NCBI RefSeq assembly: GCF_000696185.1
Contig: NZ_KK853997.1
Location: 3,270,907-3,334,906, forward strand
DNA from: Kitasatospora cheerisanensis KCTC 2395
GTDB lineage: Bacteria > Actinomycetota > Actinomycetes > Streptomycetales > Streptomycetaceae
DNA length: 64,000 nucleotides
Reading direction: 5' to 3'
Shown: piece by piece, positions 1-64,000 of the stretch
Layout of the letters: each line of letters starts with the position of its first letter
Numbering within the stretch: position 1 is the stretch's first letter
Translations under genes and position numbers: made by a program
Notes under the pieces: model-generated
What the model was told of the DNA's origin: nothing
Databases searched by the model: none
The model's input: only the letters and a program-made list of their open reading frames with translations

Positions 1-35
1 GCGGTGGTGTGCGGGTCGTGCGGTGCCTCGGCCAT
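1..35 (-). CDS. 5' end of a leftward gene, probably acyl-CoA carboxylase beta subunit (partial)
   Basis: On the minus strand an ATG at 35 opens a frame reading MAEAPHDPHTTA that runs off the left edge. A GGGAG ribosome-binding site lies about 12 bases upstream. Streptomyces propionyl/acetyl-CoA carboxylase beta subunits start in a similar way (short acidic stretch, then HTTAGKL), and from memory pccB lies beside birA in S. coelicolor. Only twelve codons are visible, so the assignment rests on that short match and on context. It would be divergent from birA, with 201 bp between the two starts. Confidence 0.5.
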   Translation of the reverse strand, partial: MAEAPHDPHTT

Positions 36-223
36 TGCGGTGGCTCTCCCTGCGTCCTCGGCCGCCGGCCCGGGGCGTGGAGGGTTGCGGGCAGGGCGGC
101 GCTGCGGTCTACCGTCTCGTAGCGTAGCCAGCGCGGAGGCGTCCGCGGCTATGGCCATCGACACATCGTGCCACTGCCCGCTTTGCGGGACGATGATGCG
201 GCGTGCGGCCGTAGGACAGCATC

Positions 224-229
224 TAGGGT
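224..229 (+). promoter_or_regulatory. putative -10 box of birA (leaderless-type)
   Basis: TAGGGT lies 13 bases upstream of the birA GTG. With a normal 6-7 base spacing, transcription would begin at or next to the start codon, predicting a leaderless mRNA. No convincing -35 box is visible. The rest of the gap between the divergent genes (36-236) shows no other clear element. Confidence 0.4.
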
Positions 230-236
230 GGCTGGG

Positions 237-1133
237 GTGAGCACACCCGAGAGCCCCCGCCCCCGCCGCTCCGGACTGCGCGGCTTCGGTCACGCCGGCC
301 CGTCGCCGTGGACCGACCTGGACCGGCCGCCGCTGGACGAGGCGGCGCTGCGGCTCGACCTGCTGCGGCCCGGCGCCCTGTGGACCTCACTCGATGTGGT
401 GAGCGAGACCGGCTCCACCAACTCCGACCTGGCCGCCCGCGCCCGGGACGGCGCGCCCGAGGGCGCGGTGCTGGTCGCCGAGTCGCAGCACGCCGCCCGC
501 GGCCGGCTCGACCGCCGCTGGTCCGCGCCGCCCCGCTCCGGGCTGTTCCTGTCGGTGCTGCTCCGCCCGCAGGGCGTGCCGATGGAGCGCTACGGCTGGC
601 TGCCGATCCTGATCGGCACCGCCGTCTCCGCCACCCTCGACCGGATCGCCGGCGTCCGCACCGGCCTGAAGTGGCCGAACGACCTGCAGGCCGAGGTCGA
701 CGGGCAGGAGCGCAAGCTCGGCGGCATCCTCACCGAGCTCTCCGGCGGCGCCGTCGTCGCCGGCCTGGGCCTCAACGTCTCGCTGCGGCAGGCCGAACTG
801 CCCGTCCCCACCGCCACCTCGCTGGCGCTGGCCGGCGCCGAGACCACCGACCGGGCCACCCTGCTGCGCGCCCTGCTCCGCGAGTTCGCCGAACTGTACG
901 GCGAGTGGACGGCCGCCGCGGGCGACCCGCACGCCAGCGGGCTGCTGCCCGCCTACACCGCCCGCTGCACCACCCTGAACCGGCCCGTCAAGGTCCAACT
1001 CCCCGGCGAGCGCGAACTGCTGGGCGAGGCGGTGGCCGTCGACGGCGACGGCCGGCTGGTGGTCCGCACCCCCGACGGCGCCCGGCACGCCGTCGCCGCC
1101 GGCGACGTGGTGCACGTGCGCCCGCAGGACTGA
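237..1133 (+). CDS. birA: biotin--[acetyl-CoA carboxylase] ligase
   Basis: Biotin protein ligase of about 298 residues. It activates biotin with ATP and attaches it to the carrier-domain lysine of acyl-CoA carboxylase, whose alpha subunit is encoded at 7725-9500. Visible signatures are ETGSTNSD (about residues 57-64), the biotinyl-5'-AMP loop ARGRLDRRW (87-95, a variant of GRGRxGRxW), LKWPNDL (144-150) and KLGGIL (160-165). There is no N-terminal helix-turn-helix, so it is a monofunctional ligase and not a repressor like E. coli BirA. The first ~45 residues are a Pro/Arg-rich extension. GTG at 237 is chosen because upstream codons in this frame do not resemble the family and a -10-like box sits 13 bases before it. 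Confidence 0.93.
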   Translation: MSTPESPRPRRSGLRGFGHAGPSPWTDLDRPPLDEAALRLDLLRPGALWTSLDVVSETGSTNSDLAARARDGAPEGAVLVAESQHAARGRLDRRWSAPPRSGLFLSVLLRPQGVPMERYGWLPILIGTAVSATLDRIAGVRTGLKWPNDLQAEVDGQERKLGGILTELSGGAVVAGLGLNVSLRQAELPVPTATSLALAGAETTDRATLLRALLREFAELYGEWTAAAGDPHASGLLPAYTARCTTLNRPVKVQLPGERELLGEAVAVDGDGRLVVRTPDGARHAVAAGDVVHVRPQD

Positions 1134-1329
1134 CCCGCCCGCGGCGGGGCCGGTCTCACCCTGCGGAACCCTCCGACCGGCTGCCGGGCGGATGCCCCGG
1201 ATTACGCGATTCCGTGCGAACATTCCACCTGGCAGCGGTGTGAGGCTCGCCACTACCCCCTGCGGTGGTCGCGTACCCGAACCCCGAGGACGGCAAGACA
1301 CAAGTGCGGAAACGCACGGGGACGGACCG

Positions 1330-2418
1330 GTGACAGACAACGGCGGCGCCACGACGGGCTCCGGCAACGGCGGCACTCCCCCCGGCGCACCCGACGGGAC
1401 GGACGAGACCACCGTCGCGGCCGACCTGGAGCGGCTGATCCTCGACGCACCGCGCAAGTACACCCCGTACCAGGCCGCGCGCGCCGCCGAGGTCCCGATG
1501 GACCTGGCCACCCGGTTCTGGCGCGCCATGGGCTTCCCCGACATCGGCCAGTCCCGCGCCCTCAACGACAACGACGTGATCGCGCTGCGCCGGCTGGCCG
1601 GCCTGATCGAGTCCGGGCTGCTCAGCGAGCCGATGGCGATCCAGGTCGCCCGCTCCACCGGCCAGACCACGGCGCGGCTCGCCGGCTGGCAGATGGACAC
1701 CTTCCTCGACAACCTGACCCAGCCCGTCGAGCCCGGCCTCACCCGCTCCGACGTCGCCTACCCGCTGGTCGAACTCCTGCTGCCCGAGCTCGAACAGTTC
1801 CTCGTCTACGTCTGGCGCCGCCAACTCGCCGCCGTCACCGGCCGGGTGGTGCAGGCCGCCGAGGACCACGAGACCACCTCCGGCCGGCTCGCCGTGGCCT
1901 TCGCCGACCTGGTCGGCTTCACCCGGCTCTCCCGGCGCCTGGAGGAGGAGGAACTCGGCGAGCTGGTCGAGGGCTTCGAGAACACCTGCTCCGACCTGAT
2001 CGCCGGCCAGGGCGGACGGGTCGTCAAGACCCTCGGCGACGAGATCCTGTTCGTCTCCGAGGACCCGGCCACCGTCGCGGAGATCGCCCTCTCCCTGGTC
2101 GAGACCCTCGCCAAGGAGGACAACATGCCCGCGCTCCGCGTCGGCATGGCCTTCGGCACCGTCACCTCCCGGATGGGCGACGTCTTCGGCACCACCGTCA
2201 ACCTCGCCTCCCGGCTCACCTCGATCGCCCCCAAGGACGCCGTCCTGGTCGACGGCGAACTCGCCACCGCCCTCGAACACAACGGCACCGCGAGCCTCCC
2301 CGAGACCACGCCCGCGCCCGGCCACCGCTTCCAGCTCCAGCCCATGTGGCGCCGCCCGGTCCGCGGCCTCGGCCTCGTCGAACCCTGGCTCCTGACCCGC
2401 ACGCCCGCCACGGGCTGA
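1330..2418 (+). CDS. cya: class III adenylate/guanylate cyclase
   Basis: Soluble nucleotide cyclase of about 362 residues, matching the single adenylate cyclase Cya of streptomycetes, which makes cAMP during germination and development. The C-terminal half (about 180-310) is the class III catalytic domain: FADLVGFTRL with the first metal-binding Asp, LGDEILFV with the second, and VNLASRLTS near the end of the domain. No transmembrane segment is seen. The N-terminal region (about 30-170) is helical and resembles the MerR-like/regulatory part of the Streptomyces enzyme. GTG at 1330 is preferred over earlier in-frame codons because the upstream stretch is low-complexity; a GGGGACGG sequence precedes it. 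It follows birA on the same strand with a gap of about 200 bp. Confidence 0.9.
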   Translation: MTDNGGATTGSGNGGTPPGAPDGTDETTVAADLERLILDAPRKYTPYQAARAAEVPMDLATRFWRAMGFPDIGQSRALNDNDVIALRRLAGLIESGLLSEPMAIQVARSTGQTTARLAGWQMDTFLDNLTQPVEPGLTRSDVAYPLVELLLPELEQFLVYVWRRQLAAVTGRVVQAAEDHETTSGRLAVAFADLVGFTRLSRRLEEEELGELVEGFENTCSDLIAGQGGRVVKTLGDEILFVSEDPATVAEIALSLVETLAKEDNMPALRVGMAFGTVTSRMGDVFGTTVNLASRLTSIAPKDAVLVDGELATALEHNGTASLPETTPAPGHRFQLQPMWRRPVRGLGLVEPWLLTRTPATG

Positions 2419-2518
2419 ACCGTCCGGGAACGTTCCGCCGTTCCCTCCCGCCTGCCCGGAAATCCCCCCAAACCCCCCTAGGCTGGACGAAAAGGCCCGC
2501 GGGAGGGAGAGGCGAGCG

Positions 2519-4303
2519 GTGAGTGAGGCGACGATGACCGATCCGGCCTCGTTCGAGGCGCCGGCTCCGGACCTGCGGCTGCAGGCAGTGGTGGAACTCG
2601 CGCAGGCGATGGCCGGGGCGATGACGCCGCTGGAGGCGGTGCGCGCGGCGGCGGCCCGGGCGACGTCCGCGCTGGGGGCGACGATGGCGGCGGTCTCGGT
2701 GTGGGACCGCGAGTCGGGCCGGCTGCGGGTGCTGGTGAACCACGGGCAGCTCGCGCCGGGCGAGGAGGAGCTGCCCGAGGACGAGTCGTACCCCGTCGCG
2801 GACTTCCCGGAGATCGTGACGTACCTGGAGGAGCACTGGACCACCGGCCGCCTCCCCCGCGCCTGGGTGCAGACCGCGGACGACATCGGGCCGCACACCG
2901 GGCACCCGATCCCCGCCTCCGGCGCGTTCTGCCGCTCGCGCGCCGCCGGCCTGCGCCGGCGCGGGCGGGGCTGCTGCCTGGTCGCGCCGATCGTGCTGCA
3001 CGGCCAGGCCTGGGGCGAGCTGTACCTGGCGCGCGGCACCGGGATGCCGGTGTTCACCGAGGCCGACGCCGAGTACGCGACGCTGCTGGCGGCGCAGATC
3101 TCGGCCGGCCTGGCCCAGACCGAGCGGGTCGCGGACCTGCGCCGGCTGGCGTTCACCGACGCGCTGACCGGCCTGGCGAACCGCCGCGCGGTGGACGCCC
3201 GGCTGGACGAGGCGCTGAAGGCGCACAACCGCGGCGGCACGGTGGTGTCGCTGGTGATGTGCGACATGAACGGGCTGAAGCGGGTCAACGACCAGCAGGG
3301 CCACGAGATGGGCGACCGGATGCTGGAGCGGTTCGCGCACCAGCTGTCGCTGTCGGCGGCGAAGCTGCCGGGCAGCCTGGCGGCGCGGCTCGGCGGCGAC
3401 GAGTTCTGCCTGCTCGCCGAGGGCCAGTCCGCGGACCAGGTGGTCGCCGTCGCGGAGGAGCTGTGCGCCCGCGCACTGGAGCTGACGGATGGTGAGGGCG
3501 TGGCCTGCGGGATCGCGTCGACCGGGGACTCGATCGGCCCGGTGACCACCCCGGACCGGCTGTTCCGGCTGGCGGACGCGGCCCAGTACCGGGCGAAGGC
3601 GGCCCGGGCCGCGCACCCGGTGGTCGCGGGCCGCAGCCACGGGCCCGGGTTCGCGCCGGACCCGGTGGTGCAGCTGGCGGACAGCCGGCGCTCGCCCGCA
3701 GGCCGGCCGAACGACCGGCGGCGGTTCCGGGGCGCGGCGCACAGCGCCGATCCGGGGCAGCTGCTGGCGGCGGTGCTGGCGGCGCTCGACCAGGGCGGGA
3801 CGCAGGGCGAGTTGACGCATCCGGCGGACACCCTGGGCCGACTGTCGGTGGTCGCGGAGACCGCCTCGCGGCTGTTGAACGCGGTCGGCTGGTGGGTGTC
3901 CTACGTGCCGCCGGGTTCGCCGCTGATGCGCACCGCCCGGCACGCCGTCTACCGGATGACGGGCGGCCCGGCGTCGGCGCGGGCGCAGACCCAGCGGGCG
4001 CAGATCGAGGCGCCGGACGCGGTGTTCGACCTGCGGCACTACCCGTTGACGGGGCGGGCGGTGACCGGCGGGGCGTTCGCGCTGCGGGCCGGCGCGGCGG
4101 GCAACGACCCGGCGGAGGAGGCGGTGATGGTGGTCTCCGGGTACCGCGCGATGGTCGCGGCGGGCGGCGCGAACCCGGCCGGCGGCTGGCTGCTGGAGCT
4201 GTTCGCCGACGAGGCGACGCTGCCGCTCGGCCAGGTCGCCCCGGCGCTGCGGACGCTGGTCGCGGTGGCGCTGTCCGGTCCGTGCTCCCCGCCGCCGTCC
4301 TGA
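2519..4303 (+). CDS. GAF-GGDEF protein, putative diguanylate cyclase
   Basis: 594-residue cytoplasmic signalling protein. Residues ~15-205 form a GAF-like sensor. Residues ~206-365 form a GGDEF domain with the intact signature ARLGGDEFCLL, so c-di-GMP synthesis is plausible. No RxxD product-inhibition site is seen at the usual place before GGDEF, and there is no EAL domain. Residues ~420-590 look like a second, divergent GAF-like domain after a low-complexity linker. By position next to cya it may correspond to CdgE of S. coelicolor, but I am not certain of that name. GTG at 2519 has a GGGAGGGAGAGG ribosome-binding region, and a TAGGCT box lies at 2479-2484. Confidence 0.85.
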   Translation: MSEATMTDPASFEAPAPDLRLQAVVELAQAMAGAMTPLEAVRAAAARATSALGATMAAVSVWDRESGRLRVLVNHGQLAPGEEELPEDESYPVADFPEIVTYLEEHWTTGRLPRAWVQTADDIGPHTGHPIPASGAFCRSRAAGLRRRGRGCCLVAPIVLHGQAWGELYLARGTGMPVFTEADAEYATLLAAQISAGLAQTERVADLRRLAFTDALTGLANRRAVDARLDEALKAHNRGGTVVSLVMCDMNGLKRVNDQQGHEMGDRMLERFAHQLSLSAAKLPGSLAARLGGDEFCLLAEGQSADQVVAVAEELCARALELTDGEGVACGIASTGDSIGPVTTPDRLFRLADAAQYRAKAARAAHPVVAGRSHGPGFAPDPVVQLADSRRSPAGRPNDRRRFRGAAHSADPGQLLAAVLAALDQGGTQGELTHPADTLGRLSVVAETASRLLNAVGWWVSYVPPGSPLMRTARHAVYRMTGGPASARAQTQRAQIEAPDAVFDLRHYPLTGRAVTGGAFALRAGAAGNDPAEEAVMVVSGYRAMVAAGGANPAGGWLLELFADEATLPLGQVAPALRTLVAVALSGPCSPPPS

Positions 4304-4317
4304 CGGCGGCGGGGAGC
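4284..4317. terminator. bidirectional hairpin terminator
   Basis: A perfect 16-bp GC-rich inverted repeat (arms 4284-4299 and 4302-4317, 2-base gap) overlaps the stop codon of the GGDEF gene and ends 6 bp before the stop of the convergent DoxX gene. There is no T-tract, as is common in Streptomyces. Confidence 0.7.
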
Positions 4318-4323
4318 GGGCGT

Positions 4324-4755
4324 TCAGCGGGCGAGCCGGCTGCCCAGCGCGAAGCTGCCGGGGCCGAGCACGGCGATCAGCAGGAACGCCCAGCAGAACA
4401 GCACGGCGGGTTCGCCGCCGTTCTGCAGCGGGGCCGGCGCGTGCTGCTGGTGGACGGTGAAGTAGGCGTACGCCATCGAGCCGGAGGCGACCAGCGCGGC
4501 GGGCCGGGTGGCCGCGCCGAGCAGGACGAGGGCGCCGCAGGCGAGTTGGATCACGGCGGCGTACCAGCCGGGCCAGCTCCCGGCGGGGACGGTGCCGCCG
4601 CCGTGCGCCCCGCCGAGGACGCCGAACAGCGACGCGGCGCCGTGGCAGCCGAAGAGCAGGCCGACGACGGCTCGGTACAGCGCGATCAGGTGGGGCCGGA
4701 CGGTGTCGGCGGTGGTACTCGCGGCGGTTCTCACGGTGGTGACCAGGTGGGACAT
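4324..4755 (-). CDS. DoxX family membrane protein
   Basis: 143 residues with about four hydrophobic segments, typical of the DoxX/SURF4-like family. It has the family's N-terminal R-x-x-x-G-L-L-F-x-x-H-G helix (residues ~28-38) and later helices rich in Ala/Leu/Gly. Some DoxX proteins belong to membrane oxidoreductase complexes, but substrate and partner cannot be inferred here. ATG at 4755 follows a GAGGAG-type ribosome-binding site. It converges on the GGDEF gene. The 244-bp gap to mmpB (4756-4999) contains nothing else I can name. Confidence 0.8.
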   Translation of the reverse strand: MSHLVTTVRTAASTTADTVRPHLIALYRAVVGLLFGCHGAASLFGVLGGAHGGGTVPAGSWPGWYAAVIQLACGALVLLGAATRPAALVASGSMAYAYFTVHQQHAPAPLQNGGEPAVLFCWAFLLIAVLGPGSFALGSRLAR

Positions 4756-4999
4756 GGGGACTCCTCAGCCGAACCAGTGGGGTGGTCTGCTGTGCGTGCC
4801 CTGACCGGGAGGTGACGTGCCGTCGGGTCCGCGGGGGAGTTCGGCGCACCGCACGTCGCCGATCGCGAACCCGCCGAGCCGGTCGTTCCATTGCAGGATG
4901 ACCGGCCCCGGACGTCAAGGGCTGCCGGGGCATCACCCTCGCCGGGACTGAGTACGGATACTCAGGCGCCGCGCCGCACGCCCGTTGCACGCTGGACGG

Positions 5000-5125
5000 A
5001 TGCTCTGGTCAGACCCCCGCGACGAGCCGTCCCCCGAGGCCCGCGAAGTGCAGCGACGGCTCCGCCGCACGGCACTGGTCCTGGCGGTGCTGACCATGAT
5101 CGCCACGGCACTGGTGCTGGCGTAG
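5000..5125 (+). CDS. mmpB: small membrane protein, MmpB-like (morphogenic membrane protein)
   Basis: 41-residue protein: [18 protein letters not shown], then a basic stretch RRLRR and one hydrophobic segment to the C-terminus (about residues 25-41). The MLWSDP start, the basic-then-hydrophobic layout and the position directly before maf match what I recall of Streptomyces MmpB, a small membrane protein linked to morphology. It ends 19 bp before the maf start. The codons are strongly G/C at third positions, as in real genes here. The naming relies on memory; that this is a genuine small membrane protein is better supported. Confidence 0.72.
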
Positions 5126-5144
5126 CTTCGCTAGGCTGGGTGGC

Positions 5145-5756
5145 ATGACCGCTCGCCGTCCGCTCGTTCTCGCGTCCGCCTCCCCCGCCCGGCTGGGCCT
5201 GCTGAGGCAGGCGGGGCTGGATCCGCTGGTGCGGGTGAGCGGGGTGGACGAGGACGCGCTGTCCGCGCCGACGCCCGGCGAGCTCGCGCTGGTGCTGGCG
5301 GTGGCGAAGGCCCGGAAGGTCGCCGGCGAGCTGGCCGCGGAGCCCGGCGAGCCGCCGCTCGTGATCGGCTGCGACTCGGTGCTCGAACTGGACGGGCAGG
5401 CCCTCGGCAAGCCCGCCGACGCCGACGAGGCGGTGCGCCGCTGGCAGTCGATGCGCGGCCGCGAGGGCGTGTTGCGCACCGGTCACTGCGTGATCGACAC
5501 CGCCGGCGGCCGGCAGGCGTCCGCCACCGCCTCGACCACCGTCCGCTTCGGCACCCCGGACGACGCCGAGGTCGCCGCGTACGTCGCCTCCGGCGAACCG
5601 CTGCACGTGGCCGGGGCGTTCACCCTGGACGGCCGTTCGGCGCCGTTCGTGGAGGGCATCGACGGCGACCCCGGCAACGTGATCGGCCTGTCCCTGCCGC
5701 TGCTGCGCCGCCTGCTCGCCGAGCTGGACGTGCGCATCACCGACCTGTGGACGTGA
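5145..5756 (+). CDS. maf: Maf family nucleoside triphosphate pyrophosphatase
   Basis: 203-residue Maf/HAM1-fold protein that hydrolyses nucleotides, often modified or non-canonical NTPs, to monophosphate and pyrophosphate. Family features seen: [12 protein letters not shown] at residues 8-19 (variant of S-x-S-P-R-R), [10 protein letters not shown] at about 77-86 with the catalytic Asp, and GDPGNVIGL near the C-terminus. A TAGGCT box at 5132-5137 lies 13 bases before the ATG, so the transcript may be leaderless. It follows mmpB closely on the same strand. Confidence 0.9.
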
Positions 5757-5763
5757 CGATCCG

Positions 5764-6516
5764 TCAGCCCGCCGCGGGGGCGTGCTTGGCCAGGTAGGCC
5801 TGCACGTCGGGCAGCGCGCCGTCCTTGAGCAGCGGGGCGCCGTGGTTGCCGCCCGGGTAGATCTTCAGCTGCTTGTCCTCGGCGACCGAGGCGTCGTACA
5901 GCGCCTTGGCGTTGGCGTTGAAGGGGGCGTCCGTCTCCTCGGCGGCGAAGTAGGTCGGGATCTTCACCGTCTTGACCGCGATGGCCGCGTTGAACTGGCT
6001 GTACACCTCGGGCGAGCTGAGCGAGACGACGGCCTTGACCGGCAGCGGGTTGTCCAGCTTGGCGGCGACCAGCGAGCCGGCGGCGCCCTTGGAGGCGCCG
6101 ATCAGGGCGATGCCGGTGACGCCCTTGCCCTTGAGGCGCCCGGCGGCGGCCTTGATGCCCTCGGTGACGTCGCCCTCGGTGGTGAAGGCCAGGATCGCGT
6201 AGCCGGCCTTGGTGAAGTCGTCGAACACCGGCGCCCACTCGCACAGCGAGCCGCCCAGCTGGTGGGAGAAGACCACCGCGGTCCGCGCGCCGCCGGCGTC
6301 CGAGTCGCGGTAGTAGGCGTCCAGGTTGCTGCCGCCGGCGGTGCCCGCGTCGAGGGCGAAGGAGCCCTTGGCGGCCTGGTCCTTGGTGAGGCAGCCGTAG
6401 GTCGGCGCGGTGGTCGCCGGCGCGGGCCCGGCCTTCGTCGAACTGCCGCTGCCGGAGCAGGCGGTGAGCAGCAGGGCGGTCGCGGCGAGCGCGACGGGCA
6501 GCATGGGACGCTTCAC
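5764..6516 (-). CDS. lipoprotein with alpha/beta-hydrolase (dienelactone-hydrolase-like) fold
   Basis: 250 residues starting at a GTG with an upstream GGGGGAAAC. The N-terminus is a lipoprotein signal peptide with lipobox LLTAC (Cys about 20), then a Ser/Thr/Ala linker. The remainder looks like an alpha/beta hydrolase: HQLGG early, nucleophile elbow GASKGAAGS (G-x-S-x-G) near residue 143, and GGNHGAPLL near the C-terminus providing the catalytic His. It is probably a cell-surface esterase; the substrate is unknown. It converges on maf with 7 bp between stops. A possible DasR-type site lies 69 bp upstream. Confidence 0.82.
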   Translation of the reverse strand: MKRPMLPVALAATALLLTACSGSGSSTKAGPAPATTAPTYGCLTKDQAAKGSFALDAGTAGGSNLDAYYRDSDAGGARTAVVFSHQLGGSLCEWAPVFDDFTKAGYAILAFTTEGDVTEGIKAAAGRLKGKGVTGIALIGASKGAAGSLVAAKLDNPLPVKAVVSLSSPEVYSQFNAAIAVKTVKIPTYFAAEETDAPFNANAKALYDASVAEDKQLKIYPGGNHGAPLLKDGALPDVQAYLAKHAPAAG

Positions 6517-6584
6517 GTTTCCCCCGTGAAATCTGCGGTTCTGTGACGGTTGCTGCGACGCTAGGGACGGCCCCCGGCCCGGTC

Positions 6585-6600
6585 AATGGTCTGAACCAAT
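6585..6600. promoter_or_regulatory. possible DasR-responsive element (dre-like)
   Basis: AATGGTCTGAACCAAT is an imperfect inverted repeat matching about 12 of 16 positions of the DasR consensus ACTGGTCTAGACCAGT. It lies between the divergent hydrolase lipoprotein (start 6516) and the gene at 6764. The two central bases are swapped relative to the consensus, so this is only a candidate. Confidence 0.3.
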
Positions 6601-6763
6601 CCGTTATGCCGCCCGGTCAAGAGGTGGGCCCGGTTCCGCTTGCGAGGTGCGGAAACGGACAGAACCGGAGCCGTACATCTGTTGCACAGTTCCACCCCCG
6701 CCGCAGGTGGGCCGCGGTTAGGCTGGCGCAGCCGGAACGGAAAGGGGCGACGGGGAGCGGAAG

Positions 6764-7516
6764 ATGACCGATGGTGTGCTCAACGTCGTGCTGGGACTGA
6801 TCGCTTCGGCGATCAGCGCCGGCCTGGGCTGGCTGGCCCAGTCCGTGCGCCGCCGGCGCCGGCTGGAGCGGGAGCGCGCGTTCTTCGGACTGCCGAACGG
6901 CGGCGAGGCCCTGTTGGTCGCCAACCGGCACGCCTCCTCGCCCAATCCGAACAGCGTCGCCCGCGACGACGTGTACGCCCTGATGGAACTGGCCGCGCTG
7001 GTCCGCGAGTGCGGCGCCCGCTCCACGCTGACCTCGCACGACGAGGTGCGCCAGGGGCTGGGCGACAAGACCGAGTTCTGCGTGGGCGGCCCGGACAGCA
7101 ACGAGCGGACGGGCGCGCACCTGGCGTCCTGGCTGCCCGGCGCGGCGTTCGTCGCCCCGCCGGCCGACGCCGGGCACCCGGTGCGGACGCTGCTGGTCGG
7201 CGAGCGGGAGTTCCCGTTCCGGTCGTCCGCCGAGCAGCCGGGCGGGACGGCGTACGTGCTGCTGGCCCGGGTCCACCTGCGGCCGGGCAGCCGCCCGGTG
7301 TTCCTGATCGCCGGTCAGACGGCGGTCTCCAACCACGCGGCGGTCCGCCATCTGGCCGCCCACCACCGGTCGTTGGCCCGCCGGTACGGCCCGGACGGGG
7401 CGTTCGCGGTGGTGCTGCGGGTGCTCAACGCCCGCGCGTACGGCCCGGACGTGGTCGAGTTCGAGGCGGACGTGACCGCCGCGGCGACGGCCAGGCCCCG
7501 GCCGGCCGAGGCTTGA
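6764..7516 (+). CDS. conserved membrane-anchored protein of unknown function
   Basis: 250 residues. An N-terminal hydrophobic segment (about 5-25) is followed by a basic stretch VRRRRRLERER, suggesting a membrane anchor with the bulk in the cytoplasm. The soluble part begins LLVANRHASSPNPNSVARDD, contains FCVGGPDSNERTGAHL (about 105-120) and later VFLIAGQTAVSNHAAVRHLA. The pattern suggests an alpha/beta nucleotide- or ligand-binding fold; I do not recognise the family, and I recall similar proteins at this locus in other streptomycetes. ATG at 6764 has GGGGAGCGGAAG upstream. It may be co-transcribed with accA2, although 208 bp separate them. Confidence 0.75.
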   Translation: MTDGVLNVVLGLIASAISAGLGWLAQSVRRRRRLERERAFFGLPNGGEALLVANRHASSPNPNSVARDDVYALMELAALVRECGARSTLTSHDEVRQGLGDKTEFCVGGPDSNERTGAHLASWLPGAAFVAPPADAGHPVRTLLVGEREFPFRSSAEQPGGTAYVLLARVHLRPGSRPVFLIAGQTAVSNHAAVRHLAAHHRSLARRYGPDGAFAVVLRVLNARAYGPDVVEFEADVTAAATARPRPAEA

Positions 7517-7724
7517 CCCGGGCCCGGTGTGGCCGAGGCCACTCCGCCCGTCCGGCGCCCCGGCGCGGACGGCCGCGCGCCCGCGGCCTGCGGCGCGCCG
7601 CCAACCGCCGCCGCCCGCACGGAAGTCGGGACACCGAGCGTGTGAGCACGCTCACCACTAGGGACTACTCGCCGGTAGCACCCTCCAATCCATAGACTCG
7701 ACGAGGTTCGAGAAGGGAGCCACA

Positions 7725-9500
7725 GTGCGCAAGGTGCTCATCGCCAACCGCGGCGAAATCGCAGTCCGCGTTGCCCGGGCGTGCCGGGATGCCGGTATCG
7801 CGAGTGTCGCCGTGTACGCCGAGCCGGACCGGGACGCGCTGCACGTGCGGGCGGCCGACGAGGCGTACGCGCTGGGCGGCGACACCCCCGCGACCAGCTA
7901 CCTGGACATCGCGAAGGTCCTGAAGGCGGCCGCCGACTCGGGTGCGGACGCGGTCCACCCCGGCTACGGCTTCCTGTCCGAGAACGCCGAGTTCGCGCAG
8001 GCCGTGATCGACGCCGGCCTGACCTGGATCGGCCCGCCGCCGCAGGCGATCCGCGACCTGGGCGACAAGGTCACCGCCCGGCACGTGGCGCAGCGCGCGG
8101 GCGCCCCGCTGGTGGCGGGCACCGCCGACCCGGTGTCCGGTGCCGACGAGGTGGTCGCGTTCGCGTCCGAGCACGGCCTGCCGGTCGCCATCAAGGCGGC
8201 GTTCGGCGGCGGCGGCCGCGGCCTGAAGGTCGCCCGCACGCTGGAGGAGATCCCGGAGCTGTACGAGTCGGCGGTGCGCGAGGCGGTGGCCGCGTTCGGC
8301 CGCGGCGAGTGCTTCGTCGAGCAGTACCTGGACAAGCCGCGGCACGTGGAGACCCAGTGCCTGGCCGACCAGCACGGCAACGTGGTGGTCGTCTCCACCC
8401 GTGACTGCTCGCTGCAGCGCCGCCACCAGAAGCTGGTCGAGGAGGCCCCCGCGCCGTTCCTGACGGACGAGCAGAACGCGGAGCTGTACCGGGCGTCGAA
8501 GGCGATCCTGCGCGAGGCGGGCTACGTCGGCGCCGGCACCTGCGAGTTCCTGGTGTCCCAGGACGGCCTGATCTCCTTCCTGGAGGTCAACACCCGTCTG
8601 CAGGTCGAGCACCCGGTCTCCGAGGAGGTCACCGGCCTCGACCTGGTCCGCGAGATGTTCCGGATCGCCGACGGCGAGGAGCTCGGCTACGACGACCCGG
8701 AGGTCCGCGGCCACTCCTTCGAGTTCCGGATCAACGGCGAGGACCCGGGCCGCAACTTCCTGCCCGCGCCCGGCACCGTGACGCTGTTCGCCCCGCCGTC
8801 CGGCCCGGGCGTGCGCCTGGACGCCGGCGTGGAGTCCGGCTCGGTGATCGGCCCCGCCTGGGACTCGCTGCTCGCCAAGCTGATCGTCACCGGCGCGACC
8901 CGCCAGCAGGCCCTGCAGCGCGCCAAGCGCGCCCTGGAGGAGTTCAAGGTGGAGGGCATGGCGACCGCCATCCCGTTCCACCAGGCCGTGGTCGCCGACC
9001 CGGCGTTCGCCCCCGAGGTGCACGGCTCCGAGGGCCCGTTCACGGTCTACACCCGCTGGATCGAGACCGAGTTCGAGAACACCATCCCGGCGTTCGCGGG
9101 CGCCGGCGGCGACGGCGAGGAGCCCGAGGGCCGCGAGACCGTGGTGGTCGAGGTCGGCGGCAAGCGCATCGAGGTGTCGCTGCCGTCCTCGCTCGGCGTG
9201 GGCTCGGCCCCGGCGGCGGGCGCCGCCACGGGCAAGGCGAAGCGCCGGGTGGGCGCCAAGAAGGCCGCCTCGGCGGTCTCCGGCGACACCCTGGCCTCGC
9301 CGATGCAGGGCACCATCGTCAAGGTCGCCGTCGAGGAGGGCCAGGTCGTCGCCGAGGGCGAGCTGATCGTGGTCCTGGAGGCGATGAAGATGGAGCAGCC
9401 GCTGAACGCCCACAAGGCCGGCACCGTGGTCGGCCTGAAGGCCGAGGTCGGCGCCTCGGTCTCCAGCGGCGCCGCGCTCTGCGAGATCAAGGACGTCTGA
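7725..9500 (+). CDS. accA2: acetyl/propionyl-CoA carboxylase alpha subunit (biotin carboxylase + BCCP)
   Basis: 591 residues. Residues 1-450 are biotin carboxylase: [14 protein letters not shown] at the start, ATP-grasp glycine loop [12 protein letters not shown], and [16 protein letters not shown]. Residues ~515-591 are the biotin carrier domain with the attachment site EAMKMEQP. An Ala/Lys-rich linker joins them. It carboxylates biotin with bicarbonate and ATP and pairs with separate beta (and epsilon) subunits to form malonyl- or methylmalonyl-CoA for fatty acids and polyketides. GTG at 7725 has AGAAGGGAG as ribosome-binding site. BirA for its modification is encoded 6.6 kb upstream; no complete beta subunit lies inside the window. 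Confidence 0.95.
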
Positions 9501-9517
9501 CCCCGGGTCACGACCGC

Positions 9518-9555
9518 GACGGGCGGCGGGAGTCCACGGACTCCCGCCGCCCGTC
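9518..9555. terminator. bidirectional hairpin terminator after accA2
   Basis: A perfect 18-bp inverted repeat (9518-9535 / 9538-9555, 2-base gap) separates accA2 from the convergent condensation-domain gene. Confidence 0.75.
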
Positions 9556-9592
9556 GGCGTTCTCCCCCGCACCGCACCGGGCGCCGCCCGCG

Positions 9593-10942
9593 CTACGCGG
9601 CGTCCAGCACCGACCGCTCGATGCCGCACAGGAACTGGGCCATCCGCGCCCGGTCCAGCAGGGCGCCGTCGGCGACCATCCGCAGTTCGACCGCGCCCGG
9701 CACGGCCACCACGTCCACCGCGACGGACAGCCCGGGGCGGGCCGGGAACGCCTCCGGGAAGGTCAGCTCCCGCTCCGGAACCGGGGCTTCGCCGGGGCCG
9801 TCGGGCATCAGGGCGGCCAGCGGGTCGCGGGTGTCGTTCCAGATCACCGAGTGGTCGGCGAGTTCGACGCCGGCCGCCCGGAGCGCCGCCAGGTCGGCGT
9901 CCAACTGCGGCTTGTGGTAGCCGGAGTGGCGGTAGGCGCTGAGCGCCGGGCCCTGGCAGCGGCGGACCGTGTCGGCGAAGTCCCGGCCCAGCTCCGGGAG
10001 GTGGAACAGGCCCTCCTGGGCGAGCGTGGTGACGGCCTCCGCGGCCTGCTCGGAGAACCGGTTGCCGACCACCACCTGGAACAGCACCTCGCGCTGCCCG
10101 CCGAGCCGCACCAGTTCGGTGGCGCCGGCGGCCAGCAGCACGGTGGCGTCACCGGTCCGCAGCCGGGCGGCGGCCCGGGGCAGCGCGGCGGCCAGTTGCG
10201 GGGAGCGCAGCACCGCGTACGGGAAGGGCCTCTCCGGGTCCGGTTCGCCGGCCGGGCGCGGGAGTTGGGCGCGCGGGCCGGAGCTCAGCCGGTCCCGCCA
10301 GTGCCGGCGGGCGGCGGCGTCCCGGCGGCGGCCGCGCGGCGAGTCCTGCTCGGCGGCCTCCTCCAGCGGCTGCGCGAAGGTCCGCTCCGCGCGCAGCTGG
10401 TCGGCACTCCGCCCGCCCGCCAGCACCGTCAGGTCGCGGACCGCCCGGCGCATGCCCCAGCCGTCCGCGGCGGTGTGCGACAGCACCAGCACGGTCTGCC
10501 GGACCAGGCCGTCGACCACCACCAGGCCGAGCCGCACCGGCCACTCCCGCGGCAGGTCGAAGGGCCGGTCGGCGAAGGCGGCGAGCAGCTCCGCCGCCGC
10601 CCCGCCGGCCTGCTCGGCGTCCTCCCGGTGCAGCACCGTCACCGGCAGCGTCCCGTCGGCGTCGAGCCGCTGGACCAGGTCGCCGTCCTGCTCGATCAGT
10701 CGGGTCCGCAGCGCGTCGTGCAGGTGCAGCAGTTCGGTGAAGGCGCGCAGCGCCTCCGCGAGCGGCAGGCCCGGATCGACGGGGGCGGCCAGCCGCAGGT
10801 TGTACCGGGGCGCGTCGGGGCCGAGGCCGGCCAGCGCGGTGTGGATCGCCCGCTGCCCCCAGGTCGCGGGGCCCTGCCCGCCCCGCGCCCCACGCACCGT
10901 CAACTCCGTTGTGCGGTCGAGTGTTTCGCTCGCTGCGTCCAT
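9593..10942 (-). CDS. stand-alone condensation-domain protein (NRPS C-domain fold)
   Basis: 449 residues covering one condensation domain and nothing else. An early WGQRAIHTAL resembles the first C-domain motif. LSHTAADGWG (about residues 152-161) is the catalytic HHxxxDG motif with the second His, Asp and Gly kept and the first His replaced by Ser. FHLPELGRDFADTVRRC and VIWNDTRDP resemble later C-domain elements. Such free-standing enzymes can catalyse amide or ester transfer, or act in trans with carrier proteins; no adenylation or carrier protein is encoded nearby, so the substrate is unknown. ATG at 10942 lacks a clear ribosome-binding site; a TAGCGT box lies 14 bases upstream. Confidence 0.8.
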   Translation of the reverse strand: MDAASETLDRTTELTVRGARGGQGPATWGQRAIHTALAGLGPDAPRYNLRLAAPVDPGLPLAEALRAFTELLHLHDALRTRLIEQDGDLVQRLDADGTLPVTVLHREDAEQAGGAAAELLAAFADRPFDLPREWPVRLGLVVVDGLVRQTVLVLSHTAADGWGMRRAVRDLTVLAGGRSADQLRAERTFAQPLEEAAEQDSPRGRRRDAAARRHWRDRLSSGPRAQLPRPAGEPDPERPFPYAVLRSPQLAAALPRAAARLRTGDATVLLAAGATELVRLGGQREVLFQVVVGNRFSEQAAEAVTTLAQEGLFHLPELGRDFADTVRRCQGPALSAYRHSGYHKPQLDADLAALRAAGVELADHSVIWNDTRDPLAALMPDGPGEAPVPERELTFPEAFPARPGLSVAVDVVAVPGAVELRMVADGALLDRARMAQFLCGIERSVLDAA

Positions 10943-10953
10943 GGGCGCAGACG

Positions 10954-11961
10954 CTACAAGCGGGGCGGGCGGGGCGGCCAGAGGGCGGTGGCCGCCGGGC
11001 CGGAAGCGGTCAGCGGATCCGCTCGGCGAGCCGGGGGACGGTCGGCAGCGGCGCGCCGTGCGGGGCGGGCCGGCGCTGGCCCGGCAGCGGGCGCCCGGGC
11101 GACCCCCGCGGGCGGGACGGGCCGGCGCGGCACCGCGGCGGTCGGCTGCGGGTGCACCGGCGGGGTATCGGCGTGCAGGCCGAGCGCGGCGACCGAGACC
11201 TGCACGCCGCAGTCGGCGAGCGCGTCGAGTTCGCGGGCCGTCGGGTCCTCGGCGGCGGTGTGCTCGTCGGTGACCAGGCGGGTGATCGCGTCGGTGGCGA
11301 CGGTCTGGAACATGCTGTCCGCGCCGAGCTTGGTGTGGTCGGCGAGGACGATCACCTCGTTGGCGGCCTGCACCAGGGCCCGGTCGACGCTGGCGGACAG
11401 CATGTTGGCGGTGGACAGCCCGCGTTCGGCGGTCAGCCCGCTGCCGGAGATGAAGGCCTTGGTGACCCGCAGCCCGGCCAGCGACTGTTCGGCGCCGCTG
11501 CCGACCAGCGCGTAGTTGGAGCCGCGCAGGGTGCCGCCCGTCATCACCACCTCGACCCGGTTGGCGTGCGCCAGCGCCTGGGCGACCAGCAGCGAGTTGG
11601 TGACCACCGTCAGCCCGGGCACCCGGGCCAGCCGGCGGGCCAGCTCCTGGGTGGTGGTGCCGGCGCCGACCACGATCGCGTCGCCCTCCTCGACCATGCC
11701 CGCGGCGAGATCGGCGATGGCGCTCTTCTCGGCCGCGGCGAGGTGGGTCTTCTGCGGGTAGCCGGGCTCCCGGCCGAAGCCGCCGGGTAGCACCGCGCCG
11801 CCGTGCCGGCGGTCGAGCAGCCCTTCGGCCTCCAGCGCCCGCACGTCCCGGCGGACGGTGACTTCGGAGGTCTGGACGACGCGGGCCAGCTCTCGGAGCG
11901 ACACGGCTCCGTTGGCGCGCACCATCTCGAGAATCAACTGGCGACGTTCTGCAGCAAACAC
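10954..11961 (-). CDS. DeoR-family transcriptional regulator (probable C-terminal frameshift)
   Basis: The N-terminal DeoR helix-turn-helix reads ERRQLILEMVRANGAVS ... TSEVTVRRDVRALE (residues ~5-50). An ISOCOT/DeoRC sugar-phosphate sensor domain follows (about 75-235, with VVGAGTTTQELAR and VTNSLLVAQALA). As read, it is 335 residues with a Pro/Ala/Arg tail. The normal third-position G/C pattern continues in this frame only to about 11100, then moves to the next frame, which ends at a natural stop at 11010-11012. This implies an indel near the run of five C at 11103-11107 and a true protein of about 317 residues. The gene lies 2.3 kb from the purine phosphorylase gene and is the best local candidate for controlling the nucleoside genes. 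Confidence 0.88.
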   Translation of the reverse strand: MFAAERRQLILEMVRANGAVSLRELARVVQTSEVTVRRDVRALEAEGLLDRRHGGAVLPGGFGREPGYPQKTHLAAAEKSAIADLAAGMVEEGDAIVVGAGTTTQELARRLARVPGLTVVTNSLLVAQALAHANRVEVVMTGGTLRGSNYALVGSGAEQSLAGLRVTKAFISGSGLTAERGLSTANMLSASVDRALVQAANEVIVLADHTKLGADSMFQTVATDAITRLVTDEHTAAEDPTARELDALADCGVQVSVAALGLHADTPPVHPQPTAAVPRRPVPPAGVARAPAAGPAPARPARRAAADRPPARRADPLTASGPAATALWPPRPPRL

Positions 11962-11967
11962 AGAACC

Positions 11968-11989
11968 GACGGTAACCCGAGTGACCGTC
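11968..11989. promoter_or_regulatory. inverted repeat upstream of the DeoR gene (possible autoregulatory site)
   Basis: GACGGT and ACCGTC flank 10 bases, 7 bp before the DeoR ATG. The heptamer GGTAACC overlaps it at 11971-11977 and recurs at 12011-12017, 40 bp away. None of this matches the CTACGCGCGTAG palindrome found at the nucleoside genes. Otherwise the gap 11962-12122 shows nothing identifiable. Confidence 0.35.
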
Positions 11990-12122
11990 TGCTTTCAGGC
12001 GTTTGCACCTGGTAACCGGATTTGCTCACCCGGGAGCGGCGCACGACCGTACAATGCGCGCTCCGCCGGGCGGGTGAGCCGGGCGGCGCGCGCCCGGCCC
12101 GGCCCGAACACCTGGCGGAACG

Positions 12123-13568
12123 TCAGGAACCGGCGCCCTCGCGCTTGCGGATGTGCAGCTGGCGGGCCGCCTCGGCGGTGGAGCCGGACAGCGACGGGTA
12201 GACGGTGAACGCACCGGCCACCTGTTCGACCGTCAGGTTGTTGTCCACCGCGAGCGAGATGGAATGGATCAGTTCGGAGGCGCGCGGCGCGACCACCACG
12301 CCGCCCACCACGATGCCCGTGCCCGGGCGCGCGAACAGCTTCACGAAGCCGTCCCGGATGCCCTGCATCTTCGCCCGCGGGTTGCCGCGCAGCGGGAGCT
12401 TGATCTCGACCGCGTCCATCTTTCCGCAGGTCACGTCGGCGTGGGTGTAGCCGACGGTGGCGATCTCCGGGTCGGTGAACACGTTGGACGCGACGGTCTT
12501 CAGGTTCAACGGCTGCACCGCGTCGCCGAGCGCGTGGTACATGGCGATCCGGCCCTGCATGGCGGCCACCGAGGCCAGCATGAACACGCCGGTGCAGTCG
12601 CCGGCCGCGTACACGCCGGGGGCGGAGGTGCGGGAGACCCGGTCCACCTTGATCTGGCCCCAGTCGTTGACCGCGACGCCGGCCTCCTCCAGGCCCAGGT
12701 CGGCGGTGTTGGGGATGGAGCCGACCGCCATCAGGCAGTGCGTGCCGGTGATCACCTTGCCGTCGGCCAGCGTCACCTCGACCCGGTCGCCGATCCGCTT
12801 GGCGCTCTCCGCGCGGGAGCGGCTCATCACGTTCATGCCGCGGCGGCGGAACACGTCCTCCAGCACCTCGGCGGCGTCCGGGTCCTCGCCCGGCAGCACC
12901 CGGTCGCGCGAGGAGACCAGCGTGACGTTCGAGCCGAGCGCCTGGTAGGCGCCGGCGAACTCGGCGCCGGTGACGCCGGAGCCGACCACGATCAGCTCGC
13001 GCGGCAGCTCCTCCAGGTCGTACACCTGCGTCCAGGCGAGGATCCGCTCGCCGTCCGGCTGGGCGTCGGGCAGTTCGCGCGGGCGGACGCCGGTGGCGAT
13101 CAGCACCGCGTCGGCGCGCAGCGACTCGACGGTGCCGTCGGTGTGGTCGACCAGCACCTCGCGGGAGCCGTCCATCGCCTGGCCGCCGGCGCCGAGCCGG
13201 CCGCGGCCGCGCAGCACCGTGACGCCGGCCCGGGTCACCGCCTGGGTGATGTCGTGCGACTGGGCGATCGCCAGCCGCTTCACCCGTCGGTTGACCTTGC
13301 CGAGGTCGACCCCAACCACCCGGGCCGGGTCGGCCGCGTCCGGCGTGCCGTCCGCGACCAGGATGCCGAGTTCCTCGTACGAGCTGTCGAAGCTGGTCAT
13401 CACCTCGGCGGTGGCGATCAGCGTCTTGGACGGCACGCAGTCCGTCAGCACCGCCGATCCGCCCAGACCGTCGCGGTCGACAACGGTCACCTCCGCGCCG
13501 AGCTGGGCTGCCACGAGGGCCGCCTCGTATCCGCCTGGTCCGCCACCGATGATCACGATCCGAGTCAC
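12123..13568 (-). CDS. lpdA: NAD(P)H-quinone dehydrogenase, LpdA-like flavoprotein
   Basis: 481 residues of the pyridine-nucleotide disulfide oxidoreductase family. FAD-binding VIIGGGPGGYEAA is at the N-terminus, an NAD-binding VVGSGVTGAEFAGAY near 185, and a dimerisation domain in the last ~115 residues. The region that carries C-x4-C in lipoamide dehydrogenase reads SAVLTDCVPSK, so the first active-site Cys is missing. Mycobacterial LpdA (Rv3303c) has the same change and acts as a quinone reductase, and it lies near purine phosphorylase and phosphosugar mutase genes as here. GTG at 13568 has TGGAG upstream; an in-frame ATG at 13577 is the alternative start. Confidence 0.88.
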   Translation of the reverse strand: MTRIVIIGGGPGGYEAALVAAQLGAEVTVVDRDGLGGSAVLTDCVPSKTLIATAEVMTSFDSSYEELGILVADGTPDAADPARVVGVDLGKVNRRVKRLAIAQSHDITQAVTRAGVTVLRGRGRLGAGGQAMDGSREVLVDHTDGTVESLRADAVLIATGVRPRELPDAQPDGERILAWTQVYDLEELPRELIVVGSGVTGAEFAGAYQALGSNVTLVSSRDRVLPGEDPDAAEVLEDVFRRRGMNVMSRSRAESAKRIGDRVEVTLADGKVITGTHCLMAVGSIPNTADLGLEEAGVAVNDWGQIKVDRVSRTSAPGVYAAGDCTGVFMLASVAAMQGRIAMYHALGDAVQPLNLKTVASNVFTDPEIATVGYTHADVTCGKMDAVEIKLPLRGNPRAKMQGIRDGFVKLFARPGTGIVVGGVVVAPRASELIHSISLAVDNNLTVEQVAGAFTVYPSLSGSTAEAARQLHIRKREGAGS

Positions 13569-13710
13569 GTGCTCCATTGTCCCGCATGCCGGAACCGATT
13601 CCACGCCGGGGCCGTTGTTGTTCGCCCCTTGTTCCCCGGGCCGCGCGCGGAGAGGGTCGGCTGCCGCGGGCGCGCCTGGTCGGGCGGGCCGCTCCCGTAG
13701 GCTGGCGGTC

Positions 13711-14148
13711 ATGTCGCTCTATGCCGCCTACGCCACCAACCTCGACGCCCGGCAGATGAGCCGGCGTGCCCCGCACTCCCCGCTGCGCGGCTCCGGCTGG
13801 CTGACCGGCTGGCGGCTGACCTTCGGCGGCGAGCAGCTGGGCTGGGAGGGCTCGCTGGCCACCGTGGTGGAGGACGAGAAGGAGCAGGTCTTCGTCTCGC
13901 TCTACGACGTCGCCCCGATGGACGAGGACGGCCTGGACCGCTGGGAGGGCGTGCAGCTCGGCATCTACCGCAAGGTGAAGCTGCGCGCGCAGACCCTGGA
14001 CGGTGAAGTCCCGGTGTGGACGTACGTGCTGAACGACTACGAGGGCGGCCTGCCCGCCGCCCGCTACCTCGGCCTGATCGCGGACGCCGCGGAGAGCGCG
14101 GGCGCCCCCGACGACTACGTGCTGGCCCTGCGCCGCCGCCCCTGCTGA
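13711..14148 (+). CDS. gamma-glutamylcyclotransferase-like protein
   Basis: 145 residues of the AIG2/gamma-glutamylcyclotransferase fold. The N-terminus SLYAAYATNLD matches the substrate-binding Y-G-S-N-L loop in relaxed form. A conserved Glu/Asp-rich stretch (VVEDEKEQVFVSLYDV) and a C-terminal YLGLIADAAES helix follow. The family releases 5-oxoproline from gamma-glutamyl peptides, but the physiological substrate here is unknown. It is divergent from lpdA. A TAGGCT box at 13698-13703 lies 13 bases before the ATG and there is no ribosome-binding site, so the mRNA is probably leaderless. Confidence 0.8.
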   Translation: MSLYAAYATNLDARQMSRRAPHSPLRGSGWLTGWRLTFGGEQLGWEGSLATVVEDEKEQVFVSLYDVAPMDEDGLDRWEGVQLGIYRKVKLRAQTLDGEVPVWTYVLNDYEGGLPAARYLGLIADAAESAGAPDDYVLALRRRPC

Positions 14149-14267
14149 CCACGCCTGCGCGCCTGCGCCGGACGGGAGTTCGGCCGCGGTCCGGCCCGCG
14201 CGGGGCGGACGAATGCTGGCGTTCGGCACATTCCGGGTAACGATCCGGCATGGCTCGGCCCGGTTGT

Positions 14268-14279
14268 CTACGCGCGTAG
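14268..14279. promoter_or_regulatory. nucleoside-regulon operator CTACGCGCGTAG (exact), purine phosphorylase gene
   Basis: A perfect 12-bp palindrome ending 25 bp before the GTG of the purine nucleoside phosphorylase gene. A TATCCT -10 box follows at 14292-14297, placing the operator over the expected -35 region. Identical copies precede deoC and add. Confidence 0.75.
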
Positions 14280-14304
14280 GCAGATTTGACCTATCCTCGA
14301 CCAT

Positions 14305-15135
14305 GTGAACGCATCTCCTCAGACGGTCGTCTCCGCCGACCCCTACGCCGCCGCCCGGGAAGCCGCCGACCGGCTGCGCGAACTCACCGGCGCCGAGCGC
14401 CACGACGTCGCCCTGGTGATGGGCTCCGGCTGGGTGCCGGCCGCCGACGCCCTCGGCGAGACCCTCGCGGAATTCCCGGTCACCGCCCTGCCCGGCTTCC
14501 CCGCCCCCGCCGTGGCCGGCCACGCCGGCACCGTCCGCTCGGTGCGGATGCCCGGCGACGGCGACCGCCGCGCCCTGGTCTTCCTCGGCCGCAACCACTA
14601 CTACGAGGGCCACGGCGTGGCCACCGTGGTGCACGGCGTGCGCACCGCCGCCGCGGCCGGCTGCCGGACCATCGTGCTCACCAACGGCTGCGGCGGCCTG
14701 CGCCGCGGCTGGACTCCCGGCCAGCCGGTCCTGATCAGCGACCACATCAACCTGACCGCGGACTCCCCGATCGTCGGCGCCAACTTCGTCGACCTCACCG
14801 ACCTGTACTCCAAGCGCCTGCGCGCACTCTGCCGCGAGGTCGACCCGTCGCTGGACGAGGCCGTCTACGTGCAGTTCCGCGGCCCGCACTACGAGACCCC
14901 GGCCGAGGTCAACATGGCCCGGGTGATCGGCGGCGAGCTCGTCGGCATGTCCACCACCCTGGAGGCCATCGCCGCCCGCGAGGCCGGCGCCGAGGTGCTC
15001 GGCATCTCGCTGGTCACCAACCTGGCCGCGGGCATGACCGGCGAACCGCTCAACCACGCCGAGGTGCTGGAGGCCGGCCGCGCCTCCGCCGAGCGGATGG
15101 GCGCCCTGCTGGCGAAGGTCCTGGAGCGGATCTGA
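14305..15135 (+). CDS. purine-nucleoside phosphorylase
   Basis: 276 residues of the trimeric PNP/MTAP family. It splits purine (deoxy)nucleosides with phosphate into base and (deoxy)ribose-1-phosphate. Signatures: [11 protein letters not shown] with the phosphate-binding Ser (about 44-54), GRNHYYEGH (about 94-102), [12 protein letters not shown] (about 128-139), [17 protein letters not shown] (about 190-206) with the purine-site Glu, [16 protein letters not shown], and [10 protein letters not shown]. The GTG at 14305 has no ribosome-binding site, and TATCCT lies 13 bases upstream, so the mRNA is probably leaderless. The operator palindrome suggests repression when nucleosides are absent. A hairpin follows the stop. 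Confidence 0.92.
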
Positions 15136-15139
15136 CACC

Positions 15140-15165
15140 CCGTCGGGGAGGCGACTCCCCGACGG
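15140..15165. terminator. hairpin terminator after the purine phosphorylase gene
   Basis: An 11-bp perfect stem with a GCGA loop starts 4 bases after the stop codon. A second, looser inverted repeat (GAGGGCCCC 15188-15196 / GGGGCCCTC 15229-15237) lies in the remaining gap before the mutase gene. Confidence 0.6.
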
Positions 15166-15301
15166 CGCACCACCTCTGACGGAGAATGAGGGCCCCGCGG
15201 ACGGTACGGCTTGCTGCGCCGCTGTCACGGGGCCCTCGTGCTCCCGTCCTCGCACGCCTCGTCACTTCACCTCGTCACCACACCCACAGGGAGCGGGCCG
15301 C

Positions 15302-16999
15302 ATGCCGAAGGCAACCACCAACGACCTCCTCGACCGGGCCCGGGCCTGGCTGGCCGAGGACCCCGACCCGCAGACCCGCGAGGAGCTGGCCGCGCTGCTG
15401 GCCGCCGCCGAGGGCCCGGAGGCCGAGGCCGAGGAGCGGATCGCCTGGTCGCAGCTGGCCGAACGCTTCGCCGGCCGGCTCCAGTTCGGCACCGCCGGCC
15501 TGCGCGGCGAGCTCGGCGCCGGCCCGATGCGGATGAACCGCGCCGTGGTGATCCGCGCCGCCGCCGGCCTCGCCGCGTACGTCCGCAAGCACCCGGAGCT
15601 CGGCGACCTGGTGGTGATCGGCTACGACGCCCGGCACAAGTCCCACGACTTCGCCCGCGACACCGCCGCCGTGGTGGTCGGCGCCGGCCTGCGCGCCGCG
15701 CTGCTGCCCCGCCCGCTGCCCACGCCGGTGCTCGCGTACGCCGTCCGGCACCTGGGCGCGGCGGCCGGCGTGGTGGTCACCGCCAGCCACAACCCGCCGC
15801 AGGACAACGGCTACAAGGTGTACCTGGGCGACGGCTCGCAGATCGTGCCGCCCGCGGACGCGGACATCGCCGCCGAGATCGACGCGCTCGGCGCGCTGGC
15901 CGGCGTCCCGCGCGCCGAGGACGGCTGGGAGGTGCTCGGCGAGGACGTGCTGGACGCCTACCTGACCCGGGCGGCCGGGGTGCTGGAGGCCGGCGGGCCG
16001 CGCGAGCTGTCCACCGTCTACACGCCGCTGCACGGCGTCGGCCGGGACGTGCTGCTGGCCGCGTTCGAGCGGGCCGGCTTCCCGGCGCCCACCGTGGTCG
16101 CCGAACAGGCCGAGCCGGACCCGGACTTCCCCACCGTCGCCTTCCCCAACCCGGAGGAGCCGGGCGCGATGGACCTGGCCTTCGCGGCCGCCCGCACCGC
16201 CCGCCCCGACCTGGTGATCGCCAACGACCCGGACGCCGACCGCTGCGCCGTCGCCGTCCCCACCGCCGACGGCGACTGGCGGATGCTGCGCGGCGACGAG
16301 GTCGGCGTGCTGCTCGGCGCGGCGCTGGCCGCCAAGGGCGCGAGCGGCGTGTTCGCCACCACCATCGTCTCCTCCACCCTGCTCGGGAAGGTCGCCGCCG
16401 CGGCCGGCCTCGGCTACGCGGAGACCCTCACCGGCTTCAAGTGGATCTCCCGCGCGGAGGGCATCCGCTACGGCTACGAGGAGGCGCTCGGCTACTGCGT
16501 CGACCCGGACGGCGTCCGCGACAAGGACGGCATCACCGCCGCCCTGCAGATCGCCGAGCTCGCCGCCGTCCTCAAGCGCGACGGCCGCACGCTGACCGAC
16601 CTGCTGGACGAACTCGCCCTCGCGCACGGCCTGCACGCCACCGACCAGCTCTCGGTCCGGGTCGACGACCTGTCGGTGATCGCCGACGCGATGCGCACCC
16701 TGCGCGACAAGCCGCCGGTCGAGCTCGCCGGCCTCACCGTCACCCGCGCCGACGACCTCACCGCCGGCACCCCCGACCTGCCGCCCACCGACGGCCTGCG
16801 CTACTACCTGGCCGGCCCGGCCGTGGACTCCGCCCGCATCGTGGTCCGCCCGTCCGGCACCGAGCCCAAGCTGAAGTGCTACCTGGAGGCCGTCCTCCCG
16901 GTCGCCTCCGCCGCCGGCCTGGACTCCGCCCGGGACCGCGCCCGCGACCTGATGGACATCCTCAAGCAGGACCTGGCGGTCGCCGCCGGCCTCGCCTGA
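15302..16999 (+). CDS. phospho-sugar mutase (phosphomannomutase/phosphopentomutase-like)
   Basis: 565 residues of the alpha-D-phosphohexomutase superfamily with four domains. Catalytic phosphoserine loop VVVTASHNPPQDNGYKVY (about 157-174), metal-binding loop NDPDADRCAVAVP (about 308-320), sugar-binding GDEVGVLLG with KWISRAEGIRYGYEEALGY, and phosphate-binding VVRPSGTEPKLKCYLE near the C-terminus. The length and G-T-A-G-L-R-G-E early motif match the PmmB/PGM2-like subgroup, which includes phosphopentomutases. Its place directly after the purine phosphorylase gene supports (deoxy)ribose-1-phosphate to 5-phosphate isomerisation, although phosphomannomutase or phosphoglucomutase activity is also possible. 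No classical deoB is present in the window. Confidence 0.9.
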   Translation: MPKATTNDLLDRARAWLAEDPDPQTREELAALLAAAEGPEAEAEERIAWSQLAERFAGRLQFGTAGLRGELGAGPMRMNRAVVIRAAAGLAAYVRKHPELGDLVVIGYDARHKSHDFARDTAAVVVGAGLRAALLPRPLPTPVLAYAVRHLGAAAGVVVTASHNPPQDNGYKVYLGDGSQIVPPADADIAAEIDALGALAGVPRAEDGWEVLGEDVLDAYLTRAAGVLEAGGPRELSTVYTPLHGVGRDVLLAAFERAGFPAPTVVAEQAEPDPDFPTVAFPNPEEPGAMDLAFAAARTARPDLVIANDPDADRCAVAVPTADGDWRMLRGDEVGVLLGAALAAKGASGVFATTIVSSTLLGKVAAAAGLGYAETLTGFKWISRAEGIRYGYEEALGYCVDPDGVRDKDGITAALQIAELAAVLKRDGRTLTDLLDELALAHGLHATDQLSVRVDDLSVIADAMRTLRDKPPVELAGLTVTRADDLTAGTPDLPPTDGLRYYLAGPAVDSARIVVRPSGTEPKLKCYLEAVLPVASAAGLDSARDRARDLMDILKQDLAVAAGLA

Positions 17000-17017
17000 C
17001 GGACCGTCCGCCGAAAA

Positions 17018-17055
17018 GCCGCAGGGCCCCGGGAGAACTCCCGGGGCCCTGCGGC
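17018..17055. terminator. bidirectional hairpin terminator
   Basis: A perfect 18-bp inverted repeat (17018-17035 / 17038-17055) lies between the convergent mutase and PH-domain genes. Confidence 0.8.
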
Positions 17056-17069
17056 GCGTCGAGGGGCGG

Positions 17070-17735
17070 TCAGGTCGCGAGGACGACCGAGATCAGGGCG
17101 ACCAGGCCGGCCAGCGTGGGGGCGATGACCCACCAGCACCAGGTGGCCTGCACCTCGCCGGCCGCGCCGGGGTCGCCGGCGTGGCGCTCGGCCTGCTCCT
17201 GCAGGTTGGCGACCACGGCGTCGGACCAGGCGCGGGTGGGGTCGAGCTGGTCGGGGCGCGGGAGCTTGCCGTTGCGCGCGGCGGGCAGGTGCGGGTCGCC
17301 CGCGGCGGCTGCCCGGGCGGCCTTGCGGGTGGCCTTCTTGCGCTGGCGCAGCGAGACGGGGACCGCCCAGACCTGGAACTTGCGTCCGCCGGCGAAGAGT
17401 TCGACCGAGTAGCCGGCCCTCAGCCCCTCCACGGTGGCCCACGGCGCGACCACGGTGCGCAGCGGGTTGCGGACCAGCAGCCGCTGGTCGTTGGACTTCA
17501 CCACGGGCCGCAGCGTGTAGGCGGCCACCGGGAAGCCGAAGACGGGCGCGGCGGCGAGCGCCACCCACGGGGTGGCGCCGGTGCCGGAGACGATGGCGTC
17601 GATGATCAGCCAGGCGGCGACTCCGAGCAGCATGACGCCCGCGATGACGCCGGGAACGGAGCGGTAGACGCGGTCGGCGTACTTGGGCCCGTCGGCGGCG
17701 GACCCCTGGTCGGGTGTCCGGTCGGATTCGGTCAT
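17070..17735 (-). CDS. PH-domain-containing membrane protein
   Basis: 221 residues starting at the ATG at 17735. Two adjacent transmembrane helices (about 24-42 and 48-68) are followed by a bacterial PH-like domain (about 70-125; LRPVVKSNDQRLLVRNPLRT and WATVEGLRAGYSVEL), a basic KK/RK-rich stretch and a third C-terminal helix. Such proteins are common membrane proteins of unknown role in actinomycetes. No operon partner is evident; the neighbouring ABC genes are on the same strand 84 bp away but lie downstream of this gene's start region, so linkage is uncertain. Confidence 0.78.
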   Translation of the reverse strand: MTESDRTPDQGSAADGPKYADRVYRSVPGVIAGVMLLGVAAWLIIDAIVSGTGATPWVALAAAPVFGFPVAAYTLRPVVKSNDQRLLVRNPLRTVVAPWATVEGLRAGYSVELFAGGRKFQVWAVPVSLRQRKKATRKAARAAAAGDPHLPAARNGKLPRPDQLDPTRAWSDAVVANLQEQAERHAGDPGAAGEVQATWCWWVIAPTLAGLVALISVVLAT

Positions 17736-17825
17736 GGCGTCGATTCTGCCCCAGCCGGGGGCCGTCCCCAATGGCGGCGGGGGCACGGGACGGTCACGAA
17801 TGACCCGTCCCGTGACCTGGGGCGT

Positions 17826-18569
17826 TCAGGCGGTGCGGCGGCGCAGGGTGGCCGCGCCGACGGCGAGCGCGAGCAGCGCGCTGCCGGCCACCACCGCGAG
17901 GTCGGCGAGCACCCGGCCGCTCAGGCCGCTCTCCCGGGTGATCCGGCCCATCGCGTCGACGGCGTAGGACAGCGGCAGCACGTCGGAGACGGCCCGCAGC
18001 ACGGGGGCCATGTCGGCGCGGGGCACGAACAGCCCGCACAGCAGGAGCTGCGGGAGCAGCACGGCGGGCAGGAACTGGACGGCCTGGAACTCGGTGGCGG
18101 CGAACGCGGAGACCAGCAGGCCGAGGGCCATGCCGAGCAGCCCGTCGGCGAGGGCGACGGCGAACAGCAGCCAGGTGGGTCCGGCGACGTGCAGGCCGAG
18201 CAGTCCGATGGTGAGGGCGGAGGCGAGCGCGGCCTGCACCAGGGCGACGGCGCCGAACGCGAGGGCGTAGCCGAGCAGCAGGTCGAGCTTGCCGAGCGGC
18301 ATGGTGAGCAGCCGTTCGAGGGTGCCGGTGGTGCGTTCGCGCAGCATCGCCACCGAGGTGACCAGGAACATCACCATCAGCGGGAAGACGCCGAGCAGTT
18401 CGGGGCCGATCCGGTCGAAGGTGCCGGGCTGCCGGTCGTACATGTACTTGAGCAGCACCAGCAGCAGGCAGGGGACGCCGAGCAGCATGGCGACGGTGCG
18501 CGGGTCGTGACGGAGCTGGGCGAGGACGCGGCGGGCGGTGGCCAGGGTGCGGCGGGCGGCGGCGCTCAT
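17826..18569 (-). CDS. ABC-2 type transporter permease
   Basis: 247 residues with six predicted membrane helices in the ABC-2 arrangement: an N-terminal LATARRVLAQLRHDPRT, the characteristic RERTTGTLERLLTMPLGKL segment (about 78-97), and a late LFVPRADMAPVLRAVSDVLPLSYAVDA. It should form the membrane part of an exporter with the ATPase encoded just upstream, whose stop overlaps this start by 4 bp (ATGA coupling). The substrate is unknown; small hydrophobic drugs or lipids are typical. Confidence 0.88.
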   Translation of the reverse strand: MSAAARRTLATARRVLAQLRHDPRTVAMLLGVPCLLLVLLKYMYDRQPGTFDRIGPELLGVFPLMVMFLVTSVAMLRERTTGTLERLLTMPLGKLDLLLGYALAFGAVALVQAALASALTIGLLGLHVAGPTWLLFAVALADGLLGMALGLLVSAFAATEFQAVQFLPAVLLPQLLLCGLFVPRADMAPVLRAVSDVLPLSYAVDAMGRITRESGLSGRVLADLAVVAGSALLALAVGAATLRRRTA

Positions 18570-19315
18570 CGGACGGTCTCCTGCGGGTGCTGCACGAGGG
18601 TGAGGAAGGCGCTTTCCACGTCGGTCGCGCCGGTGGCGGCGAGCAGCGCGGCGGGGGTGTCGTGGGCGAGCAGCCGGCCGTCGCGCATCAGCAGCAGGCG
18701 GTCGCAGCGGGTGGCCTCGTCCATCACGTGGCTGGAGACCAGCAGGGTGGCGCCGGCCGCGGCGAGGGTGCCGAACAGCTGCCAGAGGTCGCGGCGGAGC
18801 ACCGGGTCGAGGCCGACGGTGGGCTCGTCGAGGACGAGCAGTTCGGGCCGGCCGAGCAGGGCGGCGGCGAGCGAGACCCGGGCGCGCTGGCCGCCGGAGA
18901 GCCGGGCGACGGGGGTGCGGCGGTGGGCGTCCAGGCCGACCTGGGCGATCACTCGGTCGGGGTCGGTGCGCGGGGCGCCGAGGACGGCGGCGAAGTGCGC
19001 GAGGTTCTCGCCGACCGTCAGGTCGCCGTAGACGGACGGGGCCTGGGTGACGTAGCCGACCCGGTCGCGCAGGGCGGGGTGGCCGGCGGGCCGGCCGAGC
19101 ACGGTGACGGTGCCGGCGGCGGTGCGCTGCACGCCGACGATGCTGCGCAGCAGGGTGGTCTTGCCGCAGCCGCTGGGGCCGAGCAGGCCGGTGACGGTGC
19201 CGCGGGGGACGTCGAGGTCGAGGCCGGGCAGCACGGTGGCGCCGCCGCGCCGGACGACGAGTCCGGTGATCCGGATCGCGGGGTCGCCGGACGACCCCGC
19301 CGAGGAATTCATCAT
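18566..19315 (-). CDS. ABC transporter ATP-binding protein
   Basis: About 249 residues of a DrrA/CcmA-type exporter ATPase: Walker A GPSGCGKTT (about 46-54), signature LSGGQRARVSLA, Walker B ELLVLDEPTVGLDP, and switch SSHVMDE. It powers the permease encoded immediately downstream. The start is one of two adjacent ATG codons (19315 or 19312), both inside a 9-bp inverted repeat. The family usually starts a few residues before the first beta strand (here AIRITGLVVRRGG), so earlier in-frame codons are unlikely. A frameshifted ECF sigma gene is divergent from it. Confidence 0.88.
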   Translation of the reverse strand: MMNSSAGSSGDPAIRITGLVVRRGGATVLPGLDLDVPRGTVTGLLGPSGCGKTTLLRSIVGVQRTAAGTVTVLGRPAGHPALRDRVGYVTQAPSVYGDLTVGENLAHFAAVLGAPRTDPDRVIAQVGLDAHRRTPVARLSGGQRARVSLAAALLGRPELLVLDEPTVGLDPVLRRDLWQLFGTLAAAGATLLVSSHVMDEATRCDRLLLMRDGRLLAHDTPAALLAATGATDVESAFLTLVQHPQETVR

Positions 19316-19326
19316 GCGATGAATTC
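19305..19326. promoter_or_regulatory. inverted repeat GAATTCATC-N4-GATGAATTC over the ABC ATPase start
   Basis: Perfect 9-bp arms with a 4-base centre (ATGC), AT-rich against a very GC-rich background, covering the start codons of the ABC ATPase gene. The size and symmetry fit a dimeric MarR-, PadR- or TetR-type repressor. No such regulator gene is adjacent. Confidence 0.55.
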
Positions 19327-19455
19327 TGCGCCGCCCGCCGGACCTCGTCAAGGCTCCGCACACCCGCCGCCGTGACCTGCGTCACCCCTGTCAACCGGAC
19401 GGGCGGCCCCGTTCGTAGGCAGGGGTAAGCAACCGAACCCGCAAGGAGCCGACCG

Positions 19456-19952
19456 ATGACCGAGGAGGAGTTCACCGAGTTCTACCGCCACTCGGTCCAC
19501 CGGCTCACCGGCCAGCTGTACGTGGTCACCGGCGACCTGCACGAGGCGCAGGACGTGGTCCAGGAGGCCTTCGTCCGCGCCTGGGGCCACCGCCGCACCC
19601 TCGACCGCGACCAGGCCCCGAGGCCTGGGTCCGCACCGTCGCCGGACGCCTGGCGATCAGCCGCTGGCGGCGGGCCCGCACCGCCGCCCGGGCCTGGCGG
19701 CGGCACGGCGAACCCGCCGACCTCGCCGGACCGGACCCGGCCTCCGTCGACCTGGCCGCCGCACTGCGCCGCCTGTCGGAGCGCCAGCGGCTGTGCGCCG
19801 CCCTGTTCTACGTCTGCGACCTGCCGCTCGCGCAGATCGCCGCCGAGACCGGCATGGCCCCCGGCACCGTCAAGGCCCACCTGTCCCGGGCCCGAACCGC
19901 GCTCGTCCAGCAGCTCGACGCCCCCTCCGAGGCCGAGGAGAACATCCGATGA
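19456..19952 (+). pseudogene. ECF sigma factor (SigE/SigM-like), frameshifted
   Basis: The first ~54 codons encode sigma region 2 (EEFTEFYRHSVHRL ... DLHEAQDVVQEAFVRAWGHR). After DRDQAP (about 19617) the reading moves by one base. The continuation EAWVRTVAGRLAISRWRRAR and the region-4 helix-turn-helix LPLAQIAAETGMAPGTVKAH are intact in the other frame up to the stop at 19950-19952. Restoring one C in the CCCC run at about 19616-19619 gives a normal 165-residue SigE-family factor. Either the gene is newly broken or the base is missing from the sequence. GAGCCGACCG precedes the ATG. It overlaps the next gene by 4 bp. Confidence 0.8.
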
Positions 19953-20338
19953 CTTCCTCCAGTGACGCGCGCCTGACCGGCGCGCTGCGGGCCGCCGCCG
20001 ACGCCGCCGCCGCCCGCACCGTCGCGGCCCCGCCCGCGGATCGCCGCCCTCGGCCGGCGGCGCCGCCGGGTCCGGGCGGGCACCGGCGTGGCCGTCACCG
20101 CCTGCCTGGCGGTCGCCGTCGGCGCCTCGCTCGCCCCGGCCGGACGCCCGGGCCGGTCGGCCCGGCCGGCGTCCCGGCGGTCACCGGACGGCCGTCGCCG
20201 TCGGCCACCCCCGCGCCGACCGCCTCCGTCACCCCCGGGCCGACCCCCTCGCGCTCGCCGGCCGGGAGCCTCCCGCCGCCGTCCGCCTCGCTCTCCTCGC
20301 CGCCGCCCGCACCCGGCGGCAGCCCCACCCGGCCCTGA
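19949..20338 (+). pseudogene. anti-sigma-factor-like membrane protein, disrupted by indels
   Basis: It starts ATG (MTSSSDARLTGALRAAADAA) overlapping the sigma gene stop, the classic ECF sigma/anti-sigma layout. In the next frame a basic stretch and one transmembrane helix (VRAGTGVAVTACLAVAVGAS) are encoded around 20060-20115. The original frame then resumes with a Pro/Ser/Thr-rich extracellular tail to the stop at 20336-20338. At least two compensating indels, near 20037 and 20130, are needed to join these parts. No clear zinc-binding H-x3-C-x2-C anti-sigma motif is seen, so the role rests on position and layout. Confidence 0.5.
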
Positions 20339-20360
20339 GCCCCGACCGACCAGGACCCCG

Positions 20361-21569
20361 ATGCCCCGCACCCCGCTCGTCGACCACCCGCTGCCCGCCG
20401 CCGCCCCGCCGTCCCCGCACCCCGCGCCCGCTCCGCCCGCCCCGGACCTGCCCGCCCGCCTGTGGCGCGCCGTCCGCCCGGCCCTCGCGGTGTACGCGGG
20501 CGCACTGGTGCTGCACCTGGCACTGCTGGCCGTGATGATCACCCGGCCCGGCGCCACCCTGACCGACCGGCTCACCGCCTGGGACGCTCGGCACTTCCTG
20601 GCGATAGCCGCCGACGGCTACCCCGACGCGTACAGCTGGACCGCGGCCGGGCAGCTCACCGGCAACGACCTGGCGTTCTTCCCGCTGTTCCCGATGCTGG
20701 TCCGCGCCGTGCACGCGGTCACCGGCCTGAGCTGGGCCGCCGCCGGGATCCTCACCGCCCACCTGGCCCTGGTCGCCGCCCTGGTGCTGGTCCACCGGCT
20801 GGTGAGCCGGCTGTACACCCGGCGCGCCGCCACCGTCGTCCTGGTGCTGCTGGCCGCCGCTCAGCCGATGTCGCTGGTGTTCTTCATGGCGTACAGCGAG
20901 TCGCTGTTCCTCGCCGTCGCCGCCGGCACCCTGCTCGCCGCGCACCGCCGGAACTGGGCGGCCGCCGGCCTGTGCGCCTTCCTCGCCGGGCTGACCCGCC
21001 CGGCCGGCCTCGCCGTGGTCGCCGCGCTCGCCGTCGCCGCCCTGCTCGAACTGCGCCGCGAACGCCACCTGTCGGCCCGCCCGCTGCTCGCCACCGCGGT
21101 GGCCTGCACCAGCACCCCGCTCTACCTGTGGTGGGTCGGCGACCGGCTGGGCGACGCCGACGCCTGGTTCACCGTCCAGGAGGCCGGCTGGAACACCCAC
21201 TGGGACTGGGGCGCCTCGCTCTGGCAGTTCCTCACCAGCACCCTGCGGACCGGCGAGGGCTGGGTCCCGGTGTCGATCGCCGTCCTGCTGATCGCCCACC
21301 TGCTGGGCGCCGCCCCGGCCGTCCGCCGCACCACCTGGCCGCCGCTGCTGGTCTACGGCGCGACGGTGGTGGTGCTGACGCTGGCGCAGAGCAACTACTA
21401 CCACTGCAAGCCCCGCCTGCTGACGCCCGCGCTGATCTTCCTGCTGCCCGCCGCCCTGGCGCTGTCCCGGGCCCGCCGCTCCACCCGGATCGCCGTCCTC
21501 GCCGCCGCGTCCCTGTTCGGCTGCTGGTACGGCGCCTACCTGCTCACCGCCTGGCCCTACGCGATCTGA
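20361..21569 (+). CDS. integral membrane mannosyltransferase-like protein (PIG-V/GT76-like)
   Basis: 402 residues. After a Pro/Ala-rich cytoplasmic N-terminus (about 1-35) there are about nine hydrophobic helices. The first loop contains TAWDARHFLAIAADGY (a WDxxH-type motif), followed by NDLAFFPLFPMLVR, and AYSESLF lies in a later loop. These match the PIG-V-like polyprenol-phosphate-mannose-dependent family, which transfers mannose to lipids or proteins on the outer face of the membrane. The acceptor is unknown. AGGACCCC precedes the ATG at 20361. It may be co-transcribed with the broken sigma/anti-sigma pair. Confidence 0.78.
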   Translation: MPRTPLVDHPLPAAAPPSPHPAPAPPAPDLPARLWRAVRPALAVYAGALVLHLALLAVMITRPGATLTDRLTAWDARHFLAIAADGYPDAYSWTAAGQLTGNDLAFFPLFPMLVRAVHAVTGLSWAAAGILTAHLALVAALVLVHRLVSRLYTRRAATVVLVLLAAAQPMSLVFFMAYSESLFLAVAAGTLLAAHRRNWAAAGLCAFLAGLTRPAGLAVVAALAVAALLELRRERHLSARPLLATAVACTSTPLYLWWVGDRLGDADAWFTVQEAGWNTHWDWGASLWQFLTSTLRTGEGWVPVSIAVLLIAHLLGAAPAVRRTTWPPLLVYGATVVVLTLAQSNYYHCKPRLLTPALIFLLPAALALSRARRSTRIAVLAAASLFGCWYGAYLLTAWPYAI

Positions 21570-21755
21570 CCCCCCGTCAGGCGGATCCGGTCGGCGGGCT
21601 TGACAGCCCGCCGATAAGCGGTGCGGCTGCGGCGGGCCGGTTCGGTACGATTGCGGCGGCCGCACGACAGCTGCGAACGCGTCGCGAACCGGCCCCTCGA
21701 CACCCGCTCGCGGGCACCGCCGCGTGCCCGCCGGAGAGCATCGGAGTTCCTCAGG

Positions 21756-23465
21756 ATGACTCGGCAGTTGATCACCAGCGCGCTTCCCTACATCAACGGG
21801 ATCAAGCACCTGGGCAACATGGTCGGGTCGATGCTCCCGGCGGACGTGTACTCCCGTTACCTGCGCCAGCGCGGCCACGAGGTGCTGTACATCTGCGCCA
21901 CCGACGAGCACGGCACGCCGGCCGAACTGGCCGCCCAGGAGGCCGGGCTGCCGGTCGCCGAGTTCTGCGCCCGCGCGCACGACCAGCAGAAGGCCATCTA
22001 CGACGGCTTCCAGCTGTCCTTCGACTGGTTCGGCCGCTCCTCCTCGCCGCAGAACCGGGAGATCACCCAGGAGATCGCCCGCGAGCTGCACGCCAACGGC
22101 TTCATCGAGGAGCGGGCGATCCGCCAGGTCTACTCGATCGCCGACAACCGCTTCCTGCCCGACCGCTACATCGTCGGCACCTGCCCGCACTGCGGCTACG
22201 ACAAGGCCCGCGGCGACCAGTGCGAGAGCTGCACCCGCGTGCTCGACCCGACCGACCTGCTCGAGCCGCGCTCCGCGATCAGCGGCAGCTCCGAGCTGGA
22301 GGTCCGGGAGACCAAGCACCTGTTCCTGCTCCAGTCGAAGCTGACCGACGAGGTCGAGGCCTGGATCGCCGAGCACGGCGACAGCTGGCCGGTGCTGGCC
22401 TCCTCGATCGCCCGCAAGTGGCTCACCGAGGGCCTCCAGGACCGCGCCATCACCCGCGACCTCGAATGGGGCGTCCCCGTCCCGGCCGACGTCTGGCCCG
22501 AACTGGCCGCCGAGGGCAAGGTCTTCTACGTCTGGTTCGACGCCCCGATCGAGTACATCGGCGCCACCAAGGAGTGGGCCGACGCGACCGGCGGCGACTG
22601 GCGCTCCTGGTGGTACGAGGCCGACGACACCGTCCGCTACACCGAGTTCATGGCCAAGGACAACGTCCCGTTCCACACGGTGATGTTCCCCGCCACCATC
22701 CTCGGCTCGCGCCAGCCCTGGAAGAAGGTCGACTACGTCAAGGCCTTCAACTGGCTGACGTACTACGGCGGCAAGTTCTCCACCAGCCAGAAGCTCGGCA
22801 TCTTCACCGACGTCGCCCTCGAACTGCTGCCCGCCGACTACTGGCGCTACTACCTGATGGCGAACGCCCCCGAGTCCGACGACTCCAGCTTCACCTGGGA
22901 CCTGTTCGCGGCCACCGTCAACAAGGACCTCGCCGACACCCTCGGCAACTTCGTCAACCGCGTCCTCTCCTTCAGCCGCAAGCGCTTCGGCGACGAGGTC
23001 CCGGCCGGCGCCGAGAACAGCGAGACCGAGACGGCCCTCGGCGCGCAGATCGCCGAACTCCTCGCCGAGTACGAGACCCAGCTCGACGCGCTCAACTTCC
23101 GCAAGGCCGCGCAGGCGCTGCGCGCGCTCTGGTCGGCCGGCAACTCCTACCTCGACGTCACCGCGCCCTGGACGCAGATCAAGACCGACCCGGAGGCCGC
23201 GGCCCGCACCCTGCGCACCGCGATCAACCTGATCCACCTGTACTCGGTGGTCTCCGAGCCGTTCATCCCGACCTCGGCCCGCACCATCCGCGAGTCCTTC
23301 GCGCTGGACGGCGACACCCGCACCTGGATCACCGCCGACGAGGCCCGCGCGCTCTCCCTCGTCCCGGCCGGCACCGGCTTCACCGTGCCGCCGGTGCTCT
23401 TCGCCAAGATCACCGACGAGGACCTGGCCGCCTGGACCGAGCGCTTCGGCGGCGGCGAGGCCTGA
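21756..23465 (+). CDS. metG: methionyl-tRNA synthetase
   Basis: 569 residues of class I aminoacyl-tRNA synthetase, charging tRNA-Met. [20 protein letters not shown] carries the HIGH-equivalent KHLG. The insert [17 protein letters not shown] is a zinc knuckle (about 141-157). [10 protein letters not shown] contributes to the Met pocket. [11 protein letters not shown] (about 342-352) is the KMSKS loop in the KFSTS form, which lacks the second catalytic Lys. A C-terminal anticodon-binding helix bundle follows. ATG at 21756 (CAGGATG) is chosen because the frame upstream is Arg-rich and non-homologous. The gap 21570-21755 holds its promoter, with no clear boxes seen. Confidence 0.95.
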
Positions 23466-23472
23466 CCCCCCG

Positions 23473-24057
23473 TCAGCCCGCCAGGTACCCCTGGACGGTG
23501 CGGCCCAGCAACGGGACCAGCACCTCCGGGGGTGCCGAGGCGAGCGGCTCCACCGCGATCACGTAGCGGGCCATCGCCAGGCCCACGACCTGCGACATCA
23601 CCAGCTCCACCCGCAACTCCGGCTGCTCCACGTCCAGCCGGGCCGCCACCCGGTCGACCAGCTCGGTCACCATGAACGACCGCATCAGCGCCGCGACCTC
23701 CTCGCTCGCCGCGGCCGTCCGCACCAGCGCCAGCAGCCGCTCGCGCACCGCGGGCTGCTCCCACAGCCCCACCACGAACGCCGCCACCCGCTCCCCGACC
23801 GTCGCCGGGTCGCCCCCGAACACGTCCTCGACCACCGCCCGCGGCTCGAACGGGAACTCCAGCGCGGCCATGAACAGGCGGTCCTTGCTGCCGAAATAGT
23901 GGTGCAGCAGCGCCGCGTCCACCCCCGCCGCCCGGGCGATCGCCCGCATGCTGGCCTTCTGGTAGCCGCGCGCCGCGAATTCGGCCCGCGCCGCGACCAG
24001 CACCACCCCCCGCGTATCCCCACCCCCGGGCCGCCGCCCCCTCGCCTTTTCACTCAC
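23473..24057 (-). CDS. TetR-family transcriptional regulator
   Basis: About 194 residues. The N-terminal TetR DNA-binding domain reads RGVVLVAARAEFAARGYQKA then SMRAIARAAGVDAALLHHYFGSKDRLF (residues ~13-60). The C-terminal domain (about 80-190) is a TetR_C-like helical ligand domain with RVAAFVVGLWEQPAVRERLL. GTG at 24057 is chosen because the next in-frame start upstream (24102) adds a non-conserved stretch; neither has a good ribosome-binding site. It converges on metG, with 7 bp between stops, and is divergent from deoC. Its targets are unknown. Confidence 0.85.
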   Translation of the reverse strand: MSEKARGRRPGGGDTRGVVLVAARAEFAARGYQKASMRAIARAAGVDAALLHHYFGSKDRLFMAALEFPFEPRAVVEDVFGGDPATVGERVAAFVVGLWEQPAVRERLLALVRTAAASEEVAALMRSFMVTELVDRVAARLDVEQPELRVELVMSQVVGLAMARYVIAVEPLASAPPEVLVPLLGRTVQGYLAG

Positions 24058-24260
24058 GCAGCCATGGTGCACCACCAGGGGCTCGGGGAACGGCGAGGCC
24101 ATGTCTGCTGGCGTTCAACAGGGCGCTGGGCGTTCCGCCGTTTCGGCTCCCCGCCGTAAGGCCCGCCGCAGCCACGACCAACCGCTGTCTCCGACCATCC
24201 GCAGACACGGCGCCGCCGTTCCCCGGGCCCCTGAATGTTCTCCCCCCGCCTATCATTCGC

Positions 24261-24272
24261 CTACGCGCGTAG
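24261..24272. promoter_or_regulatory. nucleoside-regulon operator CTACGCGCGTAG (exact), deoC
   Basis: An exact copy of the 12-bp palindrome ends 1 bp before a TATGCT -10 box (24274-24279) and lies inside the spacer to a weak TATCAT -35 (24251-24256, 17-bp spacing). Binding here should block RNA polymerase. Confidence 0.78.
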
Positions 24273-24285
24273 ATATGCTGGTCTG

Positions 24286-25278
24286 GTGACTATGTCCACT
24301 CTTGCAGCCAACGCCCCCGGCGCCACGGGCGGCGGCCTCGCGGACGTCGCGGCGTCCGAGGCCACCTTGCGCCGCTTCCTGCACGGCCTGCCCGGGGTCG
24401 ACCAGGTGGGCCTGGAGTCGCGCGCAGCGACTCTCGGTACGCGGTCGATCAAGACCACCGCCAAGGCCTTCGCCATCGATCTCGCCATCTCGATGATCGA
24501 CCTGACCACCCTGGAGGGCGCGGACACGGTCGGCAAGGTCCGCTCGCTGTGCGCGAAGGGCCTGAGCCCGGATCCCAGCGACCGCACCGCCCCGCAGGTC
24601 GCGGCGATCTGCGTCTACCCGGACATGGTCGCCACCGCGAAGGACGCGTTGCGCGGCAGCGGGATCCAGGTGGCGTCGGTGGCCACCGCGTTCCCGTCCG
24701 GCCGGGCCGGCATGCCGGTGAAGCTGGCGGACACCGCGGAGGCGGTGGCCGCGGGCGCCGACGAGATCGACATGGTGATCGACCGGGGCGCGTTCCTGTC
24801 CGGCCGGTACCTGGAGGTCTTCGAGGAGATCCGCGCCGTCAAGGAGGCGTGCAGGCGCCCGGACGGCAGCGCCGCCCACCTGAAGGTGATCTTCGAGACG
24901 GGTGAGCTGCAGACGTACGACAACGTCCGCCGGGCGTCCTGGCTGACGATGATCGCGGGTGCGGACTTCATCAAGACGTCCACCGGCAAGGTCGCGGTGA
25001 ACGCGACTCCCCCGGTGACGCTGCTGATGCTGGAGGCGGTGCGGGACTTCCGCGCGGCGACCGGCACCCAGGTCGGGGTGAAGCCGGCCGGCGGCATCCG
25101 CACCACCAAGGACGCGATGAAGTACCTGGTGATGGTGAACGAGACGCTGGGCGACGACTGGCTGAGCCCGCACTGGTTCCGGTTCGGGGCGTCCAGCCTG
25201 CTGAACGACCTGCTGATGCAGCGCCAGAAGCTCCGCACCGGCCGGTACTCCGGTCCCGACTACGTGACGGTGGACTGA
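24286..25278 (+). CDS. deoC: deoxyribose-phosphate aldolase
   Basis: About 330 residues. It cleaves 2-deoxyribose-5-phosphate to acetaldehyde and glyceraldehyde-3-phosphate, the last step of deoxynucleoside catabolism. Seen: AFAIDLAISMIDLTTLEG near residue 60, AAICVYPDMV, EIDMVIDRGAFLSG, VIFETGELQTYD, and the Schiff-base lysine segment ADFIKTSTGK (about 224-233), then GVKPAGGIRTTKDA. It is longer than E. coli DeoC (about 260) because of an N-terminal extension, as in other actinomycetes. GTG at 24286 lies 12 bases after the start of TATGCT, so the mRNA is probably leaderless; ATG at 24292 is an alternative. The aldehyde dehydrogenase gene follows after 5 bp. Confidence 0.93.
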   Translation: MTMSTLAANAPGATGGGLADVAASEATLRRFLHGLPGVDQVGLESRAATLGTRSIKTTAKAFAIDLAISMIDLTTLEGADTVGKVRSLCAKGLSPDPSDRTAPQVAAICVYPDMVATAKDALRGSGIQVASVATAFPSGRAGMPVKLADTAEAVAAGADEIDMVIDRGAFLSGRYLEVFEEIRAVKEACRRPDGSAAHLKVIFETGELQTYDNVRRASWLTMIAGADFIKTSTGKVAVNATPPVTLLMLEAVRDFRAATGTQVGVKPAGGIRTTKDAMKYLVMVNETLGDDWLSPHWFRFGASSLLNDLLMQRQKLRTGRYSGPDYVTVD

Positions 25279-25283
25279 CCACG

Positions 25284-26792
25284 ATGGCGAAGACCAACAA
25301 GAAGACCGAGGCCGAGCAGCCCGTGCAGCCCGCGAAGGCCTCCGGCCTGTTCGAGTACGCCCCGGCTCCGGAGTCCCCGGCCGCCGCGGGCGAGATCGCG
25401 ACGTCCTACGGCCACTTCATCGGCGGCCGGTTCGTCGACTCCTCCGGTTCGGAGGCGCTGAAGACCGTCAACCCGGCGACCGAGCAGGTGCTGGCGGAGT
25501 TCGCGCAGGGCACCGAGGAGGACGTGGACCGGGCGGTGCAGGCCGCGCGGAAGGCGTTCGCCGACTGGTCGTCGCTGCCGGGCAGCGAGCGCGCCAAGTA
25601 CCTGTTCCGGATCGCCCGGATCGTGCAGGAGCGCAGCCGCGAGCTGGCGGTGCTGGAGTCGATCGACAACGGCAAGCCGATCCGGGAGACCCGTGACGTC
25701 GACCTGCCGCTGGTCGCCGCGCACTTCTTCTACTACGCGGGCTGGGCCGACAAGCTCGACTTCGCCGGTTTCGGGCCGAACCCGCGTCCGCTGGGTGTCG
25801 CCGCGCAGGTGATCCCGTGGAACTTCCCGCTGCTGATGCTGGCGTGGAAGGTCGCCCCGGCGCTGGCCACCGGCAACACGGTGGTGCTGAAGCCGGCCGA
25901 GACCACGCCGCTGACGGCTCTGCGGTTCGCCGAGATCTGCCGCCAGGCGGGTCTGCCGGACGGCGTGGTGAACATCGTCACCGGTGACGGCCGGACCGGC
26001 GCGGCGCTGACCGCGCACCCGGACGTGAACAAGGTCGCCTTCACCGGCTCCACCCCGGTGGGCCGGTCGATTGCCAAGCAGCTGGCCGGCACCCGCAAGA
26101 AGCTGAGCCTGGAGCTGGGCGGCAAGGCCGCGAACATCGTGTTCGACGACGCGCCGCTGGACCAGGCCGTCGAGGGCATCGTCAACGGCATCTTCTTCAA
26201 CCAGGGCCACGTGTGCTGCGCGGGCAGCCGCCTGCTGGTGCAGGAGTCGGTGCAGGACGAGCTGCTGGACGCGCTGAAGCGCCGGATGGGCACCCTGCGG
26301 GTCGGCGACCCGCTGGACAAGAACACCGACATCGGCGCGATCAACTCGGCCGCGCAGCTGGCCCGGATCACCGAGCTGGCCGCGGCGGGCGAGCAGGAGG
26401 GCGCCGAGCGCTGGGCGCCGGAGTGCGAACTGCCGGGCGCGGGCTACTGGTTCCGTCCGACGCTGTTCACCGGCGTCTCGCAGGCGCACCGGATCGCCCG
26501 CGAGGAGATCTTCGGGCCGGTGCTGTCGGTGCTGACCTTCCGCACCCCCGCCGAGGCGGTGGAGAAGGCCAACAACACCCCGTACGGACTGTCCGCGGGC
26601 ATCTGGACGGAGAAGGGCTCGCGCATCCTGTGGATGGCGAACCGGCTCCGGGCGGGCGTGGTGTGGGCGAACACCTTCAACAAGTTCGACCCGACCTCGC
26701 CGTTCGGCGGGTACAAGGAGTCCGGTTACGGCCGCGAGGGCGGCCGCCACGGTCTGGAGCCCTACCTGAATGTCGAGGCCCTCGATGTCTGA
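25284..26792 (+). CDS. aldehyde dehydrogenase family protein
   Basis: 502 residues of NAD(P)-dependent aldehyde dehydrogenase. Oxyanion Asn in QVIPWNFPLLMLAWK, cofactor-binding NTVVLKPAETTPLTAL and FTGSTPVGR, catalytic base Glu in LSLELGGKAANIVF (about 271-284), nucleophile Cys in NQGHVCCAGSRLLVQ (about 307-321), and EEIFGPVLSV near the C-terminus. It starts 5 bp after deoC, so a likely role is oxidising the acetaldehyde released by DeoC to acetate; this is inference from context. It overlaps the next gene by 8 bp, implying translational coupling. Confidence 0.9.
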   Translation: MAKTNKKTEAEQPVQPAKASGLFEYAPAPESPAAAGEIATSYGHFIGGRFVDSSGSEALKTVNPATEQVLAEFAQGTEEDVDRAVQAARKAFADWSSLPGSERAKYLFRIARIVQERSRELAVLESIDNGKPIRETRDVDLPLVAAHFFYYAGWADKLDFAGFGPNPRPLGVAAQVIPWNFPLLMLAWKVAPALATGNTVVLKPAETTPLTALRFAEICRQAGLPDGVVNIVTGDGRTGAALTAHPDVNKVAFTGSTPVGRSIAKQLAGTRKKLSLELGGKAANIVFDDAPLDQAVEGIVNGIFFNQGHVCCAGSRLLVQESVQDELLDALKRRMGTLRVGDPLDKNTDIGAINSAAQLARITELAAAGEQEGAERWAPECELPGAGYWFRPTLFTGVSQAHRIAREEIFGPVLSVLTFRTPAEAVEKANNTPYGLSAGIWTEKGSRILWMANRLRAGVVWANTFNKFDPTSPFGGYKESGYGREGGRHGLEPYLNVEALDV

Positions 26793-27687
26793 GCAGACTG
26801 TCCGACTGGACATCTTCAAGACCTACAAGCTGTACGTCGGCGGGAAGTTCCCGCGCTCGGAGAGCGGGCGGGTGTACGAGGTGCAGGACCCGAAGGGCCA
26901 GTGGCTGGCCAACGCCCCGCTGGGGACCCGCAAGGACACCCGGGACGCGGTGCTGGCAGCCCGCGCGGCGGTGAAGGGCTGGTCGGGCACGACCGCGTAC
27001 AACCGCGGGCAGGTGCTGTACCGGGTGGCCGAGATGCTGCAGGGCCGCCGTGAGCAGTTCGTGGCCGAGGTGGCCGCGGCCGAGGGGCTGGGCGCCAAGA
27101 AGGCGGCGACGCTGGTGGACGCGGCGATCGACCGCTGGGTCTGGTACGCGGGCTGGACCGACAAGGTCGCGCAGGTCGCGGGCGGCGCCAACCCGGTGGC
27201 GGGGCCGTTCTTCAACCTGTCCACCCCGGAGCCGACCGGCGTGGTCGGCGTGGTCGCCCCGCAGGCCGGCCACGGCTTCTCGCTGCTGGGCCTGGTGTCG
27301 GTGGTCGCCCCGGCGATCGCCACCGGCAACACGGTCGTGGTGGCGCTCGCCGAGCGGGCCCCGCTGCCGGCGCTGTCGCTGGGCGAGGTGCTCGCCACCT
27401 CGGACGTGCCGGGCGGCGTGGTCAACCTGATCTCCGGCCGGACGGCCGACATCGCCCCGACGCTGGCCTCCCACCAGGACGTCAACGCGCTCGACCTGGC
27501 CGGTGCGATCGACCGGGACGGCCCCGGCGCGGCGGCGGCCCTGGAGGCGTCGGCGGCGGATACATTGAAGCGAGTGGTCCGGCCGGCCGCCGACCCGTCC
27601 GCCGAGGACTGGACGGCTGCTCCCGGCACCCGGCGACTGCTCTCCTTCCTGGAGACCAAGACGGTCTGGCACCCGATGGGCATCTAG
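26785..27687 (+). CDS. aldehyde-dehydrogenase-like protein lacking the catalytic domain
   Basis: 300 residues. The N-terminal ~230 match the NAD-binding half of aldehyde dehydrogenases (KLYVGGKFPRSESGRVYEV, VGVVAPQAGHGFSLLGLV, NTVVVALAERAPLPAL, GGVVNLISGRT). The catalytic Cys and Glu segments are absent; the protein jumps to an ALDH-type C-terminus (FLETKTVWHPMGI). It is therefore an internally shortened paralogue, probably a partner or regulator of the full-length enzyme encoded by the overlapping upstream gene. Codon use is normal and there is no frameshift, so it is not simply decayed. I recall similar short genes at this locus in other streptomycetes. Confidence 0.82.
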   Translation: MSEQTVRLDIFKTYKLYVGGKFPRSESGRVYEVQDPKGQWLANAPLGTRKDTRDAVLAARAAVKGWSGTTAYNRGQVLYRVAEMLQGRREQFVAEVAAAEGLGAKKAATLVDAAIDRWVWYAGWTDKVAQVAGGANPVAGPFFNLSTPEPTGVVGVVAPQAGHGFSLLGLVSVVAPAIATGNTVVVALAERAPLPALSLGEVLATSDVPGGVVNLISGRTADIAPTLASHQDVNALDLAGAIDRDGPGAAAALEASAADTLKRVVRPAADPSAEDWTAAPGTRRLLSFLETKTVWHPMGI

Positions 27688-27762
27688 CCCGCCCGACCGG
27701 CCAACTCCACACAGACCGGCCGTCCTCAGCGCCCCTACCCCCCCCGGGGCCCGGGCGGCCGC

Positions 27763-27800
27763 GACGGGCCCGCACTTCTCCCCCCTGGTGCGGGCCCGTC
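27763..27800. terminator. hairpin terminator after the deoC operon
   Basis: A 13-bp perfect stem (27763-27775 / 27788-27800) with a 12-base C/T-rich loop, ending the deoC-ALDH-ALDH unit. Confidence 0.7.
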
Positions 27801-27877
27801 CTCATGCCCTCCGGCTCCCGAAAGGGGCCGACCGGCGGGTTACGAGCAGCCCGTCGGATGCCTCAGACTGGTATCTC

Positions 27878-28513
27878 GTGAGTGACTCCCCGCTGAACCG
27901 CCGACCGATATCCCGCGTCATCCTGCTGTCGGGCCCCTCGGGGTCGGGGAAGTCCTCGCTGGCCGAGCGCAGCGGCCTGCCGGTGCTGCAGCTCGACGAC
28001 TTCTACAAGGACGGCGACGACCCGACGCTGCCGCAACTGCCGGACGGCGGCGGCCCGGACTGGGACTCGCCGGACTCCTGGCACGGCGAGCAGGCGCTGG
28101 CGGCGATCCGCACGCTGGCGTTCGAGGGGCGGGCCGAGGTGCCGGTGTACTCGATCCCGGCGAACGGCCGCTCCGGCAGCCACGGGCTCGTCCTGGACGG
28201 CGCGGCGGCGTTCGTCGCGGAGGGCATCTTCGCGGCCGAACTGGTGCGCCGCTGCGAGGCGGAGGGCCTGCTCGGCGACGCGCTGTGCCTGCGCAACAAG
28301 CCGTCCACCACGGCCTGGCGGCGCTTCCGCCGGGACGTCCGGGAGGGCCGCAAGTCGATCCCGTACCTGCTGCGCCGCGGCTTGCGGCTGATGCGCGCCG
28401 AGCGCGGCATCGTCGCCCGGCAGGTCGAACTGGGCTCGTACGCCTGCTCCGGGGTCGAGGCGGGCCGGCGGATCGCCTCGGTGGCCCGGCAGCTGCCCGC
28501 CGAACTGGTCTGA
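27878..28513 (+). CDS. uridine-kinase-like P-loop protein
   Basis: About 211 residues. Walker A GPSGSGKSSLAE (about 18-29), LQLDDFYKDGDDPTLPQ matching the uridine kinase substrate loop, DWDSPDSWHGEQAL, and FVAEGIFAAELV (Walker B-like). A basic region RRFRRDVREGRKSIPYLLRRG resembles the lid. It probably phosphorylates uridine/cytidine or a related nucleoside, fitting the salvage theme, but the actinobacterial branch is not characterised to my knowledge. GTG at 27878 is chosen because the P-loop then begins near residue 18, as in the family. No CTACGCGCGTAG site is present upstream. Confidence 0.82.
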   Translation: MSDSPLNRRPISRVILLSGPSGSGKSSLAERSGLPVLQLDDFYKDGDDPTLPQLPDGGGPDWDSPDSWHGEQALAAIRTLAFEGRAEVPVYSIPANGRSGSHGLVLDGAAAFVAEGIFAAELVRRCEAEGLLGDALCLRNKPSTTAWRRFRRDVREGRKSIPYLLRRGLRLMRAERGIVARQVELGSYACSGVEAGRRIASVARQLPAELV

Positions 28514-28540
28514 CGGACGCCGGAGCGAGGGGGAACGGCC

Positions 28541-29116
28541 GTGGGTGAGCGCTGGCTGGTGGCGGGGCTGGGCAATCCGACCCGCCGGTACGCGGGAACC
28601 CGGCACAACGCGGGCTTCCTGGTCGCGGACCGGCTGGCCGAGCGGCACGGCGCCCGCTGGCGCGGGCTGACCACCCGGACCGCCTCGTTCGAACTGGACG
28701 GCCGGACGGTGCTGCTGGCCGAGCCGCTGTGGTCGATCAACCTGTCGGGGCGCCCGGTCGCGGCGCTGCTGCGCCGTCACGGGGTGCCGGTGGAGCGGCT
28801 GGTGGTGGTCCAGGACGACCTGGACTTCCCGTTCGGCGCGGCCCGGTTGAAGCGCGGCGGCGGCCCGGGCGGCCACCACGGCGCCCGGTCGGTGCACAAG
28901 GCGCTGGGCACGGCCGACTACGCGCGGCTGCGGGTGGGCGTGGGCCGGCCGCCGAAGGGCACCCGGGTCGACCACTGGGTGGTGCAGGAGTTCTCCGCCG
29001 AGGAGCGGGAGCGGATGCCGGAGCTGCTGGACCGCTGCGCGGACGCCGTGGAGACCCTGGTGCGACGCGGACCGAACCGCGCCCAGGACGTGCTGCACAC
29101 CGCCGACGCACGCTGA
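28541..29116 (+). CDS. pth: peptidyl-tRNA hydrolase (Pth family, probable second copy)
   Basis: 191 residues. It hydrolyses the ester bond of peptidyl-tRNA. Motifs: VAGLGNPTRRYAGTRHNAGF (catalytic His in RHNAGF, about residues 24-29), PLWSINLSGRPVA (usually P-x-T-F-M-N-x-S-G, with Asn kept), VVQDDLDFPFGAARLKRGGG (catalytic Asp), and GGHHGARSVHKALGT. All catalytic positions are conserved, but surrounding residues diverge from the canonical enzyme, and streptomycetes usually carry another pth beside rplY, so this may be a paralogue. GTG at 28541 has GAGGGGGAA upstream. It follows the kinase gene by 27 bp. Confidence 0.88.
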   Translation: MGERWLVAGLGNPTRRYAGTRHNAGFLVADRLAERHGARWRGLTTRTASFELDGRTVLLAEPLWSINLSGRPVAALLRRHGVPVERLVVVQDDLDFPFGAARLKRGGGPGGHHGARSVHKALGTADYARLRVGVGRPPKGTRVDHWVVQEFSAEERERMPELLDRCADAVETLVRRGPNRAQDVLHTADAR

Positions 29117-29189
29117 CCCGCCGTCAACCCGGGGCGTCAACCGCGGTCTTCACCCGGCTCCGCCGCCCGTACGGGCCGGAAAGGACGGA

Positions 29190-29229
29190 GGCGGGCCCCG
29201 GTGCTTTCTCCCCCGCACCGGGACCCGCC
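29190..29229. terminator. hairpin terminator between pth and sigQ
   Basis: A 15-bp stem with one G-U-type mismatch (29190-29204 / 29215-29229) lies between the convergent pth and sigQ genes. Confidence 0.7.
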
Positions 29230-29335
29230 TGCGCCTGCGGTGCCGGACAGCCCCCGGCGGCCCGCTCCCCCGAGCGGTCCGCCGATGCCCTTCACCTTCC
29301 CCACCACCCGTCCCCCCGACGGGAGTCCTGTGTGC

Positions 29336-30169
29336 TCAGGCGACCAGCTCGCCGAAGGCGTGCACGGTGTCGCCGGAGCGGTTGAGCTGCTCGTCCTCGC
29401 GCATCCGGCGCAGCGCGCGCCAGATGGAGCTCTTCACGGTGCCGACGCTGATGCCGAGGATGTCGGCGATCTCCGGGTCGGTGCGGCCCTCGTAGTAGCG
29501 CAGCACGAGCATGGTGCGCTGGTTCTCGGGCAGCTTGGCGAGCGCCTGCCAGAGCACGGTGCGCAGCTCGGTGCCGCCCATCGCGTCGGTGTCGCCGGCG
29601 TGCTCGGGGAGTTCCTCGGTCGGGTACTCGTTGACCTTGCGGCGGCGCCAGGCGGAGATGTGCAGGTTGGTCATGGTGCGGCGGAGGTAGCCGCCGACCG
29701 CGGCCTTGTCGGTGATCCGGCCCCAGGCGCGGTAGGTCGAGAACAGCGCGGACTGCAGCAGGTCCTCGGCCTCGTAGCGGTCGCCGGTCAGGTGATAGGC
29801 GGTGGCGTACAGGGAGGCGCGGCGCTCGCGGACGTACGCGGTGAACTCGGCGATGTCGCGTGCCTCGTCCTTCGCGGCGGCCGGGAGCTCCCCCTGCGCG
29901 CCTCCCTGTTCGGCCTGTTCCCCTCGGAAGGTCTGCGGCGCGAGCCGCAGCATCCGTCCCGCGGCGGGGCTGCCGGGATTGGCGCCGGCCGTCCTGCCGT
30001 GGGTGGTGTCCCCGCCCCTGGTCCCCACAACCGGGCGGCGGGTTCCGGCGCTGTGCGCGCACCCCCGTACGAGTACGGCGCCGGTGTTCTCCTCCTCGTG
30101 ACGCGGCCGGTTGGTGCCCAGCACGGCTGCACGCGGCCCGGCGTTTCGGGTCGTCAGCGTTGCGGTCAT
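29336..30169 (-). CDS. sigQ: ECF-family RNA polymerase sigma factor SigQ
   Basis: 277 residues from the ATG at 30169. The first ~110 are a low-complexity extension. Sigma region 2 follows (ASLYATAYHLTGDRYEAEDL, FSTYRAWGRI), then region 4 (LPENQRTMLVLRYYEGRTDP, ADILGISVGTVKSSIWRALR). It is of the SigE/SigM-like ECF type. It is divergent from afsQ1-afsQ2 as in S. coelicolor, where SigQ is activated by AfsQ1 under nitrogen stress and counters AfsQ1/Q2 effects on antibiotic synthesis. An AfsQ1-type box lies 116 bp upstream of the start. GGGGGTG precedes the ATG weakly. Confidence 0.88.
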   Translation of the reverse strand: MTATLTTRNAGPRAAVLGTNRPRHEEENTGAVLVRGCAHSAGTRRPVVGTRGGDTTHGRTAGANPGSPAAGRMLRLAPQTFRGEQAEQGGAQGELPAAAKDEARDIAEFTAYVRERRASLYATAYHLTGDRYEAEDLLQSALFSTYRAWGRITDKAAVGGYLRRTMTNLHISAWRRRKVNEYPTEELPEHAGDTDAMGGTELRTVLWQALAKLPENQRTMLVLRYYEGRTDPEIADILGISVGTVKSSIWRALRRMREDEQLNRSGDTVHAFGELVA

Positions 30170-30284
30170 CGGGCACCCCCATGGTCGGTACGAGCGGTTC
30201 CTTGCTCCGCCGCTCCGGGGCGGGCCCGGCTGCGGCGACAAGGAAAATCCTGCCGGTCGCTCGTCATGGCGGTGTCTGTCGACT

Positions 30285-30300
30285 GTCACAGGGCTGTCAC
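30285..30300 (+). promoter_or_regulatory. AfsQ1 binding box GTCAC-N6-GTCAC
   Basis: Two direct GTCAC repeats separated by 6 bases match the published AfsQ1 motif GTnAC-n6-GTnAC exactly. The site lies between sigQ and afsQ1, where AfsQ1 binds in S. coelicolor. The remaining 254-bp intergenic region shows no clearer element. Confidence 0.8.
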
Positions 30301-30423
30301 AAGGGCGCCCGGTCGGGGGGCAGTCGCCGGCTCCGTGTCGGCAGACGCCGGAGCGGGCCGGTCCGGTTCCCGGGTGGCCGAGGATCACCCGGGTGGGTGC
30401 TTCCGGGGTCCGGGTGGGTCACA

Positions 30424-31110
30424 ATGACCTCCGTGTCTTTCCTGCTTCTGATCGAGGACGACGACGCCATTCGCACCGGCCTCGAACTCGCCCTCACCCG
30501 CCAGGGTCACCGGGTCGCCTCCGCCGCGTCCGGCGAGGACGGTCTGCGCCTGTTCAAGGAGCAGCGTCCCGATCTGATCGTGCTCGACGTGATGCTGCCG
30601 GGCATCGACGGCTTCGAGGTGTGCCGGCGGATCCGGCGCACCGACCAGCTGCCGATCATCCTGCTGACGGCGCGCTCCGACGACATCGACGTGGTGGTCG
30701 GCCTGGAGTCCGGCGCCGACGACTACGTGGTGAAGCCGGTGCAGCCGCGGGTGCTGGACGCCCGGATCCGCGCCGTGCTGCGGCGCGGTGAGCGGGAGAG
30801 TTCGGACTCGGCCGCGTACGGCGGCCTGGTGATCGACCGTTCGGCGATGACCGTGACCAAGGACGGCCAGGACCTCCAGCTGACCCCGACCGAGCTGCGG
30901 CTGCTGCTGGAGCTGAGCCGCCGCCCCGGGCAGGCGCTGTCCCGCCAGCAGCTGCTGCGGCTGGTGTGGGAGCACGACTACCTGGGCGACTCCCGCCTGG
31001 TGGACGCGTGCGTGCAGCGGCTGCGGGCGAAGGTCGAGGACGTGCCGTCCGCGCCGACGCTGATCCGTACCGTGCGCGGGGTGGGCTACCGTCTGGACCC
31101 GCCCGCGTGA
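30424..31110 (+). CDS. afsQ1: two-component response regulator AfsQ1
   Basis: 228 residues of the OmpR/PhoB type. The receiver domain (1-120) starts FLLLIEDDDAIRTGLELALT, has the phosphoacceptor Asp in LIVLDVMLPGIDGFEV, the Thr in IILLTARSDDIDVV, and the Lys in YVVKPVQPRVL. A winged-helix DNA-binding domain (about 130-228) carries LTPTELRLLLELSRRPGQAL and RLVDACVQRLRAKVED. Near-identity to the S. coelicolor AfsQ1 receiver as I remember it, and the divergent sigQ, support the name. ATG at 30424 follows GGGTGGG; a GTG at 30433 is an alternative. The kinase gene follows after 28 bp. Confidence 0.93.
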   Translation: MTSVSFLLLIEDDDAIRTGLELALTRQGHRVASAASGEDGLRLFKEQRPDLIVLDVMLPGIDGFEVCRRIRRTDQLPIILLTARSDDIDVVVGLESGADDYVVKPVQPRVLDARIRAVLRRGERESSDSAAYGGLVIDRSAMTVTKDGQDLQLTPTELRLLLELSRRPGQALSRQQLLRLVWEHDYLGDSRLVDACVQRLRAKVEDVPSAPTLIRTVRGVGYRLDPPA

Positions 31111-31138
31111 CGTCTCCCTTCTGCCTGGTGAGCCCTTT

Positions 31139-32647
31139 TTGACAGAGCATCAGTCCGCGCCGCGCCGGGTCCGTTCGGCGTCTCGGCGGCGGCTCAGTTC
31201 CCTGCGGGTCCGGCTGATCGCGGTGTTCGCCGCGGTCGCGCTGGTCACCGCGGTGTCCGCCTCCGGGATCGCCTACTGGCTGAACCGCGACGCGGTCCTC
31301 AAGCGCGCCCAGAACGCCTCGCTGAACGACTTCCGGGGCTCGCTGACCCGCAACGTCTCGGAGCTCCCGCTGCACCCCGGCTGCCAGGACCTGGCCGCGC
31401 TGGCGGTGAAGGTGGCGAGCTCCGGCCTGGCGTACGACGTGGTGGTGGTCGACGAGTCGCTGCCGGGCTGCGTCGCCTCGTCCGACCCGATCGCGTTCAC
31501 CGTCAAGCAGGTGCCGCCGGCGCTGGTCACCGCGGTCAACAAGCCGCGCGAGACCGGCCCGGGCAACCCGTACGCGTACCACCTGTACTGGCAGCGGGTG
31601 AACCTGGCCGGGCCGTACGTGGTCGGCGGGACGAAGGTGGTGCCGGACGGGCCGACCGCCTACATGTTCAAGTCGCTGCAGAACGAGCGCGCCGACCTGA
31701 ACACCCTCGGCTGGTCGCTGGCGATCGCCACGCTGCTGGCGCTGGTCGGCTCGGCGCTGCTGGCGCAGGCCGCGTCGGCGACGGTGCTGCGGCCGGTGCG
31801 CCGGCTGGGCGACGCCGCCCGCCGGCTCGGCGAGGGCAAGCTGGACACCCGGCTGGACGTCGAGGGCAACGACGAACTCGCCGACCTGGCACGGACGTTC
31901 AACCGCACCGCGGAGTCGCTGTCGGACCAGGTGGCGGAGCTGAGCGCGCGCGAGGCGCAGTCCCGGCGGTTCGTCGCCGACATGTCGCACGAGCTGCGCA
32001 CCCCGCTGACCGCGATGACCGCCGTCACCGACATCCTGGAGGACGAGGCCGACTCGCTCGATCCGATGATCGAGCCGGCGGTGCGGATCGTGGTCTCGGA
32101 GACCCGCCGGCTGTCCGACCTGGTGGAGAACCTGATGGAGGTGACCCGGTTCGACGCGGGCACCGCCAAGCTGGTCGCCGACGAGGTCGACATGGCGGAC
32201 CTGATCATGTCCTGCATCGACGGCCGGGCCTGGTACGACGCGGTCGAACTGGACGCCCCGCGCGGCATCCTGGCGGTCGTCGACCCGCGCCGGCTGGACG
32301 TGGTGTTCGCCAACCTGATCGGCAACGCGCTCAAGCACGGCGGCTCGCCGGTGAAGGTGAAGGTCCGTCAGGACGACGACGCCCGCACCGTGGTGGTGTC
32401 GGTCTCCGACGGCGGCCCCGGCATCCCGGAGGACGTGCTGCCGCACGTGTTCGACCGCTTCTACAAGGCCGACAAGGGCCGGGCCCGGTCCGAGGGCTCC
32501 GGCCTGGGCCTGTCCATCGCCGAGGCCAACGCCCGCATCCACGGCGGCGCCATCACGGCCGCCAACCACCCGGAGGGCGGCGCCGTGTTCACCCTGACCC
32601 TGCCGCTCACCCAGCCGCCCGCCGCCGGCCCGGAGGAGGCCCGATGA
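31139..32647 (+). CDS. afsQ2: sensor histidine kinase AfsQ2
   Basis: 502 residues. First membrane helix ~22-45 (LIAVFAAVALVTAVSASGI), an extracellular sensor loop of ~140 residues, a second helix ~195-215, HAMP (about 215-265), HisKA with SRRFVADMSHELRTPLTAM (phospho-His near residue 284), and an ATPase domain with NLIGNALKHGG (N-box), DGGPGIP (G1), FDRFYKAD (F-box) and GSGLGLSIAEAN (G2). It phosphorylates AfsQ1. The start appears to be TTG at 31139 after GGTGAG; no better ATG/GTG precedes the first helix. It overlaps the following lipoprotein gene by 4 bp. Confidence 0.9.
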   Translation: MTEHQSAPRRVRSASRRRLSSLRVRLIAVFAAVALVTAVSASGIAYWLNRDAVLKRAQNASLNDFRGSLTRNVSELPLHPGCQDLAALAVKVASSGLAYDVVVVDESLPGCVASSDPIAFTVKQVPPALVTAVNKPRETGPGNPYAYHLYWQRVNLAGPYVVGGTKVVPDGPTAYMFKSLQNERADLNTLGWSLAIATLLALVGSALLAQAASATVLRPVRRLGDAARRLGEGKLDTRLDVEGNDELADLARTFNRTAESLSDQVAELSAREAQSRRFVADMSHELRTPLTAMTAVTDILEDEADSLDPMIEPAVRIVVSETRRLSDLVENLMEVTRFDAGTAKLVADEVDMADLIMSCIDGRAWYDAVELDAPRGILAVVDPRRLDVVFANLIGNALKHGGSPVKVKVRQDDDARTVVVSVSDGGPGIPEDVLPHVFDRFYKADKGRARSEGSGLGLSIAEANARIHGGAITAANHPEGGAVFTLTLPLTQPPAAGPEEAR

Positions 32648-32970
32648 CCGCCCGTCGCCGCCTCGGCGCCGTCCTCCTGCTGGCCGGTTCGACGGTCCTG
32701 CTCACCGGCTGCGGCATCCGCCCGACCGCCGTGCCGGTGGACGCGGGGGCGCCCGCCAGCCGCACCGCCTGCCCGGCGTCGGTGCTGATGCCGGTCGCGC
32801 CCGCCGCCGCCACGTCCGTCCCGGTGGCCACGCCGGCGCCGACCGGCCGGCCCTCGGCGGGTCCGAGCGCGAGCCCGGCCGCGGCGGCCGCCGTCACGGC
32901 GGTGCCGTCGCCGACGGCCTCGGCGCCCGGCGGGGTGTTCGGCGCCCCGTCCGCGAGCCACTGCCCCTGA
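32644..32970 (+). CDS. small lipoprotein of the afsQ operon
   Basis: 108 residues. Signal peptide with lipobox LLTGC (Cys about 24), then an Ala/Pro/Thr/Ser-rich extracellular chain with a Cys near residue 43 and a C-terminal Cys. It matches the lipoprotein (SCO4905-like) that follows afsQ2 in S. coelicolor. The start overlaps the afsQ2 stop (ATGA), so it is translationally coupled and may act with the extracellular sensor of AfsQ2; that role is inferred. Confidence 0.82.
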   Translation: MTARRRLGAVLLLAGSTVLLTGCGIRPTAVPVDAGAPASRTACPASVLMPVAPAAATSVPVATPAPTGRPSAGPSASPAAAAAVTAVPSPTASAPGGVFGAPSASHCP

Positions 32971-33044
32971 CTCCCGCCGCCGGTGTGCTCCGCGCCGCAC
33001 CGGCGCGCGGGAACCGGTCCGCTACCGGTCGCGTCCCCCGGAAT

Positions 33045-33668
33045 GTGCACACCACTGCGCGATCCGATCACCCGAACGGGGAGCCGACGGCCGAGCGGGC
33101 CGCCGGTCCGGCGGCACCGTACCGGCTGCGGCCGGCGGCCCGGGTGCTGCTCTCCCTCCACCTGCTGGTGCTCGGATGGCTGGCGCTCCGCCCGGTCACG
33201 GCGCCCTGGACCGGTCCGCCCAACCTGACGCCGTTCGCCTCGGTGCACGAGGCGATGGCGGCCGGCGGCTTCGCCGCCGTCCGCCGGGTGGTGTCCGGCC
33301 TGCTCCCGCTGGCCCCGGTCGGCGTGCTGCTGCCGCTGGCCGTCGGCACCCCGCACCGGGCCTGGGTGCTGTCCTTCCTGCGCACCACCGGCGCGGTGGC
33401 GCTGCTCGGCACCGGCCTGGAGATCGTCGAGGGCTGGGCGCCCGGGCACGTGCTGAACGTCGACGACATCCTGCTCGGCACGCTCGGCGCGGCCCTCGCC
33501 CACCTGCTGCTGATGCCCGTGCTGCGGGCCTTCGCGGTGCGCCGCCCGGCCGCGTCGCGGCCGCAGCCGGGCCCGCGGCCCGGTGCGGCGGAGGGCCGGG
33601 AGGAGGCGCGTCCGCGCCCCGTCCCGGCCCGCGCCCTGAGCGGGCGTCAGGTTCAGCCCTTCAGGTAG
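33045..33668 (+). CDS. VanZ-like membrane protein
   Basis: About 207 residues from GTG at 33045 (a GTG at 32985 is the alternative). Four to five helices: RVLLSLHLLVLGWLALRPV, VSGLLPLAPVGVLLPLAVGT, LRTTGAVALLGTGLEIVEGW, LGTLGAALAHLLLMPV. N-L-x-P-F and V-L-N-V-D-D-I-L-L-G-T-L-G are typical of the VanZ family. Function is unknown apart from teicoplanin resistance for the namesake. A charged Pro/Arg tail follows and its end overlaps the convergent lipoprotein gene by 16 bp. Confidence 0.78.
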   Translation: MHTTARSDHPNGEPTAERAAGPAAPYRLRPAARVLLSLHLLVLGWLALRPVTAPWTGPPNLTPFASVHEAMAAGGFAAVRRVVSGLLPLAPVGVLLPLAVGTPHRAWVLSFLRTTGAVALLGTGLEIVEGWAPGHVLNVDDILLGTLGAALAHLLLMPVLRAFAVRRPAASRPQPGPRPGAAEGREEARPRPVPARALSGRQVQPFR

Positions 33669-34441
33669 GCGCTGCCGTCGACGACCTGCGAGGCGGGCGG
33701 CGCGGTGACCGTGACGGGCTTGTCGAAGTCGCTGAAGGTCATGTTGCCCTCGTCGGTGCCGGTGGTGACCAGCGACAGCAGGTAGGGCTGGCCCTCGGCG
33801 GCGATGGCGAGCTCGGCGGAGGTGCCGCCGTCCTTGTCGGTGATGATCACGGCCTTGGTGTCGCCGACCTGCTTGGTGCCGGCCTTGGTGCCGGTCATCG
33901 GGGTGGCGCTGCCGTCCTCCTCGACGCCGATGTTCTTCAGGGTCTGCAGGCCGAGGTCGCAGAACGCGGTCAGCTCCTTGGCGCGGACCGCGTCGGCCTG
34001 GGCGCTCAGGTACTTGCCGCTCAGGGCCGCGCCCTTGCCCGGGGCGACGGAGTTCAGGAACGTGGCGTCCGGCTTCAGCCACACCGTGGTGCCCTTGCGC
34101 AGCAGTTCGACCTTGCCCTGGCCCGCCAGCGTGACGGTGCCGGCGCAGTTGCCGGTGCCGTCCTCGGCGACCTCGCCGCTCATGGTGCCGTCGTCGGCCT
34201 TCAGCGTGAAGGCCAGCTTGACGGCGGTCACCTTGCTGCCGACGGCCTGCGCCCGCTTGAAGATCTCGTCCACCGGCAGGCTCTCCAGCGAACCGCCCGC
34301 CGCGGCGGGCTTCGAGGCCGACGCCGCGGGGGCGGCGGGCGCGGTGGACTTGCCGGTGCCGCTGTCCGGACCACAGGCCGTCAGCCCGGCCAGGGCCAGG
34401 GAGGACAGCACGGTCGCGGCCAGCAGGCGGTTCGCACGCAT
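33653..34441 (-). CDS. secreted lipoprotein, tandem paralogue 1
   Basis: 262 residues. Signal peptide with lipobox LTAC (about residue 21), an Ala/Pro/Ser linker, then a beta-rich LppX/LolA-like domain (LPVDEIFKRAQAVGSKVTAVKLAF; GNCAGTVTLAGQGKVELLRKG; VWLKPDATFLNSV). It ends with VTAPPASQVVDGSAYLKG. Two paralogues follow in the same orientation (34569 and 35564), sharing ELL/VWVKP, a central Cys and the PPAxQVV end. LolA/LppX folds carry hydrophobic ligands, but no ligand is implied here. The ATG has AGGAAC upstream. A GCGCGAGT box (as on the + strand) lies 38 bp upstream. Confidence 0.85.
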   Translation of the reverse strand: MRANRLLAATVLSSLALAGLTACGPDSGTGKSTAPAAPAASASKPAAAGGSLESLPVDEIFKRAQAVGSKVTAVKLAFTLKADDGTMSGEVAEDGTGNCAGTVTLAGQGKVELLRKGTTVWLKPDATFLNSVAPGKGAALSGKYLSAQADAVRAKELTAFCDLGLQTLKNIGVEEDGSATPMTGTKAGTKQVGDTKAVIITDKDGGTSAELAIAAEGQPYLLSLVTTGTDEGNMTFSDFDKPVTVTAPPASQVVDGSAYLKG

Positions 34442-34568
34442 CAGAAACGTTCCTTGTTCGCTCATATGACGATCGGATGCGCGAGTCTGGCAGTCCGGGG
34501 TGACAGCACCCCGCACCGCCTCCTCTTCCTTTAACCAGCCTTTACATCCGCCCATACCCGACGGCCCG

Positions 34569-35414
34569 TCAGAAGTCCGCCGACTCTTCCTCGTCCTCGT
34601 CCCCGCGGCCGGCCTCGCCGTCGGCCGTCCCCCCGGTCTTCCCGGATTCCTTCTCGTCGAGGTGGACCACCTGGTCGGCGGGCGGCGGGGTGACCGTCAC
34701 CGGCGCGCCGAAGTCGCGCAGCAGCATCGAGCCGCTGCTGCCGCCACCACCGAACTGCACCCGCAGCAGGTACGGCTCGCCCTCGGCGGCGACCGCGATC
34801 CGCATCGCGTCGCTCGCGTCGTAGTCGAGCGCCAGCTCCTCGGCGGGGTCGCCGGTCCGGTTGCGCAGGACCACCGCGGGCACCCCGCCGACCAGGGTGG
34901 TGCCCTCCTTGACCCACTCGCCGGACCGCCCGCCCGCCGTCATCCGGTCGAGCTGACTCATCGTCCGGAAGCCCATGTCGCAGTACTCGATGAGGTCCTT
35001 CGCGCTGTCGACGCCGGTCGTCCAGCGGTCGCTCGGGGAGTCCCCGCCGAAGACGGTGTCCATCTTCACCCAGGTCCCCTGGCCGTCGACCAGCAGGTGC
35101 ACTCCGGTGACCGGGCTCCGGCCGCCGTCCAGGATCGGATCGGAGCCGGTCACGTCCACGGCGCAGTGGCCGCTGCGGTCGACGGCGACCGCGGCGGCGG
35201 CGTTGATGCTCTCGGTCGCCAGCCGGTAGCGCATCCGCACGGAGCTCGCGTCCTCCCCGGCCACCCGAGCCTTGGCGATGATCTCGGTCGACGTGAGGGC
35301 GGCCAGCCCGTTGCCCGCCGCGGGGTCCGGACCGTCCTCCGCCCCGCAGGCGGTCAGGCCCGCCGCGGCGAGCACGGTCAGGACGAGGGCGGCGGGCAGC
35401 CGGTTCACGCGCAC
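34569..35414 (-). CDS. secreted lipoprotein, tandem paralogue 2
   Basis: 281 residues from GTG at 35414 (AAGGGGA upstream). Signal peptide and lipobox LTAC (about residue 22), then a domain parallel to paralogue 1: LTSTEIIAKARVAGEDASSV, HCAVDVTGSDPILD, WVKMDTVFGGDS, YCDMGFRTMSQL, VVLRNRTGDPAEEL, ending VTPPPADQVVHLDEKESG plus an acidic tail (DEDEEESADF) absent from the others. It differs enough to be an old duplication. A GCGCGAGT box (+ strand) lies 40 bp upstream of the start, as in paralogue 1. Confidence 0.83.
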   Translation of the reverse strand: MRVNRLPAALVLTVLAAAGLTACGAEDGPDPAAGNGLAALTSTEIIAKARVAGEDASSVRMRYRLATESINAAAAVAVDRSGHCAVDVTGSDPILDGGRSPVTGVHLLVDGQGTWVKMDTVFGGDSPSDRWTTGVDSAKDLIEYCDMGFRTMSQLDRMTAGGRSGEWVKEGTTLVGGVPAVVLRNRTGDPAEELALDYDASDAMRIAVAAEGEPYLLRVQFGGGGSSGSMLLRDFGAPVTVTPPPADQVVHLDEKESGKTGGTADGEAGRGDEDEEESADF

Positions 35415-35563
35415 GGGAAGAGTCCCCTTGGTTCGGTGACGAAAGATCGAATCGCGCGAGTGTGGCACTGCTTCGCCCTCGAACACCAGTCGGTTTGTCC
35501 TTCACCCCGACTTTGCCCGGCTTTGCCCGAAACGGGAGAGACCCCGCGGCCGCTGACGCCCGG

Positions 35564-36352
35564 TCAGCGCTGGATGCCGAGGGTGATCCGGTAGCCGCCC
35601 GCGTCCACCACCTGGTCGGCGGGCGGCGGGGTGACCGCCACCGGCTCGCCGAAGGCGTCGAACCGCATCGCCAGGGCGTTCTTCCCGCCCTGGTCCACCG
35701 ACAGCAGGTACGGCGGGCCGTCGGCGGCGATCGCCACCGTCCCCGGCCCGCCCTGCCCGGCGCCCCCGCCCGGGTGGAAGCCGAGGATCACCGCCCGGGT
35801 ACCGCCCACCGGCCGGACCGCGGTGCGGCTCCACTCCACCGCGTCGGCCGGCTTCAGCGGCCCGCCGTCGGTCGCGAACCTGAGCACCGCGTCGCAGTAC
35901 CCGGCGTACAGCCCGCCGAGCAGGCCGGCGTTGGTCAGCCACTTGTCGGCCAGCTCGGGGCCGGCGTCCGGCACCATGGCCCGCAGCATCGCGGCGGGCG
36001 GCTTCACCCACACCGTGCCGCCCTGCCGCCGCACCTCCGCGTCGACGCCGCCCTGGGACACCGTCCCCGAGCAGGCGCCGTTCCGGTCCACCGAGAGCGC
36101 GTACTCGAGCGTCCCCGACTCCTGCTCCAGCCGGACCGTCCCGCGGAGCGAGGTCAGGCCCGCGTCCGCCTCCCGCGACTTCGCCACGATCTGATCCGGC
36201 GTCAGGTTCTCCAGCCCGCTGCCGGCCCCCGCGGCGGCCTCCGGGTCGGCGCCTGGGTGCGGGTCGCAGGCCGCCACCGACACCACCCCGGCCATCCCCA
36301 GCACGACCAGCCCCACCAGCGCCGTCGTGGCCGGCCACTGTCTCGCCCGCAT
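35564..36352 (-). CDS. secreted lipoprotein, tandem paralogue 3
   Basis: 262 residues from ATG at 36352. Signal peptide with lipobox VAAC (about residue 29), then the shared domain: LTPDQIVAKSREADAGLTSL, RNGACSGTVSQGGVDAEVRR, VWVKPPAAMLRAMV, GYCDAVLRFATD, PPYLLSVDQGG, ending VTPPPADQVVDAGGYRITL. The GCGCGAGT box common to the three genes is 79 bp upstream here; the additional ~40 bp equals two copies of a 20-bp tandem repeat. Confidence 0.83.
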   Translation of the reverse strand: MRARQWPATTALVGLVVLGMAGVVSVAACDPHPGADPEAAAGAGSGLENLTPDQIVAKSREADAGLTSLRGTVRLEQESGTLEYALSVDRNGACSGTVSQGGVDAEVRRQGGTVWVKPPAAMLRAMVPDAGPELADKWLTNAGLLGGLYAGYCDAVLRFATDGGPLKPADAVEWSRTAVRPVGGTRAVILGFHPGGGAGQGGPGTVAIAADGPPYLLSVDQGGKNALAMRFDAFGEPVAVTPPPADQVVDAGGYRITLGIQR

Positions 36353-36383
36353 CGCCCGTCCCCCTCGCTCGTCCGCCGGTGAT

Positions 36384-36431
36384 CCGGTCGTTCTCCGACG
36401 TTTCCGGTCGTTCTCCGACGATTTCCGGTCG
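36384..36431. repeat. 20-bp tandem repeat, about 2.3 copies, in the leader of lipoprotein paralogue 3
   Basis: CCGGTCGTTCTCCGACGTTT (36384-36403) is repeated at 36404-36424 with one extra A, and a third partial copy CCGGTCG follows. It lies between the conserved GCGCGAGT box (36431-36438) and the start codon. Confidence 0.8.
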
Positions 36432-36684
36432 CGCGAGTCTCCCAGCCCGCCCCGGCCGGGCACCAGCGTTACCGGCGGTTCGAACAAGCACCGTTACCCA
36501 ACGGTCCGGCAGCCAATCTCGGGGTCCGCCCCGGAGTGGACCCCGAGGCCGGTGTCCACCCGCACGGGGAGGGCCTCCGGGTCCGAATCGGCACCACGGT
36601 GGACGGAAAACCGCAGGTCGCGGCGGGAGGATGGAGTCAGCCCGGTCGGACCGCCCGAACCGGCAGCACTCCTCGGAGGAGAAG

Positions 36685-36867
36685 ATGAGCGTCCTCGCCC
36701 GTCCCCGTCACCACCGCATCATCGGCGGCGTCTGCGCCGGCATCGCCCAGCGTTTCGGGTTCACCCCGTGGACGGTCCGGACCATCTTCCTGGTGTCCTG
36801 CCTGCTGCCCGGCCCGCAGTTCCTGATCTACCTGGCCCTGTGGCTGCTGCTCCCGCAGGAGCCGTGA
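36685..36867 (+). CDS. small PspC-domain membrane protein
   Basis: 60 residues, nearly all PspC domain: ARPRHHRIIGGVCAGIAQRF then WTVRTIFLVSCLLPGPQFL and a hydrophobic end IYLALWLLLPQEP. Stand-alone PspC proteins are common in streptomycetes and may affect envelope stress responses; no other psp genes are nearby. GGAGGAG lies 6 bases before the ATG, an excellent ribosome-binding site. Confidence 0.88.
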   Translation: MSVLARPRHHRIIGGVCAGIAQRFGFTPWTVRTIFLVSCLLPGPQFLIYLALWLLLPQEP

Positions 36868-36907
36868 CCCGCCCCGCCCGGAGCGACCGAACCCGGCCGG
36901 ACCATGC

Positions 36908-36944
36908 CGAAGGGGCCGTCCCGCAGTGCGGGACGGCCCCTTCG
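36908..36944. terminator. bidirectional hairpin terminator
   Basis: A perfect 17-bp inverted repeat (36908-36924 / 36928-36944, AGT loop) between the convergent PspC-domain and secreted-protein genes. Confidence 0.8.
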
Positions 36945-36974
36945 GGCTCTGCTGCTGCGCGCCTTGACGCGGCG

Positions 36975-37463
36975 TCAGCCGCCCAGGCCGGGCAGGCCCG
37001 GCAGGCCGGGGGCGCCGCCACCGGTCGGGGTCAGGCCGCTCAGGGTGCCGACCACGCTGCCGACCGGGGTCTTGGCCAGGCCCTGGCCGCCGGGGATGGC
37101 GTCCAGGCCGCCCACCCGGGGGGCCGCCTCGGCCGCGGGCACGGCCTTCGGGTCGACCCCGCCCGGGCCGACGTGCTCGGCGACCGGCTGGGCCTGCTCG
37201 GAGGCGGCCGAGGCGGCGCCCGGGGCGGCGTTGCCCGCGGCCGGGTTGAGCGCGCCGGTCACGGTGCCGAGCTGGTCGGCGCCGGGCAGCTTGCTCACGG
37301 CACCGGTGGCGGCACCGGTCACGCCCGGGTTGGTGAGCGCGCCGGTCGGCAGTCCGAGGCCGCCGGGGGCGACCGGCGCGGCCGAGGCGGTGCCCGCGGC
37401 GACAGCGGCGGCGACGACGCCGAGCACGGCGGTGCCGGCGGCCTTCAGAGTGGCCTGCTTCAT
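36975..37463 (-). CDS. secreted low-complexity Ala/Gly/Pro protein
   Basis: 162 residues. Sec signal peptide (KQATLKAAGTAVLGVVAAAV, cleavage near ASA-AP at about 28-30), then an Ala/Gly/Pro/Val-rich chain with motifs such as GALTNPGVTGAATGAVSKLP and a glycine/proline end (GLPGLPGLGG). There is no recognisable enzyme domain and no sortase motif. Related Streptomyces proteins are sometimes mislabelled ATP-binding proteins. It is possibly a cell-surface or spore-associated protein, with no direct evidence. TGAGGACG precedes the ATG. Confidence 0.72.
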   Translation of the reverse strand: MKQATLKAAGTAVLGVVAAAVAAGTASAAPVAPGGLGLPTGALTNPGVTGAATGAVSKLPGADQLGTVTGALNPAAGNAAPGAASAASEQAQPVAEHVGPGGVDPKAVPAAEAAPRVGGLDAIPGGQGLAKTPVGSVVGTLSGLTPTGGGAPGLPGLPGLGG

Positions 37464-37672
37464 GTGTGCGTCCTCAGTCCTGGTCGGGGTCGGTGCGGGA
37501 AGCGGGCGCCCGGGGAATTCAGGGCACGGCCGTCACACCGAGTCAGCAGTGACCGGCTCACCGTAGTGAGAAGGCTGCTCACCGTTCAAAATCCGACCAC
37601 TCCCCCGAGTGATAAGTCCGACCATCTCCATGGACGTTGACCACTCGGGGGGACGCCGTCACCGACCGGACG

Positions 37673-38821
37673 TCAGGCGCGCGGACCGAACAGCCACTCG
37701 GCCTTGAGCTCCGCGTAGCCCGGCTTGATCACGTCGTTGATCATCGCCAGCCGCTCGTCGAACGGCAGGAACGCCGACTTCATCGCGTTGACGGTGAACC
37801 ACTCCAGGTCGCCCAGCGTGTAGCCGAACGCCTCCACCAGGTGCCCGAACTCGCGGCTCATGCTGGTGCCGCTCATCAGCCGGTTGTCGGTGTTGACGGT
37901 GACCCGGAACTTCAGCCGCGCGAGCAGCCCGACCGGGTGCTCGGCGTACGAGGCCGCGGCCCCGGTCTGCAGGTTCGAGGTCGGGCACATCTCCAGCGGC
38001 ACCCGCTTGTCGCGCACGTACGCGGCCAGCCGCCCGAGCTCCACCCGGCCGTCCTCGCCGACCGTGATGTCGTCCACGATCCGCACGCCGTGGCCGAGCC
38101 GGTCAGCGCCGCAGCACTGCAGCGCCTCCCAGATCGACGGCAGGCCGAACGCCTCGCCGGCGTGGATCGTGAAGTGGTTGTTCTCGCCCTTGAGGTAGTC
38201 GAACGCGGCCTGGTGCCGGGTCGGCGGGTGGCCGGCCTCGGCGCCCGCGATGTCGAACCCGACCACGCCGCGGTCCCGGTGACGGTTCGCCAGCTCGGCG
38301 ATCTCCTGCGAGCGCGCCGCGTGCCGCATCGCGGTCAGCAGCGTCCCGACCCGGATCCGGTGCCCGCGCGCCCGGGCGTTCGCCTCGCCCAGCCGGAAGC
38401 CCTCGTTGACGGCCTCCACCACCTCGTCGAGGCTCAGCCCGCCCTCCAGGTGCTGCTCCGGCGCGTACCGCACCTCGGCGTACACGACGCCGTCCGCCGC
38501 GAGGTCCTCCGCACAGTCCGCGGCGACCCGGACCAGCGCGGCCCGGGTCTGCATCACCGCGCAGGTGTGCGCGAACGTCTCCAGGTACCGCTCCAGCGAC
38601 CCGGAGTCCGCCGCCTCCCGGAACCACTCCCCGAGCGCCTTCGGGTCCGTGCTCGGCAGGTTCCGGTAGCCGCACTCGGCAGCCAGTTCGACGATCGTCT
38701 CCGGCCGCAGCCCACCGTCCAGGTGGTCGTGCAGCAGCACCTTCGGCGCCCGGACGATCTGCTCCGACGCGGGAACGCGCGGGGCCGTGGTGCCCGCGTA
38801 GCCAGGGATCTGCTTCTCCAT
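37673..38821 (-). CDS. add: adenosine deaminase
   Basis: 382 residues. It deaminates (deoxy)adenosine to (deoxy)inosine in purine salvage. Zinc and catalytic residues are visible: [17 protein letters not shown] (HxH), [17 protein letters not shown] (His and catalytic Glu), [15 protein letters not shown] (His), [10 protein letters not shown], and [19 protein letters not shown] (Asp). ATG at 38821 lies 12 bases after the start of a TATGCT -10 box, and an exact CTACGCGCGTAG operator sits 4 bp before that box, so the mRNA should be leaderless and under the nucleoside operator. Confidence 0.94.
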
Positions 38822-38837
38822 TGCCGGAGCATAGCGC

Positions 38838-38849
38838 CTACGCGCGTAG
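38838..38849. promoter_or_regulatory. nucleoside-regulon operator CTACGCGCGTAG (exact), add
   Basis: A third exact copy of the palindrome, reading the same on both strands. On the add strand it is followed by GCGC, TATGCT, six bases and the ATG, nearly the same layout as at deoC. Confidence 0.78.
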
Positions 38850-38903
38850 ATCACCTACCGACCCCGCCGCACAGCAGCCACCCGTTCGCTGCCGCGCAGC
38901 GGA

Positions 38904-39163
38904 ACGCTGCACTTCGACCTGCTCCCGCGCCACCGAAGCCCACCGCACGGACCCTGACCCCCGGCCCCTCCACGGAGCAGCCGTCCAGCCAGGACGCTGC
39001 CGCGCTGCGCAACGAAGCCCAGCCCGGCCGAGCCCCCAACTCCCCGCCACGGAGCAGAACCCCTCACCTCCCGCGCCCACCACGCTGCCGCACTTCGCGC
39101 AACGAAGCCCCGGCCCGATCGAGCCCCCCGGAGCGGACCCCGCACCCTCTGCGCGGCGGGCGT
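38904..39163. repeat. degenerate ~88-90 bp repeats in the add-lysR intergenic region
   Basis: The 342-bp gap between add and the lysR stop (38822-39163) has no convincing gene. Units starting at about 38904, 38994 and 39082 share ACGCTGC and a later GAAGCCC; the second and third also share GCGCAACGAAGCCC, and CCACGGAGCAG occurs in the first two. Many small frames cross it, but none has good start signals or consistent codon use. Confidence 0.45.
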
Positions 39164-40120
39164 TCAGTCGTGGTCCAGGATGCTGCCGCGGCGGGACAGG
39201 ACGAAGTCGCGGAAGGCTGCTGCCGGCGGGGTGAGGGGGCGGGTGGTGTGCCAGGCGAGGCCGATGGCCCGGCGGGTGCGGGGGGCGGTGACTTCGAGTT
39301 CGACGACGCCGGGGCGGGGAACCAGGGACGGGGGCAGGAGGGCGACGCCGAGGCCGGCGGCGACGAGGCCGCGGAGGGTCTCGACCTCCTCGCCCTCGAA
39401 GGCGATGCGCGGGGTGAAGCCGGCCTCGGCGCAGAAGCCCTCCATGATGTGGCGCAGCCCGTAGCCCTCCTCGACCGTCACCCAGGTCTCGTTCGCGACC
39501 TCGGCGAGGCGGATGCGGCGGCGGCCGGCCAGCCGGTGGTCCGCGGGGACGGTCAGGTAGAGCCGCTGCTCGTCGAGCGGACGGGCCGTCAGGTCGGGCG
39601 CGTCCGGGAGCGGGGAGACCAGGCAGAGGTCGAGTTCCCCGGCCCGCAGGCGTTCGAGCATCGCGGCGACGTAGTCCTGCACCAGCTGGAACCGCACCTG
39701 CGGGTGCCCGGCCCGGAAGCCGCGGAGCAGGGCGGGCACCGCGTCCGTCCCCATGGTGTGGAGGAAGCCGAACGCGACCCGGCCGGCGGCCGGATCGGCC
39801 TCCGCCCTGGCGGCCTCCGCGCCGCGTTCGACCTCGGCGAGGGCCCGTTCGACGGCGTCCAGCAGCAGCCGGCCGGCCCGGGTGAGGCGGACGGTGCGGC
39901 CCTGCCGGGCGAGCAGGTCGACGCCGAGTTCGGTCTCCAGTCGGGCGACCGCGCGCGAGAGCGTGGGCTGCGGCATGCCGAGCAGTTGCGCGGCCCGGGT
40001 GACGTGCTCCAGCCGGGCGACGGCCGCGAACTCGGCCAACTGCGGTGCGAGGCGCGTCACATCGGTGTCCGGACCGAGCTCCGCGAGGCGGACCGGCGCG
40101 GAGCTGCTCTCATGCGTCAT
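39164..40120 (-). CDS. LysR-family transcriptional regulator
   Basis: 318 residues. The N-terminal winged helix-turn-helix is at about 25-85 (LAEFAAVARLEHVTRAAQLL, MPQPTLSRAVARLETELGVD), followed by a linker helix and a periplasmic-binding-like effector domain (about 110-310; GRVAFGFLHTMGTDAVPALL). The ~25 residues before the HTH are an extension. It is divergent from the MFS transporter, the usual arrangement for a regulator and its target, and a perfect inverted repeat lies immediately upstream of its ATG. The effector is unknown. Confidence 0.9.
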   Translation of the reverse strand: MTHESSSAPVRLAELGPDTDVTRLAPQLAEFAAVARLEHVTRAAQLLGMPQPTLSRAVARLETELGVDLLARQGRTVRLTRAGRLLLDAVERALAEVERGAEAARAEADPAAGRVAFGFLHTMGTDAVPALLRGFRAGHPQVRFQLVQDYVAAMLERLRAGELDLCLVSPLPDAPDLTARPLDEQRLYLTVPADHRLAGRRRIRLAEVANETWVTVEEGYGLRHIMEGFCAEAGFTPRIAFEGEEVETLRGLVAAGLGVALLPPSLVPRPGVVELEVTAPRTRRAIGLAWHTTRPLTPPAAAFRDFVLSRRGSILDHD

Positions 40121-40121
40121 G

Positions 40122-40145
40122 GCATGAATAATGGCTCATTCATGC
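40122..40145. promoter_or_regulatory. inverted repeat GCATGAAT-N8-ATTCATGC between lysR and the MFS gene
   Basis: Perfect 8-bp arms around an 8-bp AT-rich centre, 1 bp upstream of the lysR ATG; a further GCATGAA half-site follows at 40153-40159. Size and position suit the LysR protein's own operator. Confidence 0.65.
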
Positions 40146-40184
40146 ATTGGACGCATGAACCGGCGCGGTCATAGCGTCGACGTC

Positions 40185-41462
40185 ATGCAGCCCGCCAGTA
40201 CCGAGGCGTTCGCGCCCGCTCCCGAATCCGTTTCCGTTTCCGACCTGCGCCTGCGCCCGGGCAGCCGGGACTTCCGCCGCGCCAACCTCGCCCTGTTCGC
40301 GGCGGGCGTCGCCACCTTCGTCCTGCTGTACTCCACCCAGGGCCTGCTGCCGGTGCTCTCCGCCGACCTCGACCTGACGCCCGGTCAGGCCAGCTGGACG
40401 GCCTCCGCGTCCACGCTCGGCCTCGCGCTCGCCCTGCTGCCCGCCAGCGCGCTGTCCGACCGCTACGGGCGCACCGCCGTGATGACGGCCTCCACGCTCG
40501 CCGCCGCGGTGCTCGCCCTCGCGCTGCCGTTCGCCCCCGACCTGACCACGCTGGTGGTGCTGCGGGCCGTCCAGGGCGCGGCCCTCGCCGGGCTCCCGGC
40601 CACCGCGATGGCCTACCTCGCCGAGGAGGTGCACCCGGCGGCGCTGGCCTCCGCGATGGGCCTGTACGTGGCCGGCAACTCGATCGGCGGGATGGGCGGA
40701 CGCCTGGTCTCCGGCTGGGCCGCGGCCGCATGGGGCTGGCGCTGGGGCCTGGCCGTCTCGGCGGCGCTCGCACTGCTCGCCGTCCTCGCGTTCCGGCTGC
40801 TGATCCCCCGGGCCCGGCACTTCCGGCGGGCGCCGGTGGACGCGCGGGCGCTGGCCGCGACCGTCGCCGGGCACCTGCGCAACCCGCTGCTGCTGCGGCT
40901 GTACGCGCTCGGCATGCTGTTCATGGCGGTGTTCGGTGCGGTCTACAACACCGTGGGGTACCGGCTGGTCGCGGCGCCCTTCCACCTGCCGGAGTCGGTC
41001 GCCGCGTCGATCTTCGTGGTGTACCTGGTCGGCACGGCGTCCTCCGCCTCCGCGGGCCGGCTGACGGCGCGCTGGGGCCGCCGCGGCACCCTCTACCTGG
41101 CGATCACCACCACCACGGCGGGTCTGCTGCTCTCGCTGGCCGGCTCCCTGTTCTGCGCGATCCTGGGCCTGGTCCTGATCACCGCCGGCTTCTTCGCGGG
41201 CCACGCCACCGCGTCCTCCGCGGTGGGCCGCACCGCCACCACGGGCCGCGCCCAGGCCTCCGCGCTGTACCTGATCGCCTACTACCTCGGCAACAGCCTC
41301 GGCGGCACGATCGGCGCCGACGCCTACCACTCCACCGGCTGGTCCGGCACCGCCGCCGTCGCCCTCACCGCCATGGCCTGCGCGGCCGGCGTCACCCTCT
41401 ACGCCACCCACCGCGCCACCGCGGCCCGCCGGGCGGTGGCCGTCGATACACTCCGGGCATGA
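40185..41462 (+). CDS. MFS transporter
   Basis: 425 residues, 12 hydrophobic segments. The loop 2-3 motif LSDRYGRTAVMTAS (motif A) is at about residues 90-103 and a related GRLTARWGRRGTL is in the second half; AVQGAALAGLPATAMAYLAEE matches the YnfM/arabinose-efflux-like subgroup (DHA1 drug exporters). It probably exports a small molecule sensed by the divergent LysR regulator. ATG at 40185 is preferred to earlier in-frame starts because of alignment with relatives. Its stop overlaps the ATG of the Uma2 gene (ATGA). Confidence 0.9.
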   Translation: MQPASTEAFAPAPESVSVSDLRLRPGSRDFRRANLALFAAGVATFVLLYSTQGLLPVLSADLDLTPGQASWTASASTLGLALALLPASALSDRYGRTAVMTASTLAAAVLALALPFAPDLTTLVVLRAVQGAALAGLPATAMAYLAEEVHPAALASAMGLYVAGNSIGGMGGRLVSGWAAAAWGWRWGLAVSAALALLAVLAFRLLIPRARHFRRAPVDARALAATVAGHLRNPLLLRLYALGMLFMAVFGAVYNTVGYRLVAAPFHLPESVAASIFVVYLVGTASSASAGRLTARWGRRGTLYLAITTTTAGLLLSLAGSLFCAILGLVLITAGFFAGHATASSAVGRTATTGRAQASALYLIAYYLGNSLGGTIGADAYHSTGWSGTAAVALTAMACAAGVTLYATHRATAARRAVAVDTLRA

Positions 41463-42013
41463 GCGTCGACCCTGCCGCGTTCGCCAGGCTCCGCGAGATC
41501 GCCGATCAGCTGCCGCAGGTGCCGGGGATGGGGAAGGTCGAGATCGCGGACGGCCAGATCATCGTGATGTTGTCGCCGGTGAAGCGGCACGAACTCGCGG
41601 TCGTTCGCCTTGCTCAGCAGCTCAACGAGCAGCTTCCCCGGACCCACCCGGGCCACCTCGCCCATGGCGGGGCGGATCTGGAGGACCCGGGGCTGGGCCG
41701 GCTTCGGAACCCTGACCTGATGGTGTTCCCGGAAGCGGCTCTGGATACGGAGAAGCCCGCGCTGCTGCCCCACCAGGTGCTGATGGTCGTCGAGATCGTC
41801 TCGGCGTCCGATCCCGAGAACGACTACCGGGCCAAGGTCGCCGACTACGCCGCCATGGGCATCCCGCTCTACCTGCTGGTGGACCCCCGCAAGGGCACCG
41901 GCATCATCCACGACGAGCCGGGCTACGCCCGCCGCACCGATTTCGTCTTCGGGGACGTCATCACCGTCGGCCCCTGGACCCTCGACACCGGCGTCCTGCG
42001 CACGTACACCTGA
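41459..42013 (+). CDS. Uma2-family (DUF820) PD-(D/E)XK nuclease-like protein
   Basis: 184 residues with the restriction-endonuclease-like fold: RNPDLMVFPE (catalytic Asp) and VVEIVSASDPENDYRAKVA (Glu and Lys positions), then YAAMGIPLYLLVDP. Uma2 proteins are abundant in cyanobacteria and streptomycetes and have no established function; they are predicted DNases of mobile or host origin. Start and preceding stop overlap (ATGA), so it is co-translated with the MFS gene, an unusual partner. Confidence 0.85.
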   Translation: MSVDPAAFARLREIADQLPQVPGMGKVEIADGQIIVMLSPVKRHELAVVRLAQQLNEQLPRTHPGHLAHGGADLEDPGLGRLRNPDLMVFPEAALDTEKPALLPHQVLMVVEIVSASDPENDYRAKVADYAAMGIPLYLLVDPRKGTGIIHDEPGYARRTDFVFGDVITVGPWTLDTGVLRTYT

Positions 42014-42044
42014 CCGGGCGCGCGCAGGACGCCGTGACGACCCG

Positions 42045-43322
42045 TCAGGCGATCCGGTCGAGGACGATCGGGGCCGGGGTGAACTGCGTGCCCGTCGGGG
42101 CGACGGTGATGGCGTCGGTGAGGGATTCGAGGGCGTAGGGGAAGCGCTCGGGGGTGTCGGTGTGGAGGGTGAGGAGGGGCTGGCCGGCGGTGACGGCGTC
42201 GCCGGGCTTGGCGTGGAGCTCGACGCCGGCGCCGGCCTGGACGGGGTCCTCCTTGCGGGCGCGGCCGGCGCCGAGGCGCCAGGCGGCGACGCCGACGGCG
42301 TAGGCGTCGAGGGCGGTGAGGACGCCGGTCGCGGGGGCGGGGACGACGTGGGTCTCGCGGGCGACGGGCAGGGGCGCGTCGGCGTCGCCGCCCTGGGCGG
42401 TGATCATGCGGCGCCAGTGGTCCATCGCGGAGCCGTCGCGGAGCGCGTCGGCCGGGTCCTTGCCGTGGACGCCGGCGGCGGCGAGCATCTCGCGGGCGAG
42501 CGCGAGGGTGAGTTCGACGACGTCGGCGGGGCCGCCGCCGGCCAGCACCTCCAGCGACTCGCGGACTTCGAGCGCGTTGCCGGCGGTGAGGCCGAGCGGG
42601 GTGGACATGTCGGTGAGCAGGGCGACCGTGGCGACGCCGGCGGAGCGGCCCAACCCGACCATGGTGCGGGCGAGTTCGCGGGCGTCGTCGAGGTTCTTCA
42701 TGAACGCGCCGGAGCCGACCTTGACGTCCAGGACGAGGGCGCCGGTGCCTTCGGCGATCTTCTTGGACATGATCGAGGAGGCGATCAGCGGGATCGCCTC
42801 GACGGTGCCGGTGACGTCGCGCAGGGCGTAGAGCTTCTTGTCGGCGGGGGCGAGGCCGTCGCCGGCGGCGCAGATGACGGCGCCGCAGTCGCGCAGGACG
42901 GCGAGCATCTCGTCGTTGGAGAGCAGGGCCCGCCAGCCGGGGATGGACTCCAGCTTGTCGAGGGTGCCGCCGGTGTGGCCGAGGCCGCGGCCGGAGAGCT
43001 GCGGGACGGCGGCGCCGCAGGCGGCGACCAGCGGGGCGAGCGGGAGGGTGATCTTGTCGCCGACGCCGCCGGTGGAGTGCTTGTCGGCGGTGGGGACGCC
43101 GAGCGAGGAGAAGTCCATGCGCTCGCCGGAGCGGATCATGGCGTCGGTCCAGCGGCTGATCTCACGGGGCGTCATGCCGTTGAGCAGGATGGCCATGGCG
43201 AGGGCGGACATCTGCTCGTCGGCGACCTCGCCGCGGGTGTAGGCGTCGATCACCCAGTCGATCTGGGGGTCGGTCAGCTCGCCCCGGTCGCGCTTGGCCC
43301 GGATGACGGAGATGGCGTCCAT
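42045..43322 (-). CDS. deoA: thymidine phosphorylase
   Basis: 425 residues of nucleoside phosphorylase family II. It converts thymidine or deoxyuridine plus phosphate to base and deoxyribose-1-phosphate. Seen: TADKHSTGGVGDKITLPLAP (phosphate-binding, about 80-99), QLSGRGLGHTGGTLDKLESI, SSIMSKKIAEGTGALVLDVK, and a C-terminal GDAVTAGQPLLTLHTD. ATG at 43322 has TGGAG about 9 bases upstream. The 100-bp gap to cdd contains a near-perfect operator, a TAGAGT -10 box and a strong hairpin, so deoA probably has its own regulated promoter besides readthrough from the transporter operon. Confidence 0.94.
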   Translation of the reverse strand: MDAISVIRAKRDRGELTDPQIDWVIDAYTRGEVADEQMSALAMAILLNGMTPREISRWTDAMIRSGERMDFSSLGVPTADKHSTGGVGDKITLPLAPLVAACGAAVPQLSGRGLGHTGGTLDKLESIPGWRALLSNDEMLAVLRDCGAVICAAGDGLAPADKKLYALRDVTGTVEAIPLIASSIMSKKIAEGTGALVLDVKVGSGAFMKNLDDARELARTMVGLGRSAGVATVALLTDMSTPLGLTAGNALEVRESLEVLAGGGPADVVELTLALAREMLAAAGVHGKDPADALRDGSAMDHWRRMITAQGGDADAPLPVARETHVVPAPATGVLTALDAYAVGVAAWRLGAGRARKEDPVQAGAGVELHAKPGDAVTAGQPLLTLHTDTPERFPYALESLTDAITVAPTGTQFTPAPIVLDRIA

Positions 43323-43352
43323 GCAGGTGCTCCAGAGAGTGTGAAATGCGAA

Positions 43353-43383
43353 GAGTGCCGCGGGATGTCCTCCCGCGACACTC
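43353..43383 (-). other. strong hairpin in the deoA leader
   Basis: A 13-bp stem with one G-U pair (43353-43365 / 43371-43383) and a 5-base loop lies between the deoA operator/-10 box and its ribosome-binding site. Its upstream arm touches the operator. It may stop readthrough from cdd, or stabilise or attenuate the deoA message. No T-tract follows. Confidence 0.6.
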
Positions 43384-43394
43384 TACGCGCGTAA
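43383..43394. promoter_or_regulatory. nucleoside-regulon operator, one mismatch (CTACGCGCGTAA), deoA
   Basis: 11 of 12 positions match the palindrome. On the deoA strand its end overlaps a TAGAGT -10 box with TGGCTG about 17 bp upstream, so binding would block a deoA-specific promoter inside the operon. Confidence 0.7.
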
Positions 43395-43425
43395 CAACGC
43401 AATCAGCCAGGGAAACCCGGCCGGT

Positions 43426-43812
43426 CTACAGCTTGTCCGGCCCGAACGCGTCCGGCAGGACCTCGCTCATCGGCCGCACCCCGGACGGCAGTTCGACCAG
43501 CAGGTCCGGCCCGCCGTGCTCGAACAGCAGCTGGCGGCAGCGCCCGCACGGCATCAGCAGCTCGCCGGCGCCGTCCACGCAGGTGAACGCCGTCAGCCGG
43601 CCGCCGCCGGTGGCGTGCAACGCGGAGACCAGGCCGCACTCGGCGCACAGGCCGAGGCCGTAGGAGGCGTTCTCCACGTTGCAACCGGTCACCGTGCGGC
43701 CGTCGTCGACCAGCGCGGCCGCCCCGACGGGGTACTTGCTGTAGGGCGCGTACGCGTGGCGCATCGCCTCGCGGGCCGCGGTCCGCAGCGCCTCCCAGTC
43801 CACCTCGGTCAC
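43426..43812 (-). CDS. cdd: cytidine deaminase
   Basis: 128 residues, tetrameric short form. It converts (deoxy)cytidine to (deoxy)uridine. Signatures: YAPYSKYPVGAAAL, GCNVENASYGLGLCAE (zinc-binding Cys and catalytic Glu, about 51-66), and PCGRCRQLLFEH (two zinc Cys). GTG at 43812 overlaps the upstream permease stop by 4 bp (GTGA), so it belongs to the transporter operon. Confidence 0.94.
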   Translation of the reverse strand: MTEVDWEALRTAAREAMRHAYAPYSKYPVGAAALVDDGRTVTGCNVENASYGLGLCAECGLVSALHATGGGRLTAFTCVDGAGELLMPCGRCRQLLFEHGGPDLLVELPSGVRPMSEVLPDAFGPDKL

Positions 43813-45074
43813 TTGGCCTGTCCCTTGCGGTAGATCTGGCCGTCGGCCTTGGGCATTCGCAGCCGCTGCGCGGCGAGCGCGAGCACCACCAGGGTGATCA
43901 CGTACGGGGTGGCGACGATCAGCGGGCGCTGGACGGCGTCCGTGGTGGCGTACCAGAGGGCGACGCCGCCGGCCACCACCAGGCTGATCGCGCCGGCCAC
44001 GAAGCGGCGGCGGTAGAAGTGCCACAGCGCGAGCGCCGTCATCGCGATGGCGACCACCAGCAGCAGCACGTGCACCGAGTCGGCGTCGCGCAGCTGGAGG
44101 CTGTCGGTGAAGCCGAACAGGCCCGCGCCGGCGGCCAGGCCGCCCGGCATCCAGTTGCCGAAGATCATCGCGGCCAGGCCGATGAAGCCGCGGCCCTGGG
44201 TCTGGCCGTCCCGGTAGAAGTGCGCCGCGACCAGCGACAGGTACGCGCCGCCGAGACCGGCGAAGGCGCCGGAGCTGATCACCGCGAGGTACTTGTACTT
44301 GTAGACGTTGACGCCCAGCGACTCGGCGGCGGTCGGGTTCTCGCCGCAGGAGCGCAGCCGCAGGCCGAACACGGTGCGCCAGAGCACGAAGTAGCTGGCG
44401 ACCAGGAACGCGGCGGCGATCAGGGTGACCACCGACAGGTCGGTGACCACGCCGCGGACGATGCCGGCCACGTCGGAGACCAGGAACCAGTGGTGCTTCT
44501 CGACGCCGTCCAGCCAGCTCGACAAGCCGGGGACGGTGAACGAGGGCAGCGAGTCGGCCGGCGGCGACTGGTTCGCACCGGCGCCGTCCGCCACGTAGTC
44601 CTTGTAGTAGATCCGGTTCATGTACGCGCAGATGCCGGGGATCAGCAGGTTGATGCCGACGCCGGACACGATGTGGTCGACGCCGAAGGTGACGGTGATC
44701 AGCGCGTGCAGCAGACCGCCGAGCGCGCCGCCGACCATGCCGGCCAGCAGGCCCACCCACGGGTTGACCAGGAAGCCGCCCCAGGCGCCGCAGAACGTGC
44801 CGGCCACCATCATGCCTTCGAGGCCGATGTTGACCACGCCGGCGCGCTCGGACCACAGGCCGCCGAGGCCGGCCATCGCGATCGGCACGGCGGAGGACAG
44901 CGCGGCGGAGATCTGGCCGGAGGAGGTCAGGCCGTGGTTGCCGGTGATCGCGCCGACCACGGCGAACAGCAGCAGGGCGGCCGCGATCAGCAGCAGCACC
45001 ACCGGCCAGGTCAGCTTGGACTTCTTCTTCGCGGGCTGGGCCGGCGACTTCGGCTTGGCGACAGCGGTGCTCAT
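43809..45074 (-). CDS. nucleoside ABC transporter permease (second)
   Basis: 421 residues of the BPD_transp_2 permease family (NupQ/YufQ-like). About ten helices; hallmark WSERAGVVNIGLEGMMVAG (about 74-92), VSGVGINLLIPG, and the RLRSCGENPTAAESLGVN coupling region that contacts the ATPase. The long C-terminal end adds two helices and a basic tail. With the other permease and the double ATPase it forms a BMP-dependent nucleoside importer. Start and stop overlap with neighbours by 4 bp each. Confidence 0.92.
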   Translation of the reverse strand: MSTAVAKPKSPAQPAKKKSKLTWPVVLLLIAAALLLFAVVGAITGNHGLTSSGQISAALSSAVPIAMAGLGGLWSERAGVVNIGLEGMMVAGTFCGAWGGFLVNPWVGLLAGMVGGALGGLLHALITVTFGVDHIVSGVGINLLIPGICAYMNRIYYKDYVADGAGANQSPPADSLPSFTVPGLSSWLDGVEKHHWFLVSDVAGIVRGVVTDLSVVTLIAAAFLVASYFVLWRTVFGLRLRSCGENPTAAESLGVNVYKYKYLAVISSGAFAGLGGAYLSLVAAHFYRDGQTQGRGFIGLAAMIFGNWMPGGLAAGAGLFGFTDSLQLRDADSVHVLLLVVAIAMTALALWHFYRRRFVAGAISLVVAGGVALWYATTDAVQRPLIVATPYVITLVVLALAAQRLRMPKADGQIYRKGQAK

Positions 45075-46237
45075 GCCGCCACCTCCTTCTGGGCGGCCGC
45101 GGCAGCCTGCGCGGCGAGCTCGGCGCCGACCTTCTGCTGCTGGCGCTTGAGGCCGAAGCGGCGCACCAGTTCGTAGGCCACGACGACGCAGATGACGATG
45201 GTGCCCTGGATCACCGGGATGATCTCGGACGGGTAGTCGCCCCGGGTGGGCAGCTGGGCGCCGGAGGCGTCCAGGAAGGCGAACAGCAGCGCGGAGAACG
45301 CGATGCCGATCGGGGTGTTGCGGCCGAGCAGGGCCACCGAGATGCCGACGAAGCCGAGGCCGGTCTGCACGTTCTGGCCGAAGTACGGGGTGTTCTGCAT
45401 CAGTTCGGGCAGGCCGACCAGGCCGGCCAGCGCGCCGGAGACCACGATCGAGGTGATCACCATGCGCTTGACGTTCACGCCGGACGCCTTGGCGGCGGAC
45501 TCCGAGCGGCCGGTGGCGCGCAGGTCGAAGCCGAACCGGGTGCGGTTCAGGGTGAACTGGAAGACCACGCCGACCAGCACCGCGATCACGATGAAGCCCC
45601 ACAGGGTGCCGCCCTGCGTCTCGAACGAGAAGAAGTGGCTGGACTCGGAGATCTTCGCGGTCTGGATCGAGTTGGTGGTGCCGCTGGTCTTCGGGGCCAG
45701 GATGCCCGGCACCAGCAGCACGCCGATCACGGCGGTGGCGATGGCGTTCAGCATGATGGTCGAGATGACCTCGCTGACGCCCCGGTAGACCTTCAGCAGG
45801 CCGGCGATCGACGCCCACAGGCCGCCGACGAACATCGCGACGATCAGCAGCAGCGGGATCTGCAGGAAGGCCGGCAGGTCGATCTGGGTGCCGACGAACG
45901 CGGCGAACATCATGGCCAGCTTGTACTGGCCCTCGATGCCGATGTTGAACAGGTTCATCCGGAACCCGAACGCGGCGGCGGCCGCGGCCAGGTAGTAGAC
46001 GGTCGCCTTGTTCAGGACGGCGACCTGGCCGTCCGAGGCGGTGCCGTAGTTCCACATGATGGTGAACGCGTCGAACGGGTCGCGGCCGGAGACCGCGAGC
46101 AGCGTGCCGGCGATGATCACCGACAGCAGCACGGCCAGCACGGGAGCGGCCAGGGCGAGCCCGATCCGCTCCAGGTCGATCCGCTGCGAGAGCGGCCGCT
46201 TGGCCGCTTCCGCAGCCGGGGGGTTGGGACTGGTCAT
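45071..46237 (-). CDS. nucleoside ABC transporter permease (first)
   Basis: 388 residues, BPD_transp_2 family (NupP/YufP-like). Seen: FGFRMNLFNIGIEGQYKLAM (about 88-107), GVSEVISTIMLNAIA (about 152-166), and FDLRATGRSESAAKASGVN, the ATPase-contact region. About nine helices and a short Ala-rich cytoplasmic tail. It partners the second permease encoded downstream with a 4-bp overlap. The ATPase gene ends 4 bp before this start. Confidence 0.92.
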   Translation of the reverse strand: MTSPNPPAAEAAKRPLSQRIDLERIGLALAAPVLAVLLSVIIAGTLLAVSGRDPFDAFTIMWNYGTASDGQVAVLNKATVYYLAAAAAAFGFRMNLFNIGIEGQYKLAMMFAAFVGTQIDLPAFLQIPLLLIVAMFVGGLWASIAGLLKVYRGVSEVISTIMLNAIATAVIGVLLVPGILAPKTSGTTNSIQTAKISESSHFFSFETQGGTLWGFIVIAVLVGVVFQFTLNRTRFGFDLRATGRSESAAKASGVNVKRMVITSIVVSGALAGLVGLPELMQNTPYFGQNVQTGLGFVGISVALLGRNTPIGIAFSALLFAFLDASGAQLPTRGDYPSEIIPVIQGTIVICVVVAYELVRRFGLKRQQQKVGAELAAQAAAAAQKEVAA

Positions 46238-46241
46238 GTGG

Positions 46242-48026
46242 CTACTCCCCCGCCTGCTCGTCGTCGGCGGTGTCGGTGGACGGTCCCCGGTCGGACGCCG
46301 CCTCGGTGCCTTCGGCGGCGAGCGCCTGGGCGGCGGCGACGGCCTCCGGGTCGGAGGCGATGTGACCGGTCGCGGCGCCGGTCATCGCGGTGCCGAGGTC
46401 CTCGGCGGTGACGGTGGCCGGGTCGGCGTCGGCGACCAGCGCGCCGCGGTAGATCACCCGGATGGTGTCGGACAGGCCGATCAGCTCGTCGAGGTCGGCG
46501 GAGATCAGCAGCACCGCGAGGCCCTCGCGCTGCGCGGAGCGGATCTGCTCCCAGATCTGCGCCTGCGCGCCGACGTCCACGCCGCGGGTCGGGTGGGCGG
46601 CGATCAGCAGCTTCGGGTCGTGGCTCATCTCGCGGCCGATGATCAGCTTCTGCTGGTTGCCGCCGGACAGCGACGCCGCGGTGACCTCGATGCCGGGGGT
46701 GCGGACGTCGTACTGCTCGACGATCCGCTGGGTGTCGGCGCGGGCGCCGGCCGGGTCGAGCAGCAGCCCCTTGGAGTTGGGCCGCTCGGTGACGTGGCCG
46801 AGGATCCGGTTCTCCCAGAGCGGGGCCTCCAGCAGCAGGCCGTGCCGGTGCCGGTCCTCCGGGATGTAGCCGATGCCGGCCTCCCGGCGGGTCCGGGTCA
46901 GGGCGCCGGTGAGGTCGGCGCCGTCCAGCGTGACGGTGCCGGCGTCCAGCGGCAGCATGCCCATGATCGCCTCGACCAGTTCGGCCTGGCCGTTGCCCTC
47001 GACGCCGGCGATGCCGAGGATCTCGCCCTTGCGGATGCGCAGCGAGATGTCGTCCAGCACCACGCGCTCGACTCCCTCGGCGTCCGGCTTGGCGATCCGC
47101 AGGCCCTCGACCTTGAGCATCTCCACGTCGGTGACGGTGGACTCGCGGCTCTCCGGGGAGGGCAGTTCGGCGCCGACCATCAGCTCGGCGAGCTGACGGG
47201 CCGTCACGGTGCGCGGATCGGCGTCGCCGACCGTGGTGCCGCGGCGGATCACGCTGATCGCGTCGGCGACCGAGAGCACCTCGTGCAGCTTGTGCGAGAT
47301 GAAGATGACGGTGACGCCCTCGGCCTTGAGCTCGCGCAGGTTGTCGAACAGCGCGTCGACCTCCTGCGGGACCAGCACCGCGGTCGGCTCGTCGAGGATC
47401 AGGATCCGGGCGCCGCGGTACAGCACCTTGAGGATCTCGACCCGCTGCCGGTCGGCGACGCCGAGGTCCTCGACCAGCTCGTCCGGCCGGATGTCCAGGC
47501 CGTACTGGTCGGAGAGCTCGCGGATCCGGGCCTTGGCCTTCGCGCCGATGCCGTACAGCTTCTCGCCGCCGAGGACGATGTTCTCCCAGACGGTGAGGTT
47601 GTCCGCCAGCATGAAGTGCTGGTGCACCATGCCGATGCCGCGGGCGATCGCGTCGCCGGGGGTGGAGAACTCCACCTGCTCGCCGTCGATGGCGATGGTG
47701 CCCTCGTCCGGCTTCTGCATCCCGTAGAGGATCTTCATCAGGGTGGACTTGCCGGCGCCGTTCTCGCCCATCAGGGCGTGCACGGTGCCGCGCTGCACGG
47801 TGATGTCGATGTCGTGGTTGGCCACCACGCCGGGGAAGCGCTTGGTGATGCCGCGCAGTTCGACGGCCGGTGTCGCCGTCCCCGCGCTGGGGGTGCCGCC
47901 GGGAGAGGCGGAGTCGGAGGGGGTGATGGCGATCTCCTGCTGGTCGTCGGGCGCTTCGTCGCGCTGGAGGCTCAGGGGGTCGGCTGGAGGCTCGGGGGCC
48001 CGGGGTGGCGGCCGCCGGACGGGCAC
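46242..48026 (-). CDS. nucleoside ABC transporter ATP-binding protein (two ABC domains)
   Basis: 594 residues with two tandem ABC modules. The first has Walker A GENGAGKSTLMKIL, DRQRVEILKVLY in place of a strict signature, and ILILDEPTAVLVPQEVD. The second has a degenerate Walker A (GVEGNGQAELVEAI), signature LSGGNQQKLIIGRE and LLIAAHPTRGVDVGAQ. This is the NupO/YufO and RbsA/MglA-type layout. The N-terminal ~50 residues are a Pro/Ser-rich extension; the start at GTG 48026 lacks a clear ribosome-binding site, so the true start could be further in. The C-terminal ~50 residues are also an Ala/acidic extension. Confidence 0.9.
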   Translation of the reverse strand: MPVRRPPPRAPEPPADPLSLQRDEAPDDQQEIAITPSDSASPGGTPSAGTATPAVELRGITKRFPGVVANHDIDITVQRGTVHALMGENGAGKSTLMKILYGMQKPDEGTIAIDGEQVEFSTPGDAIARGIGMVHQHFMLADNLTVWENIVLGGEKLYGIGAKAKARIRELSDQYGLDIRPDELVEDLGVADRQRVEILKVLYRGARILILDEPTAVLVPQEVDALFDNLRELKAEGVTVIFISHKLHEVLSVADAISVIRRGTTVGDADPRTVTARQLAELMVGAELPSPESRESTVTDVEMLKVEGLRIAKPDAEGVERVVLDDISLRIRKGEILGIAGVEGNGQAELVEAIMGMLPLDAGTVTLDGADLTGALTRTRREAGIGYIPEDRHRHGLLLEAPLWENRILGHVTERPNSKGLLLDPAGARADTQRIVEQYDVRTPGIEVTAASLSGGNQQKLIIGREMSHDPKLLIAAHPTRGVDVGAQAQIWEQIRSAQREGLAVLLISADLDELIGLSDTIRVIYRGALVADADPATVTAEDLGTAMTGAATGHIASDPEAVAAAQALAAEGTEAASDRGPSTDTADDEQAGE

Positions 48027-48115
48027 CGGGACGACCGGTGCGGAGACGGGCAGGGGCCCGGTGGATGCGCTGGGCGCATCCGTCCGAGCCCCTTCCGTGC
48101 GATGTGTCAGACCAC

Positions 48116-48140
48116 GCGCCGCCCCGTGGGCGGGCGGCGC
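48116..48140 (-). other. intercistronic hairpin between the binding-protein and ATPase genes
   Basis: A 9-bp GC stem (48116-48124 / 48132-48140) with a 7-base loop, just after the lipoprotein stop on the transcribed strand. Such hairpins often allow higher expression of the binding protein than of the membrane components. Confidence 0.5.
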
Positions 48141-48159
48141 CGTTGCAGGGCGTCAGCCC

Positions 48160-49218
48160 TTACGGAGCGGTCGGAACCTTGGTGGCGCCGCTGGTGATCT
48201 GCTGGGTGGCGGCGTCGATCTTGGCCTTGATGTCGTCGATGTAGCCACCGGTGGTGGCCAGCGAGACGCCGCCGTCCTTCAGGTCGAAGTTCTTGACGCC
48301 GGACTGCACGTTGCCGTCCTTGACCGACTTGACGAAGGAGAACACGGCGGTGTCCACGTTCTTCACCATCGAGGTGAGGATGTGGTCCTTGTACTTGTCG
48401 AGGGCCGGCTGCTTGGCCTGGTCGGAGTCGACGCCGATGGCCCACTTGGTGCCCTGGGCGGTGGCGACGGCCTCGATGGCGCCGCTGCCGGAGGAGCCGG
48501 CGGCGGAGTAGATGACGTCCGCGCCCTTGTCGAGCTGGCCCTGCGCGGCCTGCTTGCCCTTGCCCGGGTCGGCGAAGCCGGTGAAGTCCGGCGGGGTGGT
48601 CAGGTAGGTGACCTCGACCGCGATGCTCGGGTCGACGGACTTGGCGCCCGCGGTGTAGCCGGCCTCGAACTTCTTGATCAGCTCGGACTGCACGCCGCCG
48701 ATGAAGCCGATGTGCTTGGTCTTCGACTTGTTGGCCGCGGCCACGCCCGCCAGGAACGAGCCCTGCTCCTCCGAGAAGGTCAGCGAGGTCACGTTGGACG
48801 GCTGGTCGGGCGAGTTGGAGTCGATGATCGCGAACTTGACGTTCGGGTTGTCCTTGGCGACCTTGTTGACCGCGTCCTGGTAGACGAAGCCGACCGCGAT
48901 GACCGGGTTGAAGCCGCTGGTGACCAGGGACTTCAGGCGCTGCTCCTTGTCGCCCTCCGACTCGCCGGACTTGGCCTCGGCCTCGTTGATGACGGCGCCC
49001 AGGTCGGACTTGGCCTTGTCCAGACCACGCGCGGCCGAGTCGTTGAAGGACTGGTCACCGCGGCCGCCGATGTCGTAGGCCATGCCGACCTTGAGACCGG
49101 AGCCGCCGCCGGCGGAGGCGGTGTTGTTGTCGGTGCTCTTTGCGCCGCAGGCGGCGAGCGAGGCGATGCCCAGGGAACCCGAGAGCACGGCCGCGGCGAG
49201 CTTGAGTGAACGGCGCAA
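48160..49218 (-). CDS. BMP-family nucleoside-binding lipoprotein of an ABC transporter
   Basis: 352 residues. Signal peptide with lipobox LAAC (about residue 24). The BMP/PnrA family is recognised by VGMAYDIGGRGDQSFNDSA near residue 45, KFAIIDSNSPDQPSNV, VTSLTFSEEQGSFLAGVAA, HIGFIGGVQSELIKKFEAGY, and VIYSAAGSSGSGAIEA. It captures nucleosides outside the membrane for the permeases. It starts at TTG (49218) with AAGGAG 8 bases upstream. First gene of the operon; a two-mismatch copy of the nucleoside operator lies 50 bp upstream, over a possible TACGGT -10 box (49264-49269). Confidence 0.93.
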   Translation of the reverse strand: MRRSLKLAAAVLSGSLGIASLAACGAKSTDNNTASAGGGSGLKVGMAYDIGGRGDQSFNDSAARGLDKAKSDLGAVINEAEAKSGESEGDKEQRLKSLVTSGFNPVIAVGFVYQDAVNKVAKDNPNVKFAIIDSNSPDQPSNVTSLTFSEEQGSFLAGVAAANKSKTKHIGFIGGVQSELIKKFEAGYTAGAKSVDPSIAVEVTYLTTPPDFTGFADPGKGKQAAQGQLDKGADVIYSAAGSSGSGAIEAVATAQGTKWAIGVDSDQAKQPALDKYKDHILTSMVKNVDTAVFSFVKSVKDGNVQSGVKNFDLKDGGVSLATTGGYIDDIKAKIDAATQQITSGATKVPTAP

Positions 49219-49267
49219 GGGAGTTTCTCCTTCTCACACACCCGGTTGGCGTGGTCGAGCGCCACCG

Positions 49268-49279
49268 TAACGCGCGTAG
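49268..49279. promoter_or_regulatory. nucleoside-regulon operator, two mismatches (TAACGCGCGTAG), transporter operon
   Basis: 10 of 12 positions match; the half-site CGCGTAG is intact. The site overlaps a possible -10 box (TACGGT on the minus strand) about 50 bp before the binding-protein start. The rest of the gap (49219-49440) shows nothing else clear. Confidence 0.6.
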
Positions 49280-49440
49280 AACACGGTTGTGTTACGGCCT
49301 GCACGGGCCTGGGTGTTGTTATCAAAATGTGGTCGTACGCCCGGGCAAATCCGGACATAGCCGCACACTTGTTCAACTCCCGTTCCGCTACTGGCTGGTA
49401 TCGGTCCACCACGGTACGCCTCCCCGCCCGGCCCCGAGAA

Positions 49441-49470
49441 GGAGCCGCGCCGACCCCTCGGCGCGGCTCC
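49441..49470 (-). terminator. hairpin terminator after the beta-helix protein gene
   Basis: A perfect 13-bp stem with a 4-base loop (49441-49453 / 49458-49470), 24 bp past the stop of the secreted protein gene on the minus strand. It insulates the transporter operon from that gene. Confidence 0.75.
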
Positions 49471-49494
49471 GGAGCGGGCGGGGAAGCGCCGGAA

Positions 49495-51342
49495 TCAGCT
49501 CAGCCCGACCCAGAACATCTGCACCGTGCCATCGTCGTTCCGGTTCTGCGCCGGGTCGAAGGAGGCCGGCAGCGAGCCGGCCGAACCGGGCAGCGAGGCC
49601 ACCCGGTAGGTGGCCGGCGTGAGCCCGGCGTTCAGGAACGCGCCCGGGTTGGGGAACGTCGAACCCCGGGCGAAGGACGGCGGGTTGGAGCCGTTGGCCA
49701 GCAGCGCCACCCAGTGGAAGCCGGGGCCGAGGGTGACCGGCCCGGTCAGCGGCATCCGGCACAGCGCGTTCACCCCGGTCGACCACGCGGAGGCCTGGTC
49801 CGCGGCGGTGCGGGCCAGCAGCTTGCCGGTGCGGTCGTACACGCCGGCCTGGTTGCCGGCGCCGAACCCGCTGCCGGTCCCCGCCAGCAGCACCGAGACC
49901 GCCGAGACGGTGACCGGCTGGTGCGTCTCCACCCGCACCAGGTAGACGTTGCCCGAGCTCAGCCGGCTGCTCAGGTCGGTCGCCGCGGCCGGGTCGAAGG
50001 ACCAGGTGCCGAAGCCCGAGTCGGCGGGCTGCGGCGCGTTGCCGACCGGGGTGATCGCGGGCGACGGCACGTTGTAGCTGACGCCCGCGCTCGTGGTCCG
50101 GTTGTGCATGGTGGTGCCGGTGTCGACCACCGCGCCCGCGTCGTCGCGGACGCTCGCCACCGTGCCGGTGAGCACGCAGCCGGTGAGCAGCACCCGCAGC
50201 GCCCGGTCGGCGTACACGCCGTAGTCGGGGGCGAGCAGCCCGCCGGGCGCGTCGTCGCCGGAGACGTGGGTGGCGCAGCCGGTCAGCGCGACCGGGAGGG
50301 CGGGGGTGCCGCCGGCCGGGGCGGTGATCCGGAAGCCCGCGTAGCCGCCCGGGTTGGCGTTGTCGTTGCGGCCGTCGCGGCTGGCCTGGCAGCCGGTCAG
50401 GGTGATGACGTGCGGCGCGGGCGAGTGGGTCGGGTCGTTCTGCGGGCTCTCGACCAGCCAGCCGTTGAGGCGGTTGCGGTCGGTCTGGCACTCGGTGAAG
50501 CCGACCGTCCCGCACTTGCCGGTGACGTGGAAGCCGTTGCCGTCGTTCCAGGTGGCCCGGACGCCGGTGAAACCGGTGGCGCCGATGCCGGCGAAGGACC
50601 AGCCGTCGCCGCCGTTGGCCGCGGCCTCGCAGGAGTCCAGCATGGAGTCGGCGAAGGCGAACGCCGCCCCGCCGCTGTTCTCGGAGCGCCAGCCGCCGAA
50701 CTTGTTGGCCTCCAGGGAGACGTGCGAGACCTCCCAGCCCCCGGGGAAGCCGTCCGCGGTGGAGTCGGTGTGCACCGCGTAGCCGTGGAAGTTGAAGATG
50801 CCGACGTTGTCCAGCCGGACGGCCTTGATCTGGCCCTTGGCGGTCAGGCCGTCAACGGTGCCGCCGTTGGTCCCGTTGTCGGTGGTGCGGGCCGAGCTGA
50901 GCACCAGGTTCCGCAGCCGGGCGCCGTTGCCGTCCAGCCGGATCAGCGTGGAGCCGGTGAAGGCGCCCCACTTGGGCTTGATGAACACCGGCGGCACCGG
51001 TCCGCCACTGGCGTTCTTCGGCAGGTAGCCCCACCAGCGGCTGCCGAGCGTGCCGGCCAGCGTGATGTGGCCGGGCACGGCGACGGTCTTGCCGACCACG
51101 TACTGCCCGGCCGGGAAGTACACGACGCCGCCGGGCGGGCAGGCGGCGATCGCCGCGGTGATGGCGTTCCAGTCGTCGGTGTTGCCGTCGCCGAGGGCGC
51201 CGTACTGCTTGACGTTGAACCAGTCGACGGGCGGCGCGGCCGGGTCGGCGGCGGCCGCGCCGGGTGCCGCGGCCAGGCCGGCGGCGGCGGTGGCGCCGGC
51301 GGCCCCGGCGGCGAACAGGAGTCTGCGGCGGGTGCTGTGCAC
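49495..51342 (-). CDS. secreted pectate-lyase-superfamily beta-helix protein (Tat signal)
   Basis: 615 residues from GTG at 51342 (GGGAGGGG upstream). The N-terminus STRRRLLFAAGAAGATAAAG is a twin-arginine signal peptide. DWFNVKQYGALGDGNTDDW ... AAIAACPPGGVVYFPAGQY matches the start of the Pectate_lyase_3/GH28-related family; residues ~90-410 are a right-handed parallel beta-helix with GIFNFHGYAVHT, CQTDRNRLNGWLVES and CQASRDGRN coils. Residues ~430-615 form a separate C-terminal beta domain (TWSFDPAAATDLSSRLSSGN). It is probably a secreted or surface polysaccharide-binding or -cleaving protein; no catalytic residues can be assigned. Confidence 0.82.
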   Translation of the reverse strand: MHSTRRRLLFAAGAAGATAAAGLAAAPGAAAADPAAPPVDWFNVKQYGALGDGNTDDWNAITAAIAACPPGGVVYFPAGQYVVGKTVAVPGHITLAGTLGSRWWGYLPKNASGGPVPPVFIKPKWGAFTGSTLIRLDGNGARLRNLVLSSARTTDNGTNGGTVDGLTAKGQIKAVRLDNVGIFNFHGYAVHTDSTADGFPGGWEVSHVSLEANKFGGWRSENSGGAAFAFADSMLDSCEAAANGGDGWSFAGIGATGFTGVRATWNDGNGFHVTGKCGTVGFTECQTDRNRLNGWLVESPQNDPTHSPAPHVITLTGCQASRDGRNDNANPGGYAGFRITAPAGGTPALPVALTGCATHVSGDDAPGGLLAPDYGVYADRALRVLLTGCVLTGTVASVRDDAGAVVDTGTTMHNRTTSAGVSYNVPSPAITPVGNAPQPADSGFGTWSFDPAAATDLSSRLSSGNVYLVRVETHQPVTVSAVSVLLAGTGSGFGAGNQAGVYDRTGKLLARTAADQASAWSTGVNALCRMPLTGPVTLGPGFHWVALLANGSNPPSFARGSTFPNPGAFLNAGLTPATYRVASLPGSAGSLPASFDPAQNRNDDGTVQMFWVGLS

Positions 51343-51434
51343 GGTTTCGGGTCCCCTCCCTGGTGATCGTTTGCGCGGCCGATTCGACCACGGAACGACC
51401 GCCCGGGGAAGGGCGCCCGACGGCTGACGCCGGA

Positions 51435-52685
51435 TCAGGTCCGGGCGTGCTCCAGGGCCAGCGAGGCGAACAGTTCGACGCCGATGCCGATGGCCCGCTC
51501 GTCCGCGTCGAAGTCGCCCTGGTGGAGGTCGCGGACGCCCTTCTCGTCGGGGCCGCGGACGCCGAGGCGGGCGAGCGCGCCGGGGGCGTGCTCCAGGTAC
51601 CAGGAGAAGTCCTCGCCGCCCAGGCTCTGCTCGGTCGGCTCGACCACCGGGCCGCGGCCGTCGGCGAACCGGGCGTTCATCGCGGTCTCCAACTGGTCGA
51701 TGGAGTCGGCCTCGTTGACCACCGGCGGGACGCCGCGGTGGTAGTCCAGCGTCCACTTGGCGCGGTGCGTCTCGGCGAGGAGCGCGACCAGGTCCTCCAG
51801 CACCTCCGGGGCCTGCCGCCAGCCCGCCAGCTCCAGGCAGCGGACGGTGCCCTCCAGTTCGGCGTGCTGCGGGATCACGTTCGGCGCGGAGCCGGCCGCG
51901 ATCCGCCCCCACACCAGCGACACGCCCCAGCGCGGGTCCATCCGCCGGGCCAGCCCGGCGGGCGCCTCGGCGGCGAGCTTGGCGACCGCGGTGACCAGGT
52001 CGGTGGTCAGGTGCGGGCGGGCGGTGTGCCCGCCCGGGCCGTCCACGCTGATCATCACCTTGTCGCAGGCCGAGGTGATCGCCCCGGTCTTCAGGCCGAT
52101 CCGGCCGACCTGCACCTTGGGGTCGCAGTGCACCGCGAAGATCCGGCCGACGCCTTCCATCCCGCCGGCCGCGATCACGTCCAGCGCGCCGCCCGGCATC
52201 ATCTCCTCGGCGGGCTGGAAGATCAGCCGGACCGGACGGGTCAGCTCCCCCGCGGCCAGCGCCTCGGCCAGCACCAGGCCGGTGCCGAGCACCACCGCGG
52301 TGTGCACGTCGTGCCCGCAGGCGTGCGCCCGGCCGGGCAGCGTGGAGCGGTACGGGACGTCCTTCTTGGCGTCGTCGATCGGCAGCGCGTCGATGTCGGC
52401 GCGGAACGCCAGCAGCGGGGTGCCGGGGGCGGTGCCCGGCGGCACCAGGTCGACCAGCAGGCCGGTGCCGCCCGGGAGCACCCGCGGTTCCAGCCCGGCG
52501 GCCAGCAGTCGCTCGCGGAGCAGCCGGGTGGTGCGGAACTCCTGGCGGCCGAGCTCCGGGTGCCGGTGGAGGTCACGTCGCAGGTCGACCAGCTCGGCCT
52601 GGTGGGCCGCCACTCGGGCGCGGAGGCCGGGCAGGGGGCGGACGGCGGTGACGGTGGCGGCGGCTGCCGGCTGAGGATCGTTCAC
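51435..52685 (-). CDS. M20-family amidohydrolase
   Basis: About 416 residues of the peptidase M20D/hippurate-hydrolase type. Metal-binding motifs: AFRADIDALPI, RAHACGHDVHTAVVLG, IFQPAEEMMPGGA (catalytic Glu pair), and a C-terminal SLGGEDFSWYLEH. The dimerisation insert contains VDGPGGHTARPH. It hydrolyses N-acyl amino acids or similar amides; the substrate is unknown. From memory such a gene lies near the BMP-type transporter in other streptomycetes. The start is GTG at 52685 or TTG at 52694, neither with a convincing ribosome-binding site. Confidence 0.88.
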   Translation of the reverse strand: MNDPQPAAAATVTAVRPLPGLRARVAAHQAELVDLRRDLHRHPELGRQEFRTTRLLRERLLAAGLEPRVLPGGTGLLVDLVPPGTAPGTPLLAFRADIDALPIDDAKKDVPYRSTLPGRAHACGHDVHTAVVLGTGLVLAEALAAGELTRPVRLIFQPAEEMMPGGALDVIAAGGMEGVGRIFAVHCDPKVQVGRIGLKTGAITSACDKVMISVDGPGGHTARPHLTTDLVTAVAKLAAEAPAGLARRMDPRWGVSLVWGRIAAGSAPNVIPQHAELEGTVRCLELAGWRQAPEVLEDLVALLAETHRAKWTLDYHRGVPPVVNEADSIDQLETAMNARFADGRGPVVEPTEQSLGGEDFSWYLEHAPGALARLGVRGPDEKGVRDLHQGDFDADERAIGIGVELFASLALEHART

Positions 52686-53086
52686 GCTTGACAAGAGTAG
52701 GCCGGTGGTGGGGTTTTGGCCTGCCTTCCGGCGAAGTTCTCACCGTTTGGATGCATACCGGCCCCCAGGGTGGGTATGACTCGTCGATTCGGCCCGCCCC
52801 TGTGTTCGGGCTCCTTCGTGTGCAACGACCTGCACCGGCCGCCGGACACGGCGATCGCCCCGCCCGGCGCCCCCGGCCCGCCCCGGCCCAACCTTTCCCC
52901 CCGATCGAGTCATGGCGCGGTAAAGCTTTCGGGCGCGCTCTTGAGTGACGCACAGCAGTCCGAATAGACAGCTTCCGCACAGTCAACTCCGGTGCCGCGG
53001 TGGGCTGCCAACCGCCTGCGGCGCGCCTCGTCACGCCCTCACGAGGGGCTGCTGACGCTCCATCGAACCGAGAAGGGGGGACCGAC
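52686..53086. other. 401-bp divergent intergenic region
   Basis: It separates the amidohydrolase and sedolisin genes. One inverted repeat, CATACC (52754-52759) and GGTATG (52773-52778), lies ~70 bp upstream of the amidohydrolase. A ribosome-binding site GAAGGGGGG (53072-53080) precedes the protease. The small open frames inside (such as 52688-52967) have irregular codon use and are not credible genes. Confidence 0.4.
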
Positions 53087-55134
53087 GTGCCCATATCGCG
53101 CAATCGGCTCGCCAAGAGCATCGCTCCGGCCACCGTCGCGGCCGCACTGATCCTCACCACCCTCGGCGCGGCCGTTCCGGCCTCCGCCGCCACCCCCGTG
53201 GGCGACACCGCCCGCGCCCTGCCGGGCACCCACCCGGACTGGGCCACCCGCAGGCCGACGCGGGCGCGGCCGACGCCGCCGCCCCGGCGACCGCGCGGAT
53301 CTACCTGGCCGGACGCGACGCGAGTGGCCTCGCCGCCCTCGCCCAGGCCGTCTCCGACCCCCACTCGTCCGCCTACGGCCAGTACCTGACGTCCACTCAG
53401 GTCCAGGCGAAGTTCGGCGCGACCCCGGAGCAGGTCAAGGCCGTCACCGACTGGGTGTCCGGCGCGGGCCTCACGGTCTCGGCCGGCAACGCCCACTACG
53501 TGCAGGTCTCCGGCTCCACCGCCGCGATGTCCAAGGCGTTCGGCACCGGCTTCCACAACTACCGCACCGCGGACGGCACCCACCGGGCGCCGACCGCCGA
53601 CGCGAAGGTCCCGGCCTCGGTGTCCGGCGCCGTGCTGGCCGTCTCCGGCCTGGCCGACGCGATCCACAAGAACAGCTCGTCCGCCACCTCGGTCCGCGAG
53701 GCCGAGAAGAGCGCGAACGCCAAGCTGGCCGGCCCGGACAAGAAGGACCCGGCGACCCTGCCGACCGTCCCGACCTGCTCCGAGGACGGCTACGGTTCGA
53801 AGATCGCCAAGGGCGCTCCCGAGGGCTACGAGAAGAACGAGCCGTTCGCCCCCTGCTCCTACGTGCCGTCCCAGCTCCGCAAGGCCTACGGCGTCACCGA
53901 CGCCAAGGTCGGCGGCAAGGGCGCCCGCGTCGCCATCATCGACGCCTACGGCCTGTCCACCATGGAGCAGGACGCCAACCACTTCTCCACCCTGCACGGC
54001 GACCAGCCGTTCAAGCCGGGCCAGTACACCGAGTACGTCACCCCGGACAAGTGGACCCACGAGGCGGAGTGCGGCGGCGCCGACGGCTGGGCCGGCGAGG
54101 AGGCGCTCGACGTCGAGATGGTGCACGGCCTCGCGCCGGACGCCAACGTCGTCTACGTCGGCGGCAACTCCTGCTACGACGAGGACCTGTACGACGCCAT
54201 GGCCAAGGTCGTGGACGAGCACCTCGCCGATGTCGTCTCCAACTCGTGGGGCGAGATCATGCACGGCACCAGCGGCGACATCGACCCCGCCGTGGTGGCC
54301 GCCGACAACCAGATCTTCCAGCTGGGCGCCGTCACCGGCATCGGCTTCACCTTCTCCTCCGGCGACTGCGGCGACAGCTCCCCGGGCGCGGCCGCCACCG
54401 GCGTCAACTGCCAGGCCGACACCAACCAGGCGCAGGCCGACTGGCCGTCCGCCTCCCCGTGGGTCACCTCGGTCGGCGGCACCGCCCTCGAACTGGGCGA
54501 CAAGGACGGCAAGTACGCCCACGAGGTCTCCATGGGCGACCGCCGCTCGGTGCTCTCCGCCGACCAGAAGTCCTGGAGCCCGATGCCGGGCAACTTCTAC
54601 TTCGGCGGCGGCGGCGGTGTCTCCAAGGACTTCGCCCAGCCGTGGTACCAGCAGGGCGTCGTGCCGGACAGCATCAGCAAGACCGCTGCCGACGGCACCA
54701 AGTCCAAGACCCCGCTGCGCGCCACCCCGGACATCGCGATGAGCGGTGACCTGGTCGCCGCCACCCTGGTCGGCTACACCTCCGGCGGCGCCTACAGCGA
54801 GGGCGGCTACGGCGGCACCTCGGTGTCCGCCCCGGAGACCGCGGCGATGTTCGCCAACGCGATCGAGACCCGCGGCGGCCGCGCCCTCGGCTTCGCCAAC
54901 CCGGCGCTGTACGACCGGGCCTCCACCAACGCCTTCCACGACGTGGACGACAACGCCGTCAAGACCAAGCGCGGCAACGTCGTCGACCTGGGCGTCGTCA
55001 ACGGCACCCTGCGCGTCCGGCTGTACAAGATCGGCGCCGACTACGGCCTGTCGGCCTCCAGCGGCTACGACACCGCCACCGGCCTGGGCTCCCCGGGCAA
55101 GGGCTTCTTCAAGTCCTTCGCGCTCAAGAAGTAA
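53087..55134 (+). pseudogene. sedolisin-family (S53) serine-carboxyl peptidase with a frameshift in the propeptide
   Basis: GTG at 53087 opens a Sec signal peptide (ISRNRLAKSIAPATVAAALI ... ASA) and propeptide up to HPDWAT. Near 53260 the frame moves by one base, and the rest (IYLAGRDASGLAAL, the Pro-kumamolisin activation domain, and the mature enzyme) continues to 55134. The mature part has EEALDVEMVHGLAPD (catalytic Glu and Asp), TFSSGDCGDSSPG (oxyanion region) and YGGTSVSAPETAAMFAN (catalytic Ser in GTS). Restoring one C in ACCCGCAGG gives a full ~682-residue secreted acidic-type protease. Only the propeptide is hit, so if real the lesion abolishes secretion of the enzyme. Confidence 0.85.
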
Positions 55135-55149
55135 GCACCGCCGAGCAGT

Positions 55150-55181
55150 CGAGGGGTGCGGGGATCTCCCCGCACCCCTCG
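55150..55181. terminator. bidirectional hairpin terminator
   Basis: A perfect 15-bp stem (55150-55164 / 55167-55181) between the convergent sedolisin and mutase genes. Confidence 0.8.
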
Positions 55182-55206
55182 TCGGCGTTCCGCGACCCGC
55201 GCGGCG

Positions 55207-56796
55207 TCAGAACCGGTCCACCGGGGTGTACGTCCCCCAGACGCCGCGCAGCGCGTCGCAGACCTCGCCGACGGTGGCCCGGGCGGCCAGCGCCTCCTTC
55301 ATCGGGTACAGCACGTTGTCGCTGCCCTCGGCGGCCTTGCGCAGCGAGGTGAGCGCCCGGTCCACCGCCGAGGAGTCCCGGTCGGCGCGCAGCCGCCGGA
55401 GCCGCTCGGCCTGCTGGGCCTCGATCGCCGGGTCGACCCGCAGCGGCTCGTAGGGCTCCTCCTCGGCGAGCTGGAAGCGGTTGACGCCGACCACGGTCCG
55501 CGCGCCGGAGTCCTGCTCCTGCTGGATCCGGTAGGCGGTGCGCTCGATCTCGCTCTTCTGGTAGCCCTGCTCGATCGCGGCGACCGCGCCGCCCATGTCC
55601 TCCACCTTGGCCATCAACTCCAGCGCGGCGGCCTCGAGTTCGTCCGTCATCGCCTCGACGACGTAGGAGCCGGCGAACGGGTCGACGGTGGCGGTGATGT
55701 CGGTCTCGAAGGCCAGCACCTGCTGGGTCCGCAGCGCGAGCCGGGCGGACTTCTCGGTCGGGAGGGCGATCGCCTCGTCGAAGGAGTTGGTGTGCAGCGA
55801 CTGCGTCCCGCCGAGGACGGCGGCGAGCGCCTGCACCGAGACCCGGACCAGGTTGACCTCGGGCTGCTGGGCGGTCAGCTGGACGCCGGCGGTCTGGGTG
55901 TGGAAGCGCAGCATCTGCGACTTGGGGTTCTTCGCGCCGAACTCCTCCTTCATGACGCGGGCCCAGATCCGGCGCGCGGCACGGAACTTGGCGACCTCCT
56001 CCAGCAGCGTGGTGCGGGAGACGAAGAAGAAGGACAGCCGCGGCGCGAAGTCGTCGACGTCCATGCCGGCGGCGACCGCGGTCCGCACGTACTCGATGCC
56101 GTTGGCGAGGGTGAAGGCGATCTCCTGCGCGGGGTTCGCCCCGGCCTCGGCCATGTGGTAGCCGGAGATGGAGATGGTGTTCCACTTGGGGATCTCGGCC
56201 CGGCAGTACTGGAACACGTCGGCGATCAGCCGCAGCGAGGGCTTCGGCGGGAAGATGTACGTGCCGCGGGCGATGTACTCCTTGAGCACGTCGTTCTGGA
56301 TGGTGCCGGTGAGCCTGCCGCTCGGCACGCCCTGGGCCTCGCCGACCAGCTGGTAGAGCAGCAGCAGCAGCGAGCCGGGCGCGTTGATGGTCATCGAGGT
56401 GGAGACCTCGCCCAGCGGGATGCCGCCGAACAGGACGCTCATGTCCTCGACGCTGTCGACGGCGACGCCGACCTTGCCGACCTCGCCGTGCGAGATCGCG
56501 GCGTCCGAGTCGTATCCCATCTGGGTGGGCAGGTCGAAGGCCACCGACAGGCCCATGGTGCCGTTCGCGATGAGCTGCTTGTAGCGGGCGTTGGACTCGG
56601 CGGCGGTGCCGAAGCCTGCGTACTGGCGCATCGTCCACGGCTTGCCGGTGTACATGGTCGGGTACACGCCGCGGGTGAAGGGGTACTGGCCGGGGGTGCC
56701 GAGGCGGCTCGCGGCGTCGAAGCCGGCCAGGGTCTCGGGGCCGTACACCGGCTCGATCGGCAGGCCCGACTCGGTGCGGCGGGGCTCGGCTGCCAT
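55207..56796 (-). CDS. acyl-CoA mutase large subunit (methylmalonyl-/isobutyryl-CoA mutase type)
   Basis: 529 residues covering the substrate-binding TIM barrel of B12-dependent acyl-CoA mutases without the C-terminal cobalamin domain, which must come from a separate small subunit. Seen: [74 protein letters not shown] (adenosylcobalamin-facing His) and [32 protein letters not shown] differs from the TMY-x-x-RPWT-x-RQ form usual in methylmalonyl-CoA mutase and resembles isobutyryl-CoA mutase, so the substrate is uncertain. ATG at 56796 has GGAGG upstream. No small-subunit or meaB gene is in the window. Confidence 0.88.
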
Positions 56797-56982
56797 GGGG
56801 GTCCTCCGCGGAAGATGGTGAAGGGTTAGCGCCGATCAACGGCTCGGCTGGATACGCAATGTAGTCGTGCCCCTCACGGCCAGACAGATGCCACGGCTGG
56901 GAGCTTGCTCACAACACCGCCCGGCCGCTCCTTGGGATGATCGCTGCACCGAACACCGGGCCGAACACACGAGGAGTGGGAC

Positions 56983-57726
56983 ATGAGCGAGCAGAAGGTG
57001 GCCGTGGTCACCGGCGCCAGCAGCGGCATCGGGGCGGCGACCGCCCGGCGGCTGGCCGCGGACGGCTTCCGGGTGGTGCTGACCGCCCGCCGCACCGAGC
57101 GGATCGAGGCGCTGGCGAAGGAGCTCGGCGCCCGCGCGTTCACCCTGGACGTGACCGACCGGGCCGCGGTGGACGCGTTCGCCGCCGAGGTCGGCCGGGT
57201 GGACGTGCTGGTGAACAACGCGGGCGGCGCGATCGGCGCGGACAGCGTCGAGGCCGGCGACCCGGCGGACTGGCGCACCATGTACGAGGTCAACGTGCTC
57301 GGCGTGCTGCACCTGACCCAGGCGCTGCTGCCCGCGCTGCGCGCCACCGGGGACGGCACCGTGCTGATCGTGTCCTCGACGGCGGCGCTGGCCGCGTACG
57401 AGGGCGGCGGCGGCTACGTGGCGGCCAAGCACGCCGTCCACTCGGTGGCGCAGACCCTACGCCTCGAACTCGTGGGCGAGCCGCTGCGGGTGATCGAGAT
57501 CGCGCCGGGCATGGTGAAGTCCGAGGGCTTCGCGCTGACCAGGTTCCGCGGCGACCGGGAGAAGGCGGAGGCGGTGTACGCGGGCGTCGCCGAGCCGCTG
57601 ACCTCGGAGGACGTCGCCGACACCATCTCCTGGGCGGTGACCCGCCCGCCGCACGTGAACATCGACCTGCTGGTGGTCCGGCCGCGCGCGCAGGCCGCCA
57701 ACCACAAGGTGCACCGGGCCGGTTGA
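56983..57726 (+). CDS. SDR-family NAD(P)-dependent oxidoreductase
   Basis: 247 residues, classical short-chain dehydrogenase. Cofactor motif VVTGASSGIGAATARRL (about 8-24), ARRTER after the second strand (basic residues suggesting NADP), VLVNNAGGAIG, catalytic Ser in LIVSSTAALAAY and YVAAKHA (Tyr and Lys). It resembles the YdfG/serine-dehydrogenase-like subgroup that oxidises 3-hydroxy acids. ATG at 56983 has GAGGAG upstream. It is divergent from the mutase gene. Confidence 0.9.
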   Translation: MSEQKVAVVTGASSGIGAATARRLAADGFRVVLTARRTERIEALAKELGARAFTLDVTDRAAVDAFAAEVGRVDVLVNNAGGAIGADSVEAGDPADWRTMYEVNVLGVLHLTQALLPALRATGDGTVLIVSSTAALAAYEGGGGYVAAKHAVHSVAQTLRLELVGEPLRVIEIAPGMVKSEGFALTRFRGDREKAEAVYAGVAEPLTSEDVADTISWAVTRPPHVNIDLLVVRPRAQAANHKVHRAG

Positions 57727-57947
57727 ACCGCGGCCCACGGGGAGCGGTCGGGAACGCGAACGGCGGCGGGTCACAACTTGATAGCTCGAACGGATGAAAT
57801 CGGCCCGCCGCCTCCCCAACTGATGAACCCTCAACTACCGTGGAGGCGCTGCCCCGCCGAGCCGCAACGGCCCCGCGCGGCGGCGCCACCGCACGCTTCC
57901 CCTGTCTCTGCAGCATCCCCCCTTCCCGCCCTCACGAGGAGGATCCG

Positions 57948-58478
57948 CTGGCCAGCGACATCCCGCCGCAGCGCCTGGACGCGCGGACGGACCCGTCCCT
58001 GCTGGGACTCCACCGGTTCAACGAAGCCGACTCCGGCGCCGTCGAGGAGGCGCTGCTCGCGTGCTGCGGCAGCCACCGCTGGGCGCTGCGCCTGACCGCC
58101 CACCGCCCGTACCCCGACATCCCGTCGCTGCTCGCGGCCGCCAGCGAGGCCAGCTACGACCTCCGCCCGGCGGACCTCGCCGAGGCGCTGGCGGACGAGA
58201 GCTGGATGCCGCAGCCGCTGCTCGGCATGCGCGCCCCCGGCAGCCAGGCGGCGCACACCGCGCTGCGGGCCGCGCACGCCGCGTACGAGGCGCGGTTCGG
58301 CCACGTCTTCGTGGTCTGCCTGGAAGGGGTGGACCCGGAGGAGATGCTGGACGCGGTGCTGACCTCGATCCGCACCCGGCTGGCCAACGACCCGGACGAG
58401 GAGCGCCTGATCTCGGCCGAGGAGCTGCGGCGGATAGCGCTGTCCCGGCTGGAGCACCTGGTGGCCGTGAAAAGCTGA
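57948..58478 (+). CDS. OHCU-decarboxylase-like protein, probably starting at CTG
   Basis: About 176 residues. The fold matches 2-oxo-4-hydroxy-4-carboxy-5-ureidoimidazoline decarboxylase of urate catabolism: LHRFNEADSGAVEEALLACC, SHRWALRLTAHRPYPDIPSL, AHTALRAAHAAYEARFGHVF, and a C-terminal DEERLISAEELRRIALSRLE. The catalytic HPRIG segment of the true enzyme is replaced by LADESWMPQPLLG, so activity is doubtful. No ATG/GTG/TTG lies near the homologous start; CTG at 57948 has a perfect AGGAGG five bases upstream. A GTG at 57840 would add 36 non-homologous residues. Confidence 0.72.
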   Translation: MASDIPPQRLDARTDPSLLGLHRFNEADSGAVEEALLACCGSHRWALRLTAHRPYPDIPSLLAAASEASYDLRPADLAEALADESWMPQPLLGMRAPGSQAAHTALRAAHAAYEARFGHVFVVCLEGVDPEEMLDAVLTSIRTRLANDPDEERLISAEELRRIALSRLEHLVAVKS

Positions 58479-58687
58479 CCCCGCGTCGGCTCTTCGCGGC
58501 CCGCCGCGCGGCGCCGCTTCATTCCTCGGAGTGAACGCGCCGGCGCCGGGGCCCCGGCCACCCGTTCGGTGCACACGGGGCGCGCACGCGCGGTCACGGA
58601 GCGTCGGAGTTCCCGTTCCGATTAGGCCGTGCGTGCCTGTTTGATCACACCAGGGGCCCCCGACGGCGGCGGGGGACGGCGCGTCGA

Positions 58688-58693
58688 TAGGAT
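58688..58693 (+). promoter_or_regulatory. possible -10 box of the sdh operon
   Basis: TAGGAT lies 89 bp before the sdhC start and leaves a leader of about 80 bases with a GGAGG ribosome-binding site. No good -35 box is seen at the right spacing. The 298-bp gap 58479-58776 otherwise contains nothing I can name. Confidence 0.35.
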
Positions 58694-58776
58694 GCTCGCG
58701 GCCGGTGGACCGTATCCGGCCGGGCTGACCGACAGAAAGCCGGCCGAGCCCCCAAACCGCTTCCGGAGGGTTTTCC

Positions 58777-59157
58777 GTGCCGGCTGGAACGCTGTACCGC
58801 GGCCGGGAAGGCATGTGGAGCTGGGTGGCTCACCGAGTCACCGGCGTCCTGATCTTCTTCTTCCTGTTCGCACATGTCCTGGACACCGCCCTGGTGCGGG
58901 TGTCGCCCGAGGCGTACGACTCGGTGATCGCCACGTACAAGATGTGGCTGGTGAACCTGATGGAGTACGGCCTGGTGGCCGCCATCCTGTTCCACGCCCT
59001 GAACGGCCTCCGGGTCGTCGCCGTGGACTTCTGGGCCAAGGGCCCGAAGTACCAGAAGCAGATGCTGTGGACCGTGGTCGGCATCTGGATCGTCCTGATG
59101 GGCGGCGCCTTCTACCCCGTTCTGCAGCACACCCTTCGCACCTGGTTCGGGGGCTGA
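58777..59157 (+). CDS. sdhC: succinate dehydrogenase cytochrome b556 subunit
   Basis: 126 residues, three transmembrane helices. WSWVAHRVTGVLIFFFLF (about 14-31) has the S/W-x-x-HRxTG motif of SdhC, and FHALNGLRVVAVDF (about 72-85) provides a heme-ligand His. It anchors the complex II dehydrogenase and transfers electrons to menaquinone. GTG at 58777 has GGAGG about 8 bases upstream. First gene of sdhCDAB. Confidence 0.93.
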   Translation: MPAGTLYRGREGMWSWVAHRVTGVLIFFFLFAHVLDTALVRVSPEAYDSVIATYKMWLVNLMEYGLVAAILFHALNGLRVVAVDFWAKGPKYQKQMLWTVVGIWIVLMGGAFYPVLQHTLRTWFGG

Positions 59158-59163
59158 TCCCGC

Positions 59164-59652
59164 ATGTCCGCTGAGACCAAGGACCTGGTGGTCCCCTCCC
59201 TGCAGGCCCACACGGGCCAGGGCCTGGGCACCGGCAACCCGGCCGACGCCTTCGTGGTGGAGCCCGCCCGGGCCCGCACGAAGAAGACCCCGCGCCGCAC
59301 CCGCACCAACTTCGAGATGCTCGCCTGGCTGTTCATGCGCCTGTCGGGTGTCGTCCTGGTGGTGCTGGTCCTCGGCCACCTGCTGATCAACCTGATGCTG
59401 GACGGCGGCGTCTCCAAGATCAGCTTCGCCTTCGTGGCGGGCCGCTGGGCCTCCCCGTTCTGGCAGATCTGGGACCTGCTGATGCTGTGGCTGGCGATGC
59501 TGCACGGCTCCAACGGCATGCGCACCGTCATCAACGACTACGCGGAGAAGGACGCCACTCGTCTGTGGCTGAAGGGCCTGCTGGCTGTCGCGACCGTCTT
59601 CACGGTGGTCCTCGGCACCCTGGTGATCTTCACCTTCGACCCGAACATCTGA
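59164..59652 (+). CDS. sdhD: succinate dehydrogenase hydrophobic membrane anchor subunit
   Basis: 162 residues, three transmembrane helices after a ~45-residue cytoplasmic N-terminus. FMRLSGVVLVVLVLGHLLIN (about 58-77) and MLHGSNGMRTVINDY (about 114-128) carry the conserved His and Arg for heme and quinone. It follows sdhC after 6 bp and is part of the same complex II anchor. Confidence 0.93.
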   Translation: MSAETKDLVVPSLQAHTGQGLGTGNPADAFVVEPARARTKKTPRRTRTNFEMLAWLFMRLSGVVLVVLVLGHLLINLMLDGGVSKISFAFVAGRWASPFWQIWDLLMLWLAMLHGSNGMRTVINDYAEKDATRLWLKGLLAVATVFTVVLGTLVIFTFDPNI

Positions 59653-59677
59653 CGAGCCACCAGAGGCGACTGACCCC

Positions 59678-61420
59678 ATGCAGATTCACCAGTACGACAC
59701 CGTCATCGTCGGCGCCGGCGGCGCCGGCATGCGCGCGGCCATCGAGTCGACCCAGCGCAGCCGCACCGCGGTCCTGACCAAGCTCTACCCGACCCGGTCC
59801 CACACCGGCGCGGCGCAGGGCGGCATGTGTGCCGCGCTCGCCAACGTCGAGGAGGACAACTGGGAGTGGCACACCTTCGACACGGTCAAGGGCGGTGACT
59901 ACCTGGTCGACCAGGACGCCGCCGAGATCATGTGCAAGGAGGCCATCGACGCGGTCCTCGACCTGGAGAAGATGGGCCTGCCCTTCTCCCGCACCGACCA
60001 GGGCCGGATCGACCAGCGCCGCTTCGGCGGCCACTCCCGCAACCACGGCGAGGCCCCGGTCCGCCGGTCCTGCTACGCCGCGGACCGCACCGGCCACATG
60101 ATCCTGCAGACGCTGTTCCAGAACTGCGTCAAGCACGGTGTGGAGTTCTTCAACGAGTTCTACGTCCTCGACCTGCTGATCAACGAGGGCAAGACCGCCG
60201 GCGTGGTGGCCTACGAGCTCGCCACCGGCGAGATCCACGTCTTCCAGGCCAAGGCCGTGGTGTTCGCCTCCGGCGGCACCGGCAAGATGTTCAAGGTCAC
60301 CTCGAACGCGCACACCCTGACCGGTGACGGCCAGGCCGTGGCGCTGCGCCGGGGCCTGCCGCTGGAGGACATGGAGTTCTTCCAGTTCCACCCGACGGGC
60401 ATCTGGCGGATGGGCATCCTGCTCACCGAGGGCGCCCGCGGCGAGGGCGGCATCCTGCGCAACAAGGACGGCGAGCGCTTCATGGAGCGCTACGCCCCCG
60501 TCATGAAGGACCTCGCGTCCCGTGACGTGTGCTCCCGCGCGATCTACTCGGAGATCCGGGCCGGCCGCGGCTGCGGCCCCGACGGCGACCACGTCTACCT
60601 GGACCTGACGCACCTCCCGCCGGAGCAGCTGGACGCCAAGCTGCCGGACATCACCGAGTTCGCGCGCACCTACCTCGGCATCGAGCCCTACACGGACCCG
60701 ATCCCGATCCAGCCCACCGCGCACTACGCGATGGGCGGCATCCCGACCAACGTCGAGGGTGAGGTCCTGTCGAACAACACCGACATCGTCCCGGGCCTGT
60801 ACGCCGCGGGCGAGGTCGCGTGCGTGTCGGTGCACGGCGCCAACCGCCTGGGCACCAACTCGCTGCTGGACATCAACGTGTTCGGCCGCCGGGCGGGCAT
60901 CGCCGCCGCCGAGTACGCCGAGAAGAACGACTTCGTCGAGCTGCCGGCGAACCCGGGCGCGCTGGTCGAGGCCATGGTGGAGGGCCTGCGGGAGTCCACC
61001 GGCACCGAGTCCGTCGCGCAGATCCGCAAGGAGCTGCAGGAGTCGATGGACACCAACGTGTCCGTCTACCGCACCGGCAAGACGCTGCAGCAGGCCGTCG
61101 AGGACGTCACGGCGCTCAAGGAGCGCTTCAAGAACGTGTCGATCCAGGACAAGGGCTCGCGCTACAACACCGACCTGCTGGAGGCCATCGAGCTGGGCAA
61201 CCTGCTCGACCTGGCCGAGGTCCTGGTCGTCTCGGCGCTGGCCCGCGAGGAGTCCCGCGGCGGTCACTACCGCGAGGACTTCCCGACCCGCGACGACGTG
61301 AAGTTCATGCAGCACACCATGGCGTACCGCGAGGTGGCCGAGGACGGCTCCACCTCCATCCGCCTCGACTACAAGCCGGTCGTGCAGACCCGCTACCAGC
61401 CGATGGAGCGTAAGTACTGA
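59678..61420 (+). CDS. sdhA: succinate dehydrogenase flavoprotein subunit
   Basis: 580 residues. It oxidises succinate to fumarate with covalent FAD. Dinucleotide-binding VIVGAGGAGMRAAIES (about 9-24), FAD-linked His in TRSHTGAAQGGMCAAL (about 42-57), EFFQFHPTGIW, the active-site region LTEGARGEGGILRN with catalytic Arg, HYAMGGIPTN (substrate His), and NRLGTNSLLDINVFGRRAG. Length and motifs are normal. Its stop overlaps the sdhB ATG by one base (TGATG). Confidence 0.96.
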   Translation: MQIHQYDTVIVGAGGAGMRAAIESTQRSRTAVLTKLYPTRSHTGAAQGGMCAALANVEEDNWEWHTFDTVKGGDYLVDQDAAEIMCKEAIDAVLDLEKMGLPFSRTDQGRIDQRRFGGHSRNHGEAPVRRSCYAADRTGHMILQTLFQNCVKHGVEFFNEFYVLDLLINEGKTAGVVAYELATGEIHVFQAKAVVFASGGTGKMFKVTSNAHTLTGDGQAVALRRGLPLEDMEFFQFHPTGIWRMGILLTEGARGEGGILRNKDGERFMERYAPVMKDLASRDVCSRAIYSEIRAGRGCGPDGDHVYLDLTHLPPEQLDAKLPDITEFARTYLGIEPYTDPIPIQPTAHYAMGGIPTNVEGEVLSNNTDIVPGLYAAGEVACVSVHGANRLGTNSLLDINVFGRRAGIAAAEYAEKNDFVELPANPGALVEAMVEGLRESTGTESVAQIRKELQESMDTNVSVYRTGKTLQQAVEDVTALKERFKNVSIQDKGSRYNTDLLEAIELGNLLDLAEVLVVSALAREESRGGHYREDFPTRDDVKFMQHTMAYREVAEDGSTSIRLDYKPVVQTRYQPMERKY

Positions 61421-62193
61421 TGTCCACTCCGACCGTCGAGACGCACTCGGCCGCGCTGGACGCGGCCGAGGCGGGCAGCGTCCAGCTGATCAGCGTCACC
61501 TTCCGGATCCGCCGGTTCAACCCGGAGGAGCACCCGGACCCGGTGTGGGTGGACTACCAGCTGGAGATGGACCCGAAGGAGCGCGTCCTGGACGCGCTCA
61601 ACAAGATCAAGTGGGAGCAGGACGGCACGCTCACGTACCGCCGCTCCTGCGCGCACGGCATCTGCGGTTCGGACGCCATGCGGATCAACGGCCGCAACCG
61701 GCTGGCGTGCAAGACCCTGATCAAGGACGTCAACCCGGAGAAGCCGATCACGATCGAGGCCATCAAGGGCCTCGCGGTCCTCAAGGACCTGATCGTGGAC
61801 ATGGACCCGTTCTTCCAGGCGTACAAGGACGTCATGCCGTTCCTGATCACCTCGGGGAACGAGCCGACCCGCGAGCGCCTGCAGTCGCAGGCCGACCGCG
61901 AGCGCTTCGACGACACCACCAAGTGCATCCTGTGCGCCGCCTGCACCTCCTCGTGCCCGGTGTTCTGGAACGACGGCCAGTACTTCGGCCCGGCGGCGAT
62001 CGTCAACGCGCACCGCTTCATCTTCGACTCCCGCGACGAGGGCGCCGAGCAGCGCCTGGAGGTCCTCAACGACCGTGAGGGCGTGTGGCGTTGCCGCACC
62101 ACCTTCAACTGCTCGGAGGCCTGCCCGCGCGGCATCGAGGTCACCAAGGCGATCCAGGAGGTGAAGCGCGCGCTCGTCACGCGTCGCTTCTAG
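61420..62193 (+). CDS. sdhB: succinate dehydrogenase iron-sulfur subunit
   Basis: 257 residues. It carries electrons from FAD to quinone through three Fe-S clusters: [2Fe-2S] ligands in RRSCAHGICGSDAMRINGRN and LACK (about 73-105), [4Fe-4S] in CILCAACTSSCPV (about 168-180), and [3Fe-4S] in CRTTFNCSEACPRGIEV (about 224-240). Last gene of sdhCDAB; a hairpin terminator follows. Confidence 0.96.
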   Translation: MSTPTVETHSAALDAAEAGSVQLISVTFRIRRFNPEEHPDPVWVDYQLEMDPKERVLDALNKIKWEQDGTLTYRRSCAHGICGSDAMRINGRNRLACKTLIKDVNPEKPITIEAIKGLAVLKDLIVDMDPFFQAYKDVMPFLITSGNEPTRERLQSQADRERFDDTTKCILCAACTSSCPVFWNDGQYFGPAAIVNAHRFIFDSRDEGAEQRLEVLNDREGVWRCRTTFNCSEACPRGIEVTKAIQEVKRALVTRRF

Positions 62194-62209
62194 TCCTCGG
62201 ACTGCTCGC

Positions 62210-62243
62210 AGGGCCCGTCCGGAGTTCGCTCCGGGCGGGCCCT
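62210..62243. terminator. bidirectional hairpin terminator with TTCG loop
   Basis: A 15-bp stem with one G-U-type pair (62210-62224 / 62229-62243) closed by a TTCG tetraloop, between sdhB and the convergent membrane protein gene. Confidence 0.8.
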
Positions 62244-62253
62244 CCGCCGTTCT

Positions 62254-63599
62254 TCAGGAGGCGGGTCCCCGGCCGTTCCTGACGGTGGCCAGGGTGAGCA
62301 GCAGCGGGCCGAGGAACAGCGCCGCGGCCATCGTCCGGTAGTCCTGCCCGGCCGCGGCGGCGGTGAGCGCCAGCTGGGTGCCGAGGACGGCCGCGCCGGC
62401 CACCGGGACGAGCGCGGGCAACCGGTGCCGCCAGGCGTACAGCAGGGCCGCCGCCAGGCCCAGGTACGCCCACAGGGCGCCGCGCCACAGCAGCCAGTCC
62501 AGCTGCGGGGCGCGCAGCAGGGTGCGGCTCCACGCGGCGGCGGCGTGCAGCGGCCGCAACAGGCCGTGCGAGGACGCGGCGGGCTCGGGCACCTCGGTGC
62601 CGGCGTGCGGGCCGCCGGTGGCCGCCCACACCGACCAGGCGAGGCGGCCGCGGCAGAGCCGGGCGTCCAGCACCCGGTCCGGGTGGTCGCGCAGCAACTG
62701 CCGCCAGGCGGTGGCGAGTCCGTCCTGCTCGCGGCGGGCGGCCGCGGCGTCCCAGCGGTCGGTGAGGGCGGACGTCGCCGAGCAGTCCGCGCCGGCCGCG
62801 TCCCAGGCGGCGGCCGGGGCGACGGCCGTCAGCACCGCCGGCGGGCGGGACGGGTCGCGGTGCTGGGCGAGCGCCAGGTCGGCGGCGCGCAGGGTGTGCA
62901 GGTCGCCGGTGCGGGCCGCCGGGTGGCCGAGCAGCGCCAACGCGATCGGCACGGCCAGCGCCAGCGCGGTGAGCAGCGCGAGCCGGACCCGCACCCGGGG
63001 CAGCGCCGCCAGCAGGACCAGGGCGGCGATCAGCGCGGTGCCCGCGCCGCGGGCGCCGGTCAGGGCGAGCAGCACGACGGCCGCGAACAGCACCGCCAGG
63101 TCCAGCCGCTGCGCCGGGCCGCCCCGGTGCAGCGTCCCCCGGCGCGCCGGGCGAGCAGCCGCAGCCCGGCCGCGGTCAGCAGCAACGCGCCTGCGGTGAA
63201 CGGCACTTCGGGGCTGAGCGAGACCACCAGGCTGCCGGTCGGCGGCAGCGCGGCCAGCGCCAGCGCGACCGGGCCCGACCAGCGGCCGCGCACCCCGAAC
63301 CGGGCCAGCGCGGCCACCAGGTGCCCGAGCGCGAACGCCACCGCCGCGGTCTGGGCCAGCGTCACCCCGCCCGGGTGCAGGGCGCGCACGGCGGCGTCGT
63401 ACAGCGGTGCGCCGGTCGGCCCGCCGCCGGTGAACGCCGGGTACCCGGCGGCCCACCAGAGCAGCAGGACGGCCTGGCAGGCCGCGGCCACCGCGAACGG
63501 CAGCCGCAGCCGGGACTTGGCGCGCCGGTGCCGCCGTTCCCGTTCCTGGCGCTGCGCCCACTCGGGGCGGGTGTCGCCGAGGGTGGTGCTGGTGCTCAT
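62254..63599 (-). pseudogene. multi-span membrane protein (glycosyltransferase-like), frameshifted
   Basis: ATG at 63599 opens a frame with a basic N-terminus (ERERRHRRAKSR) and several helices (LPFAVAAACQAVLLLWWAAG, SGPVALALAALPPTGSLVVS) to about codon 155. The reading then moves by one base at the five-C run 63136-63140 (G run on the coding strand). The rest (LDLAVLFAAVVLLALTG ... GQDYRTMAAALFLGPLLL) continues in the other frame to 62254. Adding one G restores about 448 residues with 9-11 helices and a large loop. The layout resembles actinobacterial GT39/GT87-like proteins, but no catalytic motif is certain. Confidence 0.75.
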
Positions 63600-63732
63600 C
63601 GCGGAGCCTCCCACATCCCCTGCTCCCCGGCCCGGCCACCGGCCCCTCGCCGCCATCCGCCCGGAAGTCGTGCCGGGCAGGCTAGCAGCCGGATTCGGCC
63701 ACCTCCAGAGGCCCGGACGCGGACATTCCAAA

Positions 63733-63762
63733 GGCCCGCCCCGGCCGTGGCCGGAGCGGGCC
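63733..63762 (-). terminator. hairpin terminator of the FG-GAP gene
   Basis: A 14-bp stem with one wobble pair (63733-63746 / 63749-63762), 12 bp past the stop of the partial gene on the minus strand. CTTT follows on that strand. Confidence 0.65.
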
Positions 63763-63774
63763 CCTGACGTCGGA

Positions 63775-64000
63775 TCAGGCCAGCGCGCCCAGGTCCTTCG
63801 GGTTCGCGACGCCTTCGAAGGTCACCAGGTGCCGGTCGGCGGTGACGGCGTACAGGTCGGCCTGCCCGTCCCCGTCGAGGTCGCCGGAGCTGCCCAGGGT
63901 CGGGTATCCGGCCACCGGGAAGCTGCCGATGACGGTGCCGGTCGCCGGGTCCGCGAGCGCCGAGAAGTCGAAGCCGCCGTTGGCGAGCTTCGGCACGGCG
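63775..64000 (-). CDS. C-terminus of an FG-GAP/VCBS-repeat protein (partial)
   Basis: About 75 codons up to the stop at 63775-63777; the gene runs off the right edge. GDLDGDGQADLYAVTADRHLVTF is one FG-GAP repeat with the calcium-binding DLDGDG loop, preceded by GSFPVAGYPTLG, the end of the previous blade. In streptomycetes such C-terminal repeats usually belong to large secreted proteins or glycosidases with an integrin-like beta-propeller. The function of the missing part is unknown. Confidence 0.75.
   Translation of the reverse strand, partial: AVPKLANGGFDFSALADPATGTVIGSFPVAGYPTLGSSGDLDGDGQADLYAVTADRHLVTFEGVANPKDLGALA

Follow-up and report, generated by a model that had tools for sequence, protein, structure and literature searches.

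Described systems closest to the locus

The described systems that come closest to the locus studied here are Escherichia coli DeoR, the AgaR/GlpR-type members of the DeoR family, the LacI-type PurR of Gammaproteobacteria, and a LacI-type gene of the SCO4158 kind; the LysR-type PunR of E. coli offers a further comparison. For PurR, genes of de novo purine synthesis are preceded by one palindrome with a central CG (PMC4052901). In the same survey, 1251 of 1303 LacI-type motifs are even palindromes, 1173 with a central CG, most motifs are 16-22 nt long, and under half of the global LacI regulators are autoregulated. The PunR study (PMC8376909) describes a purine regulator of the LysR type, encoded divergently from an MFS transporter, with a 23-bp consensus motif. 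SCO4920 and SCO4914 are a DeoR-family protein and deoC.

The stretch of DNA analysed here, called the window below, covers 64 kb of the 8.17-Mb genome of Kitasatospora cheerisanensis (C1:3270907-3334906). It encodes a protein of the same family as E. coli DeoR with nucleoside catabolism genes nearby, and a divergent LysR and MFS gene pair beside add (39164-41462) that resembles the punR-punC arrangement. A CG-centred palindrome precedes de novo purine genes in this genome too, as with PurR, but its sequence and length differ, and its candidate regulon adds nucleoside catabolism, deoC, and secreted nucleases.

A DeoR/AgaR-type regulator gene beside pnp

An earlier reading of the same DNA, made from the letters alone (the sequence-only reading), had placed a DeoR-type gene with a sensor domain 2.3 kb from pnp.

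10954..11961, minus strand: deoR, DeoR/AgaR-type regulator gene (PF08220 and PF00455), start codon GTG at 11959-11961
14305..15135, plus strand: pnp, purine-nucleoside phosphorylase (TIGR01698 above cut-off)

The domain matches bear this out. HTH_DeoR (PF08220) was found at 2.6e-14 with 53.1 bits against a gathering score of 21, and DeoRC (PF00455) at 4.2e-50 with 170.3 bits against 31.8, such that both domains that define the family exceed their gathering scores; the start of deoR lies 2.34 kb from that of pnp (14305). The nearest named relative of the pnp locus is that of Kitasatospora griseola, at 97%. Among NCBIfam models AgaR ranked best, followed by GlpR, YgbI, and others, every one below its cut-off. 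The AgaR equivalog (NF040755) scored 186.2 bits against a cut-off of 260 and the E. coli DeoR equivalog (NF007961), ranked tenth, 71.9 bits against 244, which does not support equating the window protein with E. coli DeoR. With the AgaR/GlpR-type members the window protein has HTH_DeoR and DeoRC in common, and several of its relatives adjoin sugar-type ABC transporters or an aldose 1-epimerase, a further resemblance. It differs from them in that it carries an extra tail, scores under every curated DeoR-type cut-off shown, and adjoins pnp.

The DNA-binding region is nearly invariant, with the same 34 residues in 68 of 75 DeoR proteins. These proteins have a median length of 323 aa (n = 75), which includes the extra tail. 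In the window the helix-turn-helix and sensor are conserved at about 11197-11961, and the C-terminal tail (11000-11110) is frameshifted relative to the K. griseola locus L007. The end of the open reading frame at 10954 is thus probably not the homologous deoR stop, judging from this alignment, and an assembly error and a real mutation are indistinguishable as causes. A lone condensation-domain protein (PF00668) is encoded at 9593-10942, flanked by deoR on one side and a biotin carboxylase-type gene on the other.

A palindrome before nucleoside genes

The candidate operator CTACGCGCGTAG occurs in the window in three exact copies (14268, 24261, and 38838), with 0 expected.

14268..14279, plus strand: candidate operator before pnp, exact; exact at 78 of the 80 loci compared, with 1 mismatch at the other two
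24261..24272, plus strand: candidate operator before deoC, exact; exact in 56 of 63 loci, 1 mismatch in 7 of 63
24273..25278, plus strand: deoC, DeoC/LacD-type aldolase (PF01791), true start past the operator
38838..38849, minus strand: candidate operator before add, exact
37673-38854 (open reading frame), minus strand: add, adenosine deaminase (PF00962), true start past the operator
43383..43394, minus strand: candidate operator before deoA (42045-43322), 1 mismatch
49268..49279, minus strand: operator-like site before a Bmp-family lipoprotein gene (48160-49218), 2 mismatches

Sites with 2 mismatches total seven in the window, a number not above chance. Aldehyde dehydrogenase genes (PF00171) come after deoC. 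The full unit is 14 bp long and consists of two flush 7-bp halves, TCTACGC and GCGTAGA, around a CpG. All listed sites except that of purN have T at -7 or A at +7; the flanking T is found in 80 of 80 pnp loci and 22 of 22 purF sites, and the flanking A in 63 of 63 deoC loci.

Distribution of the palindrome

Exact copies were found in 248 of 249 Streptomycetaceae genomes, mostly 2-5 per genome, against 0-3 for the reversed control. In a sample of the class, the palindrome was present in all 11 genomes of the family and in 5 of 137 others. The seven loci that carry it in these five genomes hold no relatives of add, pnp, deoC, deoA, Bmp, or nucleoside ABC genes; at one of them (L100) an IMP-dehydrogenase-type gene (PF00478) lies 2.4 kb from the palindrome, a possible purine link. 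The operator is Streptomycetaceae-specific, as far as sampled.

Sites with at most 1 mismatch are at chance level by number, with 17 in the K. cheerisanensis genome, where the reversed control gives 14, and with 11 against 18, 12 against 18, and 25 against 19 in three others. The case for a regulon rests on the exact copies, on their position before related genes, and on recurrence between species.

Genes preceded by the palindrome

The genome of K. cheerisanensis has five exact sites, which precede pnp, deoC, add, purN (L001, PF00551), and the gene of a secreted protein with putative Ig and carbohydrate-binding-like domains (L003:5006-6777). The last may belong to the regulon as a further scavenging protein. 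Seven of the 12 sites with 1 mismatch precede genes related to purines or nucleosides: a pair stands upstream of a secreted ExeM/NucH-type nuclease (L002), and single sites precede deoA, purS (L142), purF (L004), a secreted 5'-nucleotidase (L143), and a xanthine/uracil-family permease (L144). The other five (L140, L141, L145, L146, and L147) are not before named genes. The two nuclease sites are 26 bp apart (L002:5037-5074).

Three further genomes gave similar targets among the fetched 1-mismatch sites, which comprised all but one of those in G343 and all but three each of those in G250 and G112. Named genes lay behind 2 of 6 sites in G343 (nuclease and 5'-nucleotidase; four not), 3 of 5 in G250 (nuclease, 5'-nucleotidase, and purS; two not), and 4 of 18 in G112 (nuclease, 5'-nucleotidase, purS, and permease; 14 not). 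The nuclease and 5'-nucleotidase sites thus recur in four genomes each and the permease site in two; the purS site is found in four, one of them exact (G133, L184). In G343, G112, and further genomes, exact sites also separate Bmp-type genes from nucleoside ABC genes. Family membership was confirmed for PurS (L142, L159, L169, and L184), PurF (L004), the permeases (L144 and L165), the nucleases L002, L157, and L149, and the 5'-nucleotidases L143 and L154, and was assigned by eye for nuclease L161 and 5'-nucleotidases L158 and L167. A carbon-nitrogen hydrolase of G112 (L177) was considered as a ureidopropionase and not counted, its best model being AguB, below cut-off. The purS site (L142, L159, L169, and L184) is located upstream of a divergently oriented gene that is Lsr2-like by eye, clearly so at L159, L169, and L184, and the purine operator might touch a nucleoid protein gene too.

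A purF match was present in 60 of 61 family genomes, and 200 bp upstream of the best 30 of these 60 were searched. Within this set, a palindrome with at most 2 mismatches precedes 20 of 30 purF genes, compared with about 1.5% of shuffles, and two more loci keep TCTACGCG at 3 mismatches. These 22 loci, again from the best 30 of 60, belong to genera g1, g84, g85, and g92; the eight without a similar site comprise six from g2, which we take to be Streptomyces, one from g93, and one from g89. Four unrelated control palindromes were found before 1, 0, 0, and 1 of the same best 30 of 60, and three controls two letters off the operator before 9, 7, and 0, as overlap would allow. Judged by sequence and position, the palindrome is a family-specific candidate operator of purine and nucleoside genes, with a putative regulon that extends beyond what the window showed.

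The promoter of deoR

The palindrome is missing from the promoter of deoR. Its best match there has 5 mismatches, in agreement with the sequence-only reading, which had described a different inverted repeat and two GGTAACC heptamers in its place. We compared 77 Streptomycetaceae upstream regions, that is, 76 loci and the window. The palindrome is exact in 0 of 77, with at least 3 mismatches in the best match, and the proposal that DeoR is not autoregulated through it is therefore well supported. Autoregulation is common but not obligatory, so a deoR promoter without the palindrome is not decisive against DeoR as the regulator of the regulon.

11968..11989, minus strand: inverted repeat GACGGT-N10-ACCGTC, candidate autoregulatory operator, arms over the predicted -10 box and in the spacer
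11969..11974, minus strand: probable -10 box TACCGT, from which deoR would be transcribed without a leader, in strongly conserved columns
11993..11998, minus strand: probable -35 box CTGAAA (conserved), with an 18-nt spacer
12011..12017, no strand: second GGTAACC heptamer, not conserved

The inverted repeat is where the earlier reading had seen it and is the sole exact copy in 64 kb, with 0.03 expected from shuffles. The two heptamers (11971 and 12011) are present as well, though not conserved: 2 of 77 regions have a pair and 11 of 77 have one. They are unremarkable by number, since the expectation for the window is 1.53 copies and 44 of 100 shuffles contained two or more. The strict repeat is kept in 11 of 77 regions, its relaxed form GACNGT-N10-ACNGTC in 61 of 77, and GTTACNGTC in 73 of 77. 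The consensus of the 77 regions ahead of the GTG is gCTGAAAgCAGACGGtCgttgggGTTACtGTCaGTTtc, and the conserved block reaches the start codon. Because the GTG stands 8 nt past the -10 box TACCGT, the deoR transcript is perhaps leaderless. A scan with a promoter consensus found no promoter-like site before deoR. In the loci scanned, the block was found before deoR genes only and before no other DeoR target.

Since the probable -10 box is covered by one arm of the repeat, the conserved block is a candidate promoter as well as a candidate operator. The block could be a core promoter alone, with no operator inside, as it matches a -35 CTGAAA, an 18-nt spacer, a -10 TACYGT, and a leaderless GTG, and the exact repeat is retained in just 11 of the 77 regions. 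We consider this rather unlikely. The spacer bases GCAGACGGTC are conserved almost as well as the two boxes across the 77 regions, and a plain spacer would not need this. The block is consistent with a leaderless promoter whose -10 box and spacer are overlaid by an operator-like repeat, and DeoR probably regulates its own gene via this element of its own, GACNGT-N10-ACNGTC.

Candidate readers of the palindrome

The sequence-only reading had regarded DeoR as the obvious candidate for the regulon. DeoR might have been recruited beside pnp in the ancestor of the Streptomycetaceae and repress the regulon via the palindrome without regulating itself through it, a scenario that we regard as unlikely. 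In its favour, DeoR adjoins pnp in 73 of the 73 loci with enough sequence and is present in 247 of 249 genomes of the family (E<=1e-90), and ribose-1-phosphate or deoxyribose phosphate would be a fitting ligand for a sensor of sugar phosphates. Co-occurrence does not discriminate here, since both DeoR and the palindrome are almost universal in the family. In G219, the apparent absence of DeoR is due to a frameshifted deoR copy. A palindrome regulon without DeoR, which the earlier reading had named as evidence against the protein, has one weak instance in G348, an assembly of 460 contigs with 7% contamination. No DeoR passes E<=1e-90 in this genome, whose DeoR-type match reaches just 43%, and the palindromes at pnp and deoC are kept; lpd had no match there either in a search made without a positive control. 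In G156, DeoR is present and its helix is unchanged even though the pnp palindrome is lost and the sole palindrome is a 1-mismatch site at deoC, which argues against DeoR as the reader. So do the 77 deoR promoters, all without the palindrome and with a different conserved repeat instead, and the de novo purine genes in the regulon.

Relatives of DeoR outside the family bear on the same question. They occur in 12 of 137 class-sample genomes (E<=1e-60, 50-71% identity), none of their 12 loci has a palindrome within 1 mismatch, and the relatives do not lie within the fetched stretches around pnp. The pnp synteny and the palindrome are thus confined to the same family, which favours DeoR as the reader. 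The neighbours listed, from 11 of the 12 class-sample genomes and 30 loci of the family f17, include many sugar-type ABC transporters (YtfQ/RbsB-like; best model YtfQ, below cut-off), as well as aldose 1-epimerase, glycosyltransferase-type, and MFS-type genes. At one of the 42 loci scanned, an adenosine deaminase gene (L212:3056-3661) lies beside a relative that is 72% identical, a further point for DeoR. The helix core SEVTVRRD is common to the Streptomycetaceae proteins and these relatives, which stand behind another motif. In f17, where 46 of 120 genomes have a relative, a motif with CGATCA, ATTCGTTC, and CGGTC is found in 19 of 30 fetched deoR promoters, namely the ones followed by a transporter-type gene. 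Should the helix set the specificity, DeoR would not have the palindrome as its site. The f17 motif was not found above chance before Streptomycetaceae deoR, which leaves the helix argument incomplete. Taken together, DeoR is weakened as a candidate despite its place beside pnp. The other option of the earlier reading, that another factor controls the regulon, is favoured by the 12 loci without a palindrome, the shared helix, and the de novo purine targets.

Among the fetched sites of four genomes, counted up to 1 mismatch, no regulator gene was recognised behind the palindrome, except the TetR-type gene below.

23473..24102, minus strand: TetR-type gene beside deoC and divergent from it, not conserved (3 of 63 deoC loci)
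39164..40120, minus strand: LysR-type gene (PF00126/PF03466) next to add, with an MFS gene divergent from it; rival regulator

The palindrome at 24261 sits in the intergenic region of the TetR-type gene and deoC and might be read by the TetR-type protein, but this is very improbable, as the gene is found in 3 of 63 deoC loci, whereas a site within 1 mismatch is found in 63 of 63. By analogy with E. coli PunR and its transporter PunC (PMC8376909), the LysR-type protein beside add could control the regulon; its gene was present in all five deo regions searched, four of which also contain add in the stretch. We consider this quite unlikely, given that the best palindrome match before the window LysR gene has 4 mismatches, that the PunR consensus is a different 23-bp motif, and that the best model of the LysR-type protein, GltC, gave 238 against a cut-off of 350.

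A LacI-type regulator is the first guess from the architecture of the site, a flush even palindrome with a central CpG, when set beside the survey of LacI motifs (PMC4052901). TCTACGC-GCGTAGA agrees with the survey in being an even palindrome with a central CG but, at 14 nt including the conserved flank, falls short of the usual 16-22 nt. We hold a LacI-type reader to be possible, at clearly less than an even chance. One such gene lies near a 5'-nucleotidase gene in two genomes looked at (L180 and L182), and its best models are RbsR and then GalS-, PurR-, and CytR-like ones, all below their cut-offs. It is presumably SCO4158, judging by synteny. Only palindrome matches with 2 mismatches lie ahead of it. 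SCO4158 adjoins glnR in S. coelicolor (PMC9739823), whereas here it is near a gene of the regulon, and this proximity makes it a weak lead as a reader of the palindrome.

Proposed mechanism and significance

We lean slightly toward the reading that another regulator reads the palindrome and that DeoR is a local, probably autoregulated neighbour. There would then be two separate regulatory elements, the operator of the palindrome regulon and the block of deoR. CTACGCGCGTAG would serve as the operator for nucleoside catabolism and uptake, a secreted nuclease, a 5'-nucleotidase, and a purine-type permease, and the regulon would also take in de novo purS and purN, and purF in part of the family. 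The operator is close to the start codons of often leaderless-looking genes, which suggests a repressor. Its reader, a regulator other than DeoR and perhaps of the LacI type, may sense a purine or pentose signal. The DeoR/AgaR-type protein would repress its own gene through the GACNGT-N10-ACNGTC block on the -10 box and spacer.

A literature search, which covered largely sources outside subscription journals, found no paper that deals with this operator. As an exact string, CTACGCGCGTAG occurs in two papers that, to go by their titles, concern DNA structure and GapR. Streptomyces development and antibiotic production are affected by purine supply and guanosine nucleotides according to a review (PMC6627660), in which a text search found neither PurR nor purF.

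For the Streptomycetaceae, we give about an even chance to a broader reading: that one purine operator, TCTACGCGCGTAGA, joins nucleic-acid scavenging (secreted nuclease and 5'-nucleotidase), nucleoside and purine uptake, catabolism of nucleosides and deoxyribose, and de novo synthesis under a global regulator that arose with the family. The de novo part consists of purS and purN, with purF only in the own genus and nearer relatives. Such wide service of purine metabolism by the operator would be the more interesting outcome, one that was invisible from the window alone. An operator common to scavenging, salvage, and purine synthesis would offer a direct handle on their regulator, in the form of a 14-bp bait to capture it.
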